A DNA stretch of 61,650 bases from the NCBI GenBank assembly GCA_902791165.1, contig CADAVB010000020.1, forward strand, positions 3,473 to 65,122, in the 5' to 3' direction. Origin of the DNA: an uncultured Bacteroidia bacterium. GTDB lineage: Bacteria; Bacteroidota; Bacteroidia; Bacteroidales; F082. A program made the translations under genes and the position numbers. The notes below the pieces were generated by a model. That model was not told where the DNA came from. It was given only the letters and a program-made list of their open reading frames with translations, and did not search any database. Of the stretch, positions 1 to 61,650 are shown piece after piece; within the stretch, counting starts at the first letter, position 1, and every line of letters begins with the position of its first letter.

Positions 1-186
1 AAGCACGGCAAGGAAGACGACCTGAAAGCCGACCTTGCAGAGCGCACGGGCTTGGAAATCAGCAAGGTGGAAGTCGGGCATATCGACTATCTGCGCGACG
101 TGGCCTTCGTCAAGGTGTATTACAAACCCATCGATGGCGAGGTGAACACGATTGACACAATTACCAAACTGAAGGATTTTGAGTGA
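1..186 (+). CDS. DUF4956 domain protein, C-terminal fragment
   Basis: The frame is open from the first base and ends at TGA 184-186, giving 61 residues; the 5' part lies outside the window. The tail (ERTGL..SKVEVGHIDYLRDVAFVKVYY) resembles the C-terminal cytosolic domain of DUF4956 proteins, which have an N-terminal block of membrane helices that would be upstream. A DUF2490 gene follows on the same strand after a repeat-filled gap of about 100 nt. The function of the family is not established. The frame is sure; the family call rests on a short tail. Confidence 0.6.
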   Translation, partial: KHGKEDDLKADLAERTGLEISKVEVGHIDYLRDVAFVKVYYKPIDGEVNTIDTITKLKDFE

Positions 187-283
187 CCATGACTTGTGAC
201 CATGACCATGACTGTTTAGGGCAAGTGCGCGGAAATTTGCGCTTTGGGTGCTGCGGTCATAGTCATGGTCAGTGGTCATAGTC
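184..283. repeat. Intergenic GACCATGAC palindrome, copy 1
   Basis: The left arm (184-214) is built from repeated GACCATGAC units and the right arm (255-283) from the complement GTCATAGTCATGG. A smaller GCGC..GCGC inverted repeat lies between them. The left arm contains the complement of GTCATGGTCACAAGTCAT, a signature also found at 43.5 kb and 45.95 kb. It overlaps the stop codon of the DUF4956 gene. It could form a long hairpin in RNA; the role is unknown. Confidence 0.75.
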
Positions 284-293
284 GATAATTAAT

Positions 294-974
294 ATGAAGA
301 GGCTAACAAACATATTGCTGTTGCTGTTGCTTTCGGCCAGTGTTTTCGCGCAGAGCGAGCGCACGACCGACTTCGGAGGCATTGTTTCCTGTGAGTTCTC
401 TGCCGCTGTCGGGCGCAGCTTCGACCTGTCGGTGGAGGAGGAGTTGCGTTTCGACAACAACTTTGCGCAGTTCGACCGCTGGCTCAATTCCGTCGGGGTG
501 GACTACACCTTTCCGCGCAACCGCCTGAAACTCGGCCTCAACGCCGACTACATCCGCCGCCACAACGACAAAGGCTGGTTCGAGAACCGCTGGCGCATTG
601 GTGCGCACCTGACCTATTCAGAAACCTTGTATCATTTCAAGTTCACCTATCGGAGCAAACTGCTCTCCACTTTTTACGACGAGCGCACGGGCGAGCATCG
701 CGTGAACCCCAAACTGTATTGGCGCAATCGTCTGCAAGTCAGCTACCAGCAGCCCAACAGCCGTTTCAAATACGCCCTTTCCGCCGAGCTTTTCTGGCTC
801 ACCAACGACCCCAAAAACCGCATCATCGACAACCTGCGTACCGTGGCCTCGGTGGAATGTCGCCTCACGCGGCGGCATTATATCTCCGCCTTCGCCCGCA
901 TGGACAACGACCTACAAATGAAGGAACCAGTGGACAGGTTTTATTTCGGGATGACATTTAAGGCGAAATATTGA
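294..974 (+). CDS. DUF2490 outer-membrane-like protein
   Basis: This is a 226-residue protein with a clear N-terminal signal peptide (MKRLTNILLLLLLSASVFAQ, likely cut after the Ala before Gln). The remainder alternates polar and aromatic residues in a beta-strand pattern and ends in an aromatic Tyr, as expected for a small outer-membrane barrel; the layout fits the DUF2490 family common in Bacteroidota. It follows a DUF4956 gene on the same strand, a pairing I associate with this phylum. No enzymatic motif is visible. The precise function is unknown. Confidence 0.75.
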   Translation: MKRLTNILLLLLLSASVFAQSERTTDFGGIVSCEFSAAVGRSFDLSVEEELRFDNNFAQFDRWLNSVGVDYTFPRNRLKLGLNADYIRRHNDKGWFENRWRIGAHLTYSETLYHFKFTYRSKLLSTFYDERTGEHRVNPKLYWRNRLQVSYQQPNSRFKYALSAELFWLTNDPKNRIIDNLRTVASVECRLTRRHYISAFARMDNDLQMKEPVDRFYFGMTFKAKY

Positions 975-1036
975 AAGGTTTTAATGTTCTGATAATCAAT
1001 TATATACGCATAAAGTTCAAAAAATCGGATAAAATA

Positions 1037-1067
1037 TTTGTCAAAAAAGAAAAAAATCGTACATTTG
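1037..1067 (+). promoter_or_regulatory. Bacteroidota-type promoter for the Panacea operon
   Basis: TTTG (1037-1040) is followed after 19 nt by TACATTTG (1060-1067), a full match to the -33/-7 consensus of the Bacteroidota primary sigma factor. Transcription would start near 1073, so a TTG start at 1038 cannot be used and the ATG at 1086 is the correct start of the next gene. Confidence 0.7.
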
Positions 1068-1085
1068 CACCATATTTATAACAAC

Positions 1086-1553
1086 ATGATAACCGCATTA
1101 CAAGCAGCATCCTATATTTGCCAAAGATATTATCAAGATTATGGCGATATTATTGACGAGATGAAGTTGCATAAGTTGCTTTATTTTGCTCAACGTGAGG
1201 CTATTATTTTCAACAATGAACCCTTGTTTAATGAGCAGTTTGTTGCTTGGAAATATGGTCCTGTGATGTTATGCGTTAGGAAAGCCTATAATGCCTATAA
1301 ACAAGGACAATTTAATGATGTAATACTATCGGATTCTGACTTGGAACGATTCGAGAACATTTTTGATGCTGTGTTCAAACGTTATGCGAACAAAACGTCT
1401 TGGAGTTTGAGTACCCTTACTCATGGCGAGTTTTCATGGCAAAATGCCCGAAAAGGACTTAGTTCTGATGTAAATGGAAATAATATGATGTCTATTGAAG
1501 ACATACGAAAAGACGCGGAACGTATAAAACTGCGTAGAGTCCTTTTTGAGTAG
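1086..1553 (+). CDS. Panacea-domain (SocA-like, DUF4065) probable antitoxin
   Basis: A 155-residue protein starting at the ATG just below a strong promoter. Its core LHKLLYFAQ..LFNEQFVAWKYGPV is the hallmark of the Panacea/SocA-like domain (KLLYFAQ, AW.YGPV). Panacea proteins are known as versatile antitoxins that pair with unrelated toxin domains in two-gene operons; others resemble phage GepA or the SocA proteolytic adaptor. The next gene starts 8 nt downstream on the same strand, which fits a PanAT operon. The domain is clear; the antitoxin role is inferred from gene order. Confidence 0.8.
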   Translation: MITALQAASYICQRYYQDYGDIIDEMKLHKLLYFAQREAIIFNNEPLFNEQFVAWKYGPVMLCVRKAYNAYKQGQFNDVILSDSDLERFENIFDAVFKRYANKTSWSLSTLTHGEFSWQNARKGLSSDVNGNNMMSIEDIRKDAERIKLRRVLFE

Positions 1554-1561
1554 TTTTCACA

Positions 1562-2422
1562 ATGGGTACGCCAATTACTTCGAAACAGAGAACAATTCTG
1601 GATTCCTTAATATATGAGAGGCTATCATCGAGTCCTGCTAATAAAGTTTTAATTAAAGGGCTTGTCAATACTCGGAATCCCAATTTGGTATCAGTTCTTC
1701 AATCCAATAGAGCCTGGCAAGAAGATGAGGGAAACATCACGGCGTATTATTTGGTCAAATCAGGTTCAGGAACAATCCTTGCGTTTTTTGCATTACGATG
1801 CGGGGAGGTTTTCCAGAATGTTGATGAAGAACTGATAAAGGAGGCTGCAAGTTTTCGTCAAAACATAGATAAACTTAACGGATCGTTGGACGAGGAGGAA
1901 AAGCGCAAGGTATTGGAACAAGTGTCTGTAGCACTTCGTGATGGATGGACTAAAGAATTGGCTGATTATTATATCAGAAAATCGAAACGAAGACGTAGAG
2001 ATGCCGTTTTAGATAATAACAAAGACAACCATCATGTGGCAAAAGCCTTCTCAGCAGTTGAAATAACTCTCTTTTGTAACAATGAAGCAGAAGGTGTAAA
2101 GGAAGAGTGGGAGGCGATGAATTTGCCTCATAGTAGAGGAATCTCCGTTTTTTGGCATGTGATTGTTCCGAGGATACAAGCGGTAGTCGGTCTTGTTGGG
2201 TGTGAATACTTGTATCTATTTGCTGCAGACGATGAGGCTGATGGAACTTTGGTGAATTACTATAAGACAAAATTGCAGTTTGAGACTCCAGTAAAGTTGG
2301 GATCAAACAAACCGTCATTTGATTACGGTTGTTTCTTCCTGTGTCAACGAGTTAATGTGTTGCTAAGGCACCAAGTTGAGTTTTATAAAAATTTCAATCT
2401 GGATGTTGCCGATGCTGTATAA
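1562..2422 (+). CDS. GNAT-like protein, putative PanAT toxin
   Basis: This 286-residue protein begins 8 nt after the Panacea gene and is probably co-transcribed with it. Residues 55-80 (ITAYYLVK..TILAFFALRCGEVF) look like the first strands of a GNAT acetyltransferase. Residues 220-240 (GCEYLYLFAAD, then LVNYYKTKLQFE) look like the last strands and the closing FY..lGF-type motif. Between them is a charged helical insert with KRRRR. A GNAT toxin acting on tRNA or another cell target is one possibility; the acetyl-CoA loop is not obvious and the fold is inferred. It is not a housekeeping gene I recognise. Confidence 0.55.
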   Translation: MGTPITSKQRTILDSLIYERLSSSPANKVLIKGLVNTRNPNLVSVLQSNRAWQEDEGNITAYYLVKSGSGTILAFFALRCGEVFQNVDEELIKEAASFRQNIDKLNGSLDEEEKRKVLEQVSVALRDGWTKELADYYIRKSKRRRRDAVLDNNKDNHHVAKAFSAVEITLFCNNEAEGVKEEWEAMNLPHSRGISVFWHVIVPRIQAVVGLVGCEYLYLFAADDEADGTLVNYYKTKLQFETPVKLGSNKPSFDYGCFFLCQRVNVLLRHQVEFYKNFNLDVADAV

Positions 2423-2454
2423 ATTGTTATTGAAATAATTCAAACATCATCATT

Positions 2455-5400
2455 ATGAATAAAAGAAAAAATTTGAGAAAAATCGGCGGCATCAGCTTGA
2501 TTATCATGGTGTTGCTGCTTGCCTTCATGCCCTCTTGCGGCAAGAAGGGTGGAACTGCCACGACCTCTTCGAAGGTGATCGTGGAACAAATCAAGCCCGT
2601 CAGCGAGGCCTTGTTGCCCTTGCTCGACAGCTACACCTCGGGCGTCATCACCGAAGGCGAACCCATCGTGGTGCGCTTCAAGGACCCGCAAATGCTGAAA
2701 GTGAAGAGCGGCGAAAGCATCCCGTCGAAAGCCTTCAGCTTCAAGCCCGAACTGAAAGGCAAGGCCGTTTGGTTGGACGAAAACACCATCGCCTACGAGT
2801 ACGACAAAATCGACGAAACGCAGCAATACGTTTGCGACTTCAAGATTTCGGAGTTCGTCGATGTGCCCGTCAAAGAGCCGCTGCAATTCGGCTTCGGCGT
2901 GCGCCGACAGAATTTCAGTTTGGCCCTTGTCGCGCCGCAGTGCACCTCGAAAGACGAGATGAGTTATCAGTTGTGCATAGTGTTTGCCACTCCCGTCGAG
3001 GCCGACGACGCCATCAAAATCTTCGACGACGCTTTCGTCAAGAAGCATGACGTGAAATCGACCTATCTCGGCGACAACACCTACACTTTCGAGGTGGGCA
3101 AGTTGGAACGCAAAAACGCTGATTATCAATTGGAACTCAATTTGAGTGGCAAGCCTTTGAAGTCGCCTACGCAAATCAAGCGCCAACTGACCGTCCATGC
3201 CAGGGACAAATTCGAGCCTGTCGGATTCGATGTGGAAAACGCTTCAGGTCAAGCTGCTCTGTATTTCTCGCAGCCTCTGAAACAAGGCCAAAACATCAAC
3301 GGCATCATCACTTTCGACCAAAACAAGTTGGCCTACAAGTCTGACATCGTGGACAATAGGATTGACTTCTACTTCGACAAGTCGAATCTCTCCCGCTATC
3401 AGATGGAGGACATCAACATGAACGTTGGTGGTGGCATCCGCAGCGCGTCAAACGAGGTCATGCAAGGCGATTTCAGCTATAACTTCAGCCTCACCGACTA
3501 CGAGCCGAAGGTGCGCTGGACCGACGAAGGCGTCATCATCCCCGACATCAAGGAAACTACCGTGTATTTCGATGCCATGTGCCTTAACTCGGTGACGTTG
3601 AGGATTATACGCATCTTTGACGACAACATTCTTTCTTTCTTGCAGGACAACGAGCTGAGCGAAACCTACGGCGTGCGCAAGGTGGGCCGTTTGGAGAAGA
3701 AAATCAAGTTGCAGCTCGACAATCCGTACCCGACGCAATGGAAAACCTTCCCCATCGTGCTTTCCGACTATGTGAAGGTGGAACCCGGCGCGATGTACCA
3801 GCTGAGCCTCAATTTCGGTCCCGCCGACTACACCTTCGCCTCCGAGGAGATGCAGAACGCCGTGATGGAAAACGCCCAGCGCGAGGCCGACTACTGGGAC
3901 GGCGAAGGATACGACTACAAAGAATACCGCTACGACGGCGAGTGGGGCGACCCCAACGGCTTCTACTTCTATAATTATGTGGAAAAGCTGAAGAACATCG
4001 TCGTCAGCGATTTGGCCGTGACCGCCAAGATGGGCCGCAACGACATGGTGGACGTTTATGTCTTCCAGATTTCCGACGCCAAACCCGCCTCGGGCGCTGA
4101 GGTGACGGCCTTCAACTTCCAGAAACAGCAACTCGCCAAAGCCACCGTCGATGGCAAGGGCCATGTGCAGCTGCAATGCGCCAACCGTCCGGCCTTCATC
4201 GTGGCCACAGACAAAAAAGGCAGCAAGTCGGTGATTAAGTTGAGCGACGGCAACGCACTGTCGTACAGCCGTTTCAATGTTGATGGCGAGCCTGTCGAGA
4301 AGGGTGTCATCGGATTCGCCTACTCCAACCGTGGCGTGTGGAGACCGGGCGACGAGCTGCAACTCAACCTCATGCTCAGCGACGTGGATTCGCAACTGCC
4401 CCAAGGCTACCCCGTGGTCCTCGAAGTGACCGATGCCGCCGGGCGTTTGTACGCCAAGCAGGTGAACACCAAGCCCGTGAATGGCATCTATTGCTACACC
4501 GTTCCGACCAATGTCAGCGACGAAACCGGCCTGTGGATAGCCCGTTTCAAGGTGGGCACGACGACCATCACGAAGAACCTCCGCGTGGAGACCGTGAAAC
4601 CCAACCGCTTGGAAATCAACTTCGACCTGCCAGAGGTCATCAGCCTGACCAACCCGCAGCGCGTGAACTTGACCTCGAAATGGCTCAACGGATTGAAAGC
4701 CACGGGCTTGAAGGCCGAAGTGGATGTGAAAGTGCGCGGCGGCAAGACCGAGTTCGCGAAGTTCAAGAGCTATTGCTTCGACAACGAAACCGAACAATTC
4801 GACCCTGAAGAGCTGTCGGTGTTTAGCGGCCCGCTCAACAGCGAAGGCTTGGCCAACGTTGGCTTTGGCCCGCTGCAAGACCTCTCGTCGCAGCAGATGA
4901 TGAATGCCGTCTTCACGACCAAGGTGTTTGAGCAGGGCGGCGACTTCAGCATCGCTTCCTATCAGGCCAAACTTTCGCCTTTCGCCCGCTACGTCGGCGT
5001 GGAATTGCCCGAAACGACCTCGAAATACGGCAGTTACTACGACACCGGCAAGGACTGGAAGTTCAACATCGCCGTGGTGAACGAAAACGGACAGCAGAGC
5101 AACGCCTCCGTTTTGCTTGACTACGCCCTCTACAAGATGGATTCCTATTGGTGGTGGTCGAGCGAGGAACTATACACCTTGCAGCGTTATGCCTCAGGAA
5201 CTTACAAACGTCCCGTGCAAAACGGCGCTTTGACCTGCAACGGCAAGACCTCCGTGACCTTCAACATCCCCAATGACAAGTGGGGCAGCTATTTGCTCGT
5301 CGTCAATGACAAGCAAGGCGGCCATACTTTTGCCAAGGTCATCAATTTCGACTGGGGTTATGGCCACAGCAGTTCGGCCACGGGTGCGCCGGCGCAACTT

Positions 5401-7974
5401 TCGCTGAAAGCCACCGCCGACAGCTACCAAGTGGGCGAGAATATCGTGGTGACCTTCCCCGCCAATGAACAAGCCAAGGCACTCGTCACCGTTGAAGCCA
5501 ACGACAAAGTTATGCAGACCATGTTGCTCGAGAACCTTGGTCAAGAGGGCAAGGTGGAAATCAAGGCCACGGAAGACATGATTCCGAATGTGTATGTCTA
5601 TGTCGCTCTGATTCAGCCACATGATGCCGCCAACGACCTGCCCATCCGCCTCTATGGCGTGGTGCCGGTGAAGGTCGAAAACAAGAAACTGCAACTGCAA
5701 CCGAGTATCACCACTCCCGAAACTGCCAACACGAAGAAGAAAGTCGAAATAAAGGTGAGCGAGGCCAACAAGCAAGCCATGACCTACACCTTGGCCATCG
5801 TCGATGAAGGCATCCTCGGCCTGACCAACTTCTCGACCCCGAATCCTTACGGCTACTTCAACAGCAAGCAGTCGCTTTTGGTGCGCACATGGGATAACTA
5901 CAACAACGTCGTCGATGCGTTCAGCGGCGAGCTTGGCTCGGTCTATGCCATCGGCGGCGACGGCCTCCTCAACCAAGAAATCACACTCGACAACCGCTTC
6001 AAGGCCTACGCAGTCACTTTGGGACCTTTCGAACTGAAGGCAGGCGGAAGCAATACGCACGAGTTTGAAGTGCCGCAATGCTCTGGAGCACTGCGCTTTA
6101 TGGTGGTGGCCAAAGGCGACAAGAAAGCCTTCGGTAGCGCAGAAAAGAAGGTGAACGTCGTCGATCCGATTACGCTCTACACCTCCGCGCCGCGTGTGGT
6201 GGCTCCTGGCGACGAACTGACCATGAATGTGCAGGTGCTGTCGCCCACAATGAAGGGCAAGAGCCTGTCGGTGAAGTTTGACAATCAGAACCTTAACGCC
6301 CTCGGCACGCTGCCCACTTCGGTCAGCATCGACCAAAACGGCGAAGGCATGATTGTGGTGAACACGAAGGTGCCGGAGACCACAGGCAACGCCACGCTGA
6401 AGGTGCAAGTGAGCGATGGCAGCTACACCGCTGAATCCTCGACGACCATGCCCATCCGTATGCCTTACGCCGAGCGTAGAAACGTGATTACCAAGGAAGT
6501 GGAAGGCGGACAAAGCCTCACGATTCCGTTCAATCTTGCAGGCATGGCGGGCACGCAATCCGGCAAGGTGATGGTGTCGTCGCTGCTGCCCGTCGATTTG
6601 TTCAGCCGCCTCGATTACCTCACCGACTATCCGCACGGCTGCCTCGAACAACTCACCTCGAAGGCCTTCCCGCAACTCTATCTGAACTACCTCATCCAAC
6701 AGGACGACAACGACAAGGCCGCCACGAAATACAACATCGAATCGGCCATCGCCGACCTGAAAGCCTATCAGAAAGCCGACAACTCCATGACCAACTGGAA
6801 GGGCGGCACCTACAGCGATCCGTGGACGGAGATTTACGCGCTACACTTCCTCGTTGAGGCACAAAAACAAGGCTTCGACGTGCCGCAATACTTCATCGAC
6901 GGGCTGAAGAGCTATCAGGCGAACAAGGCCAAGCAATGGAAGAACAACCCCGACTTCAAGCAGGGCGAGACCATCCAAGCCTACCGTCTCTTCGTTTTGG
7001 CTCTGGCCGATGCCGCCGAGATGGGCGCGATGAACCGCTTCAAGGAACTCGACATGAACTACTCGCTGACCCAGGCCATCACCGCTGCCGCCTTTGCGCA
7101 AACGGGCAAGACCACCGTGGCGCAAAACCTCATGCCGATGGTGACTGACGGCGAGCGGATGTCGGACTACTACACCTCATTCGGCTCCACCACCCGCGAC
7201 CTCGCCTTCCTGACCTACGCCCAGATGCTCTGCGGCACCGATGCCGAGACGGTGAAGAGCAACATCAACACCTTGTGCGGAATGTTGAACAGCGGTCGTT
7301 GGTTGGATACGCAATCAACCGCTTTTGCCTTGTTCACCTTGGGCAAATACGCTGAGCAACAAGGCGTTTCGGGCGAGAACCTCTCCGCCCTCGTGAAGGC
7401 CAACTGCGAAGACCACACGCTGAACACCAACATGAGTTCGGCAGCTTTCAGCTTTGTGCCGAAGGTGGGTAATAACTCCGTGGAAATCAAGAACAACGGT
7501 AGCCAGAAGCTGGTCGCCAACATCTTCACCAAGACCTCGGTGGCCGAATACGCCATGGAGGAAGAAGGCAACTTCATCCGCATGGCGGTGAACTACTTCG
7601 GCAAGAACGGCAATCCGCTGAATGTAAATAATTTGTCCGTTGGTACTGACGTGAATGTGCAAATCACGGTGCAGAACCCGAGCGACTATCAGGTGACGGA
7701 GTTGGCTCTGTCGTACTACCTGCCTTCGGGCTGGGAGCTGGTGAACGAGCGCATGGGCGGCGGCGACAGCAACAGCGGCGCCAAGCACATCGACTACCGC
7801 GACGACCGCGCCTACTTCTACTTCGACCTCGCGCCCAACACGCGCAAGACCTTCACCCTGAAGGCCAACGCCACCTACGAGGGCAACTACATGATTCCCG
7901 CCGTGCGCTGCGAGGATATGTACAACAACGAGATTTATTACCAGATTCCCGCGCGTGGGTGTGTGGTGAAGTAA
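2455..7974 (+). CDS. Alpha-2-macroglobulin family lipoprotein
   Basis: An 1839-residue protein with a hydrophobic N-terminus ending in a lipobox-like Cys (AFMPSC), so it is probably anchored in a membrane facing the periplasm. It carries MG-type beta domains, a bait-like region (RGVWRPGDELQLNLMLSD is a typical MG2 segment) and, at residues 1395-1399, the thioester motif G-C-L-E-Q (C1396, Q1399). An alpha/alpha thioester-domain region and a C-terminal receptor-like beta domain follow. Bacterial macroglobulins trap attacking proteases by a covalent thioester. No pbpC partner lies next to it; a strong terminator follows at once, so it looks monocistronic. Confidence 0.92.
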   Translation: MNKRKNLRKIGGISLIIMVLLLAFMPSCGKKGGTATTSSKVIVEQIKPVSEALLPLLDSYTSGVITEGEPIVVRFKDPQMLKVKSGESIPSKAFSFKPELKGKAVWLDENTIAYEYDKIDETQQYVCDFKISEFVDVPVKEPLQFGFGVRRQNFSLALVAPQCTSKDEMSYQLCIVFATPVEADDAIKIFDDAFVKKHDVKSTYLGDNTYTFEVGKLERKNADYQLELNLSGKPLKSPTQIKRQLTVHARDKFEPVGFDVENASGQAALYFSQPLKQGQNINGIITFDQNKLAYKSDIVDNRIDFYFDKSNLSRYQMEDINMNVGGGIRSASNEVMQGDFSYNFSLTDYEPKVRWTDEGVIIPDIKETTVYFDAMCLNSVTLRIIRIFDDNILSFLQDNELSETYGVRKVGRLEKKIKLQLDNPYPTQWKTFPIVLSDYVKVEPGAMYQLSLNFGPADYTFASEEMQNAVMENAQREADYWDGEGYDYKEYRYDGEWGDPNGFYFYNYVEKLKNIVVSDLAVTAKMGRNDMVDVYVFQISDAKPASGAEVTAFNFQKQQLAKATVDGKGHVQLQCANRPAFIVATDKKGSKSVIKLSDGNALSYSRFNVDGEPVEKGVIGFAYSNRGVWRPGDELQLNLMLSDVDSQLPQGYPVVLEVTDAAGRLYAKQVNTKPVNGIYCYTVPTNVSDETGLWIARFKVGTTTITKNLRVETVKPNRLEINFDLPEVISLTNPQRVNLTSKWLNGLKATGLKAEVDVKVRGGKTEFAKFKSYCFDNETEQFDPEELSVFSGPLNSEGLANVGFGPLQDLSSQQMMNAVFTTKVFEQGGDFSIASYQAKLSPFARYVGVELPETTSKYGSYYDTGKDWKFNIAVVNENGQQSNASVLLDYALYKMDSYWWWSSEELYTLQRYASGTYKRPVQNGALTCNGKTSVTFNIPNDKWGSYLLVVNDKQGGHTFAKVINFDWGYGHSSSATGAPAQLSLKATADSYQVGENIVVTFPANEQAKALVTVEANDKVMQTMLLENLGQEGKVEIKATEDMIPNVYVYVALIQPHDAANDLPIRLYGVVPVKVENKKLQLQPSITTPETANTKKKVEIKVSEANKQAMTYTLAIVDEGILGLTNFSTPNPYGYFNSKQSLLVRTWDNYNNVVDAFSGELGSVYAIGGDGLLNQEITLDNRFKAYAVTLGPFELKAGGSNTHEFEVPQCSGALRFMVVAKGDKKAFGSAEKKVNVVDPITLYTSAPRVVAPGDELTMNVQVLSPTMKGKSLSVKFDNQNLNALGTLPTSVSIDQNGEGMIVVNTKVPETTGNATLKVQVSDGSYTAESSTTMPIRMPYAERRNVITKEVEGGQSLTIPFNLAGMAGTQSGKVMVSSLLPVDLFSRLDYLTDYPHGCLEQLTSKAFPQLYLNYLIQQDDNDKAATKYNIESAIADLKAYQKADNSMTNWKGGTYSDPWTEIYALHFLVEAQKQGFDVPQYFIDGLKSYQANKAKQWKNNPDFKQGETIQAYRLFVLALADAAEMGAMNRFKELDMNYSLTQAITAAAFAQTGKTTVAQNLMPMVTDGERMSDYYTSFGSTTRDLAFLTYAQMLCGTDAETVKSNINTLCGMLNSGRWLDTQSTAFALFTLGKYAEQQGVSGENLSALVKANCEDHTLNTNMSSAAFSFVPKVGNNSVEIKNNGSQKLVANIFTKTSVAEYAMEEEGNFIRMAVNYFGKNGNPLNVNNLSVGTDVNVQITVQNPSDYQVTELALSYYLPSGWELVNERMGGGDSNSGAKHIDYRDDRAYFYFDLAPNTRKTFTLKANATYEGNYMIPAVRCEDMYNNEIYYQIPARGCVVK

Positions 7975-7997
7975 TACCATAACCCACGATAAACGAA

Positions 7998-8036
7998 GAG
8001 GGCGTGTCAGTTTGGTCTGACACGCCCTCGGATTTT
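7998..8036. terminator. Rho-independent terminator between convergent genes
   Basis: A perfect 13-bp stem (GAGGGCGTGTCAG with its complement, 7998-8010 and 8017-8029) has a 6-nt loop and is followed by GATTTTT. It sits 24 nt after the macroglobulin stop and just past the 3' end of ackA, so it may end transcription from both sides. Confidence 0.85.
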
Positions 8037-8051
8037 TCTCGGAAACAAACT

Positions 8052-9257
8052 TTACTTTGTTACGAGGTTGTAAGTGTCTTGCGCGATGACAAACTCTTCA
8101 TCAGTGGGATACACTACCACGGTGACTTTCGAGTTGGGCAAGGAGATAACACCAGCGTCGCCGATGGTTTCCTTGTTCATCTGACGGTCGTATTCGATGC
8201 CGAGGCCTTCCATGTTCTCAAGGATGGCTTCACGCATGAACCAGGCGTTTTCGCCGATGCCGCCGGTCATCACGATGAGGTCGGCACCGTTCATCACGGC
8301 CATGTAGCCGCCGATGTATTTCTTCACACGGTGGGCGAACATGTTGAAAGCGTAGGTGCAACGCTCGTCGCCTTCTTCCTTGGCGGCGCGCACGTCGCGC
8401 ATGTCTTGCTTGCCGCCTGTGATGCCCACAAGGCCAGACTTCTTGTTCACCAAAGTGTTCATCTCCTTGGTCGAAAGGCCTTCCTTGTCCATGATGTACA
8501 TGAACGCGCCGAGGTCGAGGTCGCCGGTGCGGCTGCCCATCACGAGGCCCTCTACGGGTGTGAAGCCCATCGAGGTTTCCACCGACTTGCCGTATTCCAC
8601 GGCGGCGATGGAGGCACCGCTACCCAAATGGCAGGTCACGATTTTCGATTTCTTCCAGTCCTTGCCGACGAAAGCAGCGGCCTTCTCGGCCACGTATTTG
8701 TGGCTGGTGCCATGGAAGCCGTAACGGCGGATGCGATACTTGTCGTAATACTCGTAAGGAAGGGCGTAGAGGTAGGCCTCGGGCGGCATGGTGCTGTGGA
8801 ACGAAGTGTCGAACACAGCCGCCATCGGAATGCCAGGAAGCACTTCCTGCATGGCCGCAATACCCTGCAAAGCGCCAGGATTGTGCAATGGGGCAAGGTC
8901 GCAGAGGTCCTTGATCATGTTGATGACATTGTCGTCGATGAGGGCGCTTTGGGAGAATTTCTCGCCACCATGGGCCACGCGGTGACCGACGGCGTTGATT
9001 TCCTTCAGATCCTTGATGACGCCCATTTTCTCGTCCACCAAAGCCTTGAGCACCAGCTTGATGCCTTCGGTGTGGTTCGGGATGGGAAGCTGTTCATAGT
9101 ACTTCTCTCCGTTGTATTTGTGGGTAAACTCACCCATTTCGAGGCCGATGCGCTCCAAAAGGCCCTTGGCCAACAGGCGCGACGAATTGGCGTTTTCCAT
9201 CTCTAACAGCTGGTACTTAATGGACGAGCTGCCGCAATTTAGGACTAATATTTTCAT
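8052..9257 (-). CDS. ackA: Acetate kinase
   Basis: A 401-residue ASKHA-fold kinase that interconverts acetyl phosphate and ADP with acetate and ATP in the cytoplasm. Family signatures are present: NCGSSSIKYQLLE at the N-terminus, GHRVAHGG, VFDTSFHSTMP, the GFHGTSHKYV motif, GSGAS, and GGIGENA near the C-terminus. The length is standard. It lies downstream of pta on the same strand, with a 172-nt gap that holds a double palindrome; together they form the acetate-producing substrate-level phosphorylation route. Confidence 0.97.
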   Translation of the reverse strand: MKILVLNCGSSSIKYQLLEMENANSSRLLAKGLLERIGLEMGEFTHKYNGEKYYEQLPIPNHTEGIKLVLKALVDEKMGVIKDLKEINAVGHRVAHGGEKFSQSALIDDNVINMIKDLCDLAPLHNPGALQGIAAMQEVLPGIPMAAVFDTSFHSTMPPEAYLYALPYEYYDKYRIRRYGFHGTSHKYVAEKAAAFVGKDWKKSKIVTCHLGSGASIAAVEYGKSVETSMGFTPVEGLVMGSRTGDLDLGAFMYIMDKEGLSTKEMNTLVNKKSGLVGITGGKQDMRDVRAAKEEGDERCTYAFNMFAHRVKKYIGGYMAVMNGADLIVMTGGIGENAWFMREAILENMEGLGIEYDRQMNKETIGDAGVISLPNSKVTVVVYPTDEEFVIAQDTYNLVTK

Positions 9258-9319
9258 GTTTGATAATGGTTTGTTTTGTTATTGAAAATGAACCGAGGAT
9301 GACAACCCTTGCCCTTTTG

Positions 9320-9409
9320 CCCTCATGGCGGAGGGACATCCGCCATCTCCCATGCACGAAGATGTGTCTCTACTGCTTGGGAGATAGCGGGTCTAGCCCG
9401 CTATGAGGG
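9320..9409. repeat. REP-like double palindrome, copy 1 (between pta and ackA)
   Basis: Two hairpins, CATGGCGGA..TCCGCCATC and ATAGCGGG..CCCGCTATGA, flank about 25 nt. The reverse complement aligns along its whole length with the element at 56834-56920 inside the V-ATPase operon, including CTCCCAAGC and TCTTCG in the linker. It therefore looks like a dispersed bipartite repeat similar in architecture to BIME/REP elements. Confidence 0.75.
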
Positions 9410-9429
9410 TTAAGGGCATGGTTTTGTCC

Positions 9430-10440
9430 TTATTTCTTTTGCGCAATGGCTTGATTGCAGGTGATAGCCACCAATTTGTAAACGTCATCAATCGAGCAGC
9501 CACGGCTGAGGTCGTTGCAGGGCTTGGCCAAGCCTTGCAGCACGGGACCGACGGCTTCGGCACCTGCCAGACGCTGAACGAGTTTGTAGGCGATGTTGCC
9601 GACTTCCAAACAGGGGAACACCAGCGTGTTGGCCTTGCCAGCCACAGGGCTGCCTGGGGCCTTGCTCGAGCCGACAGAAGGCACGATGGCGGCATCAGCT
9701 TGCAGTTCGCCGTCGAGGACGAGGTCGGGACGGCGCTCCTTGGCGATACGTGTGGCTTCAATAACCTTATCAACGACTTCATGCTTCGCGCTGCCCTTGG
9801 TGGAGAAGCTCAAGATGGCGGTGATGGGGTCGATTTTGGCGATAGCCTTGGCCGTGTCGGCGGTGCAGATGGCGATTTCGGCCAGCTGTTCGGCCGTCGG
9901 CATGGGCGTGACGGCGCAGTCGGCGAAGACCATGCGGCCGTTGGTGCCGTAGGGACAACCCTCGGGCAGGAACATCGTGAACGCGCCGCTGACGCAAGTC
10001 ACGCCGGGCACGGTCTTGATGATTTGAAGGGCCGGACGAAGCATGTCGCCGGTGGTGCTGCGGGCACCGCTCACGAGGCCGTCAGCCTCGCCTGCCTTGA
10101 CCATCAAAATGCCAAGGTACATGAAGTTCTGAGCCAATTCGTCGGCTTGCTCGGGTGTCATGCCTTTGCTCTTGCGAAGTTCGAGGAGCAGGTCGGCATA
10201 CTTCTGCTTGTCGGGGTTGTTTTTCGGGTCGATGATGCGAGCCTTGTCGATGTTCTTCAGGCCAAATTCGGCGGTCATCTCCTTGATTTTCTCGGCGGGA
10301 CCGATGAGGATGATGTCGGCCACGTTGTCGGCCAAAAGCTGGTCGGCGGCTTTCAAGGTACGAGGTTCGTCGCCCTCGGGGAGCACAATGCGCTGCTTGT
10401 TGGCTTGCGCGTTGGCAATGATTTCTTGCATTAAATCCAT
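9430..10440 (-). CDS. pta: Phosphate acetyltransferase
   Basis: A 336-residue enzyme converting acetyl-CoA and phosphate to acetyl phosphate and CoA. It is the short, single-domain PTA_PTB form lacking the N-terminal regulatory domain of enterobacterial Pta. Visible features include ARIIDPKNNPD, the GLVSGARSTTGDMLRPALQ active-site region, and the C-terminal NTLVFPCLEVGNIAYKLVQR block. ackA lies downstream. A promoter of good quality lies about 120 nt upstream. Confidence 0.96.
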   Translation of the reverse strand: MDLMQEIIANAQANKQRIVLPEGDEPRTLKAADQLLADNVADIILIGPAEKIKEMTAEFGLKNIDKARIIDPKNNPDKQKYADLLLELRKSKGMTPEQADELAQNFMYLGILMVKAGEADGLVSGARSTTGDMLRPALQIIKTVPGVTCVSGAFTMFLPEGCPYGTNGRMVFADCAVTPMPTAEQLAEIAICTADTAKAIAKIDPITAILSFSTKGSAKHEVVDKVIEATRIAKERRPDLVLDGELQADAAIVPSVGSSKAPGSPVAGKANTLVFPCLEVGNIAYKLVQRLAGAEAVGPVLQGLAKPCNDLSRGCSIDDVYKLVAITCNQAIAQKK

Positions 10441-10552
10441 TTTGTTGAAATGTTTATTGTTGAATTGTTGAATTGTTGATGGTCTGTTTTTGACGAGGGA
10501 CTGCGGTACACGGGACTATTCCGCATTTGTCATTCCGCATTCTTTTGACCCG

Positions 10553-10586
10553 CAAAGTTAGAAAGTTTTTGTGTCGGTTTTGCAAA
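10553..10586 (-). promoter_or_regulatory. Promoter for pta-ackA
   Basis: On the minus strand TTTG (10586-10583) precedes TAACTTTG (10560-10553) with a 22-nt spacer, slightly long for the Bacteroidota consensus. It interleaves with the plus-strand promoter-like sequence at 10568-10602, so the two divergent units may compete. Confidence 0.5.
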
Positions 10587-10602
10587 TAATCCTTTATTTT
10601 TG
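10568..10602 (+). promoter_or_regulatory. Probable promoter for DUF4271-hemD-rnpA-yidD
   Basis: TATTTTTG (10595-10602) is a perfect -7 element. TTTG at 10568-10571 is 23 nt upstream, longer than usual, and another TTTG at 10579 is too close. The -7 match and the position 23 nt before the ATG support it; the -33 box is uncertain. Confidence 0.45.
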
Positions 10603-10624
10603 CAGCTTGAAAACAAAGGAGTGT

Positions 10625-11455
10625 ATGCCTCAATATCCCTATCTATCATATCAAGCCTCGTTTGGGAATGTGTTTCCTTCGGTTGATACCATTGACAATC
10701 AATGTGTTGATTCTTTGTCGGTCGCGCAAGTGGTGCCGAGTTTCATCACCGAAGGCTTTGGACGGGTTGTGGAGCCTTTGCCGCGTGTAACCTACGACGT
10801 GCTTGAAGGTTGGAACTTGGCGCTGTTGGGTTTGCTTTTGTTGCTGATTGTGCTCAACAAGCAATTGTATCCGAGGCAGTTTCGTCAAGTGCTCGCAGTG
10901 CCTGGTGGCGTGGCCCACACCAATCAGTTGCTTCGCGAATGGACCCCGACGGGCAGTTTCTTGGGTATGTCGTTTTTGCTTGCCTATGTCGCCATCATGA
11001 CGCTTTTTGTACAAAAAAGCTGCGCTATCCTGACGCGCGATGTGGTGAGCTACAATGGGCTCAGCGTTTTTAGCATGGTGGGCGGCGGCGTACTGATTTG
11101 GGATTTGTTGCGCTATGCCGTCCTTTATTTCGTCAATTGGCTTTTTGGTGCCAAAGAAACCGTCAGCCGCCAGATGACCGTGCAACTTGCTGTTTCAACG
11201 TATGCCATTATTTTTATGATACCCGTGCTGCTTTTGTTGCTCTATAACCCTTATTCGGCCTTTGTTTGGATTGGCGTCGGCATCATCTTGATAGCAGCAG
11301 TGGTGAGGCTGGTGCTCGGCATGGTTGAAACAAGGGTTGCAACAAAAATTCCTGCATTTTATATTTTTTTGTATCTTTGCGCCCTCGAAATCGCACCCGT
11401 TGCGACGCTCCTGACAGCAGGTCTGCGCTATATTGGTAAAGGCTCTGTTTTCTAA
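10625..11455 (+). CDS. DUF4271 membrane protein
   Basis: A 276-residue protein with about seven hydrophobic segments (for example LALLGLLLLLIVL, GMSFLLAYVAIMTLFV, YAIIFMIPVLLLLL and ILIAAVVRLVLGMV). The ATG at 10625 is chosen because it lies just downstream of the -7 promoter element; an upstream GTG falls inside the promoter. DUF4271 proteins lie just before hemD in many Bacteroidota, as here, but have no assigned role. The soluble N-terminal stretch of about 60 residues contains no known motif. Confidence 0.8.
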   Translation: MPQYPYLSYQASFGNVFPSVDTIDNQCVDSLSVAQVVPSFITEGFGRVVEPLPRVTYDVLEGWNLALLGLLLLLIVLNKQLYPRQFRQVLAVPGGVAHTNQLLREWTPTGSFLGMSFLLAYVAIMTLFVQKSCAILTRDVVSYNGLSVFSMVGGGVLIWDLLRYAVLYFVNWLFGAKETVSRQMTVQLAVSTYAIIFMIPVLLLLLYNPYSAFVWIGVGIILIAAVVRLVLGMVETRVATKIPAFYIFLYLCALEIAPVATLLTAGLRYIGKGSVF

Positions 11456-11530
11456 GCAGTTGGGCGATTCAAGGCGTGGCGAAGAACTGGGAAGATACAC
11501 TAAATATACACTAACGACAATTGAAAATAA

Positions 11531-12298
11531 ATGAAGATTAAGTCCATTTTGGTGTCGCAGCCACAGCCGGCGGATATTTCAAAAACACCTTACGGCGAGA
11601 TGATGAAGAAATATGGCGTGAACTTTACGTTCGAGAAATTCATCAAGCTTGACGATGTGACCGCCAGCGAACTTCGACAAGAACATATCAAACTCACTGA
11701 TTATACAGGTATTGTCTTGACAAGCCGCAACGCCATCGACCACTTCTTCCGTGTGGCCAAGGAAATGCGCTATGCTGTCCCCGAAACCCTCAAGTATTTT
11801 TGCATCAACGAATCCACCGCGCTCTACCTGCAACGCTATGTGCAATACCGCAAGCGCAAGATTTTCTTTGGCAGCCAAACGCTGAACGACTTGATTGATA
11901 TCATGCGCAAGCACAAAGACGAGAAATACCTCTACTGCTGCTCCGACATCAGCTCCGACACGACCATCGACCTGCTCACCGCGGCCAAATTGAACTTCAC
12001 CAAAGCAGTGATGTTCCGCACCGTGCCCGCCGACCTCACCCAAACCATCAAGATCGACGACTACGATATGCTCGTGTTCTTCAGCCCGATGGGCATACAG
12101 TCGCTTAAGGTTAATTTCCCCGACTTCAAGCAAGAGGGCAAGGTCGCCATTGGCGGCTTCGGCGAGGCTACCTGCCAAGCCATCATCGACGCTGGCTTCG
12201 AGTTGAACGTCAAAGCACCCACCCCAACCGCCCAGTCCATGACGATGGCCATCGAGGAGTTCCTGGCCGCCGAAGCGAAGAAAAGCAAGAAGAAATAA
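11531..12298 (+). CDS. hemD: Uroporphyrinogen-III synthase
   Basis: A 255-residue HemD-type enzyme that closes and isomerises hydroxymethylbilane to uroporphyrinogen III in tetrapyrrole synthesis. HemD is poorly conserved; recognisable parts are KSILVSQPQP at the start, IVLTSRNAIDHFF, DMLVFFSPMGIQSLK, and the C-terminal GEATCQAIIDAGF..APTPTAQSM, where the TAQSM end is typical. A Lys-rich tail (KKSKKK) closes the protein. Gene order DUF4271-hemD-rnpA-yidD supports the call. Confidence 0.88.
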   Translation: MKIKSILVSQPQPADISKTPYGEMMKKYGVNFTFEKFIKLDDVTASELRQEHIKLTDYTGIVLTSRNAIDHFFRVAKEMRYAVPETLKYFCINESTALYLQRYVQYRKRKIFFGSQTLNDLIDIMRKHKDEKYLYCCSDISSDTTIDLLTAAKLNFTKAVMFRTVPADLTQTIKIDDYDMLVFFSPMGIQSLKVNFPDFKQEGKVAIGGFGEATCQAIIDAGFELNVKAPTPTAQSMTMAIEEFLAAEAKKSKKK

Positions 12299-12307
12299 GG
12301 CTTCATC

Positions 12308-12721
12308 ATGACCGCGAAGCAGGATTTCCCGAAATATGAACGGCTCTGCAAGGAGAATGACATCCAAGCCCTTTTCAGCAAAGGAGAGGGCTTTTCCGTT
12401 TATCCCTTTCGCGTCATCATGAAGTTTCGCCATGACACACAACGCCCTGTCACCGTGCGATTGCTGGTGTCGGTTTCCAAGAAACGTTTCCACCACGCTT
12501 TCAAGCGCAACCGCGTCAAACGCCTGATGCGTGAAGCATGGCGCAAAAACAAAGCCCCGCTTTACGAAATCTGCCAACAGAATAATATTTCGCTCGATGT
12601 GGCGTTAGTCTATACCGCAACGGTCATCCACTCTTACGACGAAATGTTCAACAAGACGAAGAAGGCCGTGCACGAGATTGTAAAACGGCATGGGAAGAGT
12701 GCCACGCTTCGCCCGCAATGA
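12308..12721 (+). CDS. rnpA: Ribonuclease P protein component
   Basis: A 137-residue basic protein, the protein partner of RNase P RNA in tRNA 5' maturation. It carries the central signature [22 protein letters not shown], the classical RNR box, preceded by the strand [12 protein letters not shown]. It starts 9 nt after hemD, and its TGA overlaps the ATG of yidD (ATGA), implying coupled translation. Confidence 0.95.
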
Positions 12722-12957
12722 CCATAATGACGAAAATAGCAAAATTGCCCGCTAAGTTCCTGATTCTCTTGATTAGGCTTTATCAGGTGACGCTGTCGCC
12801 CTGGTTCGGGAAGAGCTGCCGCTACACGCCCACCTGCTCCAACTACGGCATCGAAGCCATCGAGAAATACGGCTTCTTCAAAGGCGGCTGGCTTACGTTT
12901 AAGCGCATCTTGTCGTGCAACCCGTGGGGTGGAAGCGGCTACGACCCAGTCCCGTAG
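12718..12957 (+). CDS. yidD: Membrane protein insertion efficiency factor YidD
   Basis: A 79-residue protein with the full YidD signature: [29 protein letters not shown] and [25 protein letters not shown]. It assists YidC-dependent membrane insertion and is usually adjacent to rnpA, as here with a 4-nt overlap. An in-frame ATG three codons in could be the true start; the ATGA overlap favours the first. Confidence 0.95.
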
Positions 12958-13024
12958 GGACGACACATCAGTAAGCAGGCGACGTGAGTCCCTGCACAGA
13001 CAGACACGGACAAACAAACGAAAA

Positions 13025-14671
13025 ATGAAATACATCAACACCCTACTGCTGACACTGCTCCTCTCCGTGAGCGTCGTCGCCCAAGAAAAACAAAACAACT
13101 TCGAAATCGCGAAGAGCATCGACATCTACAACAGCCTCCTGCGCGAGCTGAACCTCAACTACGTCGATGAAATCAACCCGGGCGAGCTGAACGAGGCCGC
13201 CATCAAGGCCATGCTCGAAGGCCTCGACCCCTACACGGTCTTCATCCCCGAGTCGGACATCGAGAACGCCAAGTTCATGACCACGGGCGAATACGGCGGC
13301 ATCGGCGCGCTGATTCAATACGACGGCGAGCACGTCCGCATTTCCGAGCCTTACTACGGCTGGCCCGCCCAAAAGGCTGGTCTGGTGGCTGGCGACGTCA
13401 TCCTCGAAGTGAACGGCGTGGACTGTCACAAGAAAAACACGGCACAGGTGAGCGAACTGCTGAAAGGCCAGCCTGGCACCGAAGTGAAACTGAAAATCAA
13501 GCATTTCGGTGTGGAGAAACCCGTTGAAAAGACCCTCAAGCGCGAAAAGGTGAAAATCGATAACATACCTTATTATAAGGTGTTCGACAACGGCGTGGCC
13601 TACCTCTCGCTGAGCGGCTTCACCCGCGACGCGGCCAAGGAAGTGAAGGAAAAGTTCGTCGAGATGCGCAAAAACCACAAGTTGAAAGGTTTCGTCATCG
13701 ACTTGCGCGGCAACGGCGGCGGCCTGATGAACGAGGCTGTCGATATTGTCAATCTGTTCATTCCCAAGGGGAAACCTGTCGTTTCGATGAAAGGCAAGTC
13801 GGCCTCGTCGAATAGCCTCCACGCCACCAACAACGAGCCAGTCGATCTCGAAATCCCGTTGGCCATACTCGTCGATGGCAACAGTGCCTCAGCCTCAGAA
13901 ATCGTGGCCGGCGCCATCCAGGACTACGACCGTGGTGTGGTCATCGGACAGCGGACTTTCGGAAAAGGTTTGGTACAGAATATTTTGCCGTTGAGCTACA
14001 ACACACAAATGAAAGTTACCGTGGCGCATTACTATATCCCGAGCGGCCGCTGCATCCAAGAAATCGACTACTCTCACAAGAAAGACACGACGCAAAAGAC
14101 CACCGACACCCTTGGAAAGCCGTTTAAGACCATGGCCGGACGCACCGTTTACGAAGGACATGGCATCACGCCCGATGTGAAAGTGGACCGCGACCCTTAT
14201 GCTATTGCGACGGCCTATCTCTACGGTAAAAACTACATCTTCGACTATGCCAACAAGTACTATAGTGAGCACAAAACAATCGATTCCGCCGATCGCTTCA
14301 AAATCGACGACGCGACTTATAACGACTTTGTTAAGTTTGTGAAAGACAAAGGCTTTACCTACACTACCGAGAGTGAAAAGGCCGTTGAAAAGCTGAAAAA
14401 AATGGCCAAGGAAGAAGGTTATCTGGAACAAATCAAGCCACAAATCGAGCAATTGGAGAAGAACCTCGCCGCCGACAAGGCCAACGACCTCCAGAAAAAC
14501 CGCAAGGACATCGAGGAACTCTTGGTCTCGGAAATTGTGAGCCGCTATCACTTCCAAAAAGGCCGCATCGTCGCCTCCCTCCAAAACGACCCCGACCTTG
14601 AGCGCGCTTTCGAGATTTTGCTCAATACCAACGGAAAGGACGAATACCACAGCATTTTGAGTGGCAAGTGA
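13025..14671 (+). CDS. S41 family C-terminal processing peptidase
   Basis: A 548-residue exported serine protease. MKYINTLLLTLLLSVSVVAQ is a signal peptide, which fixes the start at 13025. A Ctp N-terminal helical part is followed by a PDZ domain (about residues 80-165, GEYGGIGALI..AGLVAGDVILEVNG) and the S41 core with GNSASASE (S289) and FGKG (K314), spaced 25 apart as in the Ser-Lys dyad. A helical C-terminal extension of about 150 residues follows. Such proteases trim periplasmic or outer-membrane proteins. Its stop overlaps the next start (TGATG). Confidence 0.92.
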   Translation: MKYINTLLLTLLLSVSVVAQEKQNNFEIAKSIDIYNSLLRELNLNYVDEINPGELNEAAIKAMLEGLDPYTVFIPESDIENAKFMTTGEYGGIGALIQYDGEHVRISEPYYGWPAQKAGLVAGDVILEVNGVDCHKKNTAQVSELLKGQPGTEVKLKIKHFGVEKPVEKTLKREKVKIDNIPYYKVFDNGVAYLSLSGFTRDAAKEVKEKFVEMRKNHKLKGFVIDLRGNGGGLMNEAVDIVNLFIPKGKPVVSMKGKSASSNSLHATNNEPVDLEIPLAILVDGNSASASEIVAGAIQDYDRGVVIGQRTFGKGLVQNILPLSYNTQMKVTVAHYYIPSGRCIQEIDYSHKKDTTQKTTDTLGKPFKTMAGRTVYEGHGITPDVKVDRDPYAIATAYLYGKNYIFDYANKYYSEHKTIDSADRFKIDDATYNDFVKFVKDKGFTYTTESEKAVEKLKKMAKEEGYLEQIKPQIEQLEKNLAADKANDLQKNRKDIEELLVSEIVSRYHFQKGRIVASLQNDPDLERAFEILLNTNGKDEYHSILSGK

Positions 14672-16245
14672 TGACCCAGCAGGCTTCCATACGGTCCTAT
14701 CTCAACCAAGCCTACCTCTTCGGTCTGCTGATGGTGGCCGTTGGCCTCACACTGTCGCCCTTTTTGATGGGAATGTCGCAGTTTTGGATAGTCATCGTGT
14801 GGGTGATTGATGGCATTGTCGGTAAGGATTTCAACCAAAAACGCTCCCGCTTTTGGCAAAACAAGGCCGCCGTTCTCTTGGTTGCGTTTTACCTCATGCA
14901 CGTCGTCGGCCTGCTGTGGACCTCTGATTTCCAATATGCCATGAAGGACTTGCGCGTCAAGCTGCCAATACTCATTCTGCCTTTCGTTATGGCCTCGTTG
15001 CAGCCTTTGGACCGCAAGCGTTTCGATTTTGTCATGCTCGTTTATGTGCTTTCTGCGTTTGTGGCCACCATGTTCAGTTTTTCGTCCTACATAAGGCATG
15101 ATTACGAGGATGTTAGGGAGATTTCACGCTTCATCAGCCATATCCGGTTTTGCTTGAATATTGTGTTGTGCATTGCGGTGATTGGGTATTGCCTTTTCAC
15201 CCGAAAATCGCAGTGGTGGAGCAAAATCGTTCAGGTGTTGCTATTGTTATGGTTTGTCTATCAGATTTTTATCTTCGAGTCCCTTTCGGGCTATGTGGTT
15301 TTTGGCGCGGTTGTTATCGTTTCAGCAATCTATGCCTTCCTGCAATGGAAAAAGGGTAGGGGCTGGCGCATCGCGATGGCCGTTTCCGCCGTAGCTGTTT
15401 TATTGTTTGGAACCATCGTTTTGTTGCGGGAAATCAAGCCTTTGTTGAAGGTTGAAACAGTGGATTTCAGCACTTTGGAACAAACCACAGCCCAAGGCAA
15501 TCCTTATTGGCACGACACGATTTTCAATCCCGTTGAGGATGGCAAATTCGTTGGGCTTTATTACTGCAAGCAAGAGATGCAAGAGGCGTGGCCTAAACGC
15601 AGCCAGTTGCCCTTTGATGGCACGACCACCAACGGCGAAAACCTTGAGGCGACCATAGCCAGATACCTCACTTCCAAGGATTTGCGCAAGGATTTTAACG
15701 GCATCATGGCCCTGACCGATGAGGACATACGCAACATTGAGCAGGGCGTAGCCAATTATAACAATTGGAAGCATCCTGGACTTCATGCGCGACTATCGGC
15801 GACTTTGTTCGAGTATAACCTTTACCGCCGTTTCAACAATCCCAACGGTGGCTCGTTGTCGCAGCGCATCGAGTTTACGCGGGCGGCTTCCCACATCATT
15901 AGGCGGCATCCCATTTTCGGCGTGGGCACCGGCGATGTGCCGCAAGCCTTCAGCCAGACCTATGACGAAATCCAGTCGCCGTTGAACGAAGCGTTTCGTT
16001 TTCGCGCTCACAACCAGTATCTTAGCATTATGATTGCTTTTGGTGCGGTGGGCTTGCTGCTGTTCCTCGTGGCCTTGCTGTTTCCCTGGTTCTCTGACAA
16101 GAAAAACCGCACTTTTCTGTACACCGTTTTCCTCTGCATCATGCTTTTGTCGATGCTGCCCGAAGACACTTTGGAAACGCAGGCTGGCGCTACTATGTTT
16201 GCGTTTTTTACGGCATTTTTGCTTTTTGCCTCGCCGAAGGAATGA
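14671..16245 (+). CDS. O-antigen ligase-like membrane protein
   Basis: A 524-residue polytopic protein with about 10-12 predicted membrane helices and one large soluble loop (residues 250-410). The loop region ends in SHIIRRHPIFGVGTGDVPQAF and AHNQYLSIMIAFGAVGLLLFL, the Wzy_C/RfaL pattern (R..P..G.G..; H..yL). Such proteins join or polymerise undecaprenyl-linked glycans onto lipid A-core or other acceptors in the periplasm. The ATG overlaps the protease stop, so translation is probably coupled. Substrate is unknown. Confidence 0.8.
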   Translation: MTQQASIRSYLNQAYLFGLLMVAVGLTLSPFLMGMSQFWIVIVWVIDGIVGKDFNQKRSRFWQNKAAVLLVAFYLMHVVGLLWTSDFQYAMKDLRVKLPILILPFVMASLQPLDRKRFDFVMLVYVLSAFVATMFSFSSYIRHDYEDVREISRFISHIRFCLNIVLCIAVIGYCLFTRKSQWWSKIVQVLLLLWFVYQIFIFESLSGYVVFGAVVIVSAIYAFLQWKKGRGWRIAMAVSAVAVLLFGTIVLLREIKPLLKVETVDFSTLEQTTAQGNPYWHDTIFNPVEDGKFVGLYYCKQEMQEAWPKRSQLPFDGTTTNGENLEATIARYLTSKDLRKDFNGIMALTDEDIRNIEQGVANYNNWKHPGLHARLSATLFEYNLYRRFNNPNGGSLSQRIEFTRAASHIIRRHPIFGVGTGDVPQAFSQTYDEIQSPLNEAFRFRAHNQYLSIMIAFGAVGLLLFLVALLFPWFSDKKNRTFLYTVFLCIMLLSMLPEDTLETQAGATMFAFFTAFLLFASPKE

Positions 16246-16250
16246 AACAT

Positions 16251-16283
16251 TTTGTTGTATGTCAATCTTTTTCAGTACTTTTG
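16251..16283 (+). promoter_or_regulatory. Promoter for cytidine deaminase
   Basis: TTTG (16251-16254), a 21-nt spacer and TACTTTTG (16276-16283) match the Bacteroidota consensus. It rules out an upstream TTG start at 16252 and supports the ATG at 16306, giving a leader of roughly 17 nt. Confidence 0.7.
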
Positions 16284-16305
16284 CCCCGTCAAAAACGATT
16301 GGTCT

Positions 16306-16788
16306 ATGAGAAAAGAGCAATTCATTTGTCCCTACGAGGTGTATGACAACCTTGCCGAGCTTGACCCAAAAGACGTGGAGTTGTTGCGCCTTGCGCACGA
16401 GGCCACGGCCCATTCCTATGCACCTTATTCCAAATTCCATGTGGGCGCGGCGGTGCGTATGTCCAACGGCGAAACCATTACGGGCTGCAACATCGAGAAC
16501 GCGGCTTATCCCAGCGGTCTTTGTGCCGAACGTGTGGCTTTGTTTGCGGCTCAAGCCAAGTTTCCCGACGTACCGATAGCGGCTTTGGCAATAGTGGCGC
16601 ACTCCGAAACCAAGACGCTTACAGAGCCAGCCGCCCCTTGCGGTGCCTGCCGTCAGGTGATGCTGGAGGCGGAGCAACGTTCGAAACGCCCGATGCGCGT
16701 CATTTGCCAAGGCGAAACCGGCCCCATCATGGCTTTTGACGGCATCGGAAGCCTGATTCCGTTCGTGTTTCAGAATACCTTGCTGTAA
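16306..16788 (+). CDS. cdd: Cytidine deaminase
   Basis: A 160-residue zinc enzyme that deaminates cytidine and deoxycytidine to uridine forms in pyrimidine salvage. The zinc/catalytic motifs are complete: CNIENAAYPSGLCAER (Cys-Ala-Glu) and PCGACRQ supplying two more Cys ligands; SKFHVGAAV is the substrate-binding strand. The length suits the homotetrameric/dimeric short class with a modest N-terminal extension. It ends head-on against gtrA with no gap. Confidence 0.95.
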   Translation: MRKEQFICPYEVYDNLAELDPKDVELLRLAHEATAHSYAPYSKFHVGAAVRMSNGETITGCNIENAAYPSGLCAERVALFAAQAKFPDVPIAALAIVAHSETKTLTEPAAPCGACRQVMLEAEQRSKRPMRVICQGETGPIMAFDGIGSLIPFVFQNTLL

Positions 16789-17202
16789 TCACGCAAAGGT
16801 AAACAGCAGATTTCCAAAGAAATTCCAAAGCATGGAGGCACCCACGGCAAAGACTTTGCTGAGGTAGAAGTTCCATTTTAGCTTGCCGTTGAGCAGCCAA
16901 ACCGTTGTCGTGTCGATGCCCAAGCCAATCAAGGCGATAACGAAATATTTGGCGTATTCCGTGCCGATTTGTGGGTTGCTGCTCTGGAAAGTCCACAGGC
17001 GGTTGAGAATGTAGTTGGTCGTGGCGGCAAAGACAAATCCGAAAATATTGCTCAGATACTTGTTTAATTTCAGCCATTCTTTACAGATGTAGGTGATGCC
17101 GAAATTGACGAAAACGCCCGAAAATCCCACAGTGCCGAATTTCAAAAATTTCAGCAGCAATTCACGGGTCAGCTCGATTTTTAGCATGAGGCTTTGCAAC
17201 AT
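16789..17202 (-). CDS. GtrA family membrane protein
   Basis: A small protein (137 residues from the chosen ATG) with four membrane segments and the GtrA family pattern: FLKFGTVGFSGVFVNFGITYI at the first helix, then FVFAATTNYILNRLWTF (the N..NR.WTF motif), and WNFFGNLLFTF at the end. GtrA-like proteins help move undecaprenyl-linked sugars or form subunits of cell-surface glycan systems. The start at 17202 is preferred because the minus-strand -7 box is at 17229-17222; a longer frame to 17232 would begin upstream of transcription. Confidence 0.85.
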   Translation of the reverse strand: MLQSLMLKIELTRELLLKFLKFGTVGFSGVFVNFGITYICKEWLKLNKYLSNIFGFVFAATTNYILNRLWTFQSSNPQIGTEYAKYFVIALIGLGIDTTTVWLLNGKLKWNFYLSKVFAVGASMLWNFFGNLLFTFA

Positions 17203-17221
17203 TTTCGTCGGGTTTTCGCGG

Positions 17222-17253
17222 CAAAAGTACAAAAAACGCTACTTTTGCGCAAA
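17222..17253 (-). promoter_or_regulatory. Promoter for gtrA, overlapping the queA promoter
   Basis: On the minus strand TTTG (17253-17250), a 20-nt spacer and TACTTTTG (17229-17222) fully match the consensus. The plus-strand queA -7 box lies inside this spacer. Confidence 0.65.
17240..17247 (+). promoter_or_regulatory. -7 element for queA
   Basis: TACTTTTG at 17240-17247 is a perfect -7 box 16 nt before the queA ATG. No exact TTTG was found at the matching -33 position; a TTTTC stretch at 17213-17217 is the nearest candidate. Confidence 0.45.
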
Positions 17254-17263
17254 ATTTCAACGA

Positions 17264-18475
17264 ATGAGCGCAGTAAAAGACATCTCCATCGAAGCCTACG
17301 ACTATCCCTTGCCCGACGAGCGCATCGCCAAATATCCTTTGCCCGAACGCGATGCTTCTAAATTGTTGGTGCTGAAAAACGGCGAAATACAAGCGTCCCA
17401 GTTCAGGCATATCGGCGACTTCCTGCCCGACGACACCTTATTAGTATTTAACGAAACCAAGGTCATTCGGGCACGCCTTCAGTTTCATAAATCTACTGGC
17501 TCTCGCATCGAGATATTCTGCCTTGAGCCAGAGAAAGACTACCAGCAAGCTTTCAGCGCGCCTTCGCCAGTGCAATGGAAGTGCTTGATAGGCAACGCCA
17601 AACGATGGAAGGAAGGAAAGCTTTCCATGCCTTTGACGGTGAATGGTGAGGCAGCGACACTCTATGCCGAATGTCTGTCGCGCAACGACCAAGGCGCCGA
17701 AATCGAGTTTTCGTGGTCGCCCGAAAACCTACCTTTTGCCTCGGTTTTGGAGGCCGCTGGCGAGATTCCTTTGCCGCCATATCTGCACCGCGATGCCGAA
17801 CCCGACGATCGCGACCGTTACCAAACCGTTTTCGCCCGCTACGATGGCTCGGTGGCCGCTCCCACGGCGGGTCTGCATTTCACCCAGCCGCTCATTGCCG
17901 CCTTGCGCGAAAAAGGCATGACTTTCGACGAGGTAACGCTCCACGTGGGCGCAGGCACATTCAAGCCAGTTTCGACGGATACCATCGGCGAACACGCCAT
18001 GCACTCGGAAACTGTTATCGTGCGCAAATCGCTGATAGAGAATTTGATAAAGCATTTCGGGAAGCCGATTGTCCCCGTCGGGACAACCAGCACACGCACC
18101 TTGGAAAGCCTCTATTGGCTCGGTGTGATGCTGGCCGAACAAGGCCTAGAACTTCGGCCTTTGCACGTGGAGCAGTGGTTCCCTTACGAAAGCCACACCC
18201 CGCTGACGGCTTCCGATGCCCTGCAAAACGTTGTGGACTATCTTGAAAAACATGACCTCACCCGCTTGGAAGCCAGCACCGCTCTGATGATTGCGCCGAG
18301 CTACAAAATGCGCGTCATCACGGGACTGATTACCAACTTCCACCAGCCGAAAAGCACTTTGCTGCTCTTGGTTTCGGCCCTCATCGGGGAAAAGTGGAAA
18401 GAAAGTTATCAATTTGCTTTGGACCACGGGTTTCGTTTTCTCAGCTATGGCGATAGTTGCTTGTTCCTGCCCTGA
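17264..18475 (+). CDS. queA: S-adenosylmethionine:tRNA ribosyltransferase-isomerase
   Basis: A 403-residue enzyme that transfers and isomerises the ribose of SAM onto 7-aminomethyl-7-deazaguanine in tRNA, giving epoxyqueuosine. Signatures include YDYPLPDERIAKYPL near the N-terminus, DDTLLVFNETKVIRARL, GSVAAPTAGLHFT, the VTLHVGAGTFKPV segment, VGTTSTRTLESL and TNFHQPKSTLLLLVSAL. The start at 17264 gives a standard N-terminus and follows the -7 element. Confidence 0.96.
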   Translation: MSAVKDISIEAYDYPLPDERIAKYPLPERDASKLLVLKNGEIQASQFRHIGDFLPDDTLLVFNETKVIRARLQFHKSTGSRIEIFCLEPEKDYQQAFSAPSPVQWKCLIGNAKRWKEGKLSMPLTVNGEAATLYAECLSRNDQGAEIEFSWSPENLPFASVLEAAGEIPLPPYLHRDAEPDDRDRYQTVFARYDGSVAAPTAGLHFTQPLIAALREKGMTFDEVTLHVGAGTFKPVSTDTIGEHAMHSETVIVRKSLIENLIKHFGKPIVPVGTTSTRTLESLYWLGVMLAEQGLELRPLHVEQWFPYESHTPLTASDALQNVVDYLEKHDLTRLEASTALMIAPSYKMRVITGLITNFHQPKSTLLLLVSALIGEKWKESYQFALDHGFRFLSYGDSCLFLP

Positions 18476-18558
18476 ACTTTTTTTGCGAAGATTCAAGTTT
18501 TGGAACAATATTTGCTAATGAAGCATCGTTTTACAAACCTACTAATACCAATTGTATC

Positions 18559-18951
18559 ATGAAAAAATCCATTTTGTTTGGCGCGTTGGCTTTCTTCGCC
18601 ATCGGCGCAATGAGCATCCAAAACGCTGAAGCTCAAGAACCCGTAAAGAACAACAAGACCCAGATGCAGGAAGTGAGCATCGAGAAAAAGACCGTGAAAC
18701 CTGCGGCAGAGAAACAAGAAGCCAAGAAGGCTGAAGCCAAGGCTGAAAAGAAGGTGGAAATGAAGCATGTCGGCGATTGCTGCGCTGAGAAGAAGTGCAA
18801 AGACGCTAAGGCTGAAAAGAAAGACGGCTGCTGCGCTGAGAAGAAGTGCAAGGACGGCAAAAAACACCACGATTGCGACAAGAAAAAGGCAGAAAAAGCT
18901 GAGCAGAAACACAGCGAGAAAAAAGCCGAGAAATCCAATATGGAAAAGTAA
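18559..18951 (+). CDS. Small exported Lys/Glu/Ala-rich protein with CCAEKKCKD repeats
   Basis: A 130-residue protein of unknown function. MKKSILFGALAFFAIGAMSIQNAEAQ is a signal peptide with probable cleavage after AEA. The mature part is highly charged (Lys, Glu, Ala) and contains two near-identical CCAEKKCKD units about 20 residues apart, then HHDCDKKK. The paired Cys and His suggest metal binding or a disulfide-stabilised repeat. The low-complexity KAEK/EKKAE composition resembles histone H1-like or PG-associated tails. It has its own terminator. No homologue is recognised with certainty. Confidence 0.7.
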   Translation: MKKSILFGALAFFAIGAMSIQNAEAQEPVKNNKTQMQEVSIEKKTVKPAAEKQEAKKAEAKAEKKVEMKHVGDCCAEKKCKDAKAEKKDGCCAEKKCKDGKKHHDCDKKKAEKAEQKHSEKKAEKSNMEK

Positions 18952-18972
18952 TCGTAATAGTTTAGAAAAAGG

Positions 18973-19007
18973 AAGCAGACCGCGTTTTGAACGGTCTGCT
19001 TTTTTTA
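18973..19007 (+). terminator. Rho-independent terminator after the CCAEKKCKD gene
   Basis: A 9-bp perfect stem (AGCAGACCG with its complement, 18974-18982 and 18992-19000), a 9-nt loop and a run of seven T. It lies 22 nt past the stop codon and reaches the 3' end of the convergent polyprenyl synthetase gene. Confidence 0.85.
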
Positions 19008-19976
19008 TTTCTTGCGTCCCGAAAGCAACTCGGCGTAGGTGCTGATGTGGATTTTTCTTTCCTTCGGTAAGTTGATGGCGTCCAGGTGTTTGATGGCTAT
19101 TTGTTCGTATTCGCCGATGACTTTTTCCACCATTTCTTTCACGTTGAGGCGGTCGTAGAGGGCCTTTACCTCCTCAATTTTCTCTTCCTCGTCGTGGTCC
19201 ATTCGTAGGCTGAAAAGGTATTCAAGGCGTTTGCGGTCTTTTTCAGAGGCTAGTTCCAAAGCCTTCAAATACAGGTAGGTCTTCTTGTTGTCGGCAATGT
19301 CGCCGCCGTGCCGCTTGCCGAACACTTCCACGTCGCTATAAAGGTCGAGGATGTCGTCTTGCAACTGGAAACTCATGCCCATAGCGATGCCGAAATCGTA
19401 AAGGTGCTGAATGTCGATGTCATTGGCTCCAGCTACAGTGGCTCCCATCTGAAGCGCGGTAGCCAATAGGACAGCCGTTTTTAGTCGGATCATCTCCAAA
19501 TAGTCGTCGATGCCAACGGTTTTCTGTGTTTCGTAGTTGAGGTCAAGTTGCTGTCCCTCACATACTTCGCGAGCCACCTTGCCCAAAAGTTGCGCGACTT
19601 GGGTGCCGTTTTTCGCTTTCAGCGCAAATTGAAAGGCCATGGCCAACATGGCGTCGCCCGAAAGGATGGCGATGTTGGGGTTCCATTTCTGATAAACGGT
19701 CGGCTTGCCGCGTCGCAGCGAGGCCTGGTCCATAATGTCGTCGTGAATCAGCGTGAAATTGTGAAAAGTTTCCAAAGCCAGCGCAGGCCAGAGCGCTTCT
19801 TCGGTGTTGCCGCCAAACATCTCGTTGGCCAAAAGGCAAAGCATGGGGCGGAGGCGTTTTCCGCTCTGTAAAATGGTGTAGGAAATAGGTTCGTATAGTT
19901 CGGCGGGCTGTCCGTTGAAGTCCGTTTCGGCCATGAAAGTGGCGAAATCCTGTTGCAATTGCTTGATTTTTTCCAT
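19005..19976 (-). CDS. Polyprenyl (isoprenyl) diphosphate synthase
   Basis: A 323-residue all-helical synthase that elongates allylic diphosphates with isopentenyl diphosphate. Both Asp-rich motifs are intact: LIHDDIMDQASLRRGKPT (first, DDxxD) and FQLQDDILDLYSD (second); GKRLRPMLCLLA binds IPP. The short spacing in the first motif is of the usual bacterial type. Chain length cannot be told from the sequence; octaprenyl or longer (quinone side chain) or farnesyl/geranylgeranyl are possible. The start at 19976 is set by the promoter upstream. Confidence 0.9.
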   Translation of the reverse strand: MEKIKQLQQDFATFMAETDFNGQPAELYEPISYTILQSGKRLRPMLCLLANEMFGGNTEEALWPALALETFHNFTLIHDDIMDQASLRRGKPTVYQKWNPNIAILSGDAMLAMAFQFALKAKNGTQVAQLLGKVAREVCEGQQLDLNYETQKTVGIDDYLEMIRLKTAVLLATALQMGATVAGANDIDIQHLYDFGIAMGMSFQLQDDILDLYSDVEVFGKRHGGDIADNKKTYLYLKALELASEKDRKRLEYLFSLRMDHDEEEKIEEVKALYDRLNVKEMVEKVIGEYEQIAIKHLDAINLPKERKIHISTYAELLSGRKK

Positions 19977-19996
19977 TTTTTGCAGATTTGATGGCA

Positions 19997-20027
19997 CAAA
20001 AGTAAAGTTTTCTTCGTTTTCTGACAA
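19997..20027 (-). promoter_or_regulatory. Promoter for polyprenyl synthetase
   Basis: On the minus strand TTG (20027-20025), a 20-nt spacer and TACTTTTG (20004-19997) match the consensus. It excludes a longer frame beginning at 20027 and supports the ATG at 19976. Confidence 0.6.
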
Positions 20028-20060
20028 TTTTGGAGCGAAATTTGTAGTTTTTACTTCGTT

Positions 20061-21431
20061 TTAACGTCTAATACTTGAATCATGAAATACCTCAAACTGA
20101 TTCCCGCTTTGCTGTTCGGCATGTTGCTGACGGCCTGCAACACGACCCAGAAACTCTACGAAGCCAAGGAGTATGACCAAGTGATTCAGCGACTTGCGCC
20201 CGACATCTGCCACGGCGACCGCAACGCCAAGCGCATCAATCTTGTGGCGGCTTCTTACCATAAGGCCAACCAAGCCGACCACGAGCGCATCCAAGCCCTG
20301 AAAGCCACTGGCCAGCCCGATGTGTGGCCTGAAATTTATCAGCGTTATTGCAGCATGAAAGGAGGACGTAACGATGCCCTGAAATGCTTCCCGAACAAGG
20401 TGAAAAACGGCATGAACTACACGAAACTCGGCCTTGACGATGACATGACGATTGCCCGCACCAAAGCGGAAAACTACTTGGTGGCCAAGACAAATCAATT
20501 GCTCAATTCTGGCTCGAAAGCGGATATTGAGGAGGCAGAAAAATATATTGTCCAACTGCGTCGCACCAACCGCGAAAACGCCCAGTTGTTGAACCTGCAA
20601 AAGAAGTGGGCCTTGTATTCCGCCGACAGAGTGGAGTTTGGCTTCCGTTCCGACTACACCTTGCCTGATGGTTTCCAGGATGCCGTGTTTAGCTTTGAAG
20701 CTGCCGAACTTCCCAAAGGTATCGAAGGGGTTCATGTCGTGAAGCACCCAAAACATCCATTTGCCGTGGTCATCGTGAAGCAGGTTGCGCTCTCGCCTGT
20801 ACGCACTGATGAGGTAACTTTTAAGGAACACCAAGGCGGTAAGATCGTTGAGGTGAGCGACCATTCGCAAAGCAAGAGCGCGACGGTGTCGGGGGTAATC
20901 CGTTATTTCGCCAACGATGCCGCTCGCGAGCTTGGGACCGTTCCCTTCGAGGTGAAATCCACCTTTAAGAACGACTACACCACCATCAAGGGCGACCGCG
21001 AAGCCTGTTCGGCGGAAACCTTGAGCCGCTTGAACAATAGCCAGCCCGTGCCCGTTCCGACGGACGAGAGCATGTTGCTTGATGCAGCGCGGAAACTGAA
21101 TGATTTGATAAGTAAGCCGCGCCACCACCGAGTCCATGATGCGCTCCAAAACGGCGGGGCGCTCAGTGTAGTATCTCATGTTTTCAGCGAAAATACTGTC
21201 CGTAATACCGTGGTGCTCAAAGAGTTGTTCGTAATACGCTTCGGCCAGGTACGCCGTGTTTGTTCCGTTGGACTTTCTTCGGGTGAGGTCGGCCTCGATG
21301 ATTTGGATATCGGTAAGCAAGTCAATCATCTCCGTTTCGGTAAGCGGTTTTGAGGGTGAAAAAGTATTGCTCTTGTTGGCGCAAGAGGCCAACAAGAGCA
21401 ACAAAGCGATAAAGGAGAACAGCCTTTTCAT
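20061..21431 (-). CDS. DUF4296 lipoprotein, 3' end fused into antisense of the facing gene
   Basis: The first ~107 residues (21431 down to about 21111) are a complete DUF4296-type lipoprotein: signal with lipobox LLLLLASC, then LTETEMIDLLTDIQIIEADL, YYEQLFEHHGITDSIFAENMRYY and a closing helix ending MDSVVARL. DUF4296 proteins are typically about this long. The frame then runs open for ~350 more codons antisense to the facing gene without any protein-like signature. The ATG at 21431 lies 7 nt after the recQ stop, so it may be co-transcribed with recQ. Confidence 0.55.
   Translation of the reverse strand: MKRLFSFIALLLLLASCANKSNTFSPSKPLTETEMIDLLTDIQIIEADLTRRKSNGTNTAYLAEAYYEQLFEHHGITDSIFAENMRYYTERPAVLERIMDSVVARLTYQIIQFPRCIKQHALVRRNGHGLAIVQAAQGFRRTGFAVALDGGVVVLKGGFHLEGNGPKLASGIVGEITDYPRHRRALALRMVAHLNDLTALVFLKSYLISAYRRERNLLHDDHGKWMFWVLHDMNPFDTFGKFGSFKAKHGILETIRQGVVGTEAKLHSVGGIQGPLLLQVQQLGVFAVGATQLDNIFFCLLNIRFRARIEQLICLGHQVVFRFGAGNRHVIVKAEFRVVHAVFHLVREAFQGIVTSSFHAAITLINFRPHIGLASGFQGLDALVVGLVGLMVRSRHKIDALGVAVAVADVGRKSLNHLVILLGFVEFLGRVAGRQQHAEQQSGNQFEVFHDSSIRR
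20082..21353 (+). CDS. Unknown lipoprotein, 3' end fused into antisense of DUF4296 gene
   Basis: The open frame encodes 423 residues. MKYLKLIPALLFGMLLTAC is a lipoprotein signal peptide. The next ~200 residues are helical and TPR-like (KLYEAKEYDQVIQRL, RINLVAASYHKANQADHERIQALK), followed by a beta-rich part. Genuine coding seems to end near LLDAARKLNDLISK (about 21113). The last ~80 codons are the exact antisense of the DUF4296 coding region and look like shadow sequence. The natural stop codon seems to be lost. The family was not recognised. Confidence 0.55.
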   Translation: MKYLKLIPALLFGMLLTACNTTQKLYEAKEYDQVIQRLAPDICHGDRNAKRINLVAASYHKANQADHERIQALKATGQPDVWPEIYQRYCSMKGGRNDALKCFPNKVKNGMNYTKLGLDDDMTIARTKAENYLVAKTNQLLNSGSKADIEEAEKYIVQLRRTNRENAQLLNLQKKWALYSADRVEFGFRSDYTLPDGFQDAVFSFEAAELPKGIEGVHVVKHPKHPFAVVIVKQVALSPVRTDEVTFKEHQGGKIVEVSDHSQSKSATVSGVIRYFANDAARELGTVPFEVKSTFKNDYTTIKGDREACSAETLSRLNNSQPVPVPTDESMLLDAARKLNDLISKPRHHRVHDALQNGGALSVVSHVFSENTVRNTVVLKELFVIRFGQVRRVCSVGLSSGEVGLDDLDIGKQVNHLRFGKRF

Positions 21432-21437
21432 CTTCAA

Positions 21438-23642
<2,205 letters not shown>

Positions 23643-23747
23643 AAGTCCTAACTTTTGGTATTGTCCGAATTTTTGCGTTACTTTGCAATCTGTTTCCAAT
23701 TGTTGCGTTATTAGACGGGAGGTTTTTCCCTGCCCAAAACAGCAAAA

Positions 23748-23779
23748 CAAAGTTATATCTTTTCGCTCATACGGCGCAA
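23748..23779 (-). promoter_or_regulatory. Promoter for recQ (and DUF4296)
   Basis: On the minus strand TTG (23779-23777), a 21-nt spacer and TAACTTTG (23755-23748) match the consensus. The transcript would have a leader of about 100 nt before the recQ ATG. Confidence 0.5.
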
Positions 23780-23796
23780 GAAAAAATCGAGAAAAA

Positions 23797-24762
23797 ATGA
23801 AAAAAAATGAAAATATTATTGGTCTTTTAACTCAAATCATTGAAAATGAGGCTTCTGCGATTATGGGTTTGAAAGCCAAAATTGACGAGGATTTCCAAAA
23901 AGCGGTTGATTTCATCCTCGAAAGCAAGGGCAATCTCGTGTTTTCGGGCATCGGAAAGAGCGCCATTATCGCCCAAAAAATCGTTGCAACGATGAATTCG
24001 ACGGGAACAACCGCCGTTTTTATGCACGCCGCCGACGCCATTCACGGCGACTTGGGCATCGTCCGCGAAGGCGACATTATCGTTATCCTCTCGAAAAGCG
24101 GCGAAACGCCCGAAATCAAAATGTTGGTGCCGCTCATCAAGCTGCGGGGCAACAAAATCGTGGCCATCGTCGGCAACCGCAACTCCTATCTCGCCGCGCA
24201 AGCCGACTTCATTCTTGATGTAACGGTGGATGAAGAAGCCATTCCTGGCAGCCTCGCGCCCACAAGTAGCACCACGGCGCAACTCGTCATGGGCGACGCG
24301 CTGGCCCTTATATTAATGAGGTGTCGCGGTTTCTCCACCTCCGACTTTGCCAAATTCCACCCAGGCGGTGCACTCGGCAAGCAGCTTTACCTGCGCGTGA
24401 AAGACTTGTATGTGAAGAACGAACGACCCGAAGTCGAGCCAGACGACAACCTCACCCAAGTCATCATCGAAATGACCCGAAAGCGTTTAGGTTCTACGGT
24501 AGTTATTGAAAACGAGCAAATTATAGGCATTATTACCGATGGCGATCTCCGCCGTATGCTGATGAAATACCCCGACATTGAGCAGGTGAAGGCCGTGCAA
24601 ATCATGACCACCGAGCCCAAGACCATCGACGAAGAAGCCTTGGTAGTGGACGCCCTGCACAAAATGCGTGAAAACAGCATCACCCAACTACCCGTTATTC
24701 ACGATGGCAAATATTTGGGAATCATCCATTTGCATGATATATTAAAGGAAGGAATCTTCTAA
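23797..24762 (+). CDS. kdsD: KpsF/GutQ family arabinose-5-phosphate isomerase
   Basis: A 321-residue sugar-phosphate isomerase converting ribulose 5-phosphate to arabinose 5-phosphate, the first step toward Kdo for lipopolysaccharide. An N-terminal SIS domain (GIGKSAIIAQKIVATMNSTGT, ILSKSGETPEI, LAPTSSTTAQLVMGDALAL) precedes two CBS domains (from about residue 200, ending QLPVIHDGKYLGIIHLHDILKEG). The ATG at 23797 is the natural start; the longer frame crosses the recQ promoter. lptB follows, linking both to the LPS pathway. Confidence 0.92.
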   Translation: MKKNENIIGLLTQIIENEASAIMGLKAKIDEDFQKAVDFILESKGNLVFSGIGKSAIIAQKIVATMNSTGTTAVFMHAADAIHGDLGIVREGDIIVILSKSGETPEIKMLVPLIKLRGNKIVAIVGNRNSYLAAQADFILDVTVDEEAIPGSLAPTSSTTAQLVMGDALALILMRCRGFSTSDFAKFHPGGALGKQLYLRVKDLYVKNERPEVEPDDNLTQVIIEMTRKRLGSTVVIENEQIIGIITDGDLRRMLMKYPDIEQVKAVQIMTTEPKTIDEEALVVDALHKMRENSITQLPVIHDGKYLGIIHLHDILKEGIF

Positions 24763-24795
24763 CTACACACTCCTAACTTCTAACTCCCAACTAAA

Positions 24796-25533
24796 ATGAA
24801 ACTTTGGACACAAGATTTGGTCAAAAAATACAAGCAACGCACGGTCGTGAAGGGCGTGAGCGTTGAAGTGGAACAAGGCGAGATTGTTGGTTTGCTCGGC
24901 CCGAATGGTGCTGGCAAGACGACGACTTTCTATATGGTGGTTGGACTCATCAAGCCTTTTTCCGGCCAAGTGTTTCTCAATGAGGACGACATCTCGGCGC
25001 AGCCCATGTACAAACGCGCTCAAATGGGCATCGGCTATCTGGCGCAAGAGGCCTCGGTGTTTCGTCAGATGACCGTGGAAGACAACATTGCCTCGGTGAT
25101 GCAGTTCAAAAAAGGCTTGAGCAAGCAACGACAGCGTGAAAAACTGGAAGAGCTTTTGGACGAGTTCGGTTTGCAGCACGTCCGCAAAAACAAGGGCATA
25201 CAGCTCTCGGGCGGCGAACGCAGGCGCACCGAGATTGCTCGTGCCTTGGCCGTTGATCCCAACTTTATCCTTTTGGACGAGCCTTTCGCTGGTGTCGATC
25301 CGATTGCCGTGGAGGACATCCAGCGCATCATTTTCAAGCTGAAACGGAAAAACATCGGTGTGCTCATCACCGACCACAACGTGCACGAAACCCTTTCCAT
25401 CACCGACCGCGCTTATCTACTTTTCGATGGTCAGGTGCTGATGTCAGGCACGCCCGAAGTCCTTGCCGCCGACCCGCACGTCCGCGAGGTCTATCTCGGG
25501 CAGAATTTCATACTTCACAAGAAGGAAATGTGA
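24796..25533 (+). CDS. lptB: LPS export ABC transporter ATP-binding protein
   Basis: A 245-residue ABC ATPase that powers extraction of lipopolysaccharide from the inner membrane with LptF/LptG. Walker A is [13 protein letters not shown], the Q-loop is in [18 protein letters not shown], the signature is [15 protein letters not shown], Walker B is [16 protein letters not shown] and the H-loop is [10 protein letters not shown]. LptB-type features ([25 protein letters not shown]) separate it from other ABC ATPases. The adjacent kdsD-like gene fits a shared role in LPS. Confidence 0.94.
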
Positions 25534-25537
25534 GAAC

Positions 25538-25605
25538 AAAATCCGTTCATAGCGTGCTGGGAACTCGATTTTTTTTAGTTCTAAGCACGCTATGGACGGA
25601 AAAAT
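25538..25605. repeat. 68-bp hairpin repeat R1
   Basis: This copy matches R2 (27121-27188) at 67 of 68 positions, in the same orientation. Each copy is itself an imperfect palindrome: CCGTTCATAGCGTGCT pairs with AGCACGCTATGGACGG and GGAACT with AGTTCT around a T-rich loop. R1 lies after lptB and R2 beyond the 5' end of the ATPase gene, so the pair brackets that gene exactly. It may also act as a terminator. Confidence 0.85.
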
Positions 25606-25661
25606 ATTTTGTAAAACCAAACACAAAACCGTGTGTTTATTGGGTTTAACGGAACGATTTC

Positions 25662-27083
25662 TTATTCCTTAAATAATTCCTCAATCGTGATTACATTCTG
25701 CACACTAAACTGATACAAGTTTTGTTTCACTCCAAAAGGCGTTATCAATGTCAGATGGATGGATTTGTGCGTCTTTTGTGATTCAATAAAACGTCCTGTT
25801 TTGTGACGGAAATCAATATCGTCCTCATTGTCAATAGCGTATTCTTTTGTGGAGAACTTCATTTCGCAAAGATTAATCACTTGGTCGGAGCGGTCAATGA
25901 CCATATCGACCTGTGCGCCAGCACCATAAACAGAGTCTTTCAGCACATGCCACGAGAACACCTGCGTTGAGACACCCGAAATGCCCAAGGCCTGTTTGAT
26001 TTGTCGGAAATGCTCGAAGCAAACCCGCTCGAAGGCCAAGCCTTCCCAAGTGTTGCGGACGGGCGTGTTGGTGTTGATGCTCCAAAAAGCCTCGTCTGTC
26101 CCTGCCGTGTCGTGCAGGAATTGGTAATAAAACAAGGTGTAGTTGTCTATAAGTTGGAAGATGGCATTGCTCCGCTTGATGCCTTTGTATCGGTATTTTC
26201 GGATGAAACCACAAGCTTCCAAATCTTGCAAGACCCGAGTCAGTTGCCCGTTGTTGCCAATGTTTCCCTCTTTGATAAGTTCTTCCCGGGTTAGGCCCAT
26301 GCGCTTGATGCCCAAAGCGGAAACCACGTTCAAGTAAGGTTCGGGGTTTTTGAATAACGAATCGTATAGTTCCTTGTACTCGTAATTCAGCCTTCCACGA
26401 GGCGAAAAGAACAGATTGTCAATGTTTTGTGCTGCGCTTTTCCCTTGCTCCAACAGCGACCAATAGTAGGGAATGCCCCCCATCACCATATAAGTTTCCA
26501 ATAGCTCGAAACGGCTCATTTTCAGATGGCGACTTTTTACATATTTTTCACACTCATTGAGCGTAAAGGGCTGGAGATGAATATGGTATGTTACGCGGTT
26601 GTGCAGTCCGCCGTGGTTTCGGAAAACATTGTTGATAATCCATGAGGTGGCCGAGCCGCAGATAATGAGCAGGATGTCTTTGCGGGCTGAAGCGTAGCCG
26701 TTCCAGAAGTGCTCAAGCGCGGAAACGAAATTGGAGCGGGGAGCGTCCATCCATGGTAGTTCGTCGATGAAAATCACCTTTTTGCCTTTCCTTTTTCGGT
26801 CCAAAAACTCCGAGAGGAGAAAAAAGGCATCGAACCAGTCGGTAGGGATGCGGCATTTTTTCATGCCGCTTTTGATGAGCGATAGCCTGAATTCTTTCAG
26901 TTGCTCCTTCGTTTTCTGGTTGGCCAATCCCGAATGTTGGAAGGCGAATTTATACCCGAAAGTCTCCCTAATCAAGAATGTCTTTCCAACACGCCTGCGA
27001 CCTGTTACGGCGACAAATTCCGAATATTCGGAATTATACGCTCTCATTAATTCATTTACCTCTGATTTTCTGCCTATTAACAT
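25662..27083 (-). CDS. AAA ATPase with DUF234/PD-(D/E)XK-like C-terminus
   Basis: A 473-residue protein of the ATPase_2/DUF234 type. Walker A is TGRRRVGKTFLIRE (about residues 27-40) and Walker B is KKVIFIDELPWMD. A winged-helix region follows (LTREELIKEGNIGNNGQLTRVLQDLEACGFI). The C-terminal domain has VDMVIDRSDQVINLCEMKFS, an Asp and Glu-x-Lys pattern as in PD-(D/E)XK nucleases. Such proteins are common on mobile or defence-rich islands of Bacteroidota but their targets are not established. The gene is more AT-rich than neighbours and is bracketed by R1 and R2. Confidence 0.85.
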   Translation of the reverse strand: MLIGRKSEVNELMRAYNSEYSEFVAVTGRRRVGKTFLIRETFGYKFAFQHSGLANQKTKEQLKEFRLSLIKSGMKKCRIPTDWFDAFFLLSEFLDRKRKGKKVIFIDELPWMDAPRSNFVSALEHFWNGYASARKDILLIICGSATSWIINNVFRNHGGLHNRVTYHIHLQPFTLNECEKYVKSRHLKMSRFELLETYMVMGGIPYYWSLLEQGKSAAQNIDNLFFSPRGRLNYEYKELYDSLFKNPEPYLNVVSALGIKRMGLTREELIKEGNIGNNGQLTRVLQDLEACGFIRKYRYKGIKRSNAIFQLIDNYTLFYYQFLHDTAGTDEAFWSINTNTPVRNTWEGLAFERVCFEHFRQIKQALGISGVSTQVFSWHVLKDSVYGAGAQVDMVIDRSDQVINLCEMKFSTKEYAIDNEDDIDFRHKTGRFIESQKTHKSIHLTLITPFGVKQNLYQFSVQNVITIEELFKE

Positions 27084-27120
27084 GGTAAAAAGTATGTGTT
27101 TTCGGCTGCAAATTTAAATA

Positions 27121-27188
27121 AAAATCCGTTCATATCGTGCTGGGAACTCGATTTTTTTTAGTTCTAAGCACGCTATGGACGGAAAAAT
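27121..27188. repeat. 68-bp hairpin repeat R2
   Basis: This copy has one difference from R1 (TCATATCG against TCATAGCG). It lies upstream of the ATPase start codon, and its last bases overlap the T-run of the terminator for the minus-strand genes to the right. Confidence 0.85.
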
Positions 27189-27219
27189 CGCCCGCAGGAA
27201 TTGCTTCTGACGGGCGATT
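27183..27219 (-). terminator. Minus-strand terminator of the accessory operon
   Basis: Read on the minus strand, AATCGCCCG (27219-27211) pairs with CGGGCGATT (27194-27186), a 9-bp stem closed by TC..TGC, followed by TTTTTCC. It lies 25 nt after the stop of the small remnant frame at 27245. Confidence 0.75.
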
Positions 27220-27244
27220 GGCTTTTACCGTATAGGGAATTGCT

Positions 27245-27382
27245 TTACAGATTCACCGTGACATTCCCCTCATATTCGCCGGTGCTGACATTGACGACTT
27301 GCACCTGAATGTATTCCTCGGTGATGCGGGCGCTGTCGTACCATGGCAGATGCACACAATTCTTCACTCGCCAACCGTCTTG
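27245..27382 (-). pseudogene. Possible 3' remnant of a lost gene
   Basis: Between the FN3 gene stop and the terminator is a 45-codon open stretch with protein-like composition (VKNCVHLPWYDSARITEEY and VNVSTGEYEGNVTVNL, then TAA). It has no start codon and is cut at its 5' side by TAG at 27383-27385. The strand order suggests the tail of an older gene whose body has been replaced. The family is not recognised. Confidence 0.35.
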
Positions 27383-27386
27383 CTAA

Positions 27387-30300
27387 TTACTCGACAGGGC
27401 AAACGAGACGCACAGACCGACCGTAGTAGCGGTAGCTGTAGAAGTAGGCGACATGCACGGCCGAACCATAGAAGTTCACGGGGTACGCGTTGTAGCTATT
27501 GCCGTACGAAGCCGACCAGTAGTTGCCCCAATCGCCCACATCGACGACCGAAGTCCCATTGCGGTAGCCAGCGGCGGGCAGGAAGACCGCACCGTGAGAC
27601 TGTAGCGAGTTCGTCCATGTAGAGGAACTGATCACGTTGTTGCTGAAGCTCGCACCCTCATTATTGGTGCTATACAGCGTGTAGAAGCTACTGCTCCAAT
27701 CGTCGGGCAACAAGATAACGCCATTCACGCCTGCCACCTGCGCCTTGGCGTAACGTATGCCACTGCTGGTGCTACGGCTGTTGAATACATAACGCCATTC
27801 GCTCAGCGTCAACGTTCGCCACTGGCCTGCCGTGTTGCCGCCGTTGCTGATGGCATTGTGCACACCCCAATCGGAATGGGCGTAGCTGCCAGTGAGATCG
27901 TACTGCCCTGGAGGACCATAACTGCCATCGCTGTTGTTGGAATCCCAAGGACGGTAATACGTGTTGCCTGGGTTCCAGCCGCTTGTACCCCATCCGAAGA
28001 GGTCAATCCAGCCACTGTAAGATGATGAAATGTTGTTGTTGGCATTGCCAATATAGTCATATTGGTTGGTGGCAAAACGCCATTGGGCAGTGGAAGCCTT
28101 GTATTGCAGGTTGCCTTGCGAGAAATACACGCGCTGGCCTGCACTCACGGAGAACTTGCCGTTGATGGCGCCTGTGGGTACTTGAGGTTGTGCTGCAAAA
28201 TGCGCCACCAAACTACGATTGCTGGTCACCGTGAACGTATAATTGGCATTGGTCGAAACCTGGCTGCCATTCACAGTCCAATTAGTAAAGGTGTAGCCAT
28301 TGTTAGCCGCGGCATGCACCGTGCAGGATTGTCCGTAGGTATATGTGCCTCCACCACTCACTGTTCCGCCTGCACTCGGGCTGGCCGAGACGCTAACCGT
28401 ATAACTATTGGCTTGGAAATGGGCCACGTATGAACCTGAGGCAGCCACGGCAAAGGTGTATGACGCATTGGTTGAAACCTGCGTGCCGTTCTTTGTCCAT
28501 TTCACGAAAGAATAGCCTGTGGCTGGTGTGGCTCTCAAGGTGCAGCTTTGGCCATAGTTGTAGCTGCCGGCACCACTTACCGTACCTCCGCTACTCGGGC
28601 TTGCCGAAGCACTGATGGCATAGCTTTCCGTTTGAAAAACCGCGACAAGATTGCGGTTGGCGTTTACCGTAAAAGTATAATTGGCATTGGTAGATACTTG
28701 GCTACCGTTTTCCGTCCACTTTTGGAAGTTGTAACCCGTTGCCGCCGTAGCACGAACCGTACACGATTGTCCTTGCTCGTAGGTGCCTCCACCGGCAACG
28801 CTGCCTCCATTGCTTGGACTTGCAGAAACGGCGACGGTATATGTCGGGGTCAGTGAGGTCTTGAAGTTCACTTCCACGCCGTAGGCTGTTCCTTGTCTAT
28901 TGATGGCGTAAGCACGGACATAATAAGTGGTATTGGGTGTTAGGTTTGCCATGTTCACCGTAAACTCGCCAGTGCCCGTTCCGCTGTTGGCATGGCTTCC
29001 GCTGATGGTCGGGTTGTGGCTCGTTCCCCAACAGATGCCACGTTCCGTCACCGTTGTGCCGCCGTTGCTGACGACGTTGCCGCCACCCGTGGCCGTTGTG
29101 TTGCCGATGTTAGTCACGCTTGCCGTGGTCACGCCAGGCACTGAAATGGACAAGGTTGTAAACTGTACCTCATCGCCGTAAGCGGTGCCCGTTCCATTTG
29201 TGGCGTATGCACGCACATAATACGTCGTGTTGGACGAAAGGTTCGTCAAGGCAGCCGAAAAATCGTTGGCATCACCATCAGCAACAACATGAGTTCCTGT
29301 GATGCTTGGGGTGTGGCTTGTGCTCCAGCAAAATCCTCGTTCCGTGACGGCGTTGCCTCCATCGCTCACGATGCTTCCACTGCCCGTCGCGCTCGAAGTG
29401 GTGATGTTGGTGACTGCCCCTGTCGACACCGTAGGCGGATTGGCCGAGGTGTTGAAACTCACTTCCTCGCCGTATGCTGTGCCACGGCTGTTGGTGGCAT
29501 AAGCACGGACATAATAAGTGGTGTGAGCATTTAGGCCAGTGATATTGCAAGTGAAACTACCAGTTCCCGTGCCGCTGTTGGCATGGCTTCCACTGACTGT
29601 CGGATTATGGTTTGTACTCCAACAGATACCGCGTTCGGTCACCGTGGTGCCGCCGTCGCTTGTCACCTCACCGCCGCCTTTGGCAGCAGTTTGTGTGATA
29701 TTGGTCACTTCTGCCGTGGTCACTGCGGAAAGGTCGTAGTCCAAAGTAGTGAATGACTTTTCCTCGCCGTATGCCACGCCTTTAACGTTTTTGGCGTAGG
29801 CGCGAACATAATAGGTCGCGTTGGCAGCAAGGTTGTTCATGTTGCACGTAAACACACCCAAGCCGCTGCCCGATGTGGCATGGCTTCCCGTAACTACAGG
29901 GCTATGGTTTGTGGCCCAGCAAACGCCGCGTTCGGTCACTTCGGCACCGCCGTCTTCAGTGACGTTGCCACCACAAGAGGCTGTTGTTGTCCCCATATTC
30001 TCCACCTCGGATGTGGACACCATCGGCAGGTTGTAGTCACGAGTGGTGAAGGTCACCTTGCCGCTGGTGCCAATACCGCCGTCGTTCTTGGCGAATGCGG
30101 AACAATTATAGGTTGTGTTAGGCTCAAGGCCAGTCAATCGAGTGGGAAATTCGCCCACACCACTACCGCAATACATCGTGTCTTGCCTGCTCTCACCCTG
30201 CTTTCCATAAATGAAACCTCGTTCTGTTACAGACGAGCTGCCTTCGTTGGTCACCTCTCCTGTCACATTTGCGGAGGTTTGCGTGACTGATATGTTGTTG

Positions 30301-30401
30301 CTTATCGTCACCGTTGGCGGAGTGCTCTTCTTGCAGGCGAAGAAGCACAAAGCAAATGCTGCCAAGGCAAAAGCATTCAATATTGCCGTTTTAGTTCTCA
30401 T
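27387..30401 (-). CDS. Modular surface lipoprotein: FN3-like repeats, B-repeats and lectin-fold C-terminus
   Basis: A 1004-residue lipoprotein (signal ending FFAC, Cys23). Residues ~28-518 hold five ~98-residue FN3-like repeats (consensus VTERGICWST, NTTYYVRAYATN, GTAYGEEVSF). Residues ~519-748 hold three ~73-residue repeats (VSASPSAGGTVSGGGTY, GYNFQKWTENG) of the InlB B-repeat/Bacterial_2 kind. The C-terminal ~250 residues (FSVSAGQRVYFSQGNLQY, WRTLTLSEWRYVFNSR, VILLPDDW, YWSASYGNSYNAY, YYGRSVRLVCPVE) match the FISUMP/formylglycine-enzyme-like C-type lectin fold. It probably lies on the cell surface and binds a ligand. It starts 19 nt after the vWA lipoprotein on the same strand. Confidence 0.85.
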   Translation of the reverse strand: MRTKTAILNAFALAAFALCFFACKKSTPPTVTISNNISVTQTSANVTGEVTNEGSSSVTERGFIYGKQGESRQDTMYCGSGVGEFPTRLTGLEPNTTYNCSAFAKNDGGIGTSGKVTFTTRDYNLPMVSTSEVENMGTTTASCGGNVTEDGGAEVTERGVCWATNHSPVVTGSHATSGSGLGVFTCNMNNLAANATYYVRAYAKNVKGVAYGEEKSFTTLDYDLSAVTTAEVTNITQTAAKGGGEVTSDGGTTVTERGICWSTNHNPTVSGSHANSGTGTGSFTCNITGLNAHTTYYVRAYATNSRGTAYGEEVSFNTSANPPTVSTGAVTNITTSSATGSGSIVSDGGNAVTERGFCWSTSHTPSITGTHVVADGDANDFSAALTNLSSNTTYYVRAYATNGTGTAYGDEVQFTTLSISVPGVTTASVTNIGNTTATGGGNVVSNGGTTVTERGICWGTSHNPTISGSHANSGTGTGEFTVNMANLTPNTTYYVRAYAINRQGTAYGVEVNFKTSLTPTYTVAVSASPSNGGSVAGGGTYEQGQSCTVRATAATGYNFQKWTENGSQVSTNANYTFTVNANRNLVAVFQTESYAISASASPSSGGTVSGAGSYNYGQSCTLRATPATGYSFVKWTKNGTQVSTNASYTFAVAASGSYVAHFQANSYTVSVSASPSAGGTVSGGGTYTYGQSCTVHAAANNGYTFTNWTVNGSQVSTNANYTFTVTSNRSLVAHFAAQPQVPTGAINGKFSVSAGQRVYFSQGNLQYKASTAQWRFATNQYDYIGNANNNISSSYSGWIDLFGWGTSGWNPGNTYYRPWDSNNSDGSYGPPGQYDLTGSYAHSDWGVHNAISNGGNTAGQWRTLTLSEWRYVFNSRSTSSGIRYAKAQVAGVNGVILLPDDWSSSFYTLYSTNNEGASFSNNVISSSTWTNSLQSHGAVFLPAAGYRNGTSVVDVGDWGNYWSASYGNSYNAYPVNFYGSAVHVAYFYSYRYYGRSVRLVCPVE

Positions 30402-30419
30402 TTCAATTGAAGTATTGGA

Positions 30420-31601
30420 TTATTTGCTGCTTGATGATACAAGGGTGTTCACAAAGTTTTTGGCGTGGGTTTTCATGTCGATGAAATCGTCGCCCATCGA
30501 GTCCGTGCAGTCAAGCACCAGCATTATCAAGGCACTGTTTTTGTCAACTTCGGAACTGGTGGATTGGCCTGGTATGAATTCCGACTCCGGTGTCCAGTCG
30601 CCATCAGAGGGCTTGTGCCAAAGCCTGACCCTACTCAAGTCGGAAGACGAAACCGCTTCGTCGTTTGAATATCTCAAATTGGCAAACTTGAAAACGAAGA
30701 AGCCATCGGCATCCTTTTCAAAAGACTCGTTGCTTGGAACGTTGTTCTTGAATCCATGATAGGTTATGTTTTTCAGCACCCTGCTGTTCGATGTTTTCTC
30801 GTAAGTGGCAGTTATGTAAAGGTTGGAGCTGGCAGGGCTTGTCGCACTTCCGCCCAAATCGAAAGTGAAACTGATTTGTTCGTTAGGATAATACGCAGGA
30901 GGCACAGCCAGCGAGATGTTGGAAAAATTATAGGTGTGGCTGAGTTCCTGGGCTATTATCTGGAACTGCTGGTTGACTTGAGCCATGTTTTCGGCCATGT
31001 ATGACTTGTTGGGGCTGGCGAGTTTCTGCAAAACGGTTCGGAATCTGGGTATGTTGTTTTCTGTGATATCAGATCCCCTAAGACCAACGGAGTAGGCTGT
31101 TATCGTTTTTTCATGGATTTTCTCAGTTGTTATCCTGTCGTTCAGATAATCCCTGTAGTCATCGGGGTTTTCATAGTTGTTCGGATTCATTACTCCCGCT
31201 TGTGTCGAGTAGTTGTCCAAGCCATCGGTGAAGGTCACCAAAGACACCGTTTGGAGTTTTGGAGGTTCTTGGCAGGTTTTTAGTTTTTCAAGCCCCATGT
31301 AATCAGCATAATAGAGTCCCGTAAGCCTACCTTTTTGTAAGTTTTCAATGTAACTGAGAAACTGATTCTTGGTAGATGCATTCAACAAACTAATCTCTTT
31401 AATTGGTTCAATGATTCCGTTGCTGAAGCCGATGATACCCAAATAGATACCCTCGGTCGTCGGAGATGAACCTCCACCGTTCCCATTGTTGTTGCCCCCA
31501 TTGTTGGGATTGTTAGGGTCGTCAGGTTTCGTGCATCCAGCGGTCATCATTACCACTGCTATCAGCATCATAGTTGCTGTTGCCTTCATAAATGCTCTCA
31601 T
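30420..31601 (-). CDS. Lipoprotein with an apparently circularly permuted vWA domain
   Basis: A 393-residue lipoprotein (lipobox TAGC, Cys23) with an Asn/Gly-rich linker (residues 28-47). Residues 51-130 (GIYLGIIGFSNG, T94 in RLTGLYYAD, D126 in LVTFTDGLDNYS) look like the part of a von Willebrand A domain that normally follows helix 1. The first strand and MIDAS loop appear only at the C-terminus: LIMLVLDCTDSMGDDF with D364, T366 and S368. All MIDAS residues are thus present but in permuted order. Residues ~225-350 form an inserted beta-rich domain. It lies between the FN3 lipoprotein and the DUF4760-like gene on one strand. Confidence 0.8.
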   Translation of the reverse strand: MRAFMKATATMMLIAVVMMTAGCTKPDDPNNPNNGGNNNGNGGGSSPTTEGIYLGIIGFSNGIIEPIKEISLLNASTKNQFLSYIENLQKGRLTGLYYADYMGLEKLKTCQEPPKLQTVSLVTFTDGLDNYSTQAGVMNPNNYENPDDYRDYLNDRITTEKIHEKTITAYSVGLRGSDITENNIPRFRTVLQKLASPNKSYMAENMAQVNQQFQIIAQELSHTYNFSNISLAVPPAYYPNEQISFTFDLGGSATSPASSNLYITATYEKTSNSRVLKNITYHGFKNNVPSNESFEKDADGFFVFKFANLRYSNDEAVSSSDLSRVRLWHKPSDGDWTPESEFIPGQSTSSEVDKNSALIMLVLDCTDSMGDDFIDMKTHAKNFVNTLVSSSSK

Positions 31602-31636
31602 TTTCTTGAGAATTTAGTTGTTATTTAATTTGTTGA

Positions 31637-32218
31637 TTAATTATGATTTATATTTTTTATAAGGTTGTATAGTCTAGTGTAGTGTTCGTACAGTTCTTCT
31701 TTTTTCCGGTCTTTTCTTGTTTTAATAATAAGTTGCCCTAATCTCTTATAGGTATCACAAATTGTGGAATCATAATACTTAAGGATAAAGGGGCGAACAG
31801 TTTTATCTTCGGAAAGTATGCCTAAATACTCCATTCTATCACAGAAGTATTCTATCTTTTTATATGATTTACGCAATCTTTCTTTCGATTCTGTTTTTTC
31901 TTCTTCTGAAAGATTGATGTCGTCTTTTATCAAGCCTTTAACAACTATGTTTTCAAAATCAACAAGACTGATTTTTTCATCTTTGTTTTTCCCTAATAAA
32001 TATCTTACCGTTTCGATGTCTTTGTAATACTTATTCGATAGAATATACTCCTTACTTTGAGAGTTTTTTATACCATCCATTACCACACGTATTGACTCTG
32101 AAAATACGTTTAGGCGTTTTTTGTCTCTTTCGTTTTTCAACGAAAAAAACGCTAATACTGCTGTGGTACCAGTAGCCAAAGCGGTTACAGCGGTCAATAT
32201 GTAACTAATAATACTCAT
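31637..32218 (-). CDS. DUF4760-like single-span membrane protein
   Basis: A 193-residue protein with one N-terminal membrane helix (MSIISYILTAVTALATGTTAVLAFFSL) and a charged helical cytosolic part containing the FSESIRVVMDGIKNSQSKEYI..YYKDIETVRYLL pattern seen in DUF4760-type proteins. The ATG at 32218 is chosen because only 1 nt separates it from the stop of the peptide precursor upstream; a longer frame to 32404 is the shadow of that precursor's TGTGAT repeats. Tight coupling to a RiPP-like precursor suggests a role in export, sensing or immunity, but this is inference. Confidence 0.65.
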   Translation of the reverse strand: MSIISYILTAVTALATGTTAVLAFFSLKNERDKKRLNVFSESIRVVMDGIKNSQSKEYILSNKYYKDIETVRYLLGKNKDEKISLVDFENIVVKGLIKDDINLSEEEKTESKERLRKSYKKIEYFCDRMEYLGILSEDKTVRPFILKYYDSTICDTYKRLGQLIIKTRKDRKKEELYEHYTRLYNLIKNINHN

Positions 32219-32219
32219 T

Positions 32220-32414
32220 CTACCAACCTCGATCACAGGAATCACACATGTCACAAGAATAATTTTCACTATCACAATCGCAGTCGCAACTAGTATCACA
32301 ACTATCACAATCACTATCACACGAATCGCAAAAACAGTTTTCTTTGCTACCTTCTTGAAGATATAGATTGGAGAAATCGAAAACCAGCATTTTGCTGAAG
32401 TCAAGTTCTTTCAT
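32220..32414 (-). CDS. Cys/Asp-rich RiPP-like precursor peptide B
   Basis: A 64-residue peptide. Residues 9-17 read MLVFDFSNL, then Q20 and, exactly ten residues after L17, the N-C-F boundary (C27). The core (27-64) has 11 Cys, ten of them followed directly by Asp (CDSCDSDCDSC, CDCDCD, CDMCDSC), ending in RGW. Precursor A shares the leader motif and the same spacing. It is encoded 16 nt after precursor A and downstream of a radical SAM-SPASM gene. A Cys-to-Asp thioether-bearing ranthipeptide-like product is a reasonable guess. Confidence 0.75.
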   Translation of the reverse strand: MKELDFSKMLVFDFSNLYLQEGSKENCFCDSCDSDCDSCDTSCDCDCDSENYSCDMCDSCDRGW

Positions 32415-32430
32415 TTACAAAGAATTAAGG

Positions 32431-32619
32431 TTAATTGTCTTGCCAAATTTCATGGTCAGGATCATAGTTTTCCCATGGGTCACCATCGCAGTCGCAATCA
32501 CAAACGCAAGGTTCTGCTTCACATGTAAAGCAATTGTCATTGGCTGTGTTTTGGGTGGTTAGATTGTTATAATCAAAAACAATCATTTCTTCGGGTTTTG
32601 TTTTCTTGTTCATATTCAT
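32431..32619 (-). CDS. Cys/Asp-rich RiPP-like precursor peptide A
   Basis: A 62-residue peptide. Residues 12-20 read MIVFDYNNL, with Q23 and the N-C-F boundary at C30, ten residues after L20, just as in precursor B. The core has six Cys (30, 33, 38, 40, 42, 44) including CDCDCD, followed by an aromatic, acidic tail (DPWENYDPDHEIWQDN). Its ATG overlaps the radical SAM stop (ATGA), so synthesis is probably coupled to the enzyme. A second ATG two codons in is possible. No double-Gly leader cleavage site is seen. Confidence 0.75.
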   Translation of the reverse strand: MNMNKKTKPEEMIVFDYNNLTTQNTANDNCFTCEAEPCVCDCDCDGDPWENYDPDHEIWQDN

Positions 32620-33953
32620 CTGTTTAAGGGTTGTTCAATTATTTTGAGAACTTTCTTTCTTATCAAAAAAGTGATAATGTCTTGGATTTGTGGATTGTCG
32701 GGCGAAAGATGGTTTGCTTGGCATAACGCTCCAAAAGAGAAACTGTCTTGCTCCTTCAAACCCATAATGAACTCATAATAAGCCTGATTCACCATAAAAA
32801 ACACATCGTCAGCGGCATTGTAAATCACCCATGCTTCTTCGTCTTCTTTCCTTGCTTGGAGGTCGGGCGTGAATTGCAGCCGTGTTTCGGGATTCAGTTC
32901 AATAGTTAGATGGTCGTTGTTCGGTGGCAAAACGGCCAGTTTCCCCGTACACCACATATCGTTTTTGTTCCAGTCACCATTGAAGGCTTTGGCACTAGTG
33001 CGGCAGCCGCCGTTGCAGCGGTTGAGCCAAACGCAGTCGAGACATGGCTCTGGTACATATTGGGCCGATCGCCAGTCGCTCATCTTTTGCCAGATGCCAC
33101 GCAGGTCTTCTTCCAAAAGGTTGCCATACGAATAAGGATTGTGGGCGCAAGGGCGTACATTACCGTTGCACGACACGGCAATCACCGTCCGCCCCGCCTG
33201 ACATTTGCGGTTCAAGAAGGCGTGCTTCTCCATCAAGACCGTTTCGGGAAACACGCATTTAGGCAGGGCTTCAAGCACATCCACTTTCAGTCCCAACGCT
33301 TTTTCAATCCAAAGCAGGTCGGCAATCACTTGGCGAACCTCCTCAACCGTCAAAAGCAAATCGAGCTTTGGGTATTCCACATTCAAGCCCATAGGCGTGG
33401 CGGCAAACGACTTGCAGCCCAAAACCTTCATCTTTTCGGCGGTCGGCCTGATTTCGTGCAGGTTTTCTTTGGTCACCACCATATTGACGGTGCATCTCAC
33501 TCCAGCTGCAACTAACTTTTTGAGATTAGCCTCAAACCTGGCATAGTTGTCAACGCCTACAAGCTTGGTGAATGATGCAGGAAAACCCGAAGGGCAGGAG
33601 GTCAGCACCCCGACTTTCTTTTCCTTCAGAAAGGCGATGAAATCGTCGTCGAAAAGCGTGAGGTTGGAATTGAGGCTCACGCGGATTTGATGCTCTTTCA
33701 ACAGACTGATAACCTGCTTGGTGAGTTCCTTTTTGATGAGCGGCTCGCCACCTGTGACAATTACACCAAAAACATGGTTGTCAATCAGTTTTTGGGCGCA
33801 CTTCAAAACGATTTCATCATCCACATGGCGCGTCGGTCGGTTTTGGATTTCCGAATCAAGGTTGTAGCAATGAATGCAACGGTGATTGCAGCAATCCGTC
33901 ACCTCAAGTTGCGCGGTGAGTGGCAATGACAAGTATCGTTTTTCGATTTGCAT
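32616..33953 (-). CDS. Radical SAM/SPASM peptide maturase
   Basis: A 445-residue enzyme. The radical SAM cluster motif is C22-x3-C26-x2-C29 (TDCCNHRCIHCYNL) and GGEP is at 68-71. A SPASM domain carries C251, C262, C269, the CX2CX5CX3C set C304/C307/C313/C317, and C335, enough for two auxiliary Fe-S clusters. Residues ~345-440 (AWVIYNAADDVFFMVNQAYYEFIMGL..ITFLIRKKVL) look like a PqqD-type RiPP recognition element. The two Cys-rich precursors follow at once. It most likely installs thioether or related cross-links on them. Confidence 0.88.
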   Translation of the reverse strand: MQIEKRYLSLPLTAQLEVTDCCNHRCIHCYNLDSEIQNRPTRHVDDEIVLKCAQKLIDNHVFGVIVTGGEPLIKKELTKQVISLLKEHQIRVSLNSNLTLFDDDFIAFLKEKKVGVLTSCPSGFPASFTKLVGVDNYARFEANLKKLVAAGVRCTVNMVVTKENLHEIRPTAEKMKVLGCKSFAATPMGLNVEYPKLDLLLTVEEVRQVIADLLWIEKALGLKVDVLEALPKCVFPETVLMEKHAFLNRKCQAGRTVIAVSCNGNVRPCAHNPYSYGNLLEEDLRGIWQKMSDWRSAQYVPEPCLDCVWLNRCNGGCRTSAKAFNGDWNKNDMWCTGKLAVLPPNNDHLTIELNPETRLQFTPDLQARKEDEEAWVIYNAADDVFFMVNQAYYEFIMGLKEQDSFSFGALCQANHLSPDNPQIQDIITFLIRKKVLKIIEQPLNR

Positions 33954-34052
33954 GGCGACAATTATTCATGGCGGCAAAATTAACCAAAACCCGTGCCCAA
34001 TTTGGGCGAAAACCGTGGATATAAATCACGCTTTCGTGGAAACTTTCGACGG

Positions 34053-34367
34053 TTATTTGGCAATTGCTGTATTCAACAGTTTGGCCAATTGAAGGACTAT
34101 TTCGGGACTTAAGTTGTCCAAATGAATGGCGAATGATGGTGCTTGGGGTATCAAGCCATAATGCGATTCAACATCTGACAGGAAATTATGCTTTAGCGCC
34201 AAGGAGATTTTGGCCAGCAGCACAGAGTCGATGCTGGGACGCTCGAAGAGGCTGTAAACCGTGGTGCGCTCCAAGTGGATTTGCCTCGCAAACTCCGACA
34301 CACTCATCCCGCTCTCGTCGAAGACGGCTTTGATAAGGTGTCCGATATGCATGTCTCGCGTGGCCAT
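34053..34367 (-). CDS. XRE-family helix-turn-helix regulator
   Basis: A 104-residue protein whose residues ~6-65 (HIGHLIKAVFDESGMSVSEFARQIHLERTTVYSLFERPSIDSVLLAKISLALKHNF) form a lambda-repressor-like HTH: Ser-Val-Ser-Glu-Phe-Ala-Arg for the turn and TTVYSLF for recognition. The rest may be a dimerisation tail. ATG 34367 starts the HTH cleanly. It lies upstream of, and on the same strand as, the radical SAM peptide operon, with about 100 nt between, and divergent from abiEi; it may regulate either. Confidence 0.75.
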   Translation of the reverse strand: MATRDMHIGHLIKAVFDESGMSVSEFARQIHLERTTVYSLFERPSIDSVLLAKISLALKHNFLSDVESHYGLIPQAPSFAIHLDNLSPEIVLQLAKLLNTAIAK

Positions 34368-34619
34368 GGTGCTGGTTTTCAAGCATAGAAAAAGCGTGGA
34401 ATTTATTTCTTGCTTGACACTCAGGGCTACCACACCCCACCTACCTAACAAGTATTCCACGCCATGCCACGCATGACGTATAATAACTCGTCCTTGGTAG
34501 GTTTGCCCTTCGAAAAGGGCTGGTGGTAGATTTGAGTGCCAAGAACTAGCTACAAACGCTGTTTGTTCTATGTCGTTATGCTGTTTTGTCTGTTTACATT
34601 ATATGGGTTTTGTTGGGTG

Positions 34620-34648
34620 CAAAGGTAGGAAGAAAATGGAACTTGCAA
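34620..34648 (-). promoter_or_regulatory. Promoter-like element for the XRE regulator
   Basis: On the minus strand TTG (34648-34646), an 18-nt spacer and TACCTTTG (34627-34620). The spacer is one short of the usual range. It would give a long leader of about 250 nt containing the hairpin and palindrome described for this region. Confidence 0.4.
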
Positions 34649-34679
34649 GGAGAAGGAGAGATTTTTTTCATTAAAATAC

Positions 34680-34709
34680 TTGCGGAATGGGAAATTGTTT
34701 GTATTTTTG
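34680..34709 (+). promoter_or_regulatory. Promoter for abiEi-abiEii
   Basis: TTG (34680-34682), a 19-nt spacer and TATTTTTG (34702-34709), about 50 nt before the abiEi ATG. This matches the Bacteroidota consensus well. Confidence 0.6.
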
Positions 34710-34759
34710 TGGTCGAAAAGTCGTAAAGGTAAACGAATTTAGCATACTTTGACAACAAA

Positions 34760-35554
34760 ATGACCATATTTGAATGGATAAGGAATCGGGAAATTCGTGG
34801 GAAGGTGACATTCTCTGTAGAGGAATTGAAGCAGGCCTTTAGCGAGAAGTCTTATGAAACAATCCAGTCAGAATTGACTCGTTTTGCGAAAAAGGGCTAC
34901 ATCAGTTCGGTTTATCGTGGGTTTTATGTGGTGGTGCCTGTGCAGTATCAGTTGAAGGGCATTGTTCCGCCAGTGTATTATATTGACTGGCTCATGCGGT
35001 ATGTCGGCAAGCCTTACTATCTCAGTTTGCTCTCAGCCGCCGCAATGCATGGGGCCTCGCATCAGGCGGTCATGATAACGCAGGTAACCACTGTTGCACC
35101 AAGAATTAAGTATTCCTCGAAGAATCCCGATTTGAATTGGAACTATCGAAAGCAAATCCCTGAAGAGCTTTTGATGATCAAGAACACCGAAGCGGGAGTG
35201 GTGCGCTATTCCAACCCTGAACTTACCGCCGTTGATTTGGTGCAGTTTGCCGATCATGTTGGAGGTTATCAAAGGGCATCAACTGTACTTGCCGAACTTG
35301 TTGAGGCAATGGACATGGGAAAGATGGCGGCTGTTGTGCCCTACACGACCATAGCTACACTGCAACGGCTTGGCTATTTACTGGAATATGTGCTTGAAGA
35401 ACAGGAAATGGCTGATGCTTTGTTTCTGATACTGAAAGAGCATGGCCAATGGAAAAGCATATCATTAAGGAATGACCGCCCGAAAAAAGAGATGGCGCGA
35501 CCCAACAGATGGCATGTAAACGGAAATGTTGAAATTGAAATTGATGACTTATGA
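34760..35554 (+). CDS. abiEi: AbiEi-family antitoxin
   Basis: A 264-residue protein with an N-terminal winged helix (FSVEELKQAFSEKSYETIQSELTRFAKKGYISSVYRGFYVV) and the AbiEi C-terminal domain (YYLSLLSAAAMHGASHQAVMITQVTT, then VRYSNPELTAVDLVQFADHVGG). AbiEi represses its own operon and counteracts the AbiEii nucleotidyltransferase in a type IV toxin-antitoxin and phage abortive-infection system. Its stop overlaps the abiEii ATG by 4 nt. Confidence 0.9.
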   Translation: MTIFEWIRNREIRGKVTFSVEELKQAFSEKSYETIQSELTRFAKKGYISSVYRGFYVVVPVQYQLKGIVPPVYYIDWLMRYVGKPYYLSLLSAAAMHGASHQAVMITQVTTVAPRIKYSSKNPDLNWNYRKQIPEELLMIKNTEAGVVRYSNPELTAVDLVQFADHVGGYQRASTVLAELVEAMDMGKMAAVVPYTTIATLQRLGYLLEYVLEEQEMADALFLILKEHGQWKSISLRNDRPKKEMARPNRWHVNGNVEIEIDDL

Positions 35555-36345
35555 TACACAGAGAATCCATATTATCTTGGAACGAATTTGTTCCATGGCA
35601 AACCCATGCAAAGGTTGAGCAAGACCTGCTCATCTGCCGTTCACTCGTGGCCATTTATAACGACGACTTTCTCGCGTCGCAGTTGGCTTTTCGGGGTGGA
35701 ACGGCCTTGCACAAGTTGTACCTTTCGCCTCAGCCGCGCTATAGCGAGGACATCGACCTTGTGCAAATCCAACCCGGGCCTATCAAGGACATTCTGTTTC
35801 GATTAGGCGAAGTTTTGGATTTCATGCCTGACCGAGTGACCAAGCCCAAGCGTTATAACAATACGATGCTTTTCCGTATGGAGTCGGAAATACCGCCTAC
35901 CGTTCCCATCCGCCTGAAGGTGGAAATCAATTGCTATGAGCATTTTGATGTGCTGGGATTAGTCAAGAAGCCTTTCTCGGTTGAAAGCAGTTGGTTCACA
36001 GGGCAAGCCGAACTGACTACGTATCAGTTCAATGAGTTGTTAGGAACCAAGATGCGGGCCTTGTATCAGCGCAGGAAGGGCCGCGATTTGTTTGATTTGT
36101 ATGTCGGGCTTACCGAAAGCCAGTACAATGCTGAGGAAATCATTCAATGCTACAATCGTTACATGGCTTTTACGGTGGAGAAACAGCCAACTTACAAGCA
36201 ATTTGTGAACAATATGGAAGCCAAGCTGAATGACGCGGAGTTTTTGGGCGATACGATAGGGTTGCTACGTTCTGAAAAGTCGTTTGACCCTATGACCGCC
36301 TATCAACTTGTGAAGGAAACACTGATTGACAGGTTGCAGAAATAA
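35551..36345 (+). CDS. abiEii: AbiEii nucleotidyltransferase toxin
   Basis: A 264-residue protein of the DNA polymerase beta-like nucleotidyltransferase fold: FRGGTALHKLYLSPQPRYSEDIDLVQI contains the GG-T and hSxDhD catalytic motif. The later segment YQFNELLGTKMRALYQRRKGRDLFDLYV is the conserved AbiEii block with the second Lys/Arg-rich motif. Related toxins add nucleotides to tRNA or another target and halt growth. All active-site residues I can see are intact, so the toxin should be functional. Confidence 0.9.
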   Translation: MIHRESILSWNEFVPWQTHAKVEQDLLICRSLVAIYNDDFLASQLAFRGGTALHKLYLSPQPRYSEDIDLVQIQPGPIKDILFRLGEVLDFMPDRVTKPKRYNNTMLFRMESEIPPTVPIRLKVEINCYEHFDVLGLVKKPFSVESSWFTGQAELTTYQFNELLGTKMRALYQRRKGRDLFDLYVGLTESQYNAEEIIQCYNRYMAFTVEKQPTYKQFVNNMEAKLNDAEFLGDTIGLLRSEKSFDPMTAYQLVKETLIDRLQK

Positions 36346-36365
36346 GCATTACTAAATCGTCCGTT

Positions 36366-37079
36366 TTACTCCATCCTCTCTGCAAAGAAAATGGAAAGCA
36401 AAACATAAACCATCATCACGAAAGGCAAAGCCAAAAACCTGAAAATTACGAAACTAACAAGGGTGATGAGCAGAAAAATCCACCGCACTTCGTTGCCTTT
36501 CCATTTCGCAGACTTCATTTTAAAGGAGAAGAAACGCAAACGGCTCACCATCATGAAGGAGAAAATGAGCGTGATGCCGAGGCTGGCCCAATAGCTCAAA
36601 GCACCGTCGGTGAGATGGCCTACTTGGCTGAGTGCCAGCGGCAAAGAGGCGATGAAGACAGCCATTCCGGGCGCGGGAATGCCGCGAAACAATGTCTTTT
36701 GCGTGTCGTCAATATTGAATTTGGCGAGGCGGATGGCCGAAAACACGGGCAGCAAAAACGCCAAACAGGGCAAGAGGTTGTATCCAAACACCGAGAAATT
36801 GGGCAAGTCGGAGGCGCGGCTCATCAGCCAATACATGATGAATCCTGGTGCCACGCCAAACGAAACCACGTCGGACAACGAGTCCAAGTCGGCACCGATG
36901 GGGGAGTGGGCATGGAGTAGCCGGGCGGAAAAACCGTCCAAAAAGTCGAACAATCCGGCTACGAAAACCATAATGGCCGCCTTGACGGGCATCCCGGAGG
37001 CGACGAACAAGATGGACAGGCAGCCCGAAACAAGGTTGCCGCAGGTGAGGGCGTTGGGAATGTGTTGCTTGAGTACCAT
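36366..37079 (-). CDS. pssA: CDP-diacylglycerol-serine O-phosphatidyltransferase
   Basis: A 237-residue integral membrane enzyme making phosphatidylserine from CDP-diacylglycerol and L-serine, precursor of phosphatidylethanolamine. The CDP-alcohol phosphotransferase motif DGx2ARx8Gx3Dx3D is complete (DGFSAR through GADLDSLSD). Six or so membrane helices follow. NALTCGNLVSGCLSI at the N-terminus is typical of the PssA type II class. The ATG at 37079 is the canonical start; a longer frame reaches into the murF-alr region. Confidence 0.93.
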   Translation of the reverse strand: MVLKQHIPNALTCGNLVSGCLSILFVASGMPVKAAIMVFVAGLFDFLDGFSARLLHAHSPIGADLDSLSDVVSFGVAPGFIMYWLMSRASDLPNFSVFGYNLLPCLAFLLPVFSAIRLAKFNIDDTQKTLFRGIPAPGMAVFIASLPLALSQVGHLTDGALSYWASLGITLIFSFMMVSRLRFFSFKMKSAKWKGNEVRWIFLLITLVSFVIFRFLALPFVMMVYVLLSIFFAERME

Positions 37080-37100
37080 CGCAGAAATTATTATGTGCTG

Positions 37101-37136
37101 CAAAGGTAGTGTTTTTTCTGAAAAGCCGTATTTTTG
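37101..37136. promoter_or_regulatory. Divergent -7 elements for pssA and murF-alr
   Basis: TACCTTTG on the minus strand (37108-37101) lies 22 nt before the pssA ATG, and TATTTTTG on the plus strand (37129-37136) lies 20 nt before the murF-alr ATG. No clear TTTG was found at the -33 positions, so only the -7 boxes are claimed. Confidence 0.4.
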
Positions 37137-37155
37137 CCGAAAATTTAAGCATCCC

Positions 37156-39642
37156 ATGCAGCATCAACAATATTCCATGCGGCACATCGCCGAAATCGTC
37201 GGCGGACAGTTGGTTGGCGCAAGTCCAGAGCGGCACATCTCCGATCTTCTGATAGATAGCCGTCAGCTTATTGTCGCCGAGCAAGCCCTGTTTTTCGCCA
37301 TTGTCAGTGCTCGCAACGACGGACACAAGTATGTCAAAGAGCTTTACGGGAAAGGCGTGCGCGCTTTTGTGGTGGCGCATCTGCCCGAAACGCCCTGCCC
37401 CGAGGCGGTTTTCATCGTCGTCAATGACACTCTGAAGGCCTTGCAGGCTTTGGCGGCGCATCATCGGCAGCAGTTTGACATTCCCGTCATCGGCATCACG
37501 GGCAGCAACGGCAAGACCATCGTCAAAGAATGGCTGTTCCAGATGCTCAGTCCTGATTTTAACATCGTTAGAAGCCCGAAGAGCTACAACTCTCAGGTGG
37601 GCGTGCCGCTCTCGGTGTGGCAGATGCATGCAAGCCACAATCTCGCACTGTTTGAGGCCGGCATCTCTCAAGTGGACGAGATGGCCGCACTACAAAAGGT
37701 GATAGCGCCCACCATCGGCGTGTTTACCAACATTGGGCAAGCCCATGAAGAGAATTTCATCAACCACGCCCAAAAAGCCGGCGAAAAACTCAACCTGTTC
37801 ACCAAGGCAGACGTTTTGGTGTATTGCATGGATTATTCTGACATCCAGAATGTAGTCATACGCTCAGGAATCGCCGAAAAGGTCAAGTTGTTCAAATGGA
37901 GCCGCAAATTTGAAGAAGCCGACCTGTTTGTCAAGAAAGTGTCGAAAGAGGGCAACACGGCAACCATAGAATGCATATATCAGTCTGAAAAACAAGAGTA
38001 TGTCGTCCATTTTGCCGACCATGCCTCCGTCGAAAACGCCATCCATTGCATCGCGGTGTGCCTGCTTATGAATTATGCGCCCGAGTGTATTGCCGAGCGT
38101 TTGCTCACCTTGACTTCGGTGGCCATGCGCCTCGAAATCAAGGCCGGAATGAACAACTGCACCCTCATCAACGATTACTACAACTCGGATGTCAATTCAT
38201 TGTCTATCGCCTTGGACGTGATGCGCCATCAGCACCAACACGAGCACAATGTGGTCATCTTGTCGGACATTTTGCAAAGTGGACGCAACGAGATAGATCT
38301 TTACGCCGACATAGCACAACTGCTTAAGAACAAAGGCGTTGAGATGGTCATCGGTATCGGTGAGGCCATTTCGCGACAAGCCAACAAGTTCGAGATGAAA
38401 GGTCACTTTTTCCCGACAGTAGCAGCGTTTCTCGCACATTTCCCCTTCTCCAAGTTCAACAACCAGACCATCCTTCTAAAAGGAGCACGTGCTTTCGAGT
38501 TTGAGCAGATCGGGATGGAATTGCAGGAAAAAGCACACGAAACCGTGCTGGAAATCAATTTCAACCATTTGGTCAGCAACCTCAACCATTACCGCACCAA
38601 AATCAAGCCCGACACCAAGCTCATGGTGATGGTGAAAGCCTTCGGCTACGGCAGCGGCAACCTCGAAGTTTCCAATGTGCTCCAATTTCATAATGTTGAT
38701 TATCTGACGGTTGCATTTGCCGATGAGGGGGTTGAACTGCGCCGTGCAGGCATCAATCTGCCTATTATGGTGATGAGTCCCGAGGCTAACAGCTACGACA
38801 ACATCATCAAATACCACCTCGAGCCTGAAGTGTTCAGTTTCCGCAATTTGGAATGTATTGAAAAGGCAATAGCCAACTTGGCCTTGCCCGAGGCGCATCC
38901 GGTCAATGTGCACATCAAGCTCGACACGGGAATGCATCGCTTGGGTTTCGCCTACGACGAGCTTCCCGAACTCATCAACCGAATCAAGGCCAACCCCATG
39001 CTGCATGTGAAGAGCGTGTTCTCACATTTAGCCACTGCCGACAATCCAGCCGAGGATGCGTTCACCATGAGCCAAATCCGCAGCTTCGAGGAAGGGAGCC
39101 AATTGATTGTGGAGGCTTTTCCGCACAAGGTGTTGCGCCACATCCTCAACACGGCGGGCATCACGCGCTTCCCGCAATACCAGTTCGACATGGTGCGCTT
39201 GGGTATCGGCTTGTATGGCGTGCCCACCAGCGAGGCCGACAAAGGCGCATTGCAGCCGGTGGTGTCGCTCAAAACGACCATCAACCAAATCAAGCGGATT
39301 CCGGCGGGCGACAGCATCGGCTACAACCGCCACGGCCGAGCCGAAAATGATATGCGCATCGGCATTGTGCCCATCGGTTACGCCGATGGTCTTTCACGGC
39401 TGCTTGGCAACGGCAACGGGAAGTTTTATGTGAATGGACAACAGGCACCGGTGGTCGGCGACATTTGCATGGACATGTGTATGCTCGACTTGACTCACGT
39501 GGAGGCTTCGGAAGGCGATACGGTGGTGATTTTTGATGCCGAACACGACATTGCCGACATTGCAAAGGCTTGCCAAACCATTCCTTACGAAATCTTGACG
39601 CGCGTTTCGCAACGGGTGAAGAGGGTTTACTATCAAGAATAA
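37156..39642 (+). CDS. Bifunctional MurF ligase / alanine racemase
   Basis: An 828-residue fusion. Residues ~1-450 are UDP-N-acetylmuramoyl-tripeptide:D-Ala-D-Ala ligase: P-loop VIGITGSNGKTIVKEW, NSQVGVPLSVW, and AMRLEIKAGMNNCTLINDYYNSD. Residues ~460-828 are a PLP alanine racemase: VMVKAFGYGSGNLEVS (the PLP Lys), LDTGMHRLGF, VRLGIGLYG, and IGYNRHGRAEN with the catalytic Tyr. The fusion makes and uses D-Ala in one polypeptide and is typical of Bacteroidota. The ATG at 37156 gives the standard N-terminus. Confidence 0.95.
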   Translation: MQHQQYSMRHIAEIVGGQLVGASPERHISDLLIDSRQLIVAEQALFFAIVSARNDGHKYVKELYGKGVRAFVVAHLPETPCPEAVFIVVNDTLKALQALAAHHRQQFDIPVIGITGSNGKTIVKEWLFQMLSPDFNIVRSPKSYNSQVGVPLSVWQMHASHNLALFEAGISQVDEMAALQKVIAPTIGVFTNIGQAHEENFINHAQKAGEKLNLFTKADVLVYCMDYSDIQNVVIRSGIAEKVKLFKWSRKFEEADLFVKKVSKEGNTATIECIYQSEKQEYVVHFADHASVENAIHCIAVCLLMNYAPECIAERLLTLTSVAMRLEIKAGMNNCTLINDYYNSDVNSLSIALDVMRHQHQHEHNVVILSDILQSGRNEIDLYADIAQLLKNKGVEMVIGIGEAISRQANKFEMKGHFFPTVAAFLAHFPFSKFNNQTILLKGARAFEFEQIGMELQEKAHETVLEINFNHLVSNLNHYRTKIKPDTKLMVMVKAFGYGSGNLEVSNVLQFHNVDYLTVAFADEGVELRRAGINLPIMVMSPEANSYDNIIKYHLEPEVFSFRNLECIEKAIANLALPEAHPVNVHIKLDTGMHRLGFAYDELPELINRIKANPMLHVKSVFSHLATADNPAEDAFTMSQIRSFEEGSQLIVEAFPHKVLRHILNTAGITRFPQYQFDMVRLGIGLYGVPTSEADKGALQPVVSLKTTINQIKRIPAGDSIGYNRHGRAENDMRIGIVPIGYADGLSRLLGNGNGKFYVNGQQAPVVGDICMDMCMLDLTHVEASEGDTVVIFDAEHDIADIAKACQTIPYEILTRVSQRVKRVYYQE

Positions 39643-39697
39643 TGCGGAATAGAGCCTCTGGTAGGCTTATTCCGCATTCAGAATTCCGCATTCCGCA

Positions 39698-40570
39698 TTA
39701 CCCATTCAACGCTTCGGCACCGCCCACGATGTCAATCAGTTCGTTGGTGATGACGTTTTGGCGCGCCTTGTTGTACTGGATTTTAAGCTCTTGCGAAAGT
39801 TGGTCTGCATTGTCGCTGGCGATGTGCATGGCGGTCATGCGGGCACCGTGCTCGGCGGTGTGTGCGTCGAGCATGATGGAATAGAAAGCCGTGCGTATCA
39901 CTTTAGGAACCAATGCATTGACAAAGGCTTCCTTGTCCGGTTCAACGAGATAGTCAAGGCTTTGCGCCGTGGGTAGCGTGTCGGTCTTCAAGGGCAATAT
40001 CACCTCGCGTTGCGGCGTTTGCACGCCGGCGTTCTTGAAATGGTTGAAGATGACTTCCACGCGGTCCACCTTGTGGTCGAGGAACAGTTTCACCATCTCA
40101 TCGCCAAGCTCGATGGCCATGTCGTAGGACGGGCGTTCGGTGACGGGGTCGAACTGCTTCTCCACCGCAATCTGGAACTTTTTGGCGTAGTCATTGATTT
40201 TCTTGCCCGCCAAAATCGAGATAACATTCTCTTTTCCAAGTGTTTCTGCGTATTCGTCGTAGGCTTTTTTGAACAGTTTGCAGACATTGGAGTTGTAAAC
40301 GCCACACAATCCGCTGCTCGAAGTGAAGGCGATGAGTGCCACTTTTTTCACCTCGCGGCTTTCGGCCAACGGGATGCTGACAGTGCCTTCCAAGGAGCCG
40401 AGATAGTTTGATAGCGCTTCGCTGAGTTTGGTCTTGTAGGGGACAAAGCTCAACGTTGCATTTTCGGCTTTTTTCAGCTTGGCCGCCGACACCATTTTCA
40501 TCGCGCTCGTGATTTTCTGCGTCGAGGCGACGGAGGCGATTCTGGCCCGTATTTCTTTTAGTGATGCCAT
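39698..40570 (-). CDS. atpG: F-type ATP synthase gamma subunit
   Basis: A 290-residue central-stalk subunit. The N-terminal helix LKEIRARIASVASTQKITSAMKMVSAAKLKKAE and the C-terminal helix ARMTAMHIASDNADQLSQELKIQYNKARQNVITNELIDIVGGAEAL are the classic coiled-coil pair that rotates inside alpha3beta3. FTSSSGLCGVYN is the conserved GLCG motif. It is the last gene of the minus-strand F-ATPase operon, after atpA, in the order normal for Bacteroidota. Confidence 0.96.
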   Translation of the reverse strand: MASLKEIRARIASVASTQKITSAMKMVSAAKLKKAENATLSFVPYKTKLSEALSNYLGSLEGTVSIPLAESREVKKVALIAFTSSSGLCGVYNSNVCKLFKKAYDEYAETLGKENVISILAGKKINDYAKKFQIAVEKQFDPVTERPSYDMAIELGDEMVKLFLDHKVDRVEVIFNHFKNAGVQTPQREVILPLKTDTLPTAQSLDYLVEPDKEAFVNALVPKVIRTAFYSIMLDAHTAEHGARMTAMHIASDNADQLSQELKIQYNKARQNVITNELIDIVGGAEALNG

Positions 40571-40593
40571 TTTTCTTCAGTTTGCAGTTTACA

Positions 40594-40620
40594 GTTAGGA
40601 GTTAGGAGTTAGGAGTTGAA
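40594..40620. repeat. GTTAGGA heptamer repeat
   Basis: Tandem, slightly degenerate GTTAGGA units fill the spacer between atpA and atpG. Similar heptamer or near-heptamer arrays occur at 24.77, 43.4, 43.9-44.1 and 61.6 kb with different unit sequences. Confidence 0.65.
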
Positions 40621-40651
40621 ATACTCCACACTCACCACTCCACACTTCACA

Positions 40652-42229
40652 TTAAACAAAGTGTTCGCTTAGGTTCAACGCTTCTTCCTTCAGCACGGCC
40701 TTGATGTCGTCGTCAATCTTTCCGGCCTTCAGTTGGGCCATCACGTCCTTGTGCTTCACTTCCATGAGGTCGAGGAATTGTTTCTCGAACTCAAGCACCT
40801 TGTTTTCAGGCACTTTGCTTAAGAGTCCGTTGGTTCCGCAGAAGATGATAGCAACTTGCTTCTCAACGGGCATGGGCGTGTATTGCGGTTGTTTCAGCAG
40901 TTCCACGTTCTTGCGGCCCTTGTCGAGGATGGACAAGGTGGCAGCGTCGAGTTCGGCACCGAACTTCGAGAAAGCCTCCATCTCACGGAACTGGGCTTGG
41001 TCGAGTTTCAAGGTGCCGGCCACCTTCTTCATCGACTTGATTTGGGCGTTGCCACCCACACGCGACACCGAGATACCCACGTTGATGGCGGGACGGACAC
41101 CTGCATTGAACAGGCTGGTTTCCAAGAAGATCTGTCCGTCGGTGATGGAGATGACATTGGTCGGGATGTAGGCCGAAACGTCGCCCGCCTGCGTTTCGAT
41201 GATGGGCAGTGCGGTGATGCTGCCACCGCCTTTCACGATGTCTTTCAGACTGTCGGGTAGGTCGTTCATCTGTCGTGCCACGTCGTCGTTCTTGATGATT
41301 TTGGCGGCGCGTTCGAGCAAACGGCTGTGGAGGTAGAAGATGTCGCCTGGGTAAGCCTCGCGTCCCGGGGGACGGCGCAAAATCAGCGAAACTTCACGAT
41401 AGGCCACGGCCTGTTTCGAGAGGTCGTCGTAGATGACCAAGGCATGGCGGCCCGTGTCGCGGAAGTACTCGGCGATGGCCACGCCAGCGTAAGGCGCGTA
41501 GAACTGCATGGCGGCAGGGTCGGAGGCCGTCGCGCTGACCACGATGGTGTAGTCCAAGGCACCATGATGTTCCAAGGTTTTCACGAGGTTGCGCACGGTG
41601 GAGCCTTTCTGACCCACGGCCACATAGATGCAATACACAGGGTCGCCGTTCTTGTAGTTGTCTTTCTGGTTGATGATGGTGTCGATGGCGATGGCGGTCT
41701 TGCCCGTTTGGCGGTCGCCGATGATCAGCTCACGCTGGCCGCGTCCGATGGGAATCATGGCGTCGATGGCCTTGATACCTGTTTGCAGGGGTTGGTTCAC
41801 GGGTTGGCGGAAGATGACGCCAGGAGCCTTGCGCTCCAAGGGCATTTCGTAGGTTTGGCCTTGGATGGGGCCTTTGCCGTCGATGGGACGACCGAGGCCA
41901 TCCACGACGCGCCCCAACATGCCTTCGCCCGCCATGACGGAGGCGATGCGCTGGGTGCGCTTCACGGTTTCGCCTTCCTTGATGCCCTCGGTGGGACCGA
42001 GCAGCACCACGCCGACGTTGTCTTCTTCGAGGTTGAGCACCACGCCCATTGTGCCGTTCTCGAACTCAACGAGTTCGTTGGACTGCACTTTGTCCAATCC
42101 ATAGACGTGTGCCACGCCGTCGCTCACTTGCAGCACCTTGCCGATCTCCTCGAACTGAACCTTGTTGCTCATGTTCTGGAGCTGCATTTGCAGGATGCTC
42201 GATATTTCACTTGATTTGATGTTTGACAT
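40652..42229 (-). CDS. atpA: F-type ATP synthase alpha subunit
   Basis: A 525-residue non-catalytic nucleotide-binding subunit. The P-loop is [13 protein letters not shown], followed by [15 protein letters not shown], the ATP synthase signature region near [30 protein letters not shown], and [10 protein letters not shown]. The length is standard. A spacer of 136 nt with three consecutive palindromes separates it from atpH upstream; a spacer of GTTAGGA repeats separates it from atpG. Confidence 0.97.
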
Positions 42230-42276
42230 ATATGTTGTTGTTTGTTGTTGTCTGTTTAGTTGTTTGTTTCTTGGTT

Positions 42277-42357
42277 CCGACGAATTTGCAATTCGGCGGA
42301 GTTGAGGTGGGGATTTGAAATCCCCTTCTCGATGCTGGCGGATTTCAAATCCGCCAG
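42277..42357. repeat. Three consecutive palindromes between atpH and atpA
   Basis: CCGACGAATT-TGC-AATTCGGCGG (near-perfect, 42278-42300), GGGGATTTGAAATCCCC (perfect, 42309-42325) and CTGGCGGATTT-C-AAATCCGCCAG (perfect, 42335-42357). The last shares the TGGCGGAT/ATCCGCCA arms with the bipartite elements at 9.3 and 56.8 kb. Confidence 0.75.
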
Positions 42358-42365
42358 AACTTCTG

Positions 42366-42905
42366 CTATTGTTTCAATCTATTTTTCAGCGCATTAAGCT
42401 GTCCTGCCACGCTCGCGTCCATACGGTTGTTCTCGATGTCTAAGATGAAACCGCCGATGAGGCTTGGGTCAATCTTCACATCGATTTCGGCCTCGGCATC
42501 GAAGGCTTGCTTCACAAAGGCCTTGATTTTGTCGTAAGTAGCCTCGGGTAACTCGGTGGCCGTGGTTACTTGTGTGCTCAAGATATGATGCTTGGCGCGA
42601 TACATCTCCATGAATTTCATAGCGATGAGCGGCATCTTGTTCTCGCGTTTCTGGTCGGCCACGAAGGCCATGAATTGCTTCAACGTGTTGTGCAGGGGCT
42701 CGCCGACGGCCATTTCCATCAGTTTCACCTTTTCCTCTTTGGCCACGATGGGGTCGGCCAGCACCTCGTTGAACTGCGCGATGGCCAACAAATAGTTGTG
42801 CGCAAAGCGCGTCAGGCCGTCATAAACAGCCTCTTCGCAGCCTTGCTCTTGCGAGAGTTGAAACAAGGCCCGCGCGTATCTCACCGATATTCTTCCGTTG
42901 TCCAT
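42366..42905 (-). CDS. atpH: F-type ATP synthase delta subunit
   Basis: A 179-residue peripheral-stalk subunit (OSCP type). [21 protein letters not shown] is the typical start with RYA.ALF, and the C-terminal [29 protein letters not shown] is the diagnostic end motif (GG..l..g....D.S....L..l...L). It is encoded 3 nt after atpF. Confidence 0.94.
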
Positions 42906-42908
42906 ATT

Positions 42909-43412
42909 TTATGCCTCAATGCGGGTGGGGATGTTTCTCAACAGCGTTTCGATGTAGTCGGTCTGCGACGGCTTGTCGTTCAGCTCGCGTTGCAGCAGCT
43001 TCTCGGCTATATCAACAGAGAGGGCGATGACCTCGTTCTTGATTTGTGCCATGGCCTCGGCCTGTTCTTTCTCGATTTTCAGGCGTGCGTCGGCCACGAT
43101 TTTCTCGGCTTCCTGGCGTGCCTGAGCCTTGGCCTCCTCGATGAGTTGGGTCTTCAGCTCTTGACTTTCCTTCATGATTTTGATTTGCTCGGCTTGTGCC
43201 GCAGCCATGGTTTCCTGCCTTTTCTGCTCGATGCCGGCAAGGGCGTTGTTGGCTTCCTCGGCGGCGAGGAGCGAGTCGGCGATTTGTGTGTTGCGCTGCT
43301 CCACGGCGCCCATAATCATCGGCCAGCCCACCTTTGCCAAGATGAAGAAGACGATGAGGAAGCCGATGAGCATCCATATCACTAATCCACTTTCGGGAAG
43401 AAATAGTTCCAT
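42909..43412 (-). CDS. atpF: F-type ATP synthase b subunit
   Basis: A 167-residue stator subunit with one N-terminal membrane helix (SGLVIWMLIGFLIVFFILAKVGW) and a long charged helical arm (AEEANNALAGIEQKRQETMAA onward) rich in Ala, Glu, Gln and Lys. It dimerises to hold alpha3beta3 against rotation. It follows atpE across a spacer carrying a GACCATGAC palindrome. Confidence 0.94.
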   Translation of the reverse strand: MELFLPESGLVIWMLIGFLIVFFILAKVGWPMIMGAVEQRNTQIADSLLAAEEANNALAGIEQKRQETMAAAQAEQIKIMKESQELKTQLIEEAKAQARQEAEKIVADARLKIEKEQAEAMAQIKNEVIALSVDIAEKLLQRELNDKPSQTDYIETLLRNIPTRIEA

Positions 43413-43414
43413 TG

Positions 43415-43460
43415 TTTCGTTGTTTAATCTTTAATCGTTGATTGTTGATTGTTGGGGCGA
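43415..43460. repeat. GTTGATT heptamer repeat upstream of atpF
   Basis: Repeats of TTGATTG/GTTTAAT character lie directly before the second GACCATGAC palindrome in the atpE-atpF spacer. Low complexity; role unknown. Confidence 0.5.
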
Positions 43461-43466
43461 GGCTCA

Positions 43467-43544
43467 TTGACCATTGACCATGACCATTGACCATGACGGC
43501 TTTCATTTCTGGAAAGTTGTCATGGTCATAGTCACAAGTCATGG
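43467..43544. repeat. Intergenic GACCATGAC palindrome, copy 2
   Basis: The left arm (43467-43497) is a run of TTGACCA/TGACCAT units; the right arm (43519-43544) is their complement and includes GTCATAGTCACAAGTCAT. It lies between atpE and atpF and could form a stable hairpin in the operon mRNA. Confidence 0.75.
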
Positions 43545-43586
43545 TACTTGGTGCTGCAGCCTCGCGTCAATGCGAAGCAGGCCAGC

Positions 43587-43850
43587 TTATTTCATCACGG
43601 CCAACACGCACACGACGATGGCGAACAGCGTTGCACCTTCGACGAGAGCGCCGGCGATGATCATGCCTGACTGGATTTTTCCAGCGGCTTCGGGCTGACG
43701 AGCCATGGCTTCCATGGCCGACTGGCCGATTCTGCCGATGCCAATGGCACCACCAATTACTGCGATGGCGGCTGCGATGGCGGCCAGACCAGGAACGTAA
43801 GACACGGCTTTAACCGCTTCTGTTGCTTGAAGGAGAATTGATAATAACAT
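43587..43850 (-). CDS. atpE: F-type ATP synthase c subunit
   Basis: An 87-residue two-helix proteolipid of the c-ring. ARQPEAAGKIQ is the polar loop; the ion-binding Glu is E71 in GALVEGATLFAIVV. Na+-type c subunits carry Gln in helix 1 and Ser-Thr after the Glu; here the aligned helix 1 position is Ile and Gly-Ala follows the Glu, so coupling to H+ is predicted. Confidence 0.93.
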   Translation of the reverse strand: MLLSILLQATEAVKAVSYVPGLAAIAAAIAVIGGAIGIGRIGQSAMEAMARQPEAAGKIQSGMIIAGALVEGATLFAIVVCVLAVMK

Positions 43851-43879
43851 GATTTTAATTGTTTAAGTGATTATTTGTT

Positions 43880-44105
43880 TGATTTAAAGATTTAAGATTT
43901 AAAGATTTAAGATTTCAAGATTTCAAATTTCAGGATTTCAGGATTTCAGACGCAAGCATTGCGTCCCTACAAACCTCACACCTCATACCTCCTACTACCT
44001 ACTTCCTACTTCCTACTTCCTACTTCCTACCTCATACCTTGGCTGCCCCAATGTAACCTCCCTACAACCCCCAACTCCCAACTCCCAACTCCTAACTCCC
44101 AACTA
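43880..44105. repeat. Composite low-complexity repeats between atpB and atpE
   Basis: Three successive degenerate tandem arrays with periods near seven: GATTTMA units (43885-43950), CTACTTC units (43988-44035) and CAACTCC units (44068-44104). A palindrome ACGCAA-GCA-TTGCGT lies between the first two. About 225 nt in total, with no gene. Confidence 0.65.
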
Positions 44106-45209
44106 TTACTCGTGTTCCGGTTCATGTTGTGCCATTCCGATAAACAATGACGACAATATGGTGAAAACGTAGGCTTGGATATACGCCACAAGCAGTTCCA
44201 ACGCCGTCATAAAGATGGTCATGAAGATGGAAACGATGCTCATTGCGCCGCCCATGCCTGCGCCATACATTCCCGTGATGATGAAAATCAAGGCCATGAG
44301 CACCATGATGATGATGTGTCCGGCAAGGATGTTGGCGAACAAACGCACCATCAGGGCGAAAGGCTTGGTGATGGTGGAAATCAGCTCGATGATGGGCATT
44401 AGGGGGAAGGCTTTCAAGAAGACGGGCACGTCGGGCCAGAGGATTTCTTTCCAATAGTGCCTGTTGCCGAACACGTTCACGAAGAAATAGGTCAGCAGGG
44501 CAAGGACCAAAGTGATGCTCAGGTTGCCCGTCACGTTGGCACTGAAGGGGAAGAACGGAATCAGGCCGAACAGGTTGGCGAAGAAGATGAAGAAAAACAC
44601 CGTCAACAAATAAGGCGCGAATTGTTTCACTTTCTTTTCGGGGATGTTGGGGCGGATGATGCCGTCGAGCACCATGTAGGTGAGCCATTCCACCATGCCT
44701 TGATACTTGGTGGGCTTGGCCATCGGGTCTTTCTTGTATTTCTTCGCAGCGGGCAGGAAGAAAGCCAGCAGGAAGGCGCACACGAGGAAGATGCCGAAGG
44801 CGTTTTTGGTGAACGAGATGTCGAAAGGTCGCGAGAGACTGCCGTCGGCTTTCAGTTCCACTAATTTGCCCGGGTATTTTTCGGCGCTGATAGGCGGGAT
44901 GAAGAATTGGTGGCCGTTGTGGCTGTAGGTCTCGCCTTCCTTCAGCTCGCAGACGTGCTTCGAGGAGAACACCGACCAGCCGCCGCCCTTGCTCTTCACG
45001 ATGACGGGCAGCCACACGCAAACGGGATGCCCGTGGATTTCCGTGATGTGGAAACAATACGAATCGCCAGTGTGGCCGAAGATGAACGACTTGGCGTCGA
45101 ACTCCTCTTGATGCTGGCTCTCCTCGCCGTGCGCAAAGCCTTGGCTTGGCGCAAATGTCAGCAACGCGAGGAAAAGGATGAGGATGCTATGCTTCAAAAC
45201 ATTTTTCAT
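44106..45209 (-). CDS. atpB: F-type ATP synthase a subunit
   Basis: A 367-residue membrane subunit forming the ion half-channels. A signal-like N-terminus (MKNVLKHSILILFLALLTFA) and a ~110-residue periplasmic extension precede the core, as usual in Bacteroidota. The essential Arg lies in ALMVRLFANILAGHIIIMVL; ANLFGLIPFFPF and ELLVAYIQAYVFTILSSLFIG are the other signature helices. Its ATG overlaps the stop of the upstream small membrane gene (ATGA). Confidence 0.95.
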   Translation of the reverse strand: MKNVLKHSILILFLALLTFAPSQGFAHGEESQHQEEFDAKSFIFGHTGDSYCFHITEIHGHPVCVWLPVIVKSKGGGWSVFSSKHVCELKEGETYSHNGHQFFIPPISAEKYPGKLVELKADGSLSRPFDISFTKNAFGIFLVCAFLLAFFLPAAKKYKKDPMAKPTKYQGMVEWLTYMVLDGIIRPNIPEKKVKQFAPYLLTVFFFIFFANLFGLIPFFPFSANVTGNLSITLVLALLTYFFVNVFGNRHYWKEILWPDVPVFLKAFPLMPIIELISTITKPFALMVRLFANILAGHIIIMVLMALIFIITGMYGAGMGGAMSIVSIFMTIFMTALELLVAYIQAYVFTILSSLFIGMAQHEPEHE

Positions 45210-45601
45210 GCTTTGTTTTCTTTGTTCAAGTTCTTGATATAATGGGTATAAACGCAGGTTTCCGCAAGCAAGGCAACTAAATAGGCCATCGCCGTGATGA
45301 TGATGAAAGCCTTGCCGCCTTCCTTGACGAATACGAGGTAAAGCACCATGGCAGCCACGGTGAACAACATCTTGACGCCTTTATACACAAACAGCCATGT
45401 GAGTTTGTTGGAAGAAGCGTCCACGTTTTTCTGCATCAGGTGGCAATAGAACGCGCCCAACACCATGAAAAGGTTAGGTGCCATAATCATCCAGTTGTTC
45501 CACCACGACTTGTCGGCAAAACAGGTGAGCAGCACGCCGTCGAAGACGATGCAGATGAGGAGGAAAACAGCCAAATATGTTGTCAAAACCTTGTTTTTCA
45601 T
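45206..45601 (-). CDS. AtpI-like small membrane protein of the F-ATPase operon
   Basis: A 131-residue protein with about four membrane helices (VLTTYLAVFLLICIVFDGVLL, MIMAPNLFMVLGAFYCHL, LFTVAAMVLYLVFV and FIIITAMAYLVALLAETCVY). Its position before atpB matches the AtpI-like assembly factor found in F-ATPase operons. It overlaps atpC at its start and atpB at its end by 4 nt each, so the three are translationally linked. Sequence similarity to enterobacterial AtpI is weak, hence no symbol. Confidence 0.75.
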   Translation of the reverse strand: MKNKVLTTYLAVFLLICIVFDGVLLTCFADKSWWNNWMIMAPNLFMVLGAFYCHLMQKNVDASSNKLTWLFVYKGVKMLFTVAAMVLYLVFVKEGGKAFIIITAMAYLVALLAETCVYTHYIKNLNKENKA

Positions 45602-45837
45602 AGTTCTACGCAAACGGTCAGTTGGTTGCTGTGGTTCTCGACGAAGCCGCCTTTGATGTCGAACTCGCGGTGTTCGCCCTTGCCGTTGTTGAGGACGACT
45701 TTGCCGGCCTCAAGGATGGCGACGATGGCGGCATGGTGCTCCAGCAGGGTGAATGGCCCCATCTGGCTCGGCACGGTGACGCTTTCGGCTTCGCCGGAAT
45801 ACAGCGTTTCGCTCGGTGATATTACTTCGACTTTCAT
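45598..45837 (-). CDS. atpC: F-type ATP synthase epsilon subunit
   Basis: A 79-residue short epsilon subunit consisting only of the beta-sandwich (MKVEVISPSETLYSGEAESVTVPSQMGPFTLLEHHAAIVAIL, then GGFVENHSNQLTVCVE). The C-terminal helical hairpin that inhibits ATP hydrolysis in other bacteria is absent, a common state in Bacteroidota. It follows atpD across a 150-nt spacer with the third GACCATGAC palindrome. Confidence 0.92.
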   Translation of the reverse strand: MKVEVISPSETLYSGEAESVTVPSQMGPFTLLEHHAAIVAILEAGKVVLNNGKGEHREFDIKGGFVENHSNQLTVCVEL

Positions 45838-45860
45838 GATTTTTTTGACTTCGGGACTTA

Positions 45861-45960
45861 TTGACCATGACCATTGACCATGATCAGGACCGCTTTCACG
45901 GGATGCTGAAACTTCAGCTTTTGGTTGGAGCGGTCATTGTCATAGTCACAAGTCATAGTC
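45861..45960. repeat. Intergenic GACCATGAC palindrome, copy 3
   Basis: Left arm TTGACCATGACCATTGACCA (from 45861), right arm GTCATTGTCATAGTCACAAGTCATAG (ending 45960), with a small hairpin GCTGAA-AC-TTCAGC (45905-45918) in between. It fills the spacer between atpD and atpC. Confidence 0.75.
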
Positions 45961-45987
45961 CTTCTTTCGTTTCGATTCATCACCTTA

Positions 45988-47493
<1,506 letters not shown>

Positions 47494-47532
47494 TTATCTT
47501 CTTTTTCCTAATTCTTTTTGTTAATGAAGCCG

Positions 47533-47540
47533 CAAATATA
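47533..47540 (-). promoter_or_regulatory. -7 element for the F-ATPase operon
   Basis: TATATTTG on the minus strand fits TAnnTTTG and lies 43 nt before the atpD ATG. No TTTG was found 19-22 nt further upstream, so the assignment is tentative. Confidence 0.35.
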
Positions 47541-47622
47541 TCAAATTAAGTTTTAGGTTCGACGGATTTCGTCAAAAAAGACAAAAAAGGCAGTTTTTTT
47601 TCCTGCGAATCGCATAAAACCC

Positions 47623-47630
47623 TATTTTTG
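47623..47630 (+). promoter_or_regulatory. -7 element for the GNAT-SPT operon
   Basis: TATTTTTG ends only 4 nt before the ATG at 47635. Transcription would begin at or very near the ATG, suggesting a leaderless mRNA or a somewhat later start codon. Confidence 0.4.
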
Positions 47631-47634
47631 CACG

Positions 47635-49964
<2,330 letters not shown>

Positions 49965-50045
49965 TTGCCTATCGGGGTGCTGCCGTAGGTCGCTGACCTA
50001 CGGTTACTGAAGTATCGCCCTTTCAGGGCGGGATTAATCCGCAGA
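49965..50045. repeat. Double hairpin between SPT-like and SDR genes
   Basis: CCGTAGGT-CGCTG-ACCTACGG and CGCCCTTTCAGGGCG follow each other within about 45 nt, followed by GATTAATC. They could terminate or process the mRNA; there is no T-run, so a terminator is not certain. Confidence 0.55.
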
Positions 50046-50049
50046 ATCT

Positions 50050-50853
50050 GTGAAACACATAGTTTTCATCACCGGCATATCATCAGGCTTCGGCCTCGAA
50101 ACGGCAAGGCTGCTCTCGCAGGAAGGCCATGTCGTTTATGGCACCGTGCGCCGCGAGGTGGAACCGCTGCCCAATGTACATTATATAAAGGTGGACGTCC
50201 GCGACCGCGAGGCCGTGATGCAAGCTGTTGCGGAAATCGTTGAAAAAGAAGGTCGTATCGATGTTTTGGTCAATAATGCCGGCATGGGCATCGGCGGGCC
50301 TCTCGAATTCGCCACCGAGGAGGAAATCCGCTTGCAGATGGACACCAACTTCATGGGCCTGGTGCATTGCGTGGATGCCGTTTTGCCCCACATGCGGCGG
50401 CAGGGTAGGGGCAAAATTATCGCCCTGAGCAGCATTGGCGGACTGATGGGCTTGCCGTTCCAAGGCTTTTATTCCGCCAGTAAGTTCGCCATTGAGGGCT
50501 ATTGCGAGGCCTTGCGCTTGGAAACACAATCCTTTGGAATACAAGTGGTTGTGATTCGTCCTGGCGACTTTGCCACAGGCTTCACGGGCCGCCGCAAGAA
50601 GGTGGCCGACGAGGCCGCGCTTGAAGCCTATCCCATTTACAAAACCGCCATCGAGAAGGTGGAGCACGACGAGAACGGTGGCCTCAAGCCCGTCGTCTTG
50701 GCCCAAAAAATCAGCCAAATCGTCAAGAAAAAGAACCCGAGAAACGGCTATGTCGTGGCTTCGTTGGAGCAAAAGCTCTCCGTTTTGCTGAAAAGAATCT
50801 TGCCCGCCAAGTGGTTTGCGCGGATTTTGGGGTCGTACTACAAACTTTCGTGA
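50050..50853 (+). CDS. Short-chain dehydrogenase/reductase
   Basis: A 267-residue classical SDR. TGISSGFGLETARLL is the nucleotide-binding TGxxxGxG motif, NNAGMGIGG the NNAG motif, SSIGGLMGLPFQGFYSASKFAIEGYCEAL holds the catalytic Ser, Tyr and Lys (YxxxK). Its position after the SPT-like gene makes a 3-ketosphinganine or ceramide-type reductase plausible, but SDR substrates cannot be read from sequence. The start codon is given as GTG at 50050. Confidence 0.8.
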   Translation: MKHIVFITGISSGFGLETARLLSQEGHVVYGTVRREVEPLPNVHYIKVDVRDREAVMQAVAEIVEKEGRIDVLVNNAGMGIGGPLEFATEEEIRLQMDTNFMGLVHCVDAVLPHMRRQGRGKIIALSSIGGLMGLPFQGFYSASKFAIEGYCEALRLETQSFGIQVVVIRPGDFATGFTGRRKKVADEAALEAYPIYKTAIEKVEHDENGGLKPVVLAQKISQIVKKKNPRNGYVVASLEQKLSVLLKRILPAKWFARILGSYYKLS

Positions 50854-50893
50854 AATTTTTTCTTTTTCGTTTCGTTTTGTGACGGGGATTTCC

Positions 50894-50901
50894 TAATTTT
50901 G
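50894..50901 (+). promoter_or_regulatory. -7 element for the V-type ATPase operon
   Basis: TAATTTTG fits TAnnTTTG and lies 37 nt upstream of the subunit E ATG. The nearest TTTG (50876-50879) is only 14 nt away, closer than the usual spacing. Confidence 0.4.
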
Positions 50902-50938
50902 CAGGCAATTCCAAAAGCAACAACAAAACGAAAAATAT

Positions 50939-51550
50939 ATGCAAGACAAACTGCAAGCATTGACTGACAGGCTCTACAACGAGGGCCTCTCGAAAGGAAA
51001 ACAAGACGGCGAGGAACTGCTGCAAAAGGCTCATGCTGAGGCAGAAGGCATCATCTCCCAAGCCAAGGCCGAGGCCGAGCGCATCATCGCGCAGGCCAAC
51101 AAGGAAGCCGAGGAACTGAAAACCAAGGTGACCGCCGACGTTAAGATGGCCGCCACGCAAAGCGTCGCCGTGACGAAACAGGAAATCGAGAAGATGGTGG
51201 TGACCAAGGCCGCCCAAGAAGGCGTGAAAGCCAACATAGGTAACGCTGCCTTCGTCAAGGAGTTGATTGCCAGTGTGGTGAAGGCCTTCAACCCGCAAAA
51301 CGCATCGCCCGTCGATTTGAGCCTCATCCTGCCCGAAGCCTTGAAAGCAGAAGTGGAGCCTTTCGTGAAAAACGAAATCGCCAACCAGTTCAAGGGCGAG
51401 GTGAAAGTGGATTACTCCAAGAAGATGAACGGCGGCTTCAAGATTTCGCCCAAGGAAGGCGGCTACATGCTTAACTTCACCGACGAGGAGTTCACCCAAC
51501 TCATCGCCAACTACCTGCGTCCCGCCACCAAGAAAATCCTCTTCGGCTGA
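50939..51550 (+). CDS. V/A-type ATPase subunit E
   Basis: A 203-residue peripheral-stalk subunit. The N-terminal half is a long helix (LQALTDRLYNEGLSKGKQDGEELLQKAHAEAEGIISQAKAEAERIIAQA) and the C-terminal half a small alpha/beta domain (INPKEGGYMLNF-like: FKISPKEGGYMLNFTDEEFTQLI). It begins the plus-strand operon E-DUF2764-[SatD-DUF3307]-A-B-D-I-K. Its TGA overlaps the next ATG. Confidence 0.88.
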   Translation: MQDKLQALTDRLYNEGLSKGKQDGEELLQKAHAEAEGIISQAKAEAERIIAQANKEAEELKTKVTADVKMAATQSVAVTKQEIEKMVVTKAAQEGVKANIGNAAFVKELIASVVKAFNPQNASPVDLSLILPEALKAEVEPFVKNEIANQFKGEVKVDYSKKMNGGFKISPKEGGYMLNFTDEEFTQLIANYLRPATKKILFG

Positions 51551-52155
51551 TGGATAATTACGTCTATATCGTGGCCGGCCTACCGGAACTGACTTCGGGC
51601 TTCGAAAGCGCGGGCTTCGACTATGCCGCCGTGAAAGAGTCGATTATGGAACTGCTTTCCGAGAAAGACCAACAGTTGGTCGAACTTATGGAGGATGGTT
51701 TCGATGAAAACTCTTTGGGTGCCGACTTCTACGCCAAGGCCGCCGAGAGCAAGAACCGCTTCATCCGCGAGTATTTCGACTTCGACGGTCGCCTGCGCAA
51801 CATGAAGGTGAACTACTTGGCCAAACGCCTCGGAAAAGAAAGCGACCCTTATTTGGTGAACCTTGAAGAGGCTGATTTCGAGGAGGAAACGCAAATCCGC
51901 GAGATTCTCAACGATGCCGACTTCGTGCAGCGTGAGCAGAAGATGGACGGGCTGAAATGGGAGAAGGCCTCCGACATCGCCCGCATGGACTATTTCAACA
52001 TGAATGCCATCCTTGCCTTTTTGGTGAAAGCCAAGACCGTCCAACGTTGGGCCGAACTCGATGTGGCCAAAGGACAGGAAATGTTCAAGAAACTGGTTCA
52101 AGAGATTAGAGGCACGAGTGCGAATTTGGATTTGAGCGGAGGAGGGAAAGTATAG
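51550..52155 (+). CDS. DUF2764 protein, V-type ATPase operon
   Basis: A 201-residue helical protein beginning NYVYIVAGLPELTSGFES, the usual start of DUF2764. DUF2764 genes sit between subunits E and A in V/A-ATPase operons of Bacteroidota, chlamydiae and spirochaetes, where a canonical subunit C gene is missing; a role as a C-like stalk connector is likely but inferred. The stop codon TAG (52153-52155) lies within the first unit of the 29-nt hairpin array. Confidence 0.8.
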   Translation: MDNYVYIVAGLPELTSGFESAGFDYAAVKESIMELLSEKDQQLVELMEDGFDENSLGADFYAKAAESKNRFIREYFDFDGRLRNMKVNYLAKRLGKESDPYLVNLEEADFEEETQIREILNDADFVQREQKMDGLKWEKASDIARMDYFNMNAILAFLVKAKTVQRWAELDVAKGQEMFKKLVQEIRGTSANLDLSGGGKV

Positions 52156-52295
52156 TATCAAGACGCTATAAAATATAAATATAGTATTTGGATGCTATAA
52201 ATTGTAAATATAGCCTCTAAAGGTTATAAGAATGAGATATAAGTTCTGAGCCTAATAAATGGAAAATATAAGTTCCAAACCTTATAAAGTGATAA
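52151..52295. repeat. Five contiguous 29-nt hairpin repeats
   Basis: Units start at 52151, 52180, 52209, 52238 and 52267, exactly 29 nt apart with no spacers. Each begins TATARG and contains a mirrored arm about 15 nt later: TATAG/CTATA in units 1 and 2, TATAGCCT/AGGTTATA in unit 3, TATAAG/CTAATA in unit 4, TATAAG/CTTATA in unit 5, each followed by an A-rich tail. Arm changes are partly compensatory. The array ends 12 nt before the SatD-like gene's ATG. Confidence 0.85.
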
Positions 52296-52307
52296 AGAAG
52301 AAAATAA

Positions 52308-52994
52308 ATGGTAAGAGCAACAATTTCGGCAGACATCGTTTCTTCCACAGCATTAAAGGTGGAGGAGTTGACACTTTTGCAATCGGAAATACGTCGTTTC
52401 CTTGATGAACTTGCAGAAAAGTCGCAGGGCAAGAATTGGGGAAGGTTGTTTAAAGGCGATTCGGTTGAGATTTTCTTGTTCGACCCGCATGAAGCATTTA
52501 GAACAGCGTTGTTGTTGAAGACTTTGGTGAAAAAGACTTTTTCATGGGGAAAAGAAATGAATGTCAAACGTGAGTTGTTTAAGAAATATGGTGTTCGGCT
52601 GGCTATTGGCGTTGGCGAAATGCGCACCGTTGATAAAAAACAAGATGTTCTGGATGGGGAGGCAATCTATTATTCAGGGAGATTGTTGGAAAACCAACTA
52701 AAATCGGATAAAGGTAGAACTTCCATGAAAAGAACAATGTTGTTTGGGTGCAACGACGAGTCACTTTCTGAACAAATAGATACCATGTTGGGATTATTGG
52801 ATGTTGTGCTGAAAAAGGCAACATCCATCCAAAGTGAAATCGTATATAATAAGTTGTTGGGGAAACAGGAGAATGAAATAGCAAAGTTGTTGAATATAAA
52901 GCAACCGACGGTAAATCGACATAGTAATTCTGCTGGTTGGCCTGCCATCGAATCCGCCGTAAAATACTTTGAAAAACTGGACTTCGAATCATGA
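52308..52994 (+). CDS. SatD-like protein with C-terminal HTH
   Basis: A 228-residue protein. Residues 1-150 (ISADIVSSTALKVEELTLLQSEIRRFL, GRLFKGDSVEIFLFDPHEAFRTALLLK, VRLAIGVGEMRTVD) match the SatD family, related in fold to nucleotide-cyclase domains. Residues ~180-225 (QSEIVYNKLLGKQENEIAKLLNIKQPTVNRHSNSAGW) form a helix-turn-helix resembling sigma-70 region 4 or resolvases. DNA binding at the upstream hairpin array is an obvious hypothesis. It overlaps the DUF3307 gene by 4 nt. Confidence 0.75.
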   Translation: MVRATISADIVSSTALKVEELTLLQSEIRRFLDELAEKSQGKNWGRLFKGDSVEIFLFDPHEAFRTALLLKTLVKKTFSWGKEMNVKRELFKKYGVRLAIGVGEMRTVDKKQDVLDGEAIYYSGRLLENQLKSDKGRTSMKRTMLFGCNDESLSEQIDTMLGLLDVVLKKATSIQSEIVYNKLLGKQENEIAKLLNIKQPTVNRHSNSAGWPAIESAVKYFEKLDFES

Positions 52995-53695
52995 TGTGCA
53001 AACTCCTCATATTGCAACTTTTGGCGCATTTGGTCAGCGACTTCTACTTGCAAACGGAAAAATCCTGCAAGAGCAAGGCCGACAATGCGTTCAAATCGAG
53101 GCATTTGTACATTCATGCGTTGATTACCTTTGCTCTCGCTTGGTTGTTTTCGCTGAGTGTGGGCTTTTGGTGGGCAGCGTTGCTGATTGCGGTGTTGCAC
53201 CTTATCATTGACGGCCTGAAATCGGTTTGTAAGAACCTGAAAGGCGCGTTCTTCATTGACCAGCTGCTGCATTTGGCGGTCATTGTCGCGGTGGTGATTA
53301 CCTTTAATAATATAGGTGAAATTTCGCTCCCGATATGGTTGTCCGAAACAAAGGTTTTGCTGTGGATTATGGCTCTCGTGTTTTGCTTGCGCCCAGCCAA
53401 TTTCATCATCCAGAACATTTTCAAGGAAGCAAAAATTACCATTCCTGACAGCGGAAAAGAGCAAAGTTTGCCCAATGCGGGTCGTGTGATTGGCAATGTT
53501 GAAAGGATGCTTACGTTAGTCTTTGTCATGTTGGGACAATATGAAGCCATTGGTTTCCTTTTGGCTGCCAAGTCGCTGCTGAGGTTTAGGGAGACGGATA
53601 CGGTGAAGTCGGAATATGTTTTGGTCGGCACTTTGTTGAGTTTTGGCATCGCGATTCTATCGGGGGTTGCCGTTGTATTAATCTTGAAATCTTGA
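52991..53695 (+). CDS. DUF3307 membrane protein
   Basis: A 234-residue protein. The N-terminal LILQLLAHLVSDFYLQTEKSCKSKADNAFKSRHLYIHALITFALAWLF is the DUF3307 signature (H-D-Q-K-H), with further membrane helices to about residue 150 and a C-terminal membrane pair. SatD-like and DUF3307 genes are commonly paired. Function is unknown; together they interrupt the V-ATPase operon before subunit A. Confidence 0.8.
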   Translation: MMCKLLILQLLAHLVSDFYLQTEKSCKSKADNAFKSRHLYIHALITFALAWLFSLSVGFWWAALLIAVLHLIIDGLKSVCKNLKGAFFIDQLLHLAVIVAVVITFNNIGEISLPIWLSETKVLLWIMALVFCLRPANFIIQNIFKEAKITIPDSGKEQSLPNAGRVIGNVERMLTLVFVMLGQYEAIGFLLAAKSLLRFRETDTVKSEYVLVGTLLSFGIAILSGVAVVLILKS

Positions 53696-53736
53696 AATTT
53701 TGAAATAAGAAATATAGAAATTAGAAATCTTGAAAT
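53686..53736. repeat. TTGAAAT direct repeats before V-ATPase subunit A
   Basis: Repeated CTTGAAAT and GAAATT/GAAATA words fill the short spacer between the DUF3307 stop and the subunit A ATG. Low complexity, of the same general kind as the other intergenic arrays. Confidence 0.5.
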
Positions 53737-53738
53737 AA

Positions 53739-55487
53739 ATGAAAACAACAGGAAAAGTTACAGGAATCATTGCAAACCTCGTCACTGTGGAGGTGGACGG
53801 CCCTGTGGCACAGAATGAAATCTGCTTCATCGACTTGGCGGGTACCAAGCTGATGGCGGAGGTCATCAAGGTGAACGGGAACAAGGCCTCCGTGCAGGTG
53901 TTTGAGAGCACGCGCGGCCTCCAAATCGGCGACAAGGTGGAATTCCAAGGCTACATGCTTGAAGTGTCCTTGGGTCCCGGTTTGCTTTCGAGCAACTTCG
54001 ACGGCCTGCAGAACAACCTCGCCACCATGACGGACGTGTTTCTGAAACGCGGTGAATACACCAAGGCCTTGGACGAAGAGAAACTTTGGGACTTCACACC
54101 CCTCGCCAAGGCAGGCGACCAAGTGGTTGCCGCCGACTGGTTGGGCGAAGTCAAGGAAGGCTGGCTGCCCCACAAAATCATGGTGCCGTTCAACTTCAAG
54201 GGCACTTACACCGTGAAGTCGGTAGCGGCTGCCGGACAATACAAGATCACCGACACCATCGCCACGCTGACCAACGCGGAAGGTGAGGAAGTGAAGGTGA
54301 CCATGATCCAGAAATGGCCTGTCAAGGTGGCCGTGGGCGGCTATGCGGAGAAACCGCGTCCCTTCAAGGTGATGGAAACGGGTGTGCGCACCATCGACAC
54401 GCTCAATCCCATCGCGGAAGGCGGCACGGGCTTCATCCCTGGACCTTTCGGCTGCGGCAAGACTGTGCTGCAACATGCTTTGGCCGAGCAAGCCGACGCC
54501 GACATCATCATCATGGCGGCCTGCGGCGAGCGTGCCAACGAGGTGGTGGAAATCTTCACCGAGTTCCCCGAACTGAAGGACAAACACACGGGTCGCAGCC
54601 TGATGGAGCGTACCATCATCATCTGCAACACGTCCAATATGCCAGTCGCGGCTCGTGAGGCTTCGGTTTATACCGCCATGACCCTCGGCGAATACTACCG
54701 CGCCATGGGTATGAAAGTCTTGCTGCTCGCCGACTCCACCTCGCGTTGGGCGCAGGCCTTGCGTGAGATGAGTAACCGTTTGGAGGAACTGCCCGGCCAG
54801 GACGGCTTCCCAGTTGATTTGTCGGCCATCATCTCCAATTTCTACGCTCGTGCGGGTTATGTGAAACTGAACAACGGCCAGTCGGGTTCCATCACCTTCA
54901 TCGGAACGGTGTCGCCTGCTGGCGGTAACTTGAAGGAACCTGTCACCGAATCCACCAAGAAAGCGGCCCGTTGCTTCTATGGCCTTTCGCAGAACCGCGC
55001 CGACAAGAAGCGCTATCCCGCCGTCGATCCCGTGGATTCCTACTCGAAATACCTCGAATATCCCGAAATCATTGAATATCTTGACAACAAGATTGAAAAG
55101 GGTTGGGTCGATAAGGTGACGAAGACGAAATACATCATTAGAAAAGGTAAAGATGCCTACGAGCAAATCAACATCTTGGGCGACGACGGCGTGCCGATGT
55201 CGTACCACGAGCAATATTGGAAGTCGGAACTCATTGACTTTGTGATACTTCAACAAGACGCTTTCGACGAAATCGACGGCTCAACGCCACTTGAACGCCA
55301 AAAGTTTATGCTCGACCTTGTACTCGAAATCTGCGACCGTAGCTTCAAGTTCGACAACTTCGAGGAGTGCACGACCTATTTCAAGGGCCTGATTAACATC
55401 TGCCGACAGATGAACTACTCGGAATTCAAGTCGGAAAACTTTGAAAAATATCTTGGACAGTTAAAGGAGGAACTGAAACATGAGTGA
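53739..55487 (+). CDS. V/A-type ATPase subunit A (catalytic)
   Basis: A 582-residue catalytic subunit. P-loop GPFGCGKTVLQHALAEQADADIII, catalytic GERANEVVEIFTEFPEL, MPVAAREASVYTAMTLGEYYRAMG, SRWAQALREMSNRLEELPG and GTVSPAGGNLKEPV. An inserted non-homologous region typical of A/V subunits lies near residues 110-190. It overlaps subunit B by 8 nt. Standard length for bacterial V-type A. Confidence 0.95.
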   Translation: MKTTGKVTGIIANLVTVEVDGPVAQNEICFIDLAGTKLMAEVIKVNGNKASVQVFESTRGLQIGDKVEFQGYMLEVSLGPGLLSSNFDGLQNNLATMTDVFLKRGEYTKALDEEKLWDFTPLAKAGDQVVAADWLGEVKEGWLPHKIMVPFNFKGTYTVKSVAAAGQYKITDTIATLTNAEGEEVKVTMIQKWPVKVAVGGYAEKPRPFKVMETGVRTIDTLNPIAEGGTGFIPGPFGCGKTVLQHALAEQADADIIIMAACGERANEVVEIFTEFPELKDKHTGRSLMERTIIICNTSNMPVAAREASVYTAMTLGEYYRAMGMKVLLLADSTSRWAQALREMSNRLEELPGQDGFPVDLSAIISNFYARAGYVKLNNGQSGSITFIGTVSPAGGNLKEPVTESTKKAARCFYGLSQNRADKKRYPAVDPVDSYSKYLEYPEIIEYLDNKIEKGWVDKVTKTKYIIRKGKDAYEQINILGDDGVPMSYHEQYWKSELIDFVILQQDAFDEIDGSTPLERQKFMLDLVLEICDRSFKFDNFEECTTYFKGLINICRQMNYSEFKSENFEKYLGQLKEELKHE

Positions 55488-56805
55488 GAAAGCCTTTCAA
55501 CGCATCTATACGAAGCTGACCGCCATCACCAAGGCCACCGTGACCCTTGAGGCGCAAGGCGTGGCCAACGACGAACTCGCTGTCGTGGCGGGTCGTTTGG
55601 CGCAGGTGGTGAAAATCAAGGACAACGCCGTCACCTTGCAGGTGTTTGGCGGCACGGAAGACATCCCGACCAACGCCGAAGTGACCTTCTTTGGCGAGCC
55701 GCCCACCTTGAACGTGAGCGACGAACTGGCAGGCCGTTTCTTCAACGCTTACGGCGAGCCTATCGACGGCGGTCCGGCTGTGGAGGGCGAGAAACGCCAG
55801 ATCGGCGGCCCCTCCGTGAACCCCTACAAGCGTCGTATGCCTTCGGAACTGATTCCAACGGGTATCGCCGGCATCGACTTGAACAACACTTTGGTTTCGG
55901 GACAGAAGATTCCTTTCTTCGCCGACCCCGACCAGCCTTACAATAAGGTGATGAGCATGGTGGCCCTCCGCGCCGATGTCGATAAGATTATCCTCGGCGG
56001 CATGGGACTTTCGAACGACGACTACCTGTTTTTCAAAAACGAGTTTGAGAGCGCGGGTGCTTTGCACAAGATCATCAGTTTCGTGAACACCACCGACCAA
56101 CCGCCTGTCGAGCGTCTGCTGATTCCCGACATGGCCTTGACCGCTGCGGAATATTTCGCTGTGGACAAGAACGAGAAGGTGCTGGTGCTGCTCACCGACA
56201 TGACCTTGTATGCCGACGCTTTGAGTATCGTGAGCAACCGTATGGACCAAATCCCATCCAAGGACTCCATGCCTGGCTCGCTCTATTCCGACCTCGCGAA
56301 GATTTACGAAAAGGCCGTGCAGTTGCCCGATGGCGGTTCCATCACCATCATCGCCGTGACGACCTTGAACGATGGCGACATCACGCACGCCATTCCTGAC
56401 AACACAGGTTATATCACCGAAGGCCAGTTGTTCCTCCGTGCCGATGCTGATTCGGGCAAGGTCATTGTCGATCCGTTCCGCTCGCTGTCGCGTTTGAAAC
56501 AACATGTGCAGAACAAGAAGACCCGCGAGGACCACAGTGCGGTGATGAATACCTCGGTTCGTTTGTACGCCGACGCTTCCAACGCCAAGACCAAGTTGGA
56601 GAACGGCTTCGACTTGAGCGACTACGACCTGCGCTGCCTCGACTACGCCAAGGAATACGCCACGCGCCTCCTCGCCATCGACGTCAACATCCCGATTACG
56701 GAGATGCTCGATACCGCTTGGGAGTTGTTTGGCAAGTATTTCACCAAGGCCGAGACGGGTCTGAAGGAGAAACTCATCGAAAAATACTGGAAAGAAAAAG
56801 AATAA
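55480..56805 (+). CDS. V/A-type ATPase subunit B (regulatory)
   Basis: A 441-residue regulatory subunit. It lacks a P-loop, as expected (SGQKIPFFADPDQPYNKVMSMVALRADVDKI at that place), and carries LVLLTDMTLYADALSIVSNRMDQIPSKDSMPGSLYSDLAKIYEKA, GSITIIAVTTLNDGDITHAIPDNTGYITEGQLFLR and the signature DPFRSLSRLKQHV. It is followed by a REP-like bipartite palindrome before subunit D. Confidence 0.95.
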   Translation: MSEKAFQRIYTKLTAITKATVTLEAQGVANDELAVVAGRLAQVVKIKDNAVTLQVFGGTEDIPTNAEVTFFGEPPTLNVSDELAGRFFNAYGEPIDGGPAVEGEKRQIGGPSVNPYKRRMPSELIPTGIAGIDLNNTLVSGQKIPFFADPDQPYNKVMSMVALRADVDKIILGGMGLSNDDYLFFKNEFESAGALHKIISFVNTTDQPPVERLLIPDMALTAAEYFAVDKNEKVLVLLTDMTLYADALSIVSNRMDQIPSKDSMPGSLYSDLAKIYEKAVQLPDGGSITIIAVTTLNDGDITHAIPDNTGYITEGQLFLRADADSGKVIVDPFRSLSRLKQHVQNKKTREDHSAVMNTSVRLYADASNAKTKLENGFDLSDYDLRCLDYAKEYATRLLAIDVNIPITEMLDTAWELFGKYFTKAETGLKEKLIEKYWKEKE

Positions 56806-56833
56806 TATGGGAGCATCTCACTTGATCCTTAAT

Positions 56834-56920
56834 CGTCATTGCGGGCTTGACCCGCAATCTCCCAAGCGTGAAAGACTGTCTTCGCGCATAGGTGATGGCG
56901 GATCTTTGTCCGCCATGACG
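56834..56920. repeat. REP-like double palindrome, copy 2 (between subunits B and D)
   Basis: CGTCATTGCGGG..CCCGCAATC and GATGGCGGAT..TCCGCCATGACG hairpins bracket a linker with CTCCCAAGC and TCTTCGCGCAT. It aligns with the reverse complement of 9320-9409. TCATTGCG..CGCAATCTCC is a repeat type common in many bacterial genomes. Confidence 0.75.
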
Positions 56921-56973
56921 GTAAAAGGCGTTAGGGTAGTGAACCCCATGCACACATCCATTATAATGTAATC

Positions 56974-57574
56974 ATGGCCATCAAATTTCAATATAACAAG
57001 ACCTCGCTGAATGAGATGAACAAGCAGCTCAAGACGCGAACCCGTGCCCTGCCCACGCTGAAGAGCAAGGAGAGTGCGCTGCGCCTTGAGGTGAAGAAAG
57101 CCAAGCAACATTCGGAGAGCCTTGTCGCACAGTTAGAGGCCGAACTCAAGTCGTATGAGTATATGGCCCGGCTTTGGAATGAATTTGAGCCAGGACTGAT
57201 TTCCGTGACCGATGTCAAGCTGAAGACCGTCAAGATTGCGGGCGTGCCCGTGCCGTCGTTGGAGGAGGTGCTGTTCGATGTGAAGGACATCAACCTCTTC
57301 ACCAAGCCGATGTGGTATGCCGACGGCGTTCAAATCCTGAAAAACTTGGCACAGTTGGGCATCGAGTCGGAGGTCTATACCGAGGTGAGCCGCGTTTTGG
57401 ACTACCAACGGAAAAAGACCACACAGAAAGTCAACCTTTACGAGAAGGTGCAAATTCCTGGCTACAACGAAGCCATACGTAAGATCAAGCGATATATGGA
57501 AGACGCGGAGAACCTCGACAAGGCTTCGCAGAAAATCGTGAAAAACAAACACATAGAGGAGGAGGAGGCAGAAT

Positions 57575-57585
<11 letters not shown>
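56974..57585 (+). CDS. V/A-type ATPase subunit D
   Basis: A 203-residue central-stalk subunit formed by two long helices: FQYNKTSLNEMNKQLKTRTRALPTLKSKESALRLEVKKAK at the N-terminus and the C-terminal INLYEKVQIPGY-like block (VNLYEKVQIPGYNEAIRKIKRYMED). It rotates within A3B3. The last 11 nt overlap subunit I. A purine-rich GGAGGAGG stretch just upstream of the next ATG resembles a strong ribosome-binding site, unusual in this phylum. Confidence 0.92.
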
Positions 57586-59813
<2,228 letters not shown>

Positions 59814-59837
59814 TTTCGAGAGGACAACCAATTAGGA

Positions 59838-59868
59838 CAAAGGCGACTCCATTTTGGGGGCGCCTTTG
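59838..59868. terminator. Possible terminator between subunit K and the S4 gene
   Basis: CAAAGGCG (59838-59845) pairs with CGCCTTTG (59861-59868) around a 15-nt loop, between two convergent genes. There is no good T-run on either strand, so it is only a candidate. Confidence 0.45.
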
Positions 59869-59874
59869 GTGTTA

Positions 59875-60264
59875 TCACATCTCATCCTTCAGCCGCTCAA
59901 TCATCCTTCGTTCCTTCTTGGTCGGGCGGCCTGCACCACGGTCGCGCCACTCGGCCTTGTAGGCACGCATGAACTCGATGCGCTCGTATTCCTCCTTGGG
60001 CGTGAGGTCGTTGTAGACTTCGGGCACTTGCTTGGCTGAAACGCGGTTCTTGATGACCGTTTTCACCTCCACCACCTTGTGCAACTGCTCAATCTGCACT
60101 TGGATGACATCGCCTACCTTCACCTCGCGGGAAGGTTTCACGGGGTTGTCGTCAATCTTCACCTTGCCGCCCTTGATGGCATCGGCAGCCAGCGAGCGCG
60201 TCTTGAACAGGCGCGCCGCCCACAGCCATTTGTCCATCCGAACGATGCTTTCTTCTTCAGCCAT
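59875..60264 (-). CDS. S4-domain RNA-binding protein (HslR/Hsp15-like)
   Basis: A 129-residue protein. The S4 domain (VRMDKWLWAARLFKTRSLAADAIKGGKVKIDDNPVKPSREVKVGDVIQV) matches the Hsp15 family, which in E. coli rescues stalled 50S subunits carrying nascent chain-tRNA. A basic C-terminal tail (GRPTKKERRMIERLK) follows. The ATG at 60264 overlaps the TGA of der (ATGA), so both are co-translated; a longer frame to 60312 lies inside der. Confidence 0.88.
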   Translation of the reverse strand: MAEEESIVRMDKWLWAARLFKTRSLAADAIKGGKVKIDDNPVKPSREVKVGDVIQVQIEQLHKVVEVKTVIKNRVSAKQVPEVYNDLTPKEEYERIEFMRAYKAEWRDRGAGRPTKKERRMIERLKDEM

Positions 60265-61571
60265 CACTTCTCCTTGAAAATCAACTGAATCGGCACCCCG
60301 TTGAAGTCCCAAGTTTCGCGCAATTGGTTCTCCAAGAAGCGTTTGTAAGACTCTTTCACGTCTTTGGGCAGGTTGCAGAAAAAGATGAACTGGGGTGTGT
60401 GGCCTTTCAGTTGGGTGATGTATTTGATGCGCAAGAATCGTCCGCGCGAGGCCGTCGGCAAAGGTCGCGAGTTGATGATTTCCAACATCTTGTCGTTCAG
60501 TTCGCGGACGGGAATACGGCGCTCGCGGTTCTCATATACCTTGTGCGCGGTCTCCAACACCTTATATATACGTTGCTTGTTGATGGCCGAGGTGAAGATG
60601 ATGGGATAGTCGGTGAAAGGTGCGGTGCGTGAACGAATCAGTTCCTCGTAAGCCTTGTGCGTGTTGGAGTCCTTCTCGACCAAGTCCCATTTGTTCACCA
60701 CCATCACCAAGCCCTTCTTGTTGCGCTCGATGAGGCGAAGGATGTTCATGTCTTGTGCCTCAAAGCCTTGTGTTGCGTCAAGCATGAGGATGGCCACGTC
60801 GCAGTCCTCGATGGCGCGGACCGAGCGCAAAACGCTATAAAACTCGATGTCTTCTTCCACCTTTTTCTTTTTGCGCAGTCCGGCGGTATCGACGAGCATG
60901 AACTCCATGCCGAAGGCGTTGTAGCGCGTGTAGTTGGCGTCGCGGGTGGTGCCGGCGATGTCGGTCACGATGTGGCGGTCGGTGCCAAGGAAAGCGTTGA
61001 TTAAAGATGATTTACCCACGTTGGGTCGTCCAACAACGGTGAATTTGGGCAGGTCGGTGTCGAAGTCAGTGGTGTCGTTGGGCAGCATCTCGCAAATCTT
61101 GTCAAGCAGTTCGCCCGTGCCTGTTCCCGTCATGGCGGAAAGTGGCCAAGGTTCTCCCAAGCCTAACATATAGAAATCGCCCATCAAGGCTTCTTTGTTG
61201 GGCTCGTCTATCTTATTGACTACCAGCAAGACAGGTTTTTTTTGCTCGCGCAGGATTTGGGCCACATCCTCGTCAAGGACATGAAGTCCCTCGCGACCAT
61301 CGACCAAAAAGACGATGACATCGGCCTCGTCGATGGCCAAATCGACTTGCTTGCGGATTTCTTCTTCAAAAATGTCGTCGGATCCCACCACATAGCCGCC
61401 AGTGTCGATGACGGTGAATTCCTTGCCGTTCCAGTCGCTCTTGCCGTAATGTCTGTCGCGCGTCACGCCGCTCGTCTCTTCCACGATGGCCATGCGTTGC
61501 TTAAGCAGTCGGTTAAACAGCGTCGATTTTCCCACGTTGGGTCGCCCCACTATTGCTACAATGTTTGACAT
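60264..61571 (-). CDS. der: Ribosome biogenesis GTPase Der
   Basis: A 435-residue double-GTPase that acts in 50S ribosomal subunit assembly. The first G domain has [19 protein letters not shown] and VNKIDEP; the second has [28 protein letters not shown] and VNKWDL. A C-terminal KH-like domain ends the protein. All nucleotide motifs are intact. The upstream spacer carries a -7-like TATTTTTG on the minus strand. Confidence 0.97.
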
Positions 61572-61597
61572 GTTTCTTTGGATTTGAAATTTGGCTG

Positions 61598-61605
61598 CAA
61601 AAATA
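61598..61605 (-). promoter_or_regulatory. -7 element for der
   Basis: TATTTTTG on the minus strand lies 26 nt before the der ATG. The expected -33 region falls in a GGAGTGG repeat without a TTTG, so confidence is low. Confidence 0.35.
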
Positions 61606-61611
61606 ATAAAT

Positions 61612-61641
61612 AGTTAGGAGTGGGGAGTGGGGAGTGAGGAG
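61612..61641. repeat. GTTAGGAGTGGGGAGT repeat at the window end
   Basis: Degenerate GGAGTGG/GGAGTGA heptamer units run to the end of the window upstream of der, akin to the arrays in the F-ATPase operon. Confidence 0.5.
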
Positions 61642-61650
61642 TTTTTTGTC

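Follow-up and report, generated by a model that had tools for sequence, protein, structure and literature searches.

We describe here a gene cassette of some gut and rumen Bacteroidales in which a radical SAM-SPASM enzyme stands beside two small Cys/Asp-rich peptides and a membrane protein of the DUF4760 family. Our preferred reading, to which we assign a probability of roughly 0.55, is that of a rare, recombining two-peptide RiPP cassette, a new ranthipeptide-like family whose peptides would carry Cys-to-Asp/Asn links and whose DUF4760 protein is their likely partner or immunity protein. None of the family models tried, for enzymes or for precursors, takes in the system, yet judged from its sequences it probably works like a ranthipeptide system. 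Of the marks of a radical SAM-modified RiPP, a precursor gene beside the enzyme, a conserved leader and a variable core are present. Bacteroidales species seem to exchange portions of the cassette, along with a membrane protein that possibly protects the producer.

Composition and distribution of the cassette

In the window (the whole stretch of 61,650 nucleotides that was analysed), the cassette consists of an HTH gene, the radical SAM-SPASM enzyme, the Cys/Asp peptides A and B and a DUF4760 membrane protein, with the following features:

34053-34367, minus strand: HTH-type putative regulator, 104 aa; HTH_26/HTH_3 matches below cut-off
32616-33953, minus strand: radical SAM/SPASM peptide maturase, 445 aa, predicted order rSAM - SPASM - RRE; PF04055 E 1.5e-21, PF13186 SPASM E 1.8e-8
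33867-33890, minus strand: radical SAM cluster motif C22-x3-C26-x2-C29, kept in 9/9 sequences, window included
32949-33203, minus strand: SPASM cysteines C251, C269, C304, C307, C313, C317 and C335, spacing identical in every enzyme that is both full-length and unbroken (7, counting the window's)
32634-32882, minus strand: predicted RRE-fold domain, residues ~358-440 of the enzyme, modelled alone and assigned by structure comparison
32431-32619, minus strand: precursor peptide A, 62 aa; leader profile E 1.9e-17
32530-32577, minus strand: leader motif of A, FDYNNLTTQ...NC
32220-32414, minus strand: precursor peptide B, 64 aa, C-terminus CDRGW; leader profile E 3.2e-14
32334-32381, minus strand: leader motif of B, FDFSNLYLQ...NC
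31637-32218, minus strand: DUF4760 protein, 193 aa, predicted N-terminal membrane helix; PF15956 E 1.9e-8
30420-31601, minus strand: lipoprotein-like gene directly 3' of DUF4760, signal-peptide-like start; cassette membership uncertain

An earlier, sequence-only reading had reported three overlapping or abutting minus-strand genes, and all of their features were confirmed at the stated coordinates. Enzyme and peptide A overlap by 4 bases, 16 bases separate A from B, and a single base lies between B and the DUF4760 gene. That reading did not include the DUF4760 gene itself, the HTH gene upstream of the enzyme, the Trp with which B peptides end, or the mosaic nature of the cassettes.

A contig search returned 30 loci, eight at 65-85% enzyme identity (L004-L011) and 22 at 21-26%. 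The eight close loci are all labelled as Bacteroidia, Bacteroidales or Prevotellaceae, which is why we place the window in the order Bacteroidales, and for at least four of them the sample was rumen, reticulum or cecum. L010 ends inside the enzyme at a contig end; in the seven close homologues with downstream sequence, one or more leader-bearing peptides and a DUF4760 homologue invariably lie directly downstream (7/7), with both precursors in six and one in L005. An HTH homologue is upstream in six of nine loci, window included. In L011 the enzyme frame is broken in the assembly (6001-7205) and the precursors and DUF4760 homologue are open; the lone precursor of L005 (7319-7475) has an A-like start, a B-like leader and no terminal Trp, and is possibly an A/B fusion.

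The enzyme is rare. Counting the window's own genome each time, it was found in 2/173 genomes from the family of the window, 3/393 sampled across the order and 1/395 sampled across the phylum. Two further carriers belong to other families, in which 2/31 and 3/104 genomes have it, one of the 2/31 being a distant match only (E 2.8e-33). All additional genomes proved to be records already represented by L004-L008 (for L006 and L007 judged by their contig positions), so that the distinct loci number nine.

The peptides share a leader of the pattern [FY]-[DE]-[FY]-x-x-[LI]-x-x-Q, with ten residues from Leu/Ile to Cys in all 15 peptides of eight loci, including the window's two, in both of which the motif and ten-residue Leu-to-Cys spacing first noticed from sequence hold. 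A strict form of the pattern, with Phe obligatory before Asp, misses most peptides; downstream frames were read and a looser pattern was used. Beyond the cassettes the looser pattern produced a single match, in L051, which is a chance one interrupted by an internal stop codon. With E below 1e-13 the leader profile matches exactly three of the 393 order genomes, these being the three enzyme carriers, and the next best match is at 1e-3; at a loose limit of E 0.05 it matches 38 of the 393. The whole-peptide profile at E 1e-6 found the window's genome only, among 335 phylum genomes. The pattern is absent from all 22 distant radical SAM loci, and a scan of small Cys-rich frames near distant radical SAM genes gave nothing resembling A or B. 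Likewise, a leader-bearing peptide was not found among the genes near a distant radical SAM relative (L073), nor among those near the sole DUF4760 gene found outside a cassette (L074). Enzyme and leader are thus an isolated, rare and constant pair in the data examined. The recurrence of the leader alongside the enzyme in 8/8 loci with sequence on both sides (window included), the confinement of its hits to the three enzyme carriers among 393 genomes, and the RRE fold described below strongly support the earlier proposal that the neighbouring radical SAM enzyme acts on these peptides as its substrates.

We discount carriage as phage or plasmid cargo: a relative was confirmed in none of 49 candidate stretches in viral contigs, and plasmid and phage matches are merely 21-29% identical. 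Among the plasmid proteins are Escherichia coli and Salmonella radical SAM proteins that align with 73% of the enzyme at ~28% identity. Among the openly licensed papers listed, screened by titles and abstract openings, no description was found of the leader, the cores or DUF4760 with a RiPP, which does not imply absence from print; papers found with peptide strings were unrelated by title.

The maturase and its C-terminal domain

Both the C22-x3-C26-x2-C29 motif and the SPASM Cys set claimed for the enzyme from sequence are present, the latter as C251, C269, C304-x2-C307-x5-C313-x3-C317 and C335, in what we take to be the usual SPASM spacing, with GGEP at residue 68. The closest solved structures are a mixture of radical SAM enzymes (anSME, SkfB, SuiB and PqqE), and the predicted model of the full enzyme is weak (pLDDT 57.7).

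The enzyme falls under the cut-off of every NCBIfam equivalog among the 25 of 90 matches listed, and by this measure does not cluster with an already characterised precursor family. Its top score among the matches listed, over rSAM and SPASM, is to the GeoRSP radical SAM/SPASM family (TIGR04303), a likeness that at 111.7 bits lies far below the cut-off of 400. The PapA/PapB freyrasin ranthipeptides resemble the system described here in their radical SAM-SPASM maturase, direction by a leader and repeated units of Cys before Asp, but the window enzyme scores 74.3 against the PapB cut-off of 340 bits (NF047865), the prevailing unit here is CX0[D/N] rather than CX3D, and the RRE here is predicted to be C-terminal; the curated cut-off and the Cys-Asp spacing rule out assignment to PapA/PapB. 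SCIFF/CteB similarly offers a Cys-rich precursor and a radical SAM-SPASM enzyme with an RRE, but the window's peptides A and B match no NCBIfam family at E up to 1, the SCIFF model (TIGR03973) among them, and the RRE of CteB is N-terminal according to PMC8326336; family model and spacing rule out assignment to SCIFF. That article also places a C-terminal RRE in proteusin radical SAM epimerases, but describes these as having the radical SAM cluster only, whereas the window enzyme has a SPASM set.

Because VIA-align of the full enzyme aligned residues 17-322 only and left the C-terminus uncovered, the C-terminal domain was modelled alone. The isolated model matches RRE structures in both Foldseek and VIA-align, although Foldseek gave a single match with E < 0.001 and in VIA-align some non-RRE proteins score almost as high as RREs. 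Sequence searches with the domain gave nothing convincing, with one of seven members weakly matching the McbB family (E 0.0066). The sequence-only reading had called this C-terminus PqqD-like; the label finds no PqqD family match by sequence, and what stands is the RRE fold of the predicted model. An RRE, the candidate leader-binding domain, is present as a predicted fold, and the order of domains would be rSAM-SPASM-RRE. We propose that A and B are both bound by this RRE through their leader strand, [FY]-[DE]-[FY]-x-x-[LI]-x-x-Q, although RRE identity and leader identity show no correlation across loci, which we count against our reading.

Mosaic evolution and the DUF4760 protein

The two ends of the cassette have diverged to different degrees. 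In a comparison of eight loci, which omits L010, identity is 79-94% for enzyme residues 1-338 but 38-69% for the RRE portion. DUF4760 is at 27-67%, and the cores diverge too. In DNA, L006 and L008 are 84-95% identical from 700 upstream to ~950 into the enzyme and then 46-66% (L008 6001-8508; L006 1622-3886), a drop that we read as a probable recombination breakpoint close to where the SPASM domain ends.

The window's DUF4760 protein scores 35.0 bits against PF15956 (gathering cut-off 25), and a homologue is present in all eight complete cassettes; with a limit of E 0.01, seven of these eight proteins are matched by PF15956. One or two membrane helices are predicted at the N-terminus by hydropathy, and at E up to 1 there is no solved relative by sequence. 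Elsewhere the family is uncommon, with PF15956 in 2 of 149 sampled order genomes, the window's own included. As a control, the same search was run on five other carriers. In four it recovered the copy in the cassette and no additional one, the miss being the L008 carrier. With 4/5 recovered in this control, and 7/8 of the cassette proteins matching, a failure of the model to see its members does not chiefly explain the rarity, and the presence of DUF4760 in 8/8 cassettes is not background.

Within seven loci, identity of the B tail (its last 8-15 residues) tracks that of DUF4760 with r 0.85-0.89, values reached in 2-4 of 5040 permutations. For longer tails r declines, to 0.78 for the last 18 residues (10 of 5040) and 0.72 for the last 20 (31 of 5040). 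The B tail shows no correlation with the enzyme (r about -0.2), and none of the A tail, A leader and B leader is correlated with DUF4760. Among the 21 pairings tabulated, three others are mildly high and carry no weight in our reading: A leader with A tail (r 0.44, 202 of 5040), RRE with A tail (0.37, 414) and RRE with DUF4760 (0.29, 137). We regard the correlation as a lead and not as proof, since it was seen by eye before it was tested, the genes touch, and the 21 pairings were tabulated later. Two observations count against our reading: distances over whole peptides do not correlate, and L005 has a DUF4760 protein without a Trp-ended B peptide.

The adjacency of the B 3' end to DUF4760 means that linkage alone could yield the tail correlation, and it is quite possible, if not our choice, that DUF4760 is a mere neighbour whose agreement with the B tail reflects linkage after recombination. 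In the window a single base separates DUF4760 from the stop codon of B, and any upstream breakpoint would carry both. This explanation has to accommodate a gene that is rare elsewhere (with no second copy in the 4/4 carriers that gave a match) yet present in every complete cassette, and the genes 3' of DUF4760 differ, by their N-termini, within both of the best-matched pairs. We favor the reading in which matured B is matched to its co-inherited DUF4760, which would most likely be the producer's immunity protein, or else a receptor. As an immunity protein it would imply a product that serves in competition among gut Bacteroidales, presumably secreted and antagonistic. The natural swaps are ready-made pairs for asking where in the cassette specificity is determined, and whether the producer owes protection to DUF4760.

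Peptide cores, proposed chemistry and gene surroundings

The cores follow a strong nearest-neighbour rule. Across 15 peptides from eight loci, counted from after the leader Cys and with L010 contributing no peptides, Asp follows 82 of 113 core Cys, Asp/Asn 104 and Asp/Asn/Glu 109; shuffled cores give 26%, 38% and 41% respectively, and the observed values were reached by none of 2000 shuffles, although these overstate independence because the peptides are related by descent. The window peptides alone show the same pattern (13/15 core Cys precede Asp; shuffle mean 28%, reached by 0/2000), and CDCDCD in both A and B and the placement of 10 of the 11 Cys of B before Asp are as first noted from sequence. 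Asp two residues after Cys is depleted (5/112). At +4, the PapA-type distance, Asp occurs in 37/108 (shuffle mean 26%, reached by 34/2000) and Asp/Asn/Glu in 54/108 (41%, 58/2000), a mild excess that makes no rule, and CX3D/E is not a general unit of these cores. The motif CD-x-[GND]-W ends all seven B peptides, and a terminal Trp is found in 0/8 A-position peptides. A plain DNA repeat as the origin of the window B core is argued against by its mixed Cys, Asp and Ser codons.

We propose that cores held through the RRE would be fed as Cys-[Asp/Asn] units to the radical SAM-SPASM site, where hydrogen would be abstracted from the acceptor side chain and the Cys sulfur joined to the beta-carbon of a nearby Asp or Asn, with several links per peptide and 2 Da lost per link. 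We infer this thioether chemistry from Asp/Asn after Cys and from precedents. Exchange of Asp for Asn points to the beta-carbon, because both residues have a beta-carbon next to a carbonyl, and beta-thioethers are described for freyrasin (Cys-Asp) and NxxcA (Cys-Asn) in PMC8326336. That source gives the Streptococcus NxxcA/NxxcB system as one in which Asn is a possible acceptor linked through its beta-carbon, but the link there is single and Asn precedes Cys, whereas here Asn follows. According to PMC9413430, Cys-Xn-Asp substrates are converted by PapB across n = 0-6, though not fully at either extreme, and those with Asp before Cys yielded no product; the prevailing C-D adjacency differs from PapA CX3D, and we count this, together with the incomplete conversion of CX0D, against our reading. 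A strict Cys-[Asp/Asn] code in so compact a family would be a clean substrate for the choice of acceptor carbon by radical SAM-SPASM enzymes.

It is rather unlikely, though well worth weighing, that the enzyme modifies the peptides by another reaction (a C-alpha sactionine link, epimerisation, or Cys- or Asp-directed C-C or C-N bonds) and recognises Cys-Asp pairs as a unit. The mixed set of nearest structures and the GeoRSP family as top score among the matches listed are consistent with this, and regiochemistry is fixed by no sequence feature tested, but Cys is in every unit, and the D/N exchange favors a reaction on the Asp/Asn side chain or next to it. A bolder form of the thioether proposal, which we consider unlikely, has each Cys-Asp/Asn pair closing a seven-membered thioether ring between neighbours to give chains of adjacent rings. 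The system would then be a distinct RiPP class with a C-terminal-RRE radical SAM-SPASM enzyme and two peptides acting together, its RRE-A-B-DUF4760 half being swapped onto a constant catalytic half, and DUF4760 being a new type of immunity protein or receptor.

Metal or iron-sulfur binding by the cores, with the peptides as maturation-dependent metallopeptides and DUF4760 as a membrane partner in uptake or sensing, appears distinctly improbable. Dense Cys-Asp pairs suit it, as do CX2C spacing (Cys at +3 in 44/111, shuffle mean 24%) and CXC spacing (+2 in 30/112, no excess over shuffles). It would also sit well with the survey of export functions: by eye, neither exporter nor leader peptidase was recognised among the genes listed around the loci, most of which were not run against family models, and Peptidase_C39 was not found in the window's genome (98.7% complete). 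The leaders show no GG site, and these three results count against the secretion that our preferred reading supposes. However, classical metallothionein-like peptides require neither a radical SAM enzyme nor a leader, and metal binding by itself does not demand Asp or Asn right after Cys.

The window also contains an AbiEi/AbiEii type IV toxin-antitoxin pair (34760-36345), divergent from the cassette; an AbiEi homologue lies upstream in L004 and homologues of both AbiE genes are present in L010. The alternative that the cassette lies in a defence island and acts against phage or as an addiction module, instead of making a secreted product, could draw on these AbiE-type genes in 3/9 loci (at most two independent cases, since the window and L004 belong to the same genus), on the membrane protein of every complete cassette and on the patchy, swapped occurrence, but it is very improbable, as DUF4760 from the window, L004 and L009 has no PADLOC match and the enzyme matches viperins there through the shared radical SAM fold.

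The gene after DUF4760 has a signal-peptide-like start in 8/8 loci, with N-termini read by eye rather than by a predictor, and belongs to differing families. In the window, the lipoprotein-like genes that follow DUF4760 (27387-31601) include one with a weak VWA match; another combines fn3 and InlB-type repeats with weak similarity to Fib_succ_major (FISUMP). In several other loci the gene after DUF4760 has CsgG or Lcl_C/FISUMP matches.
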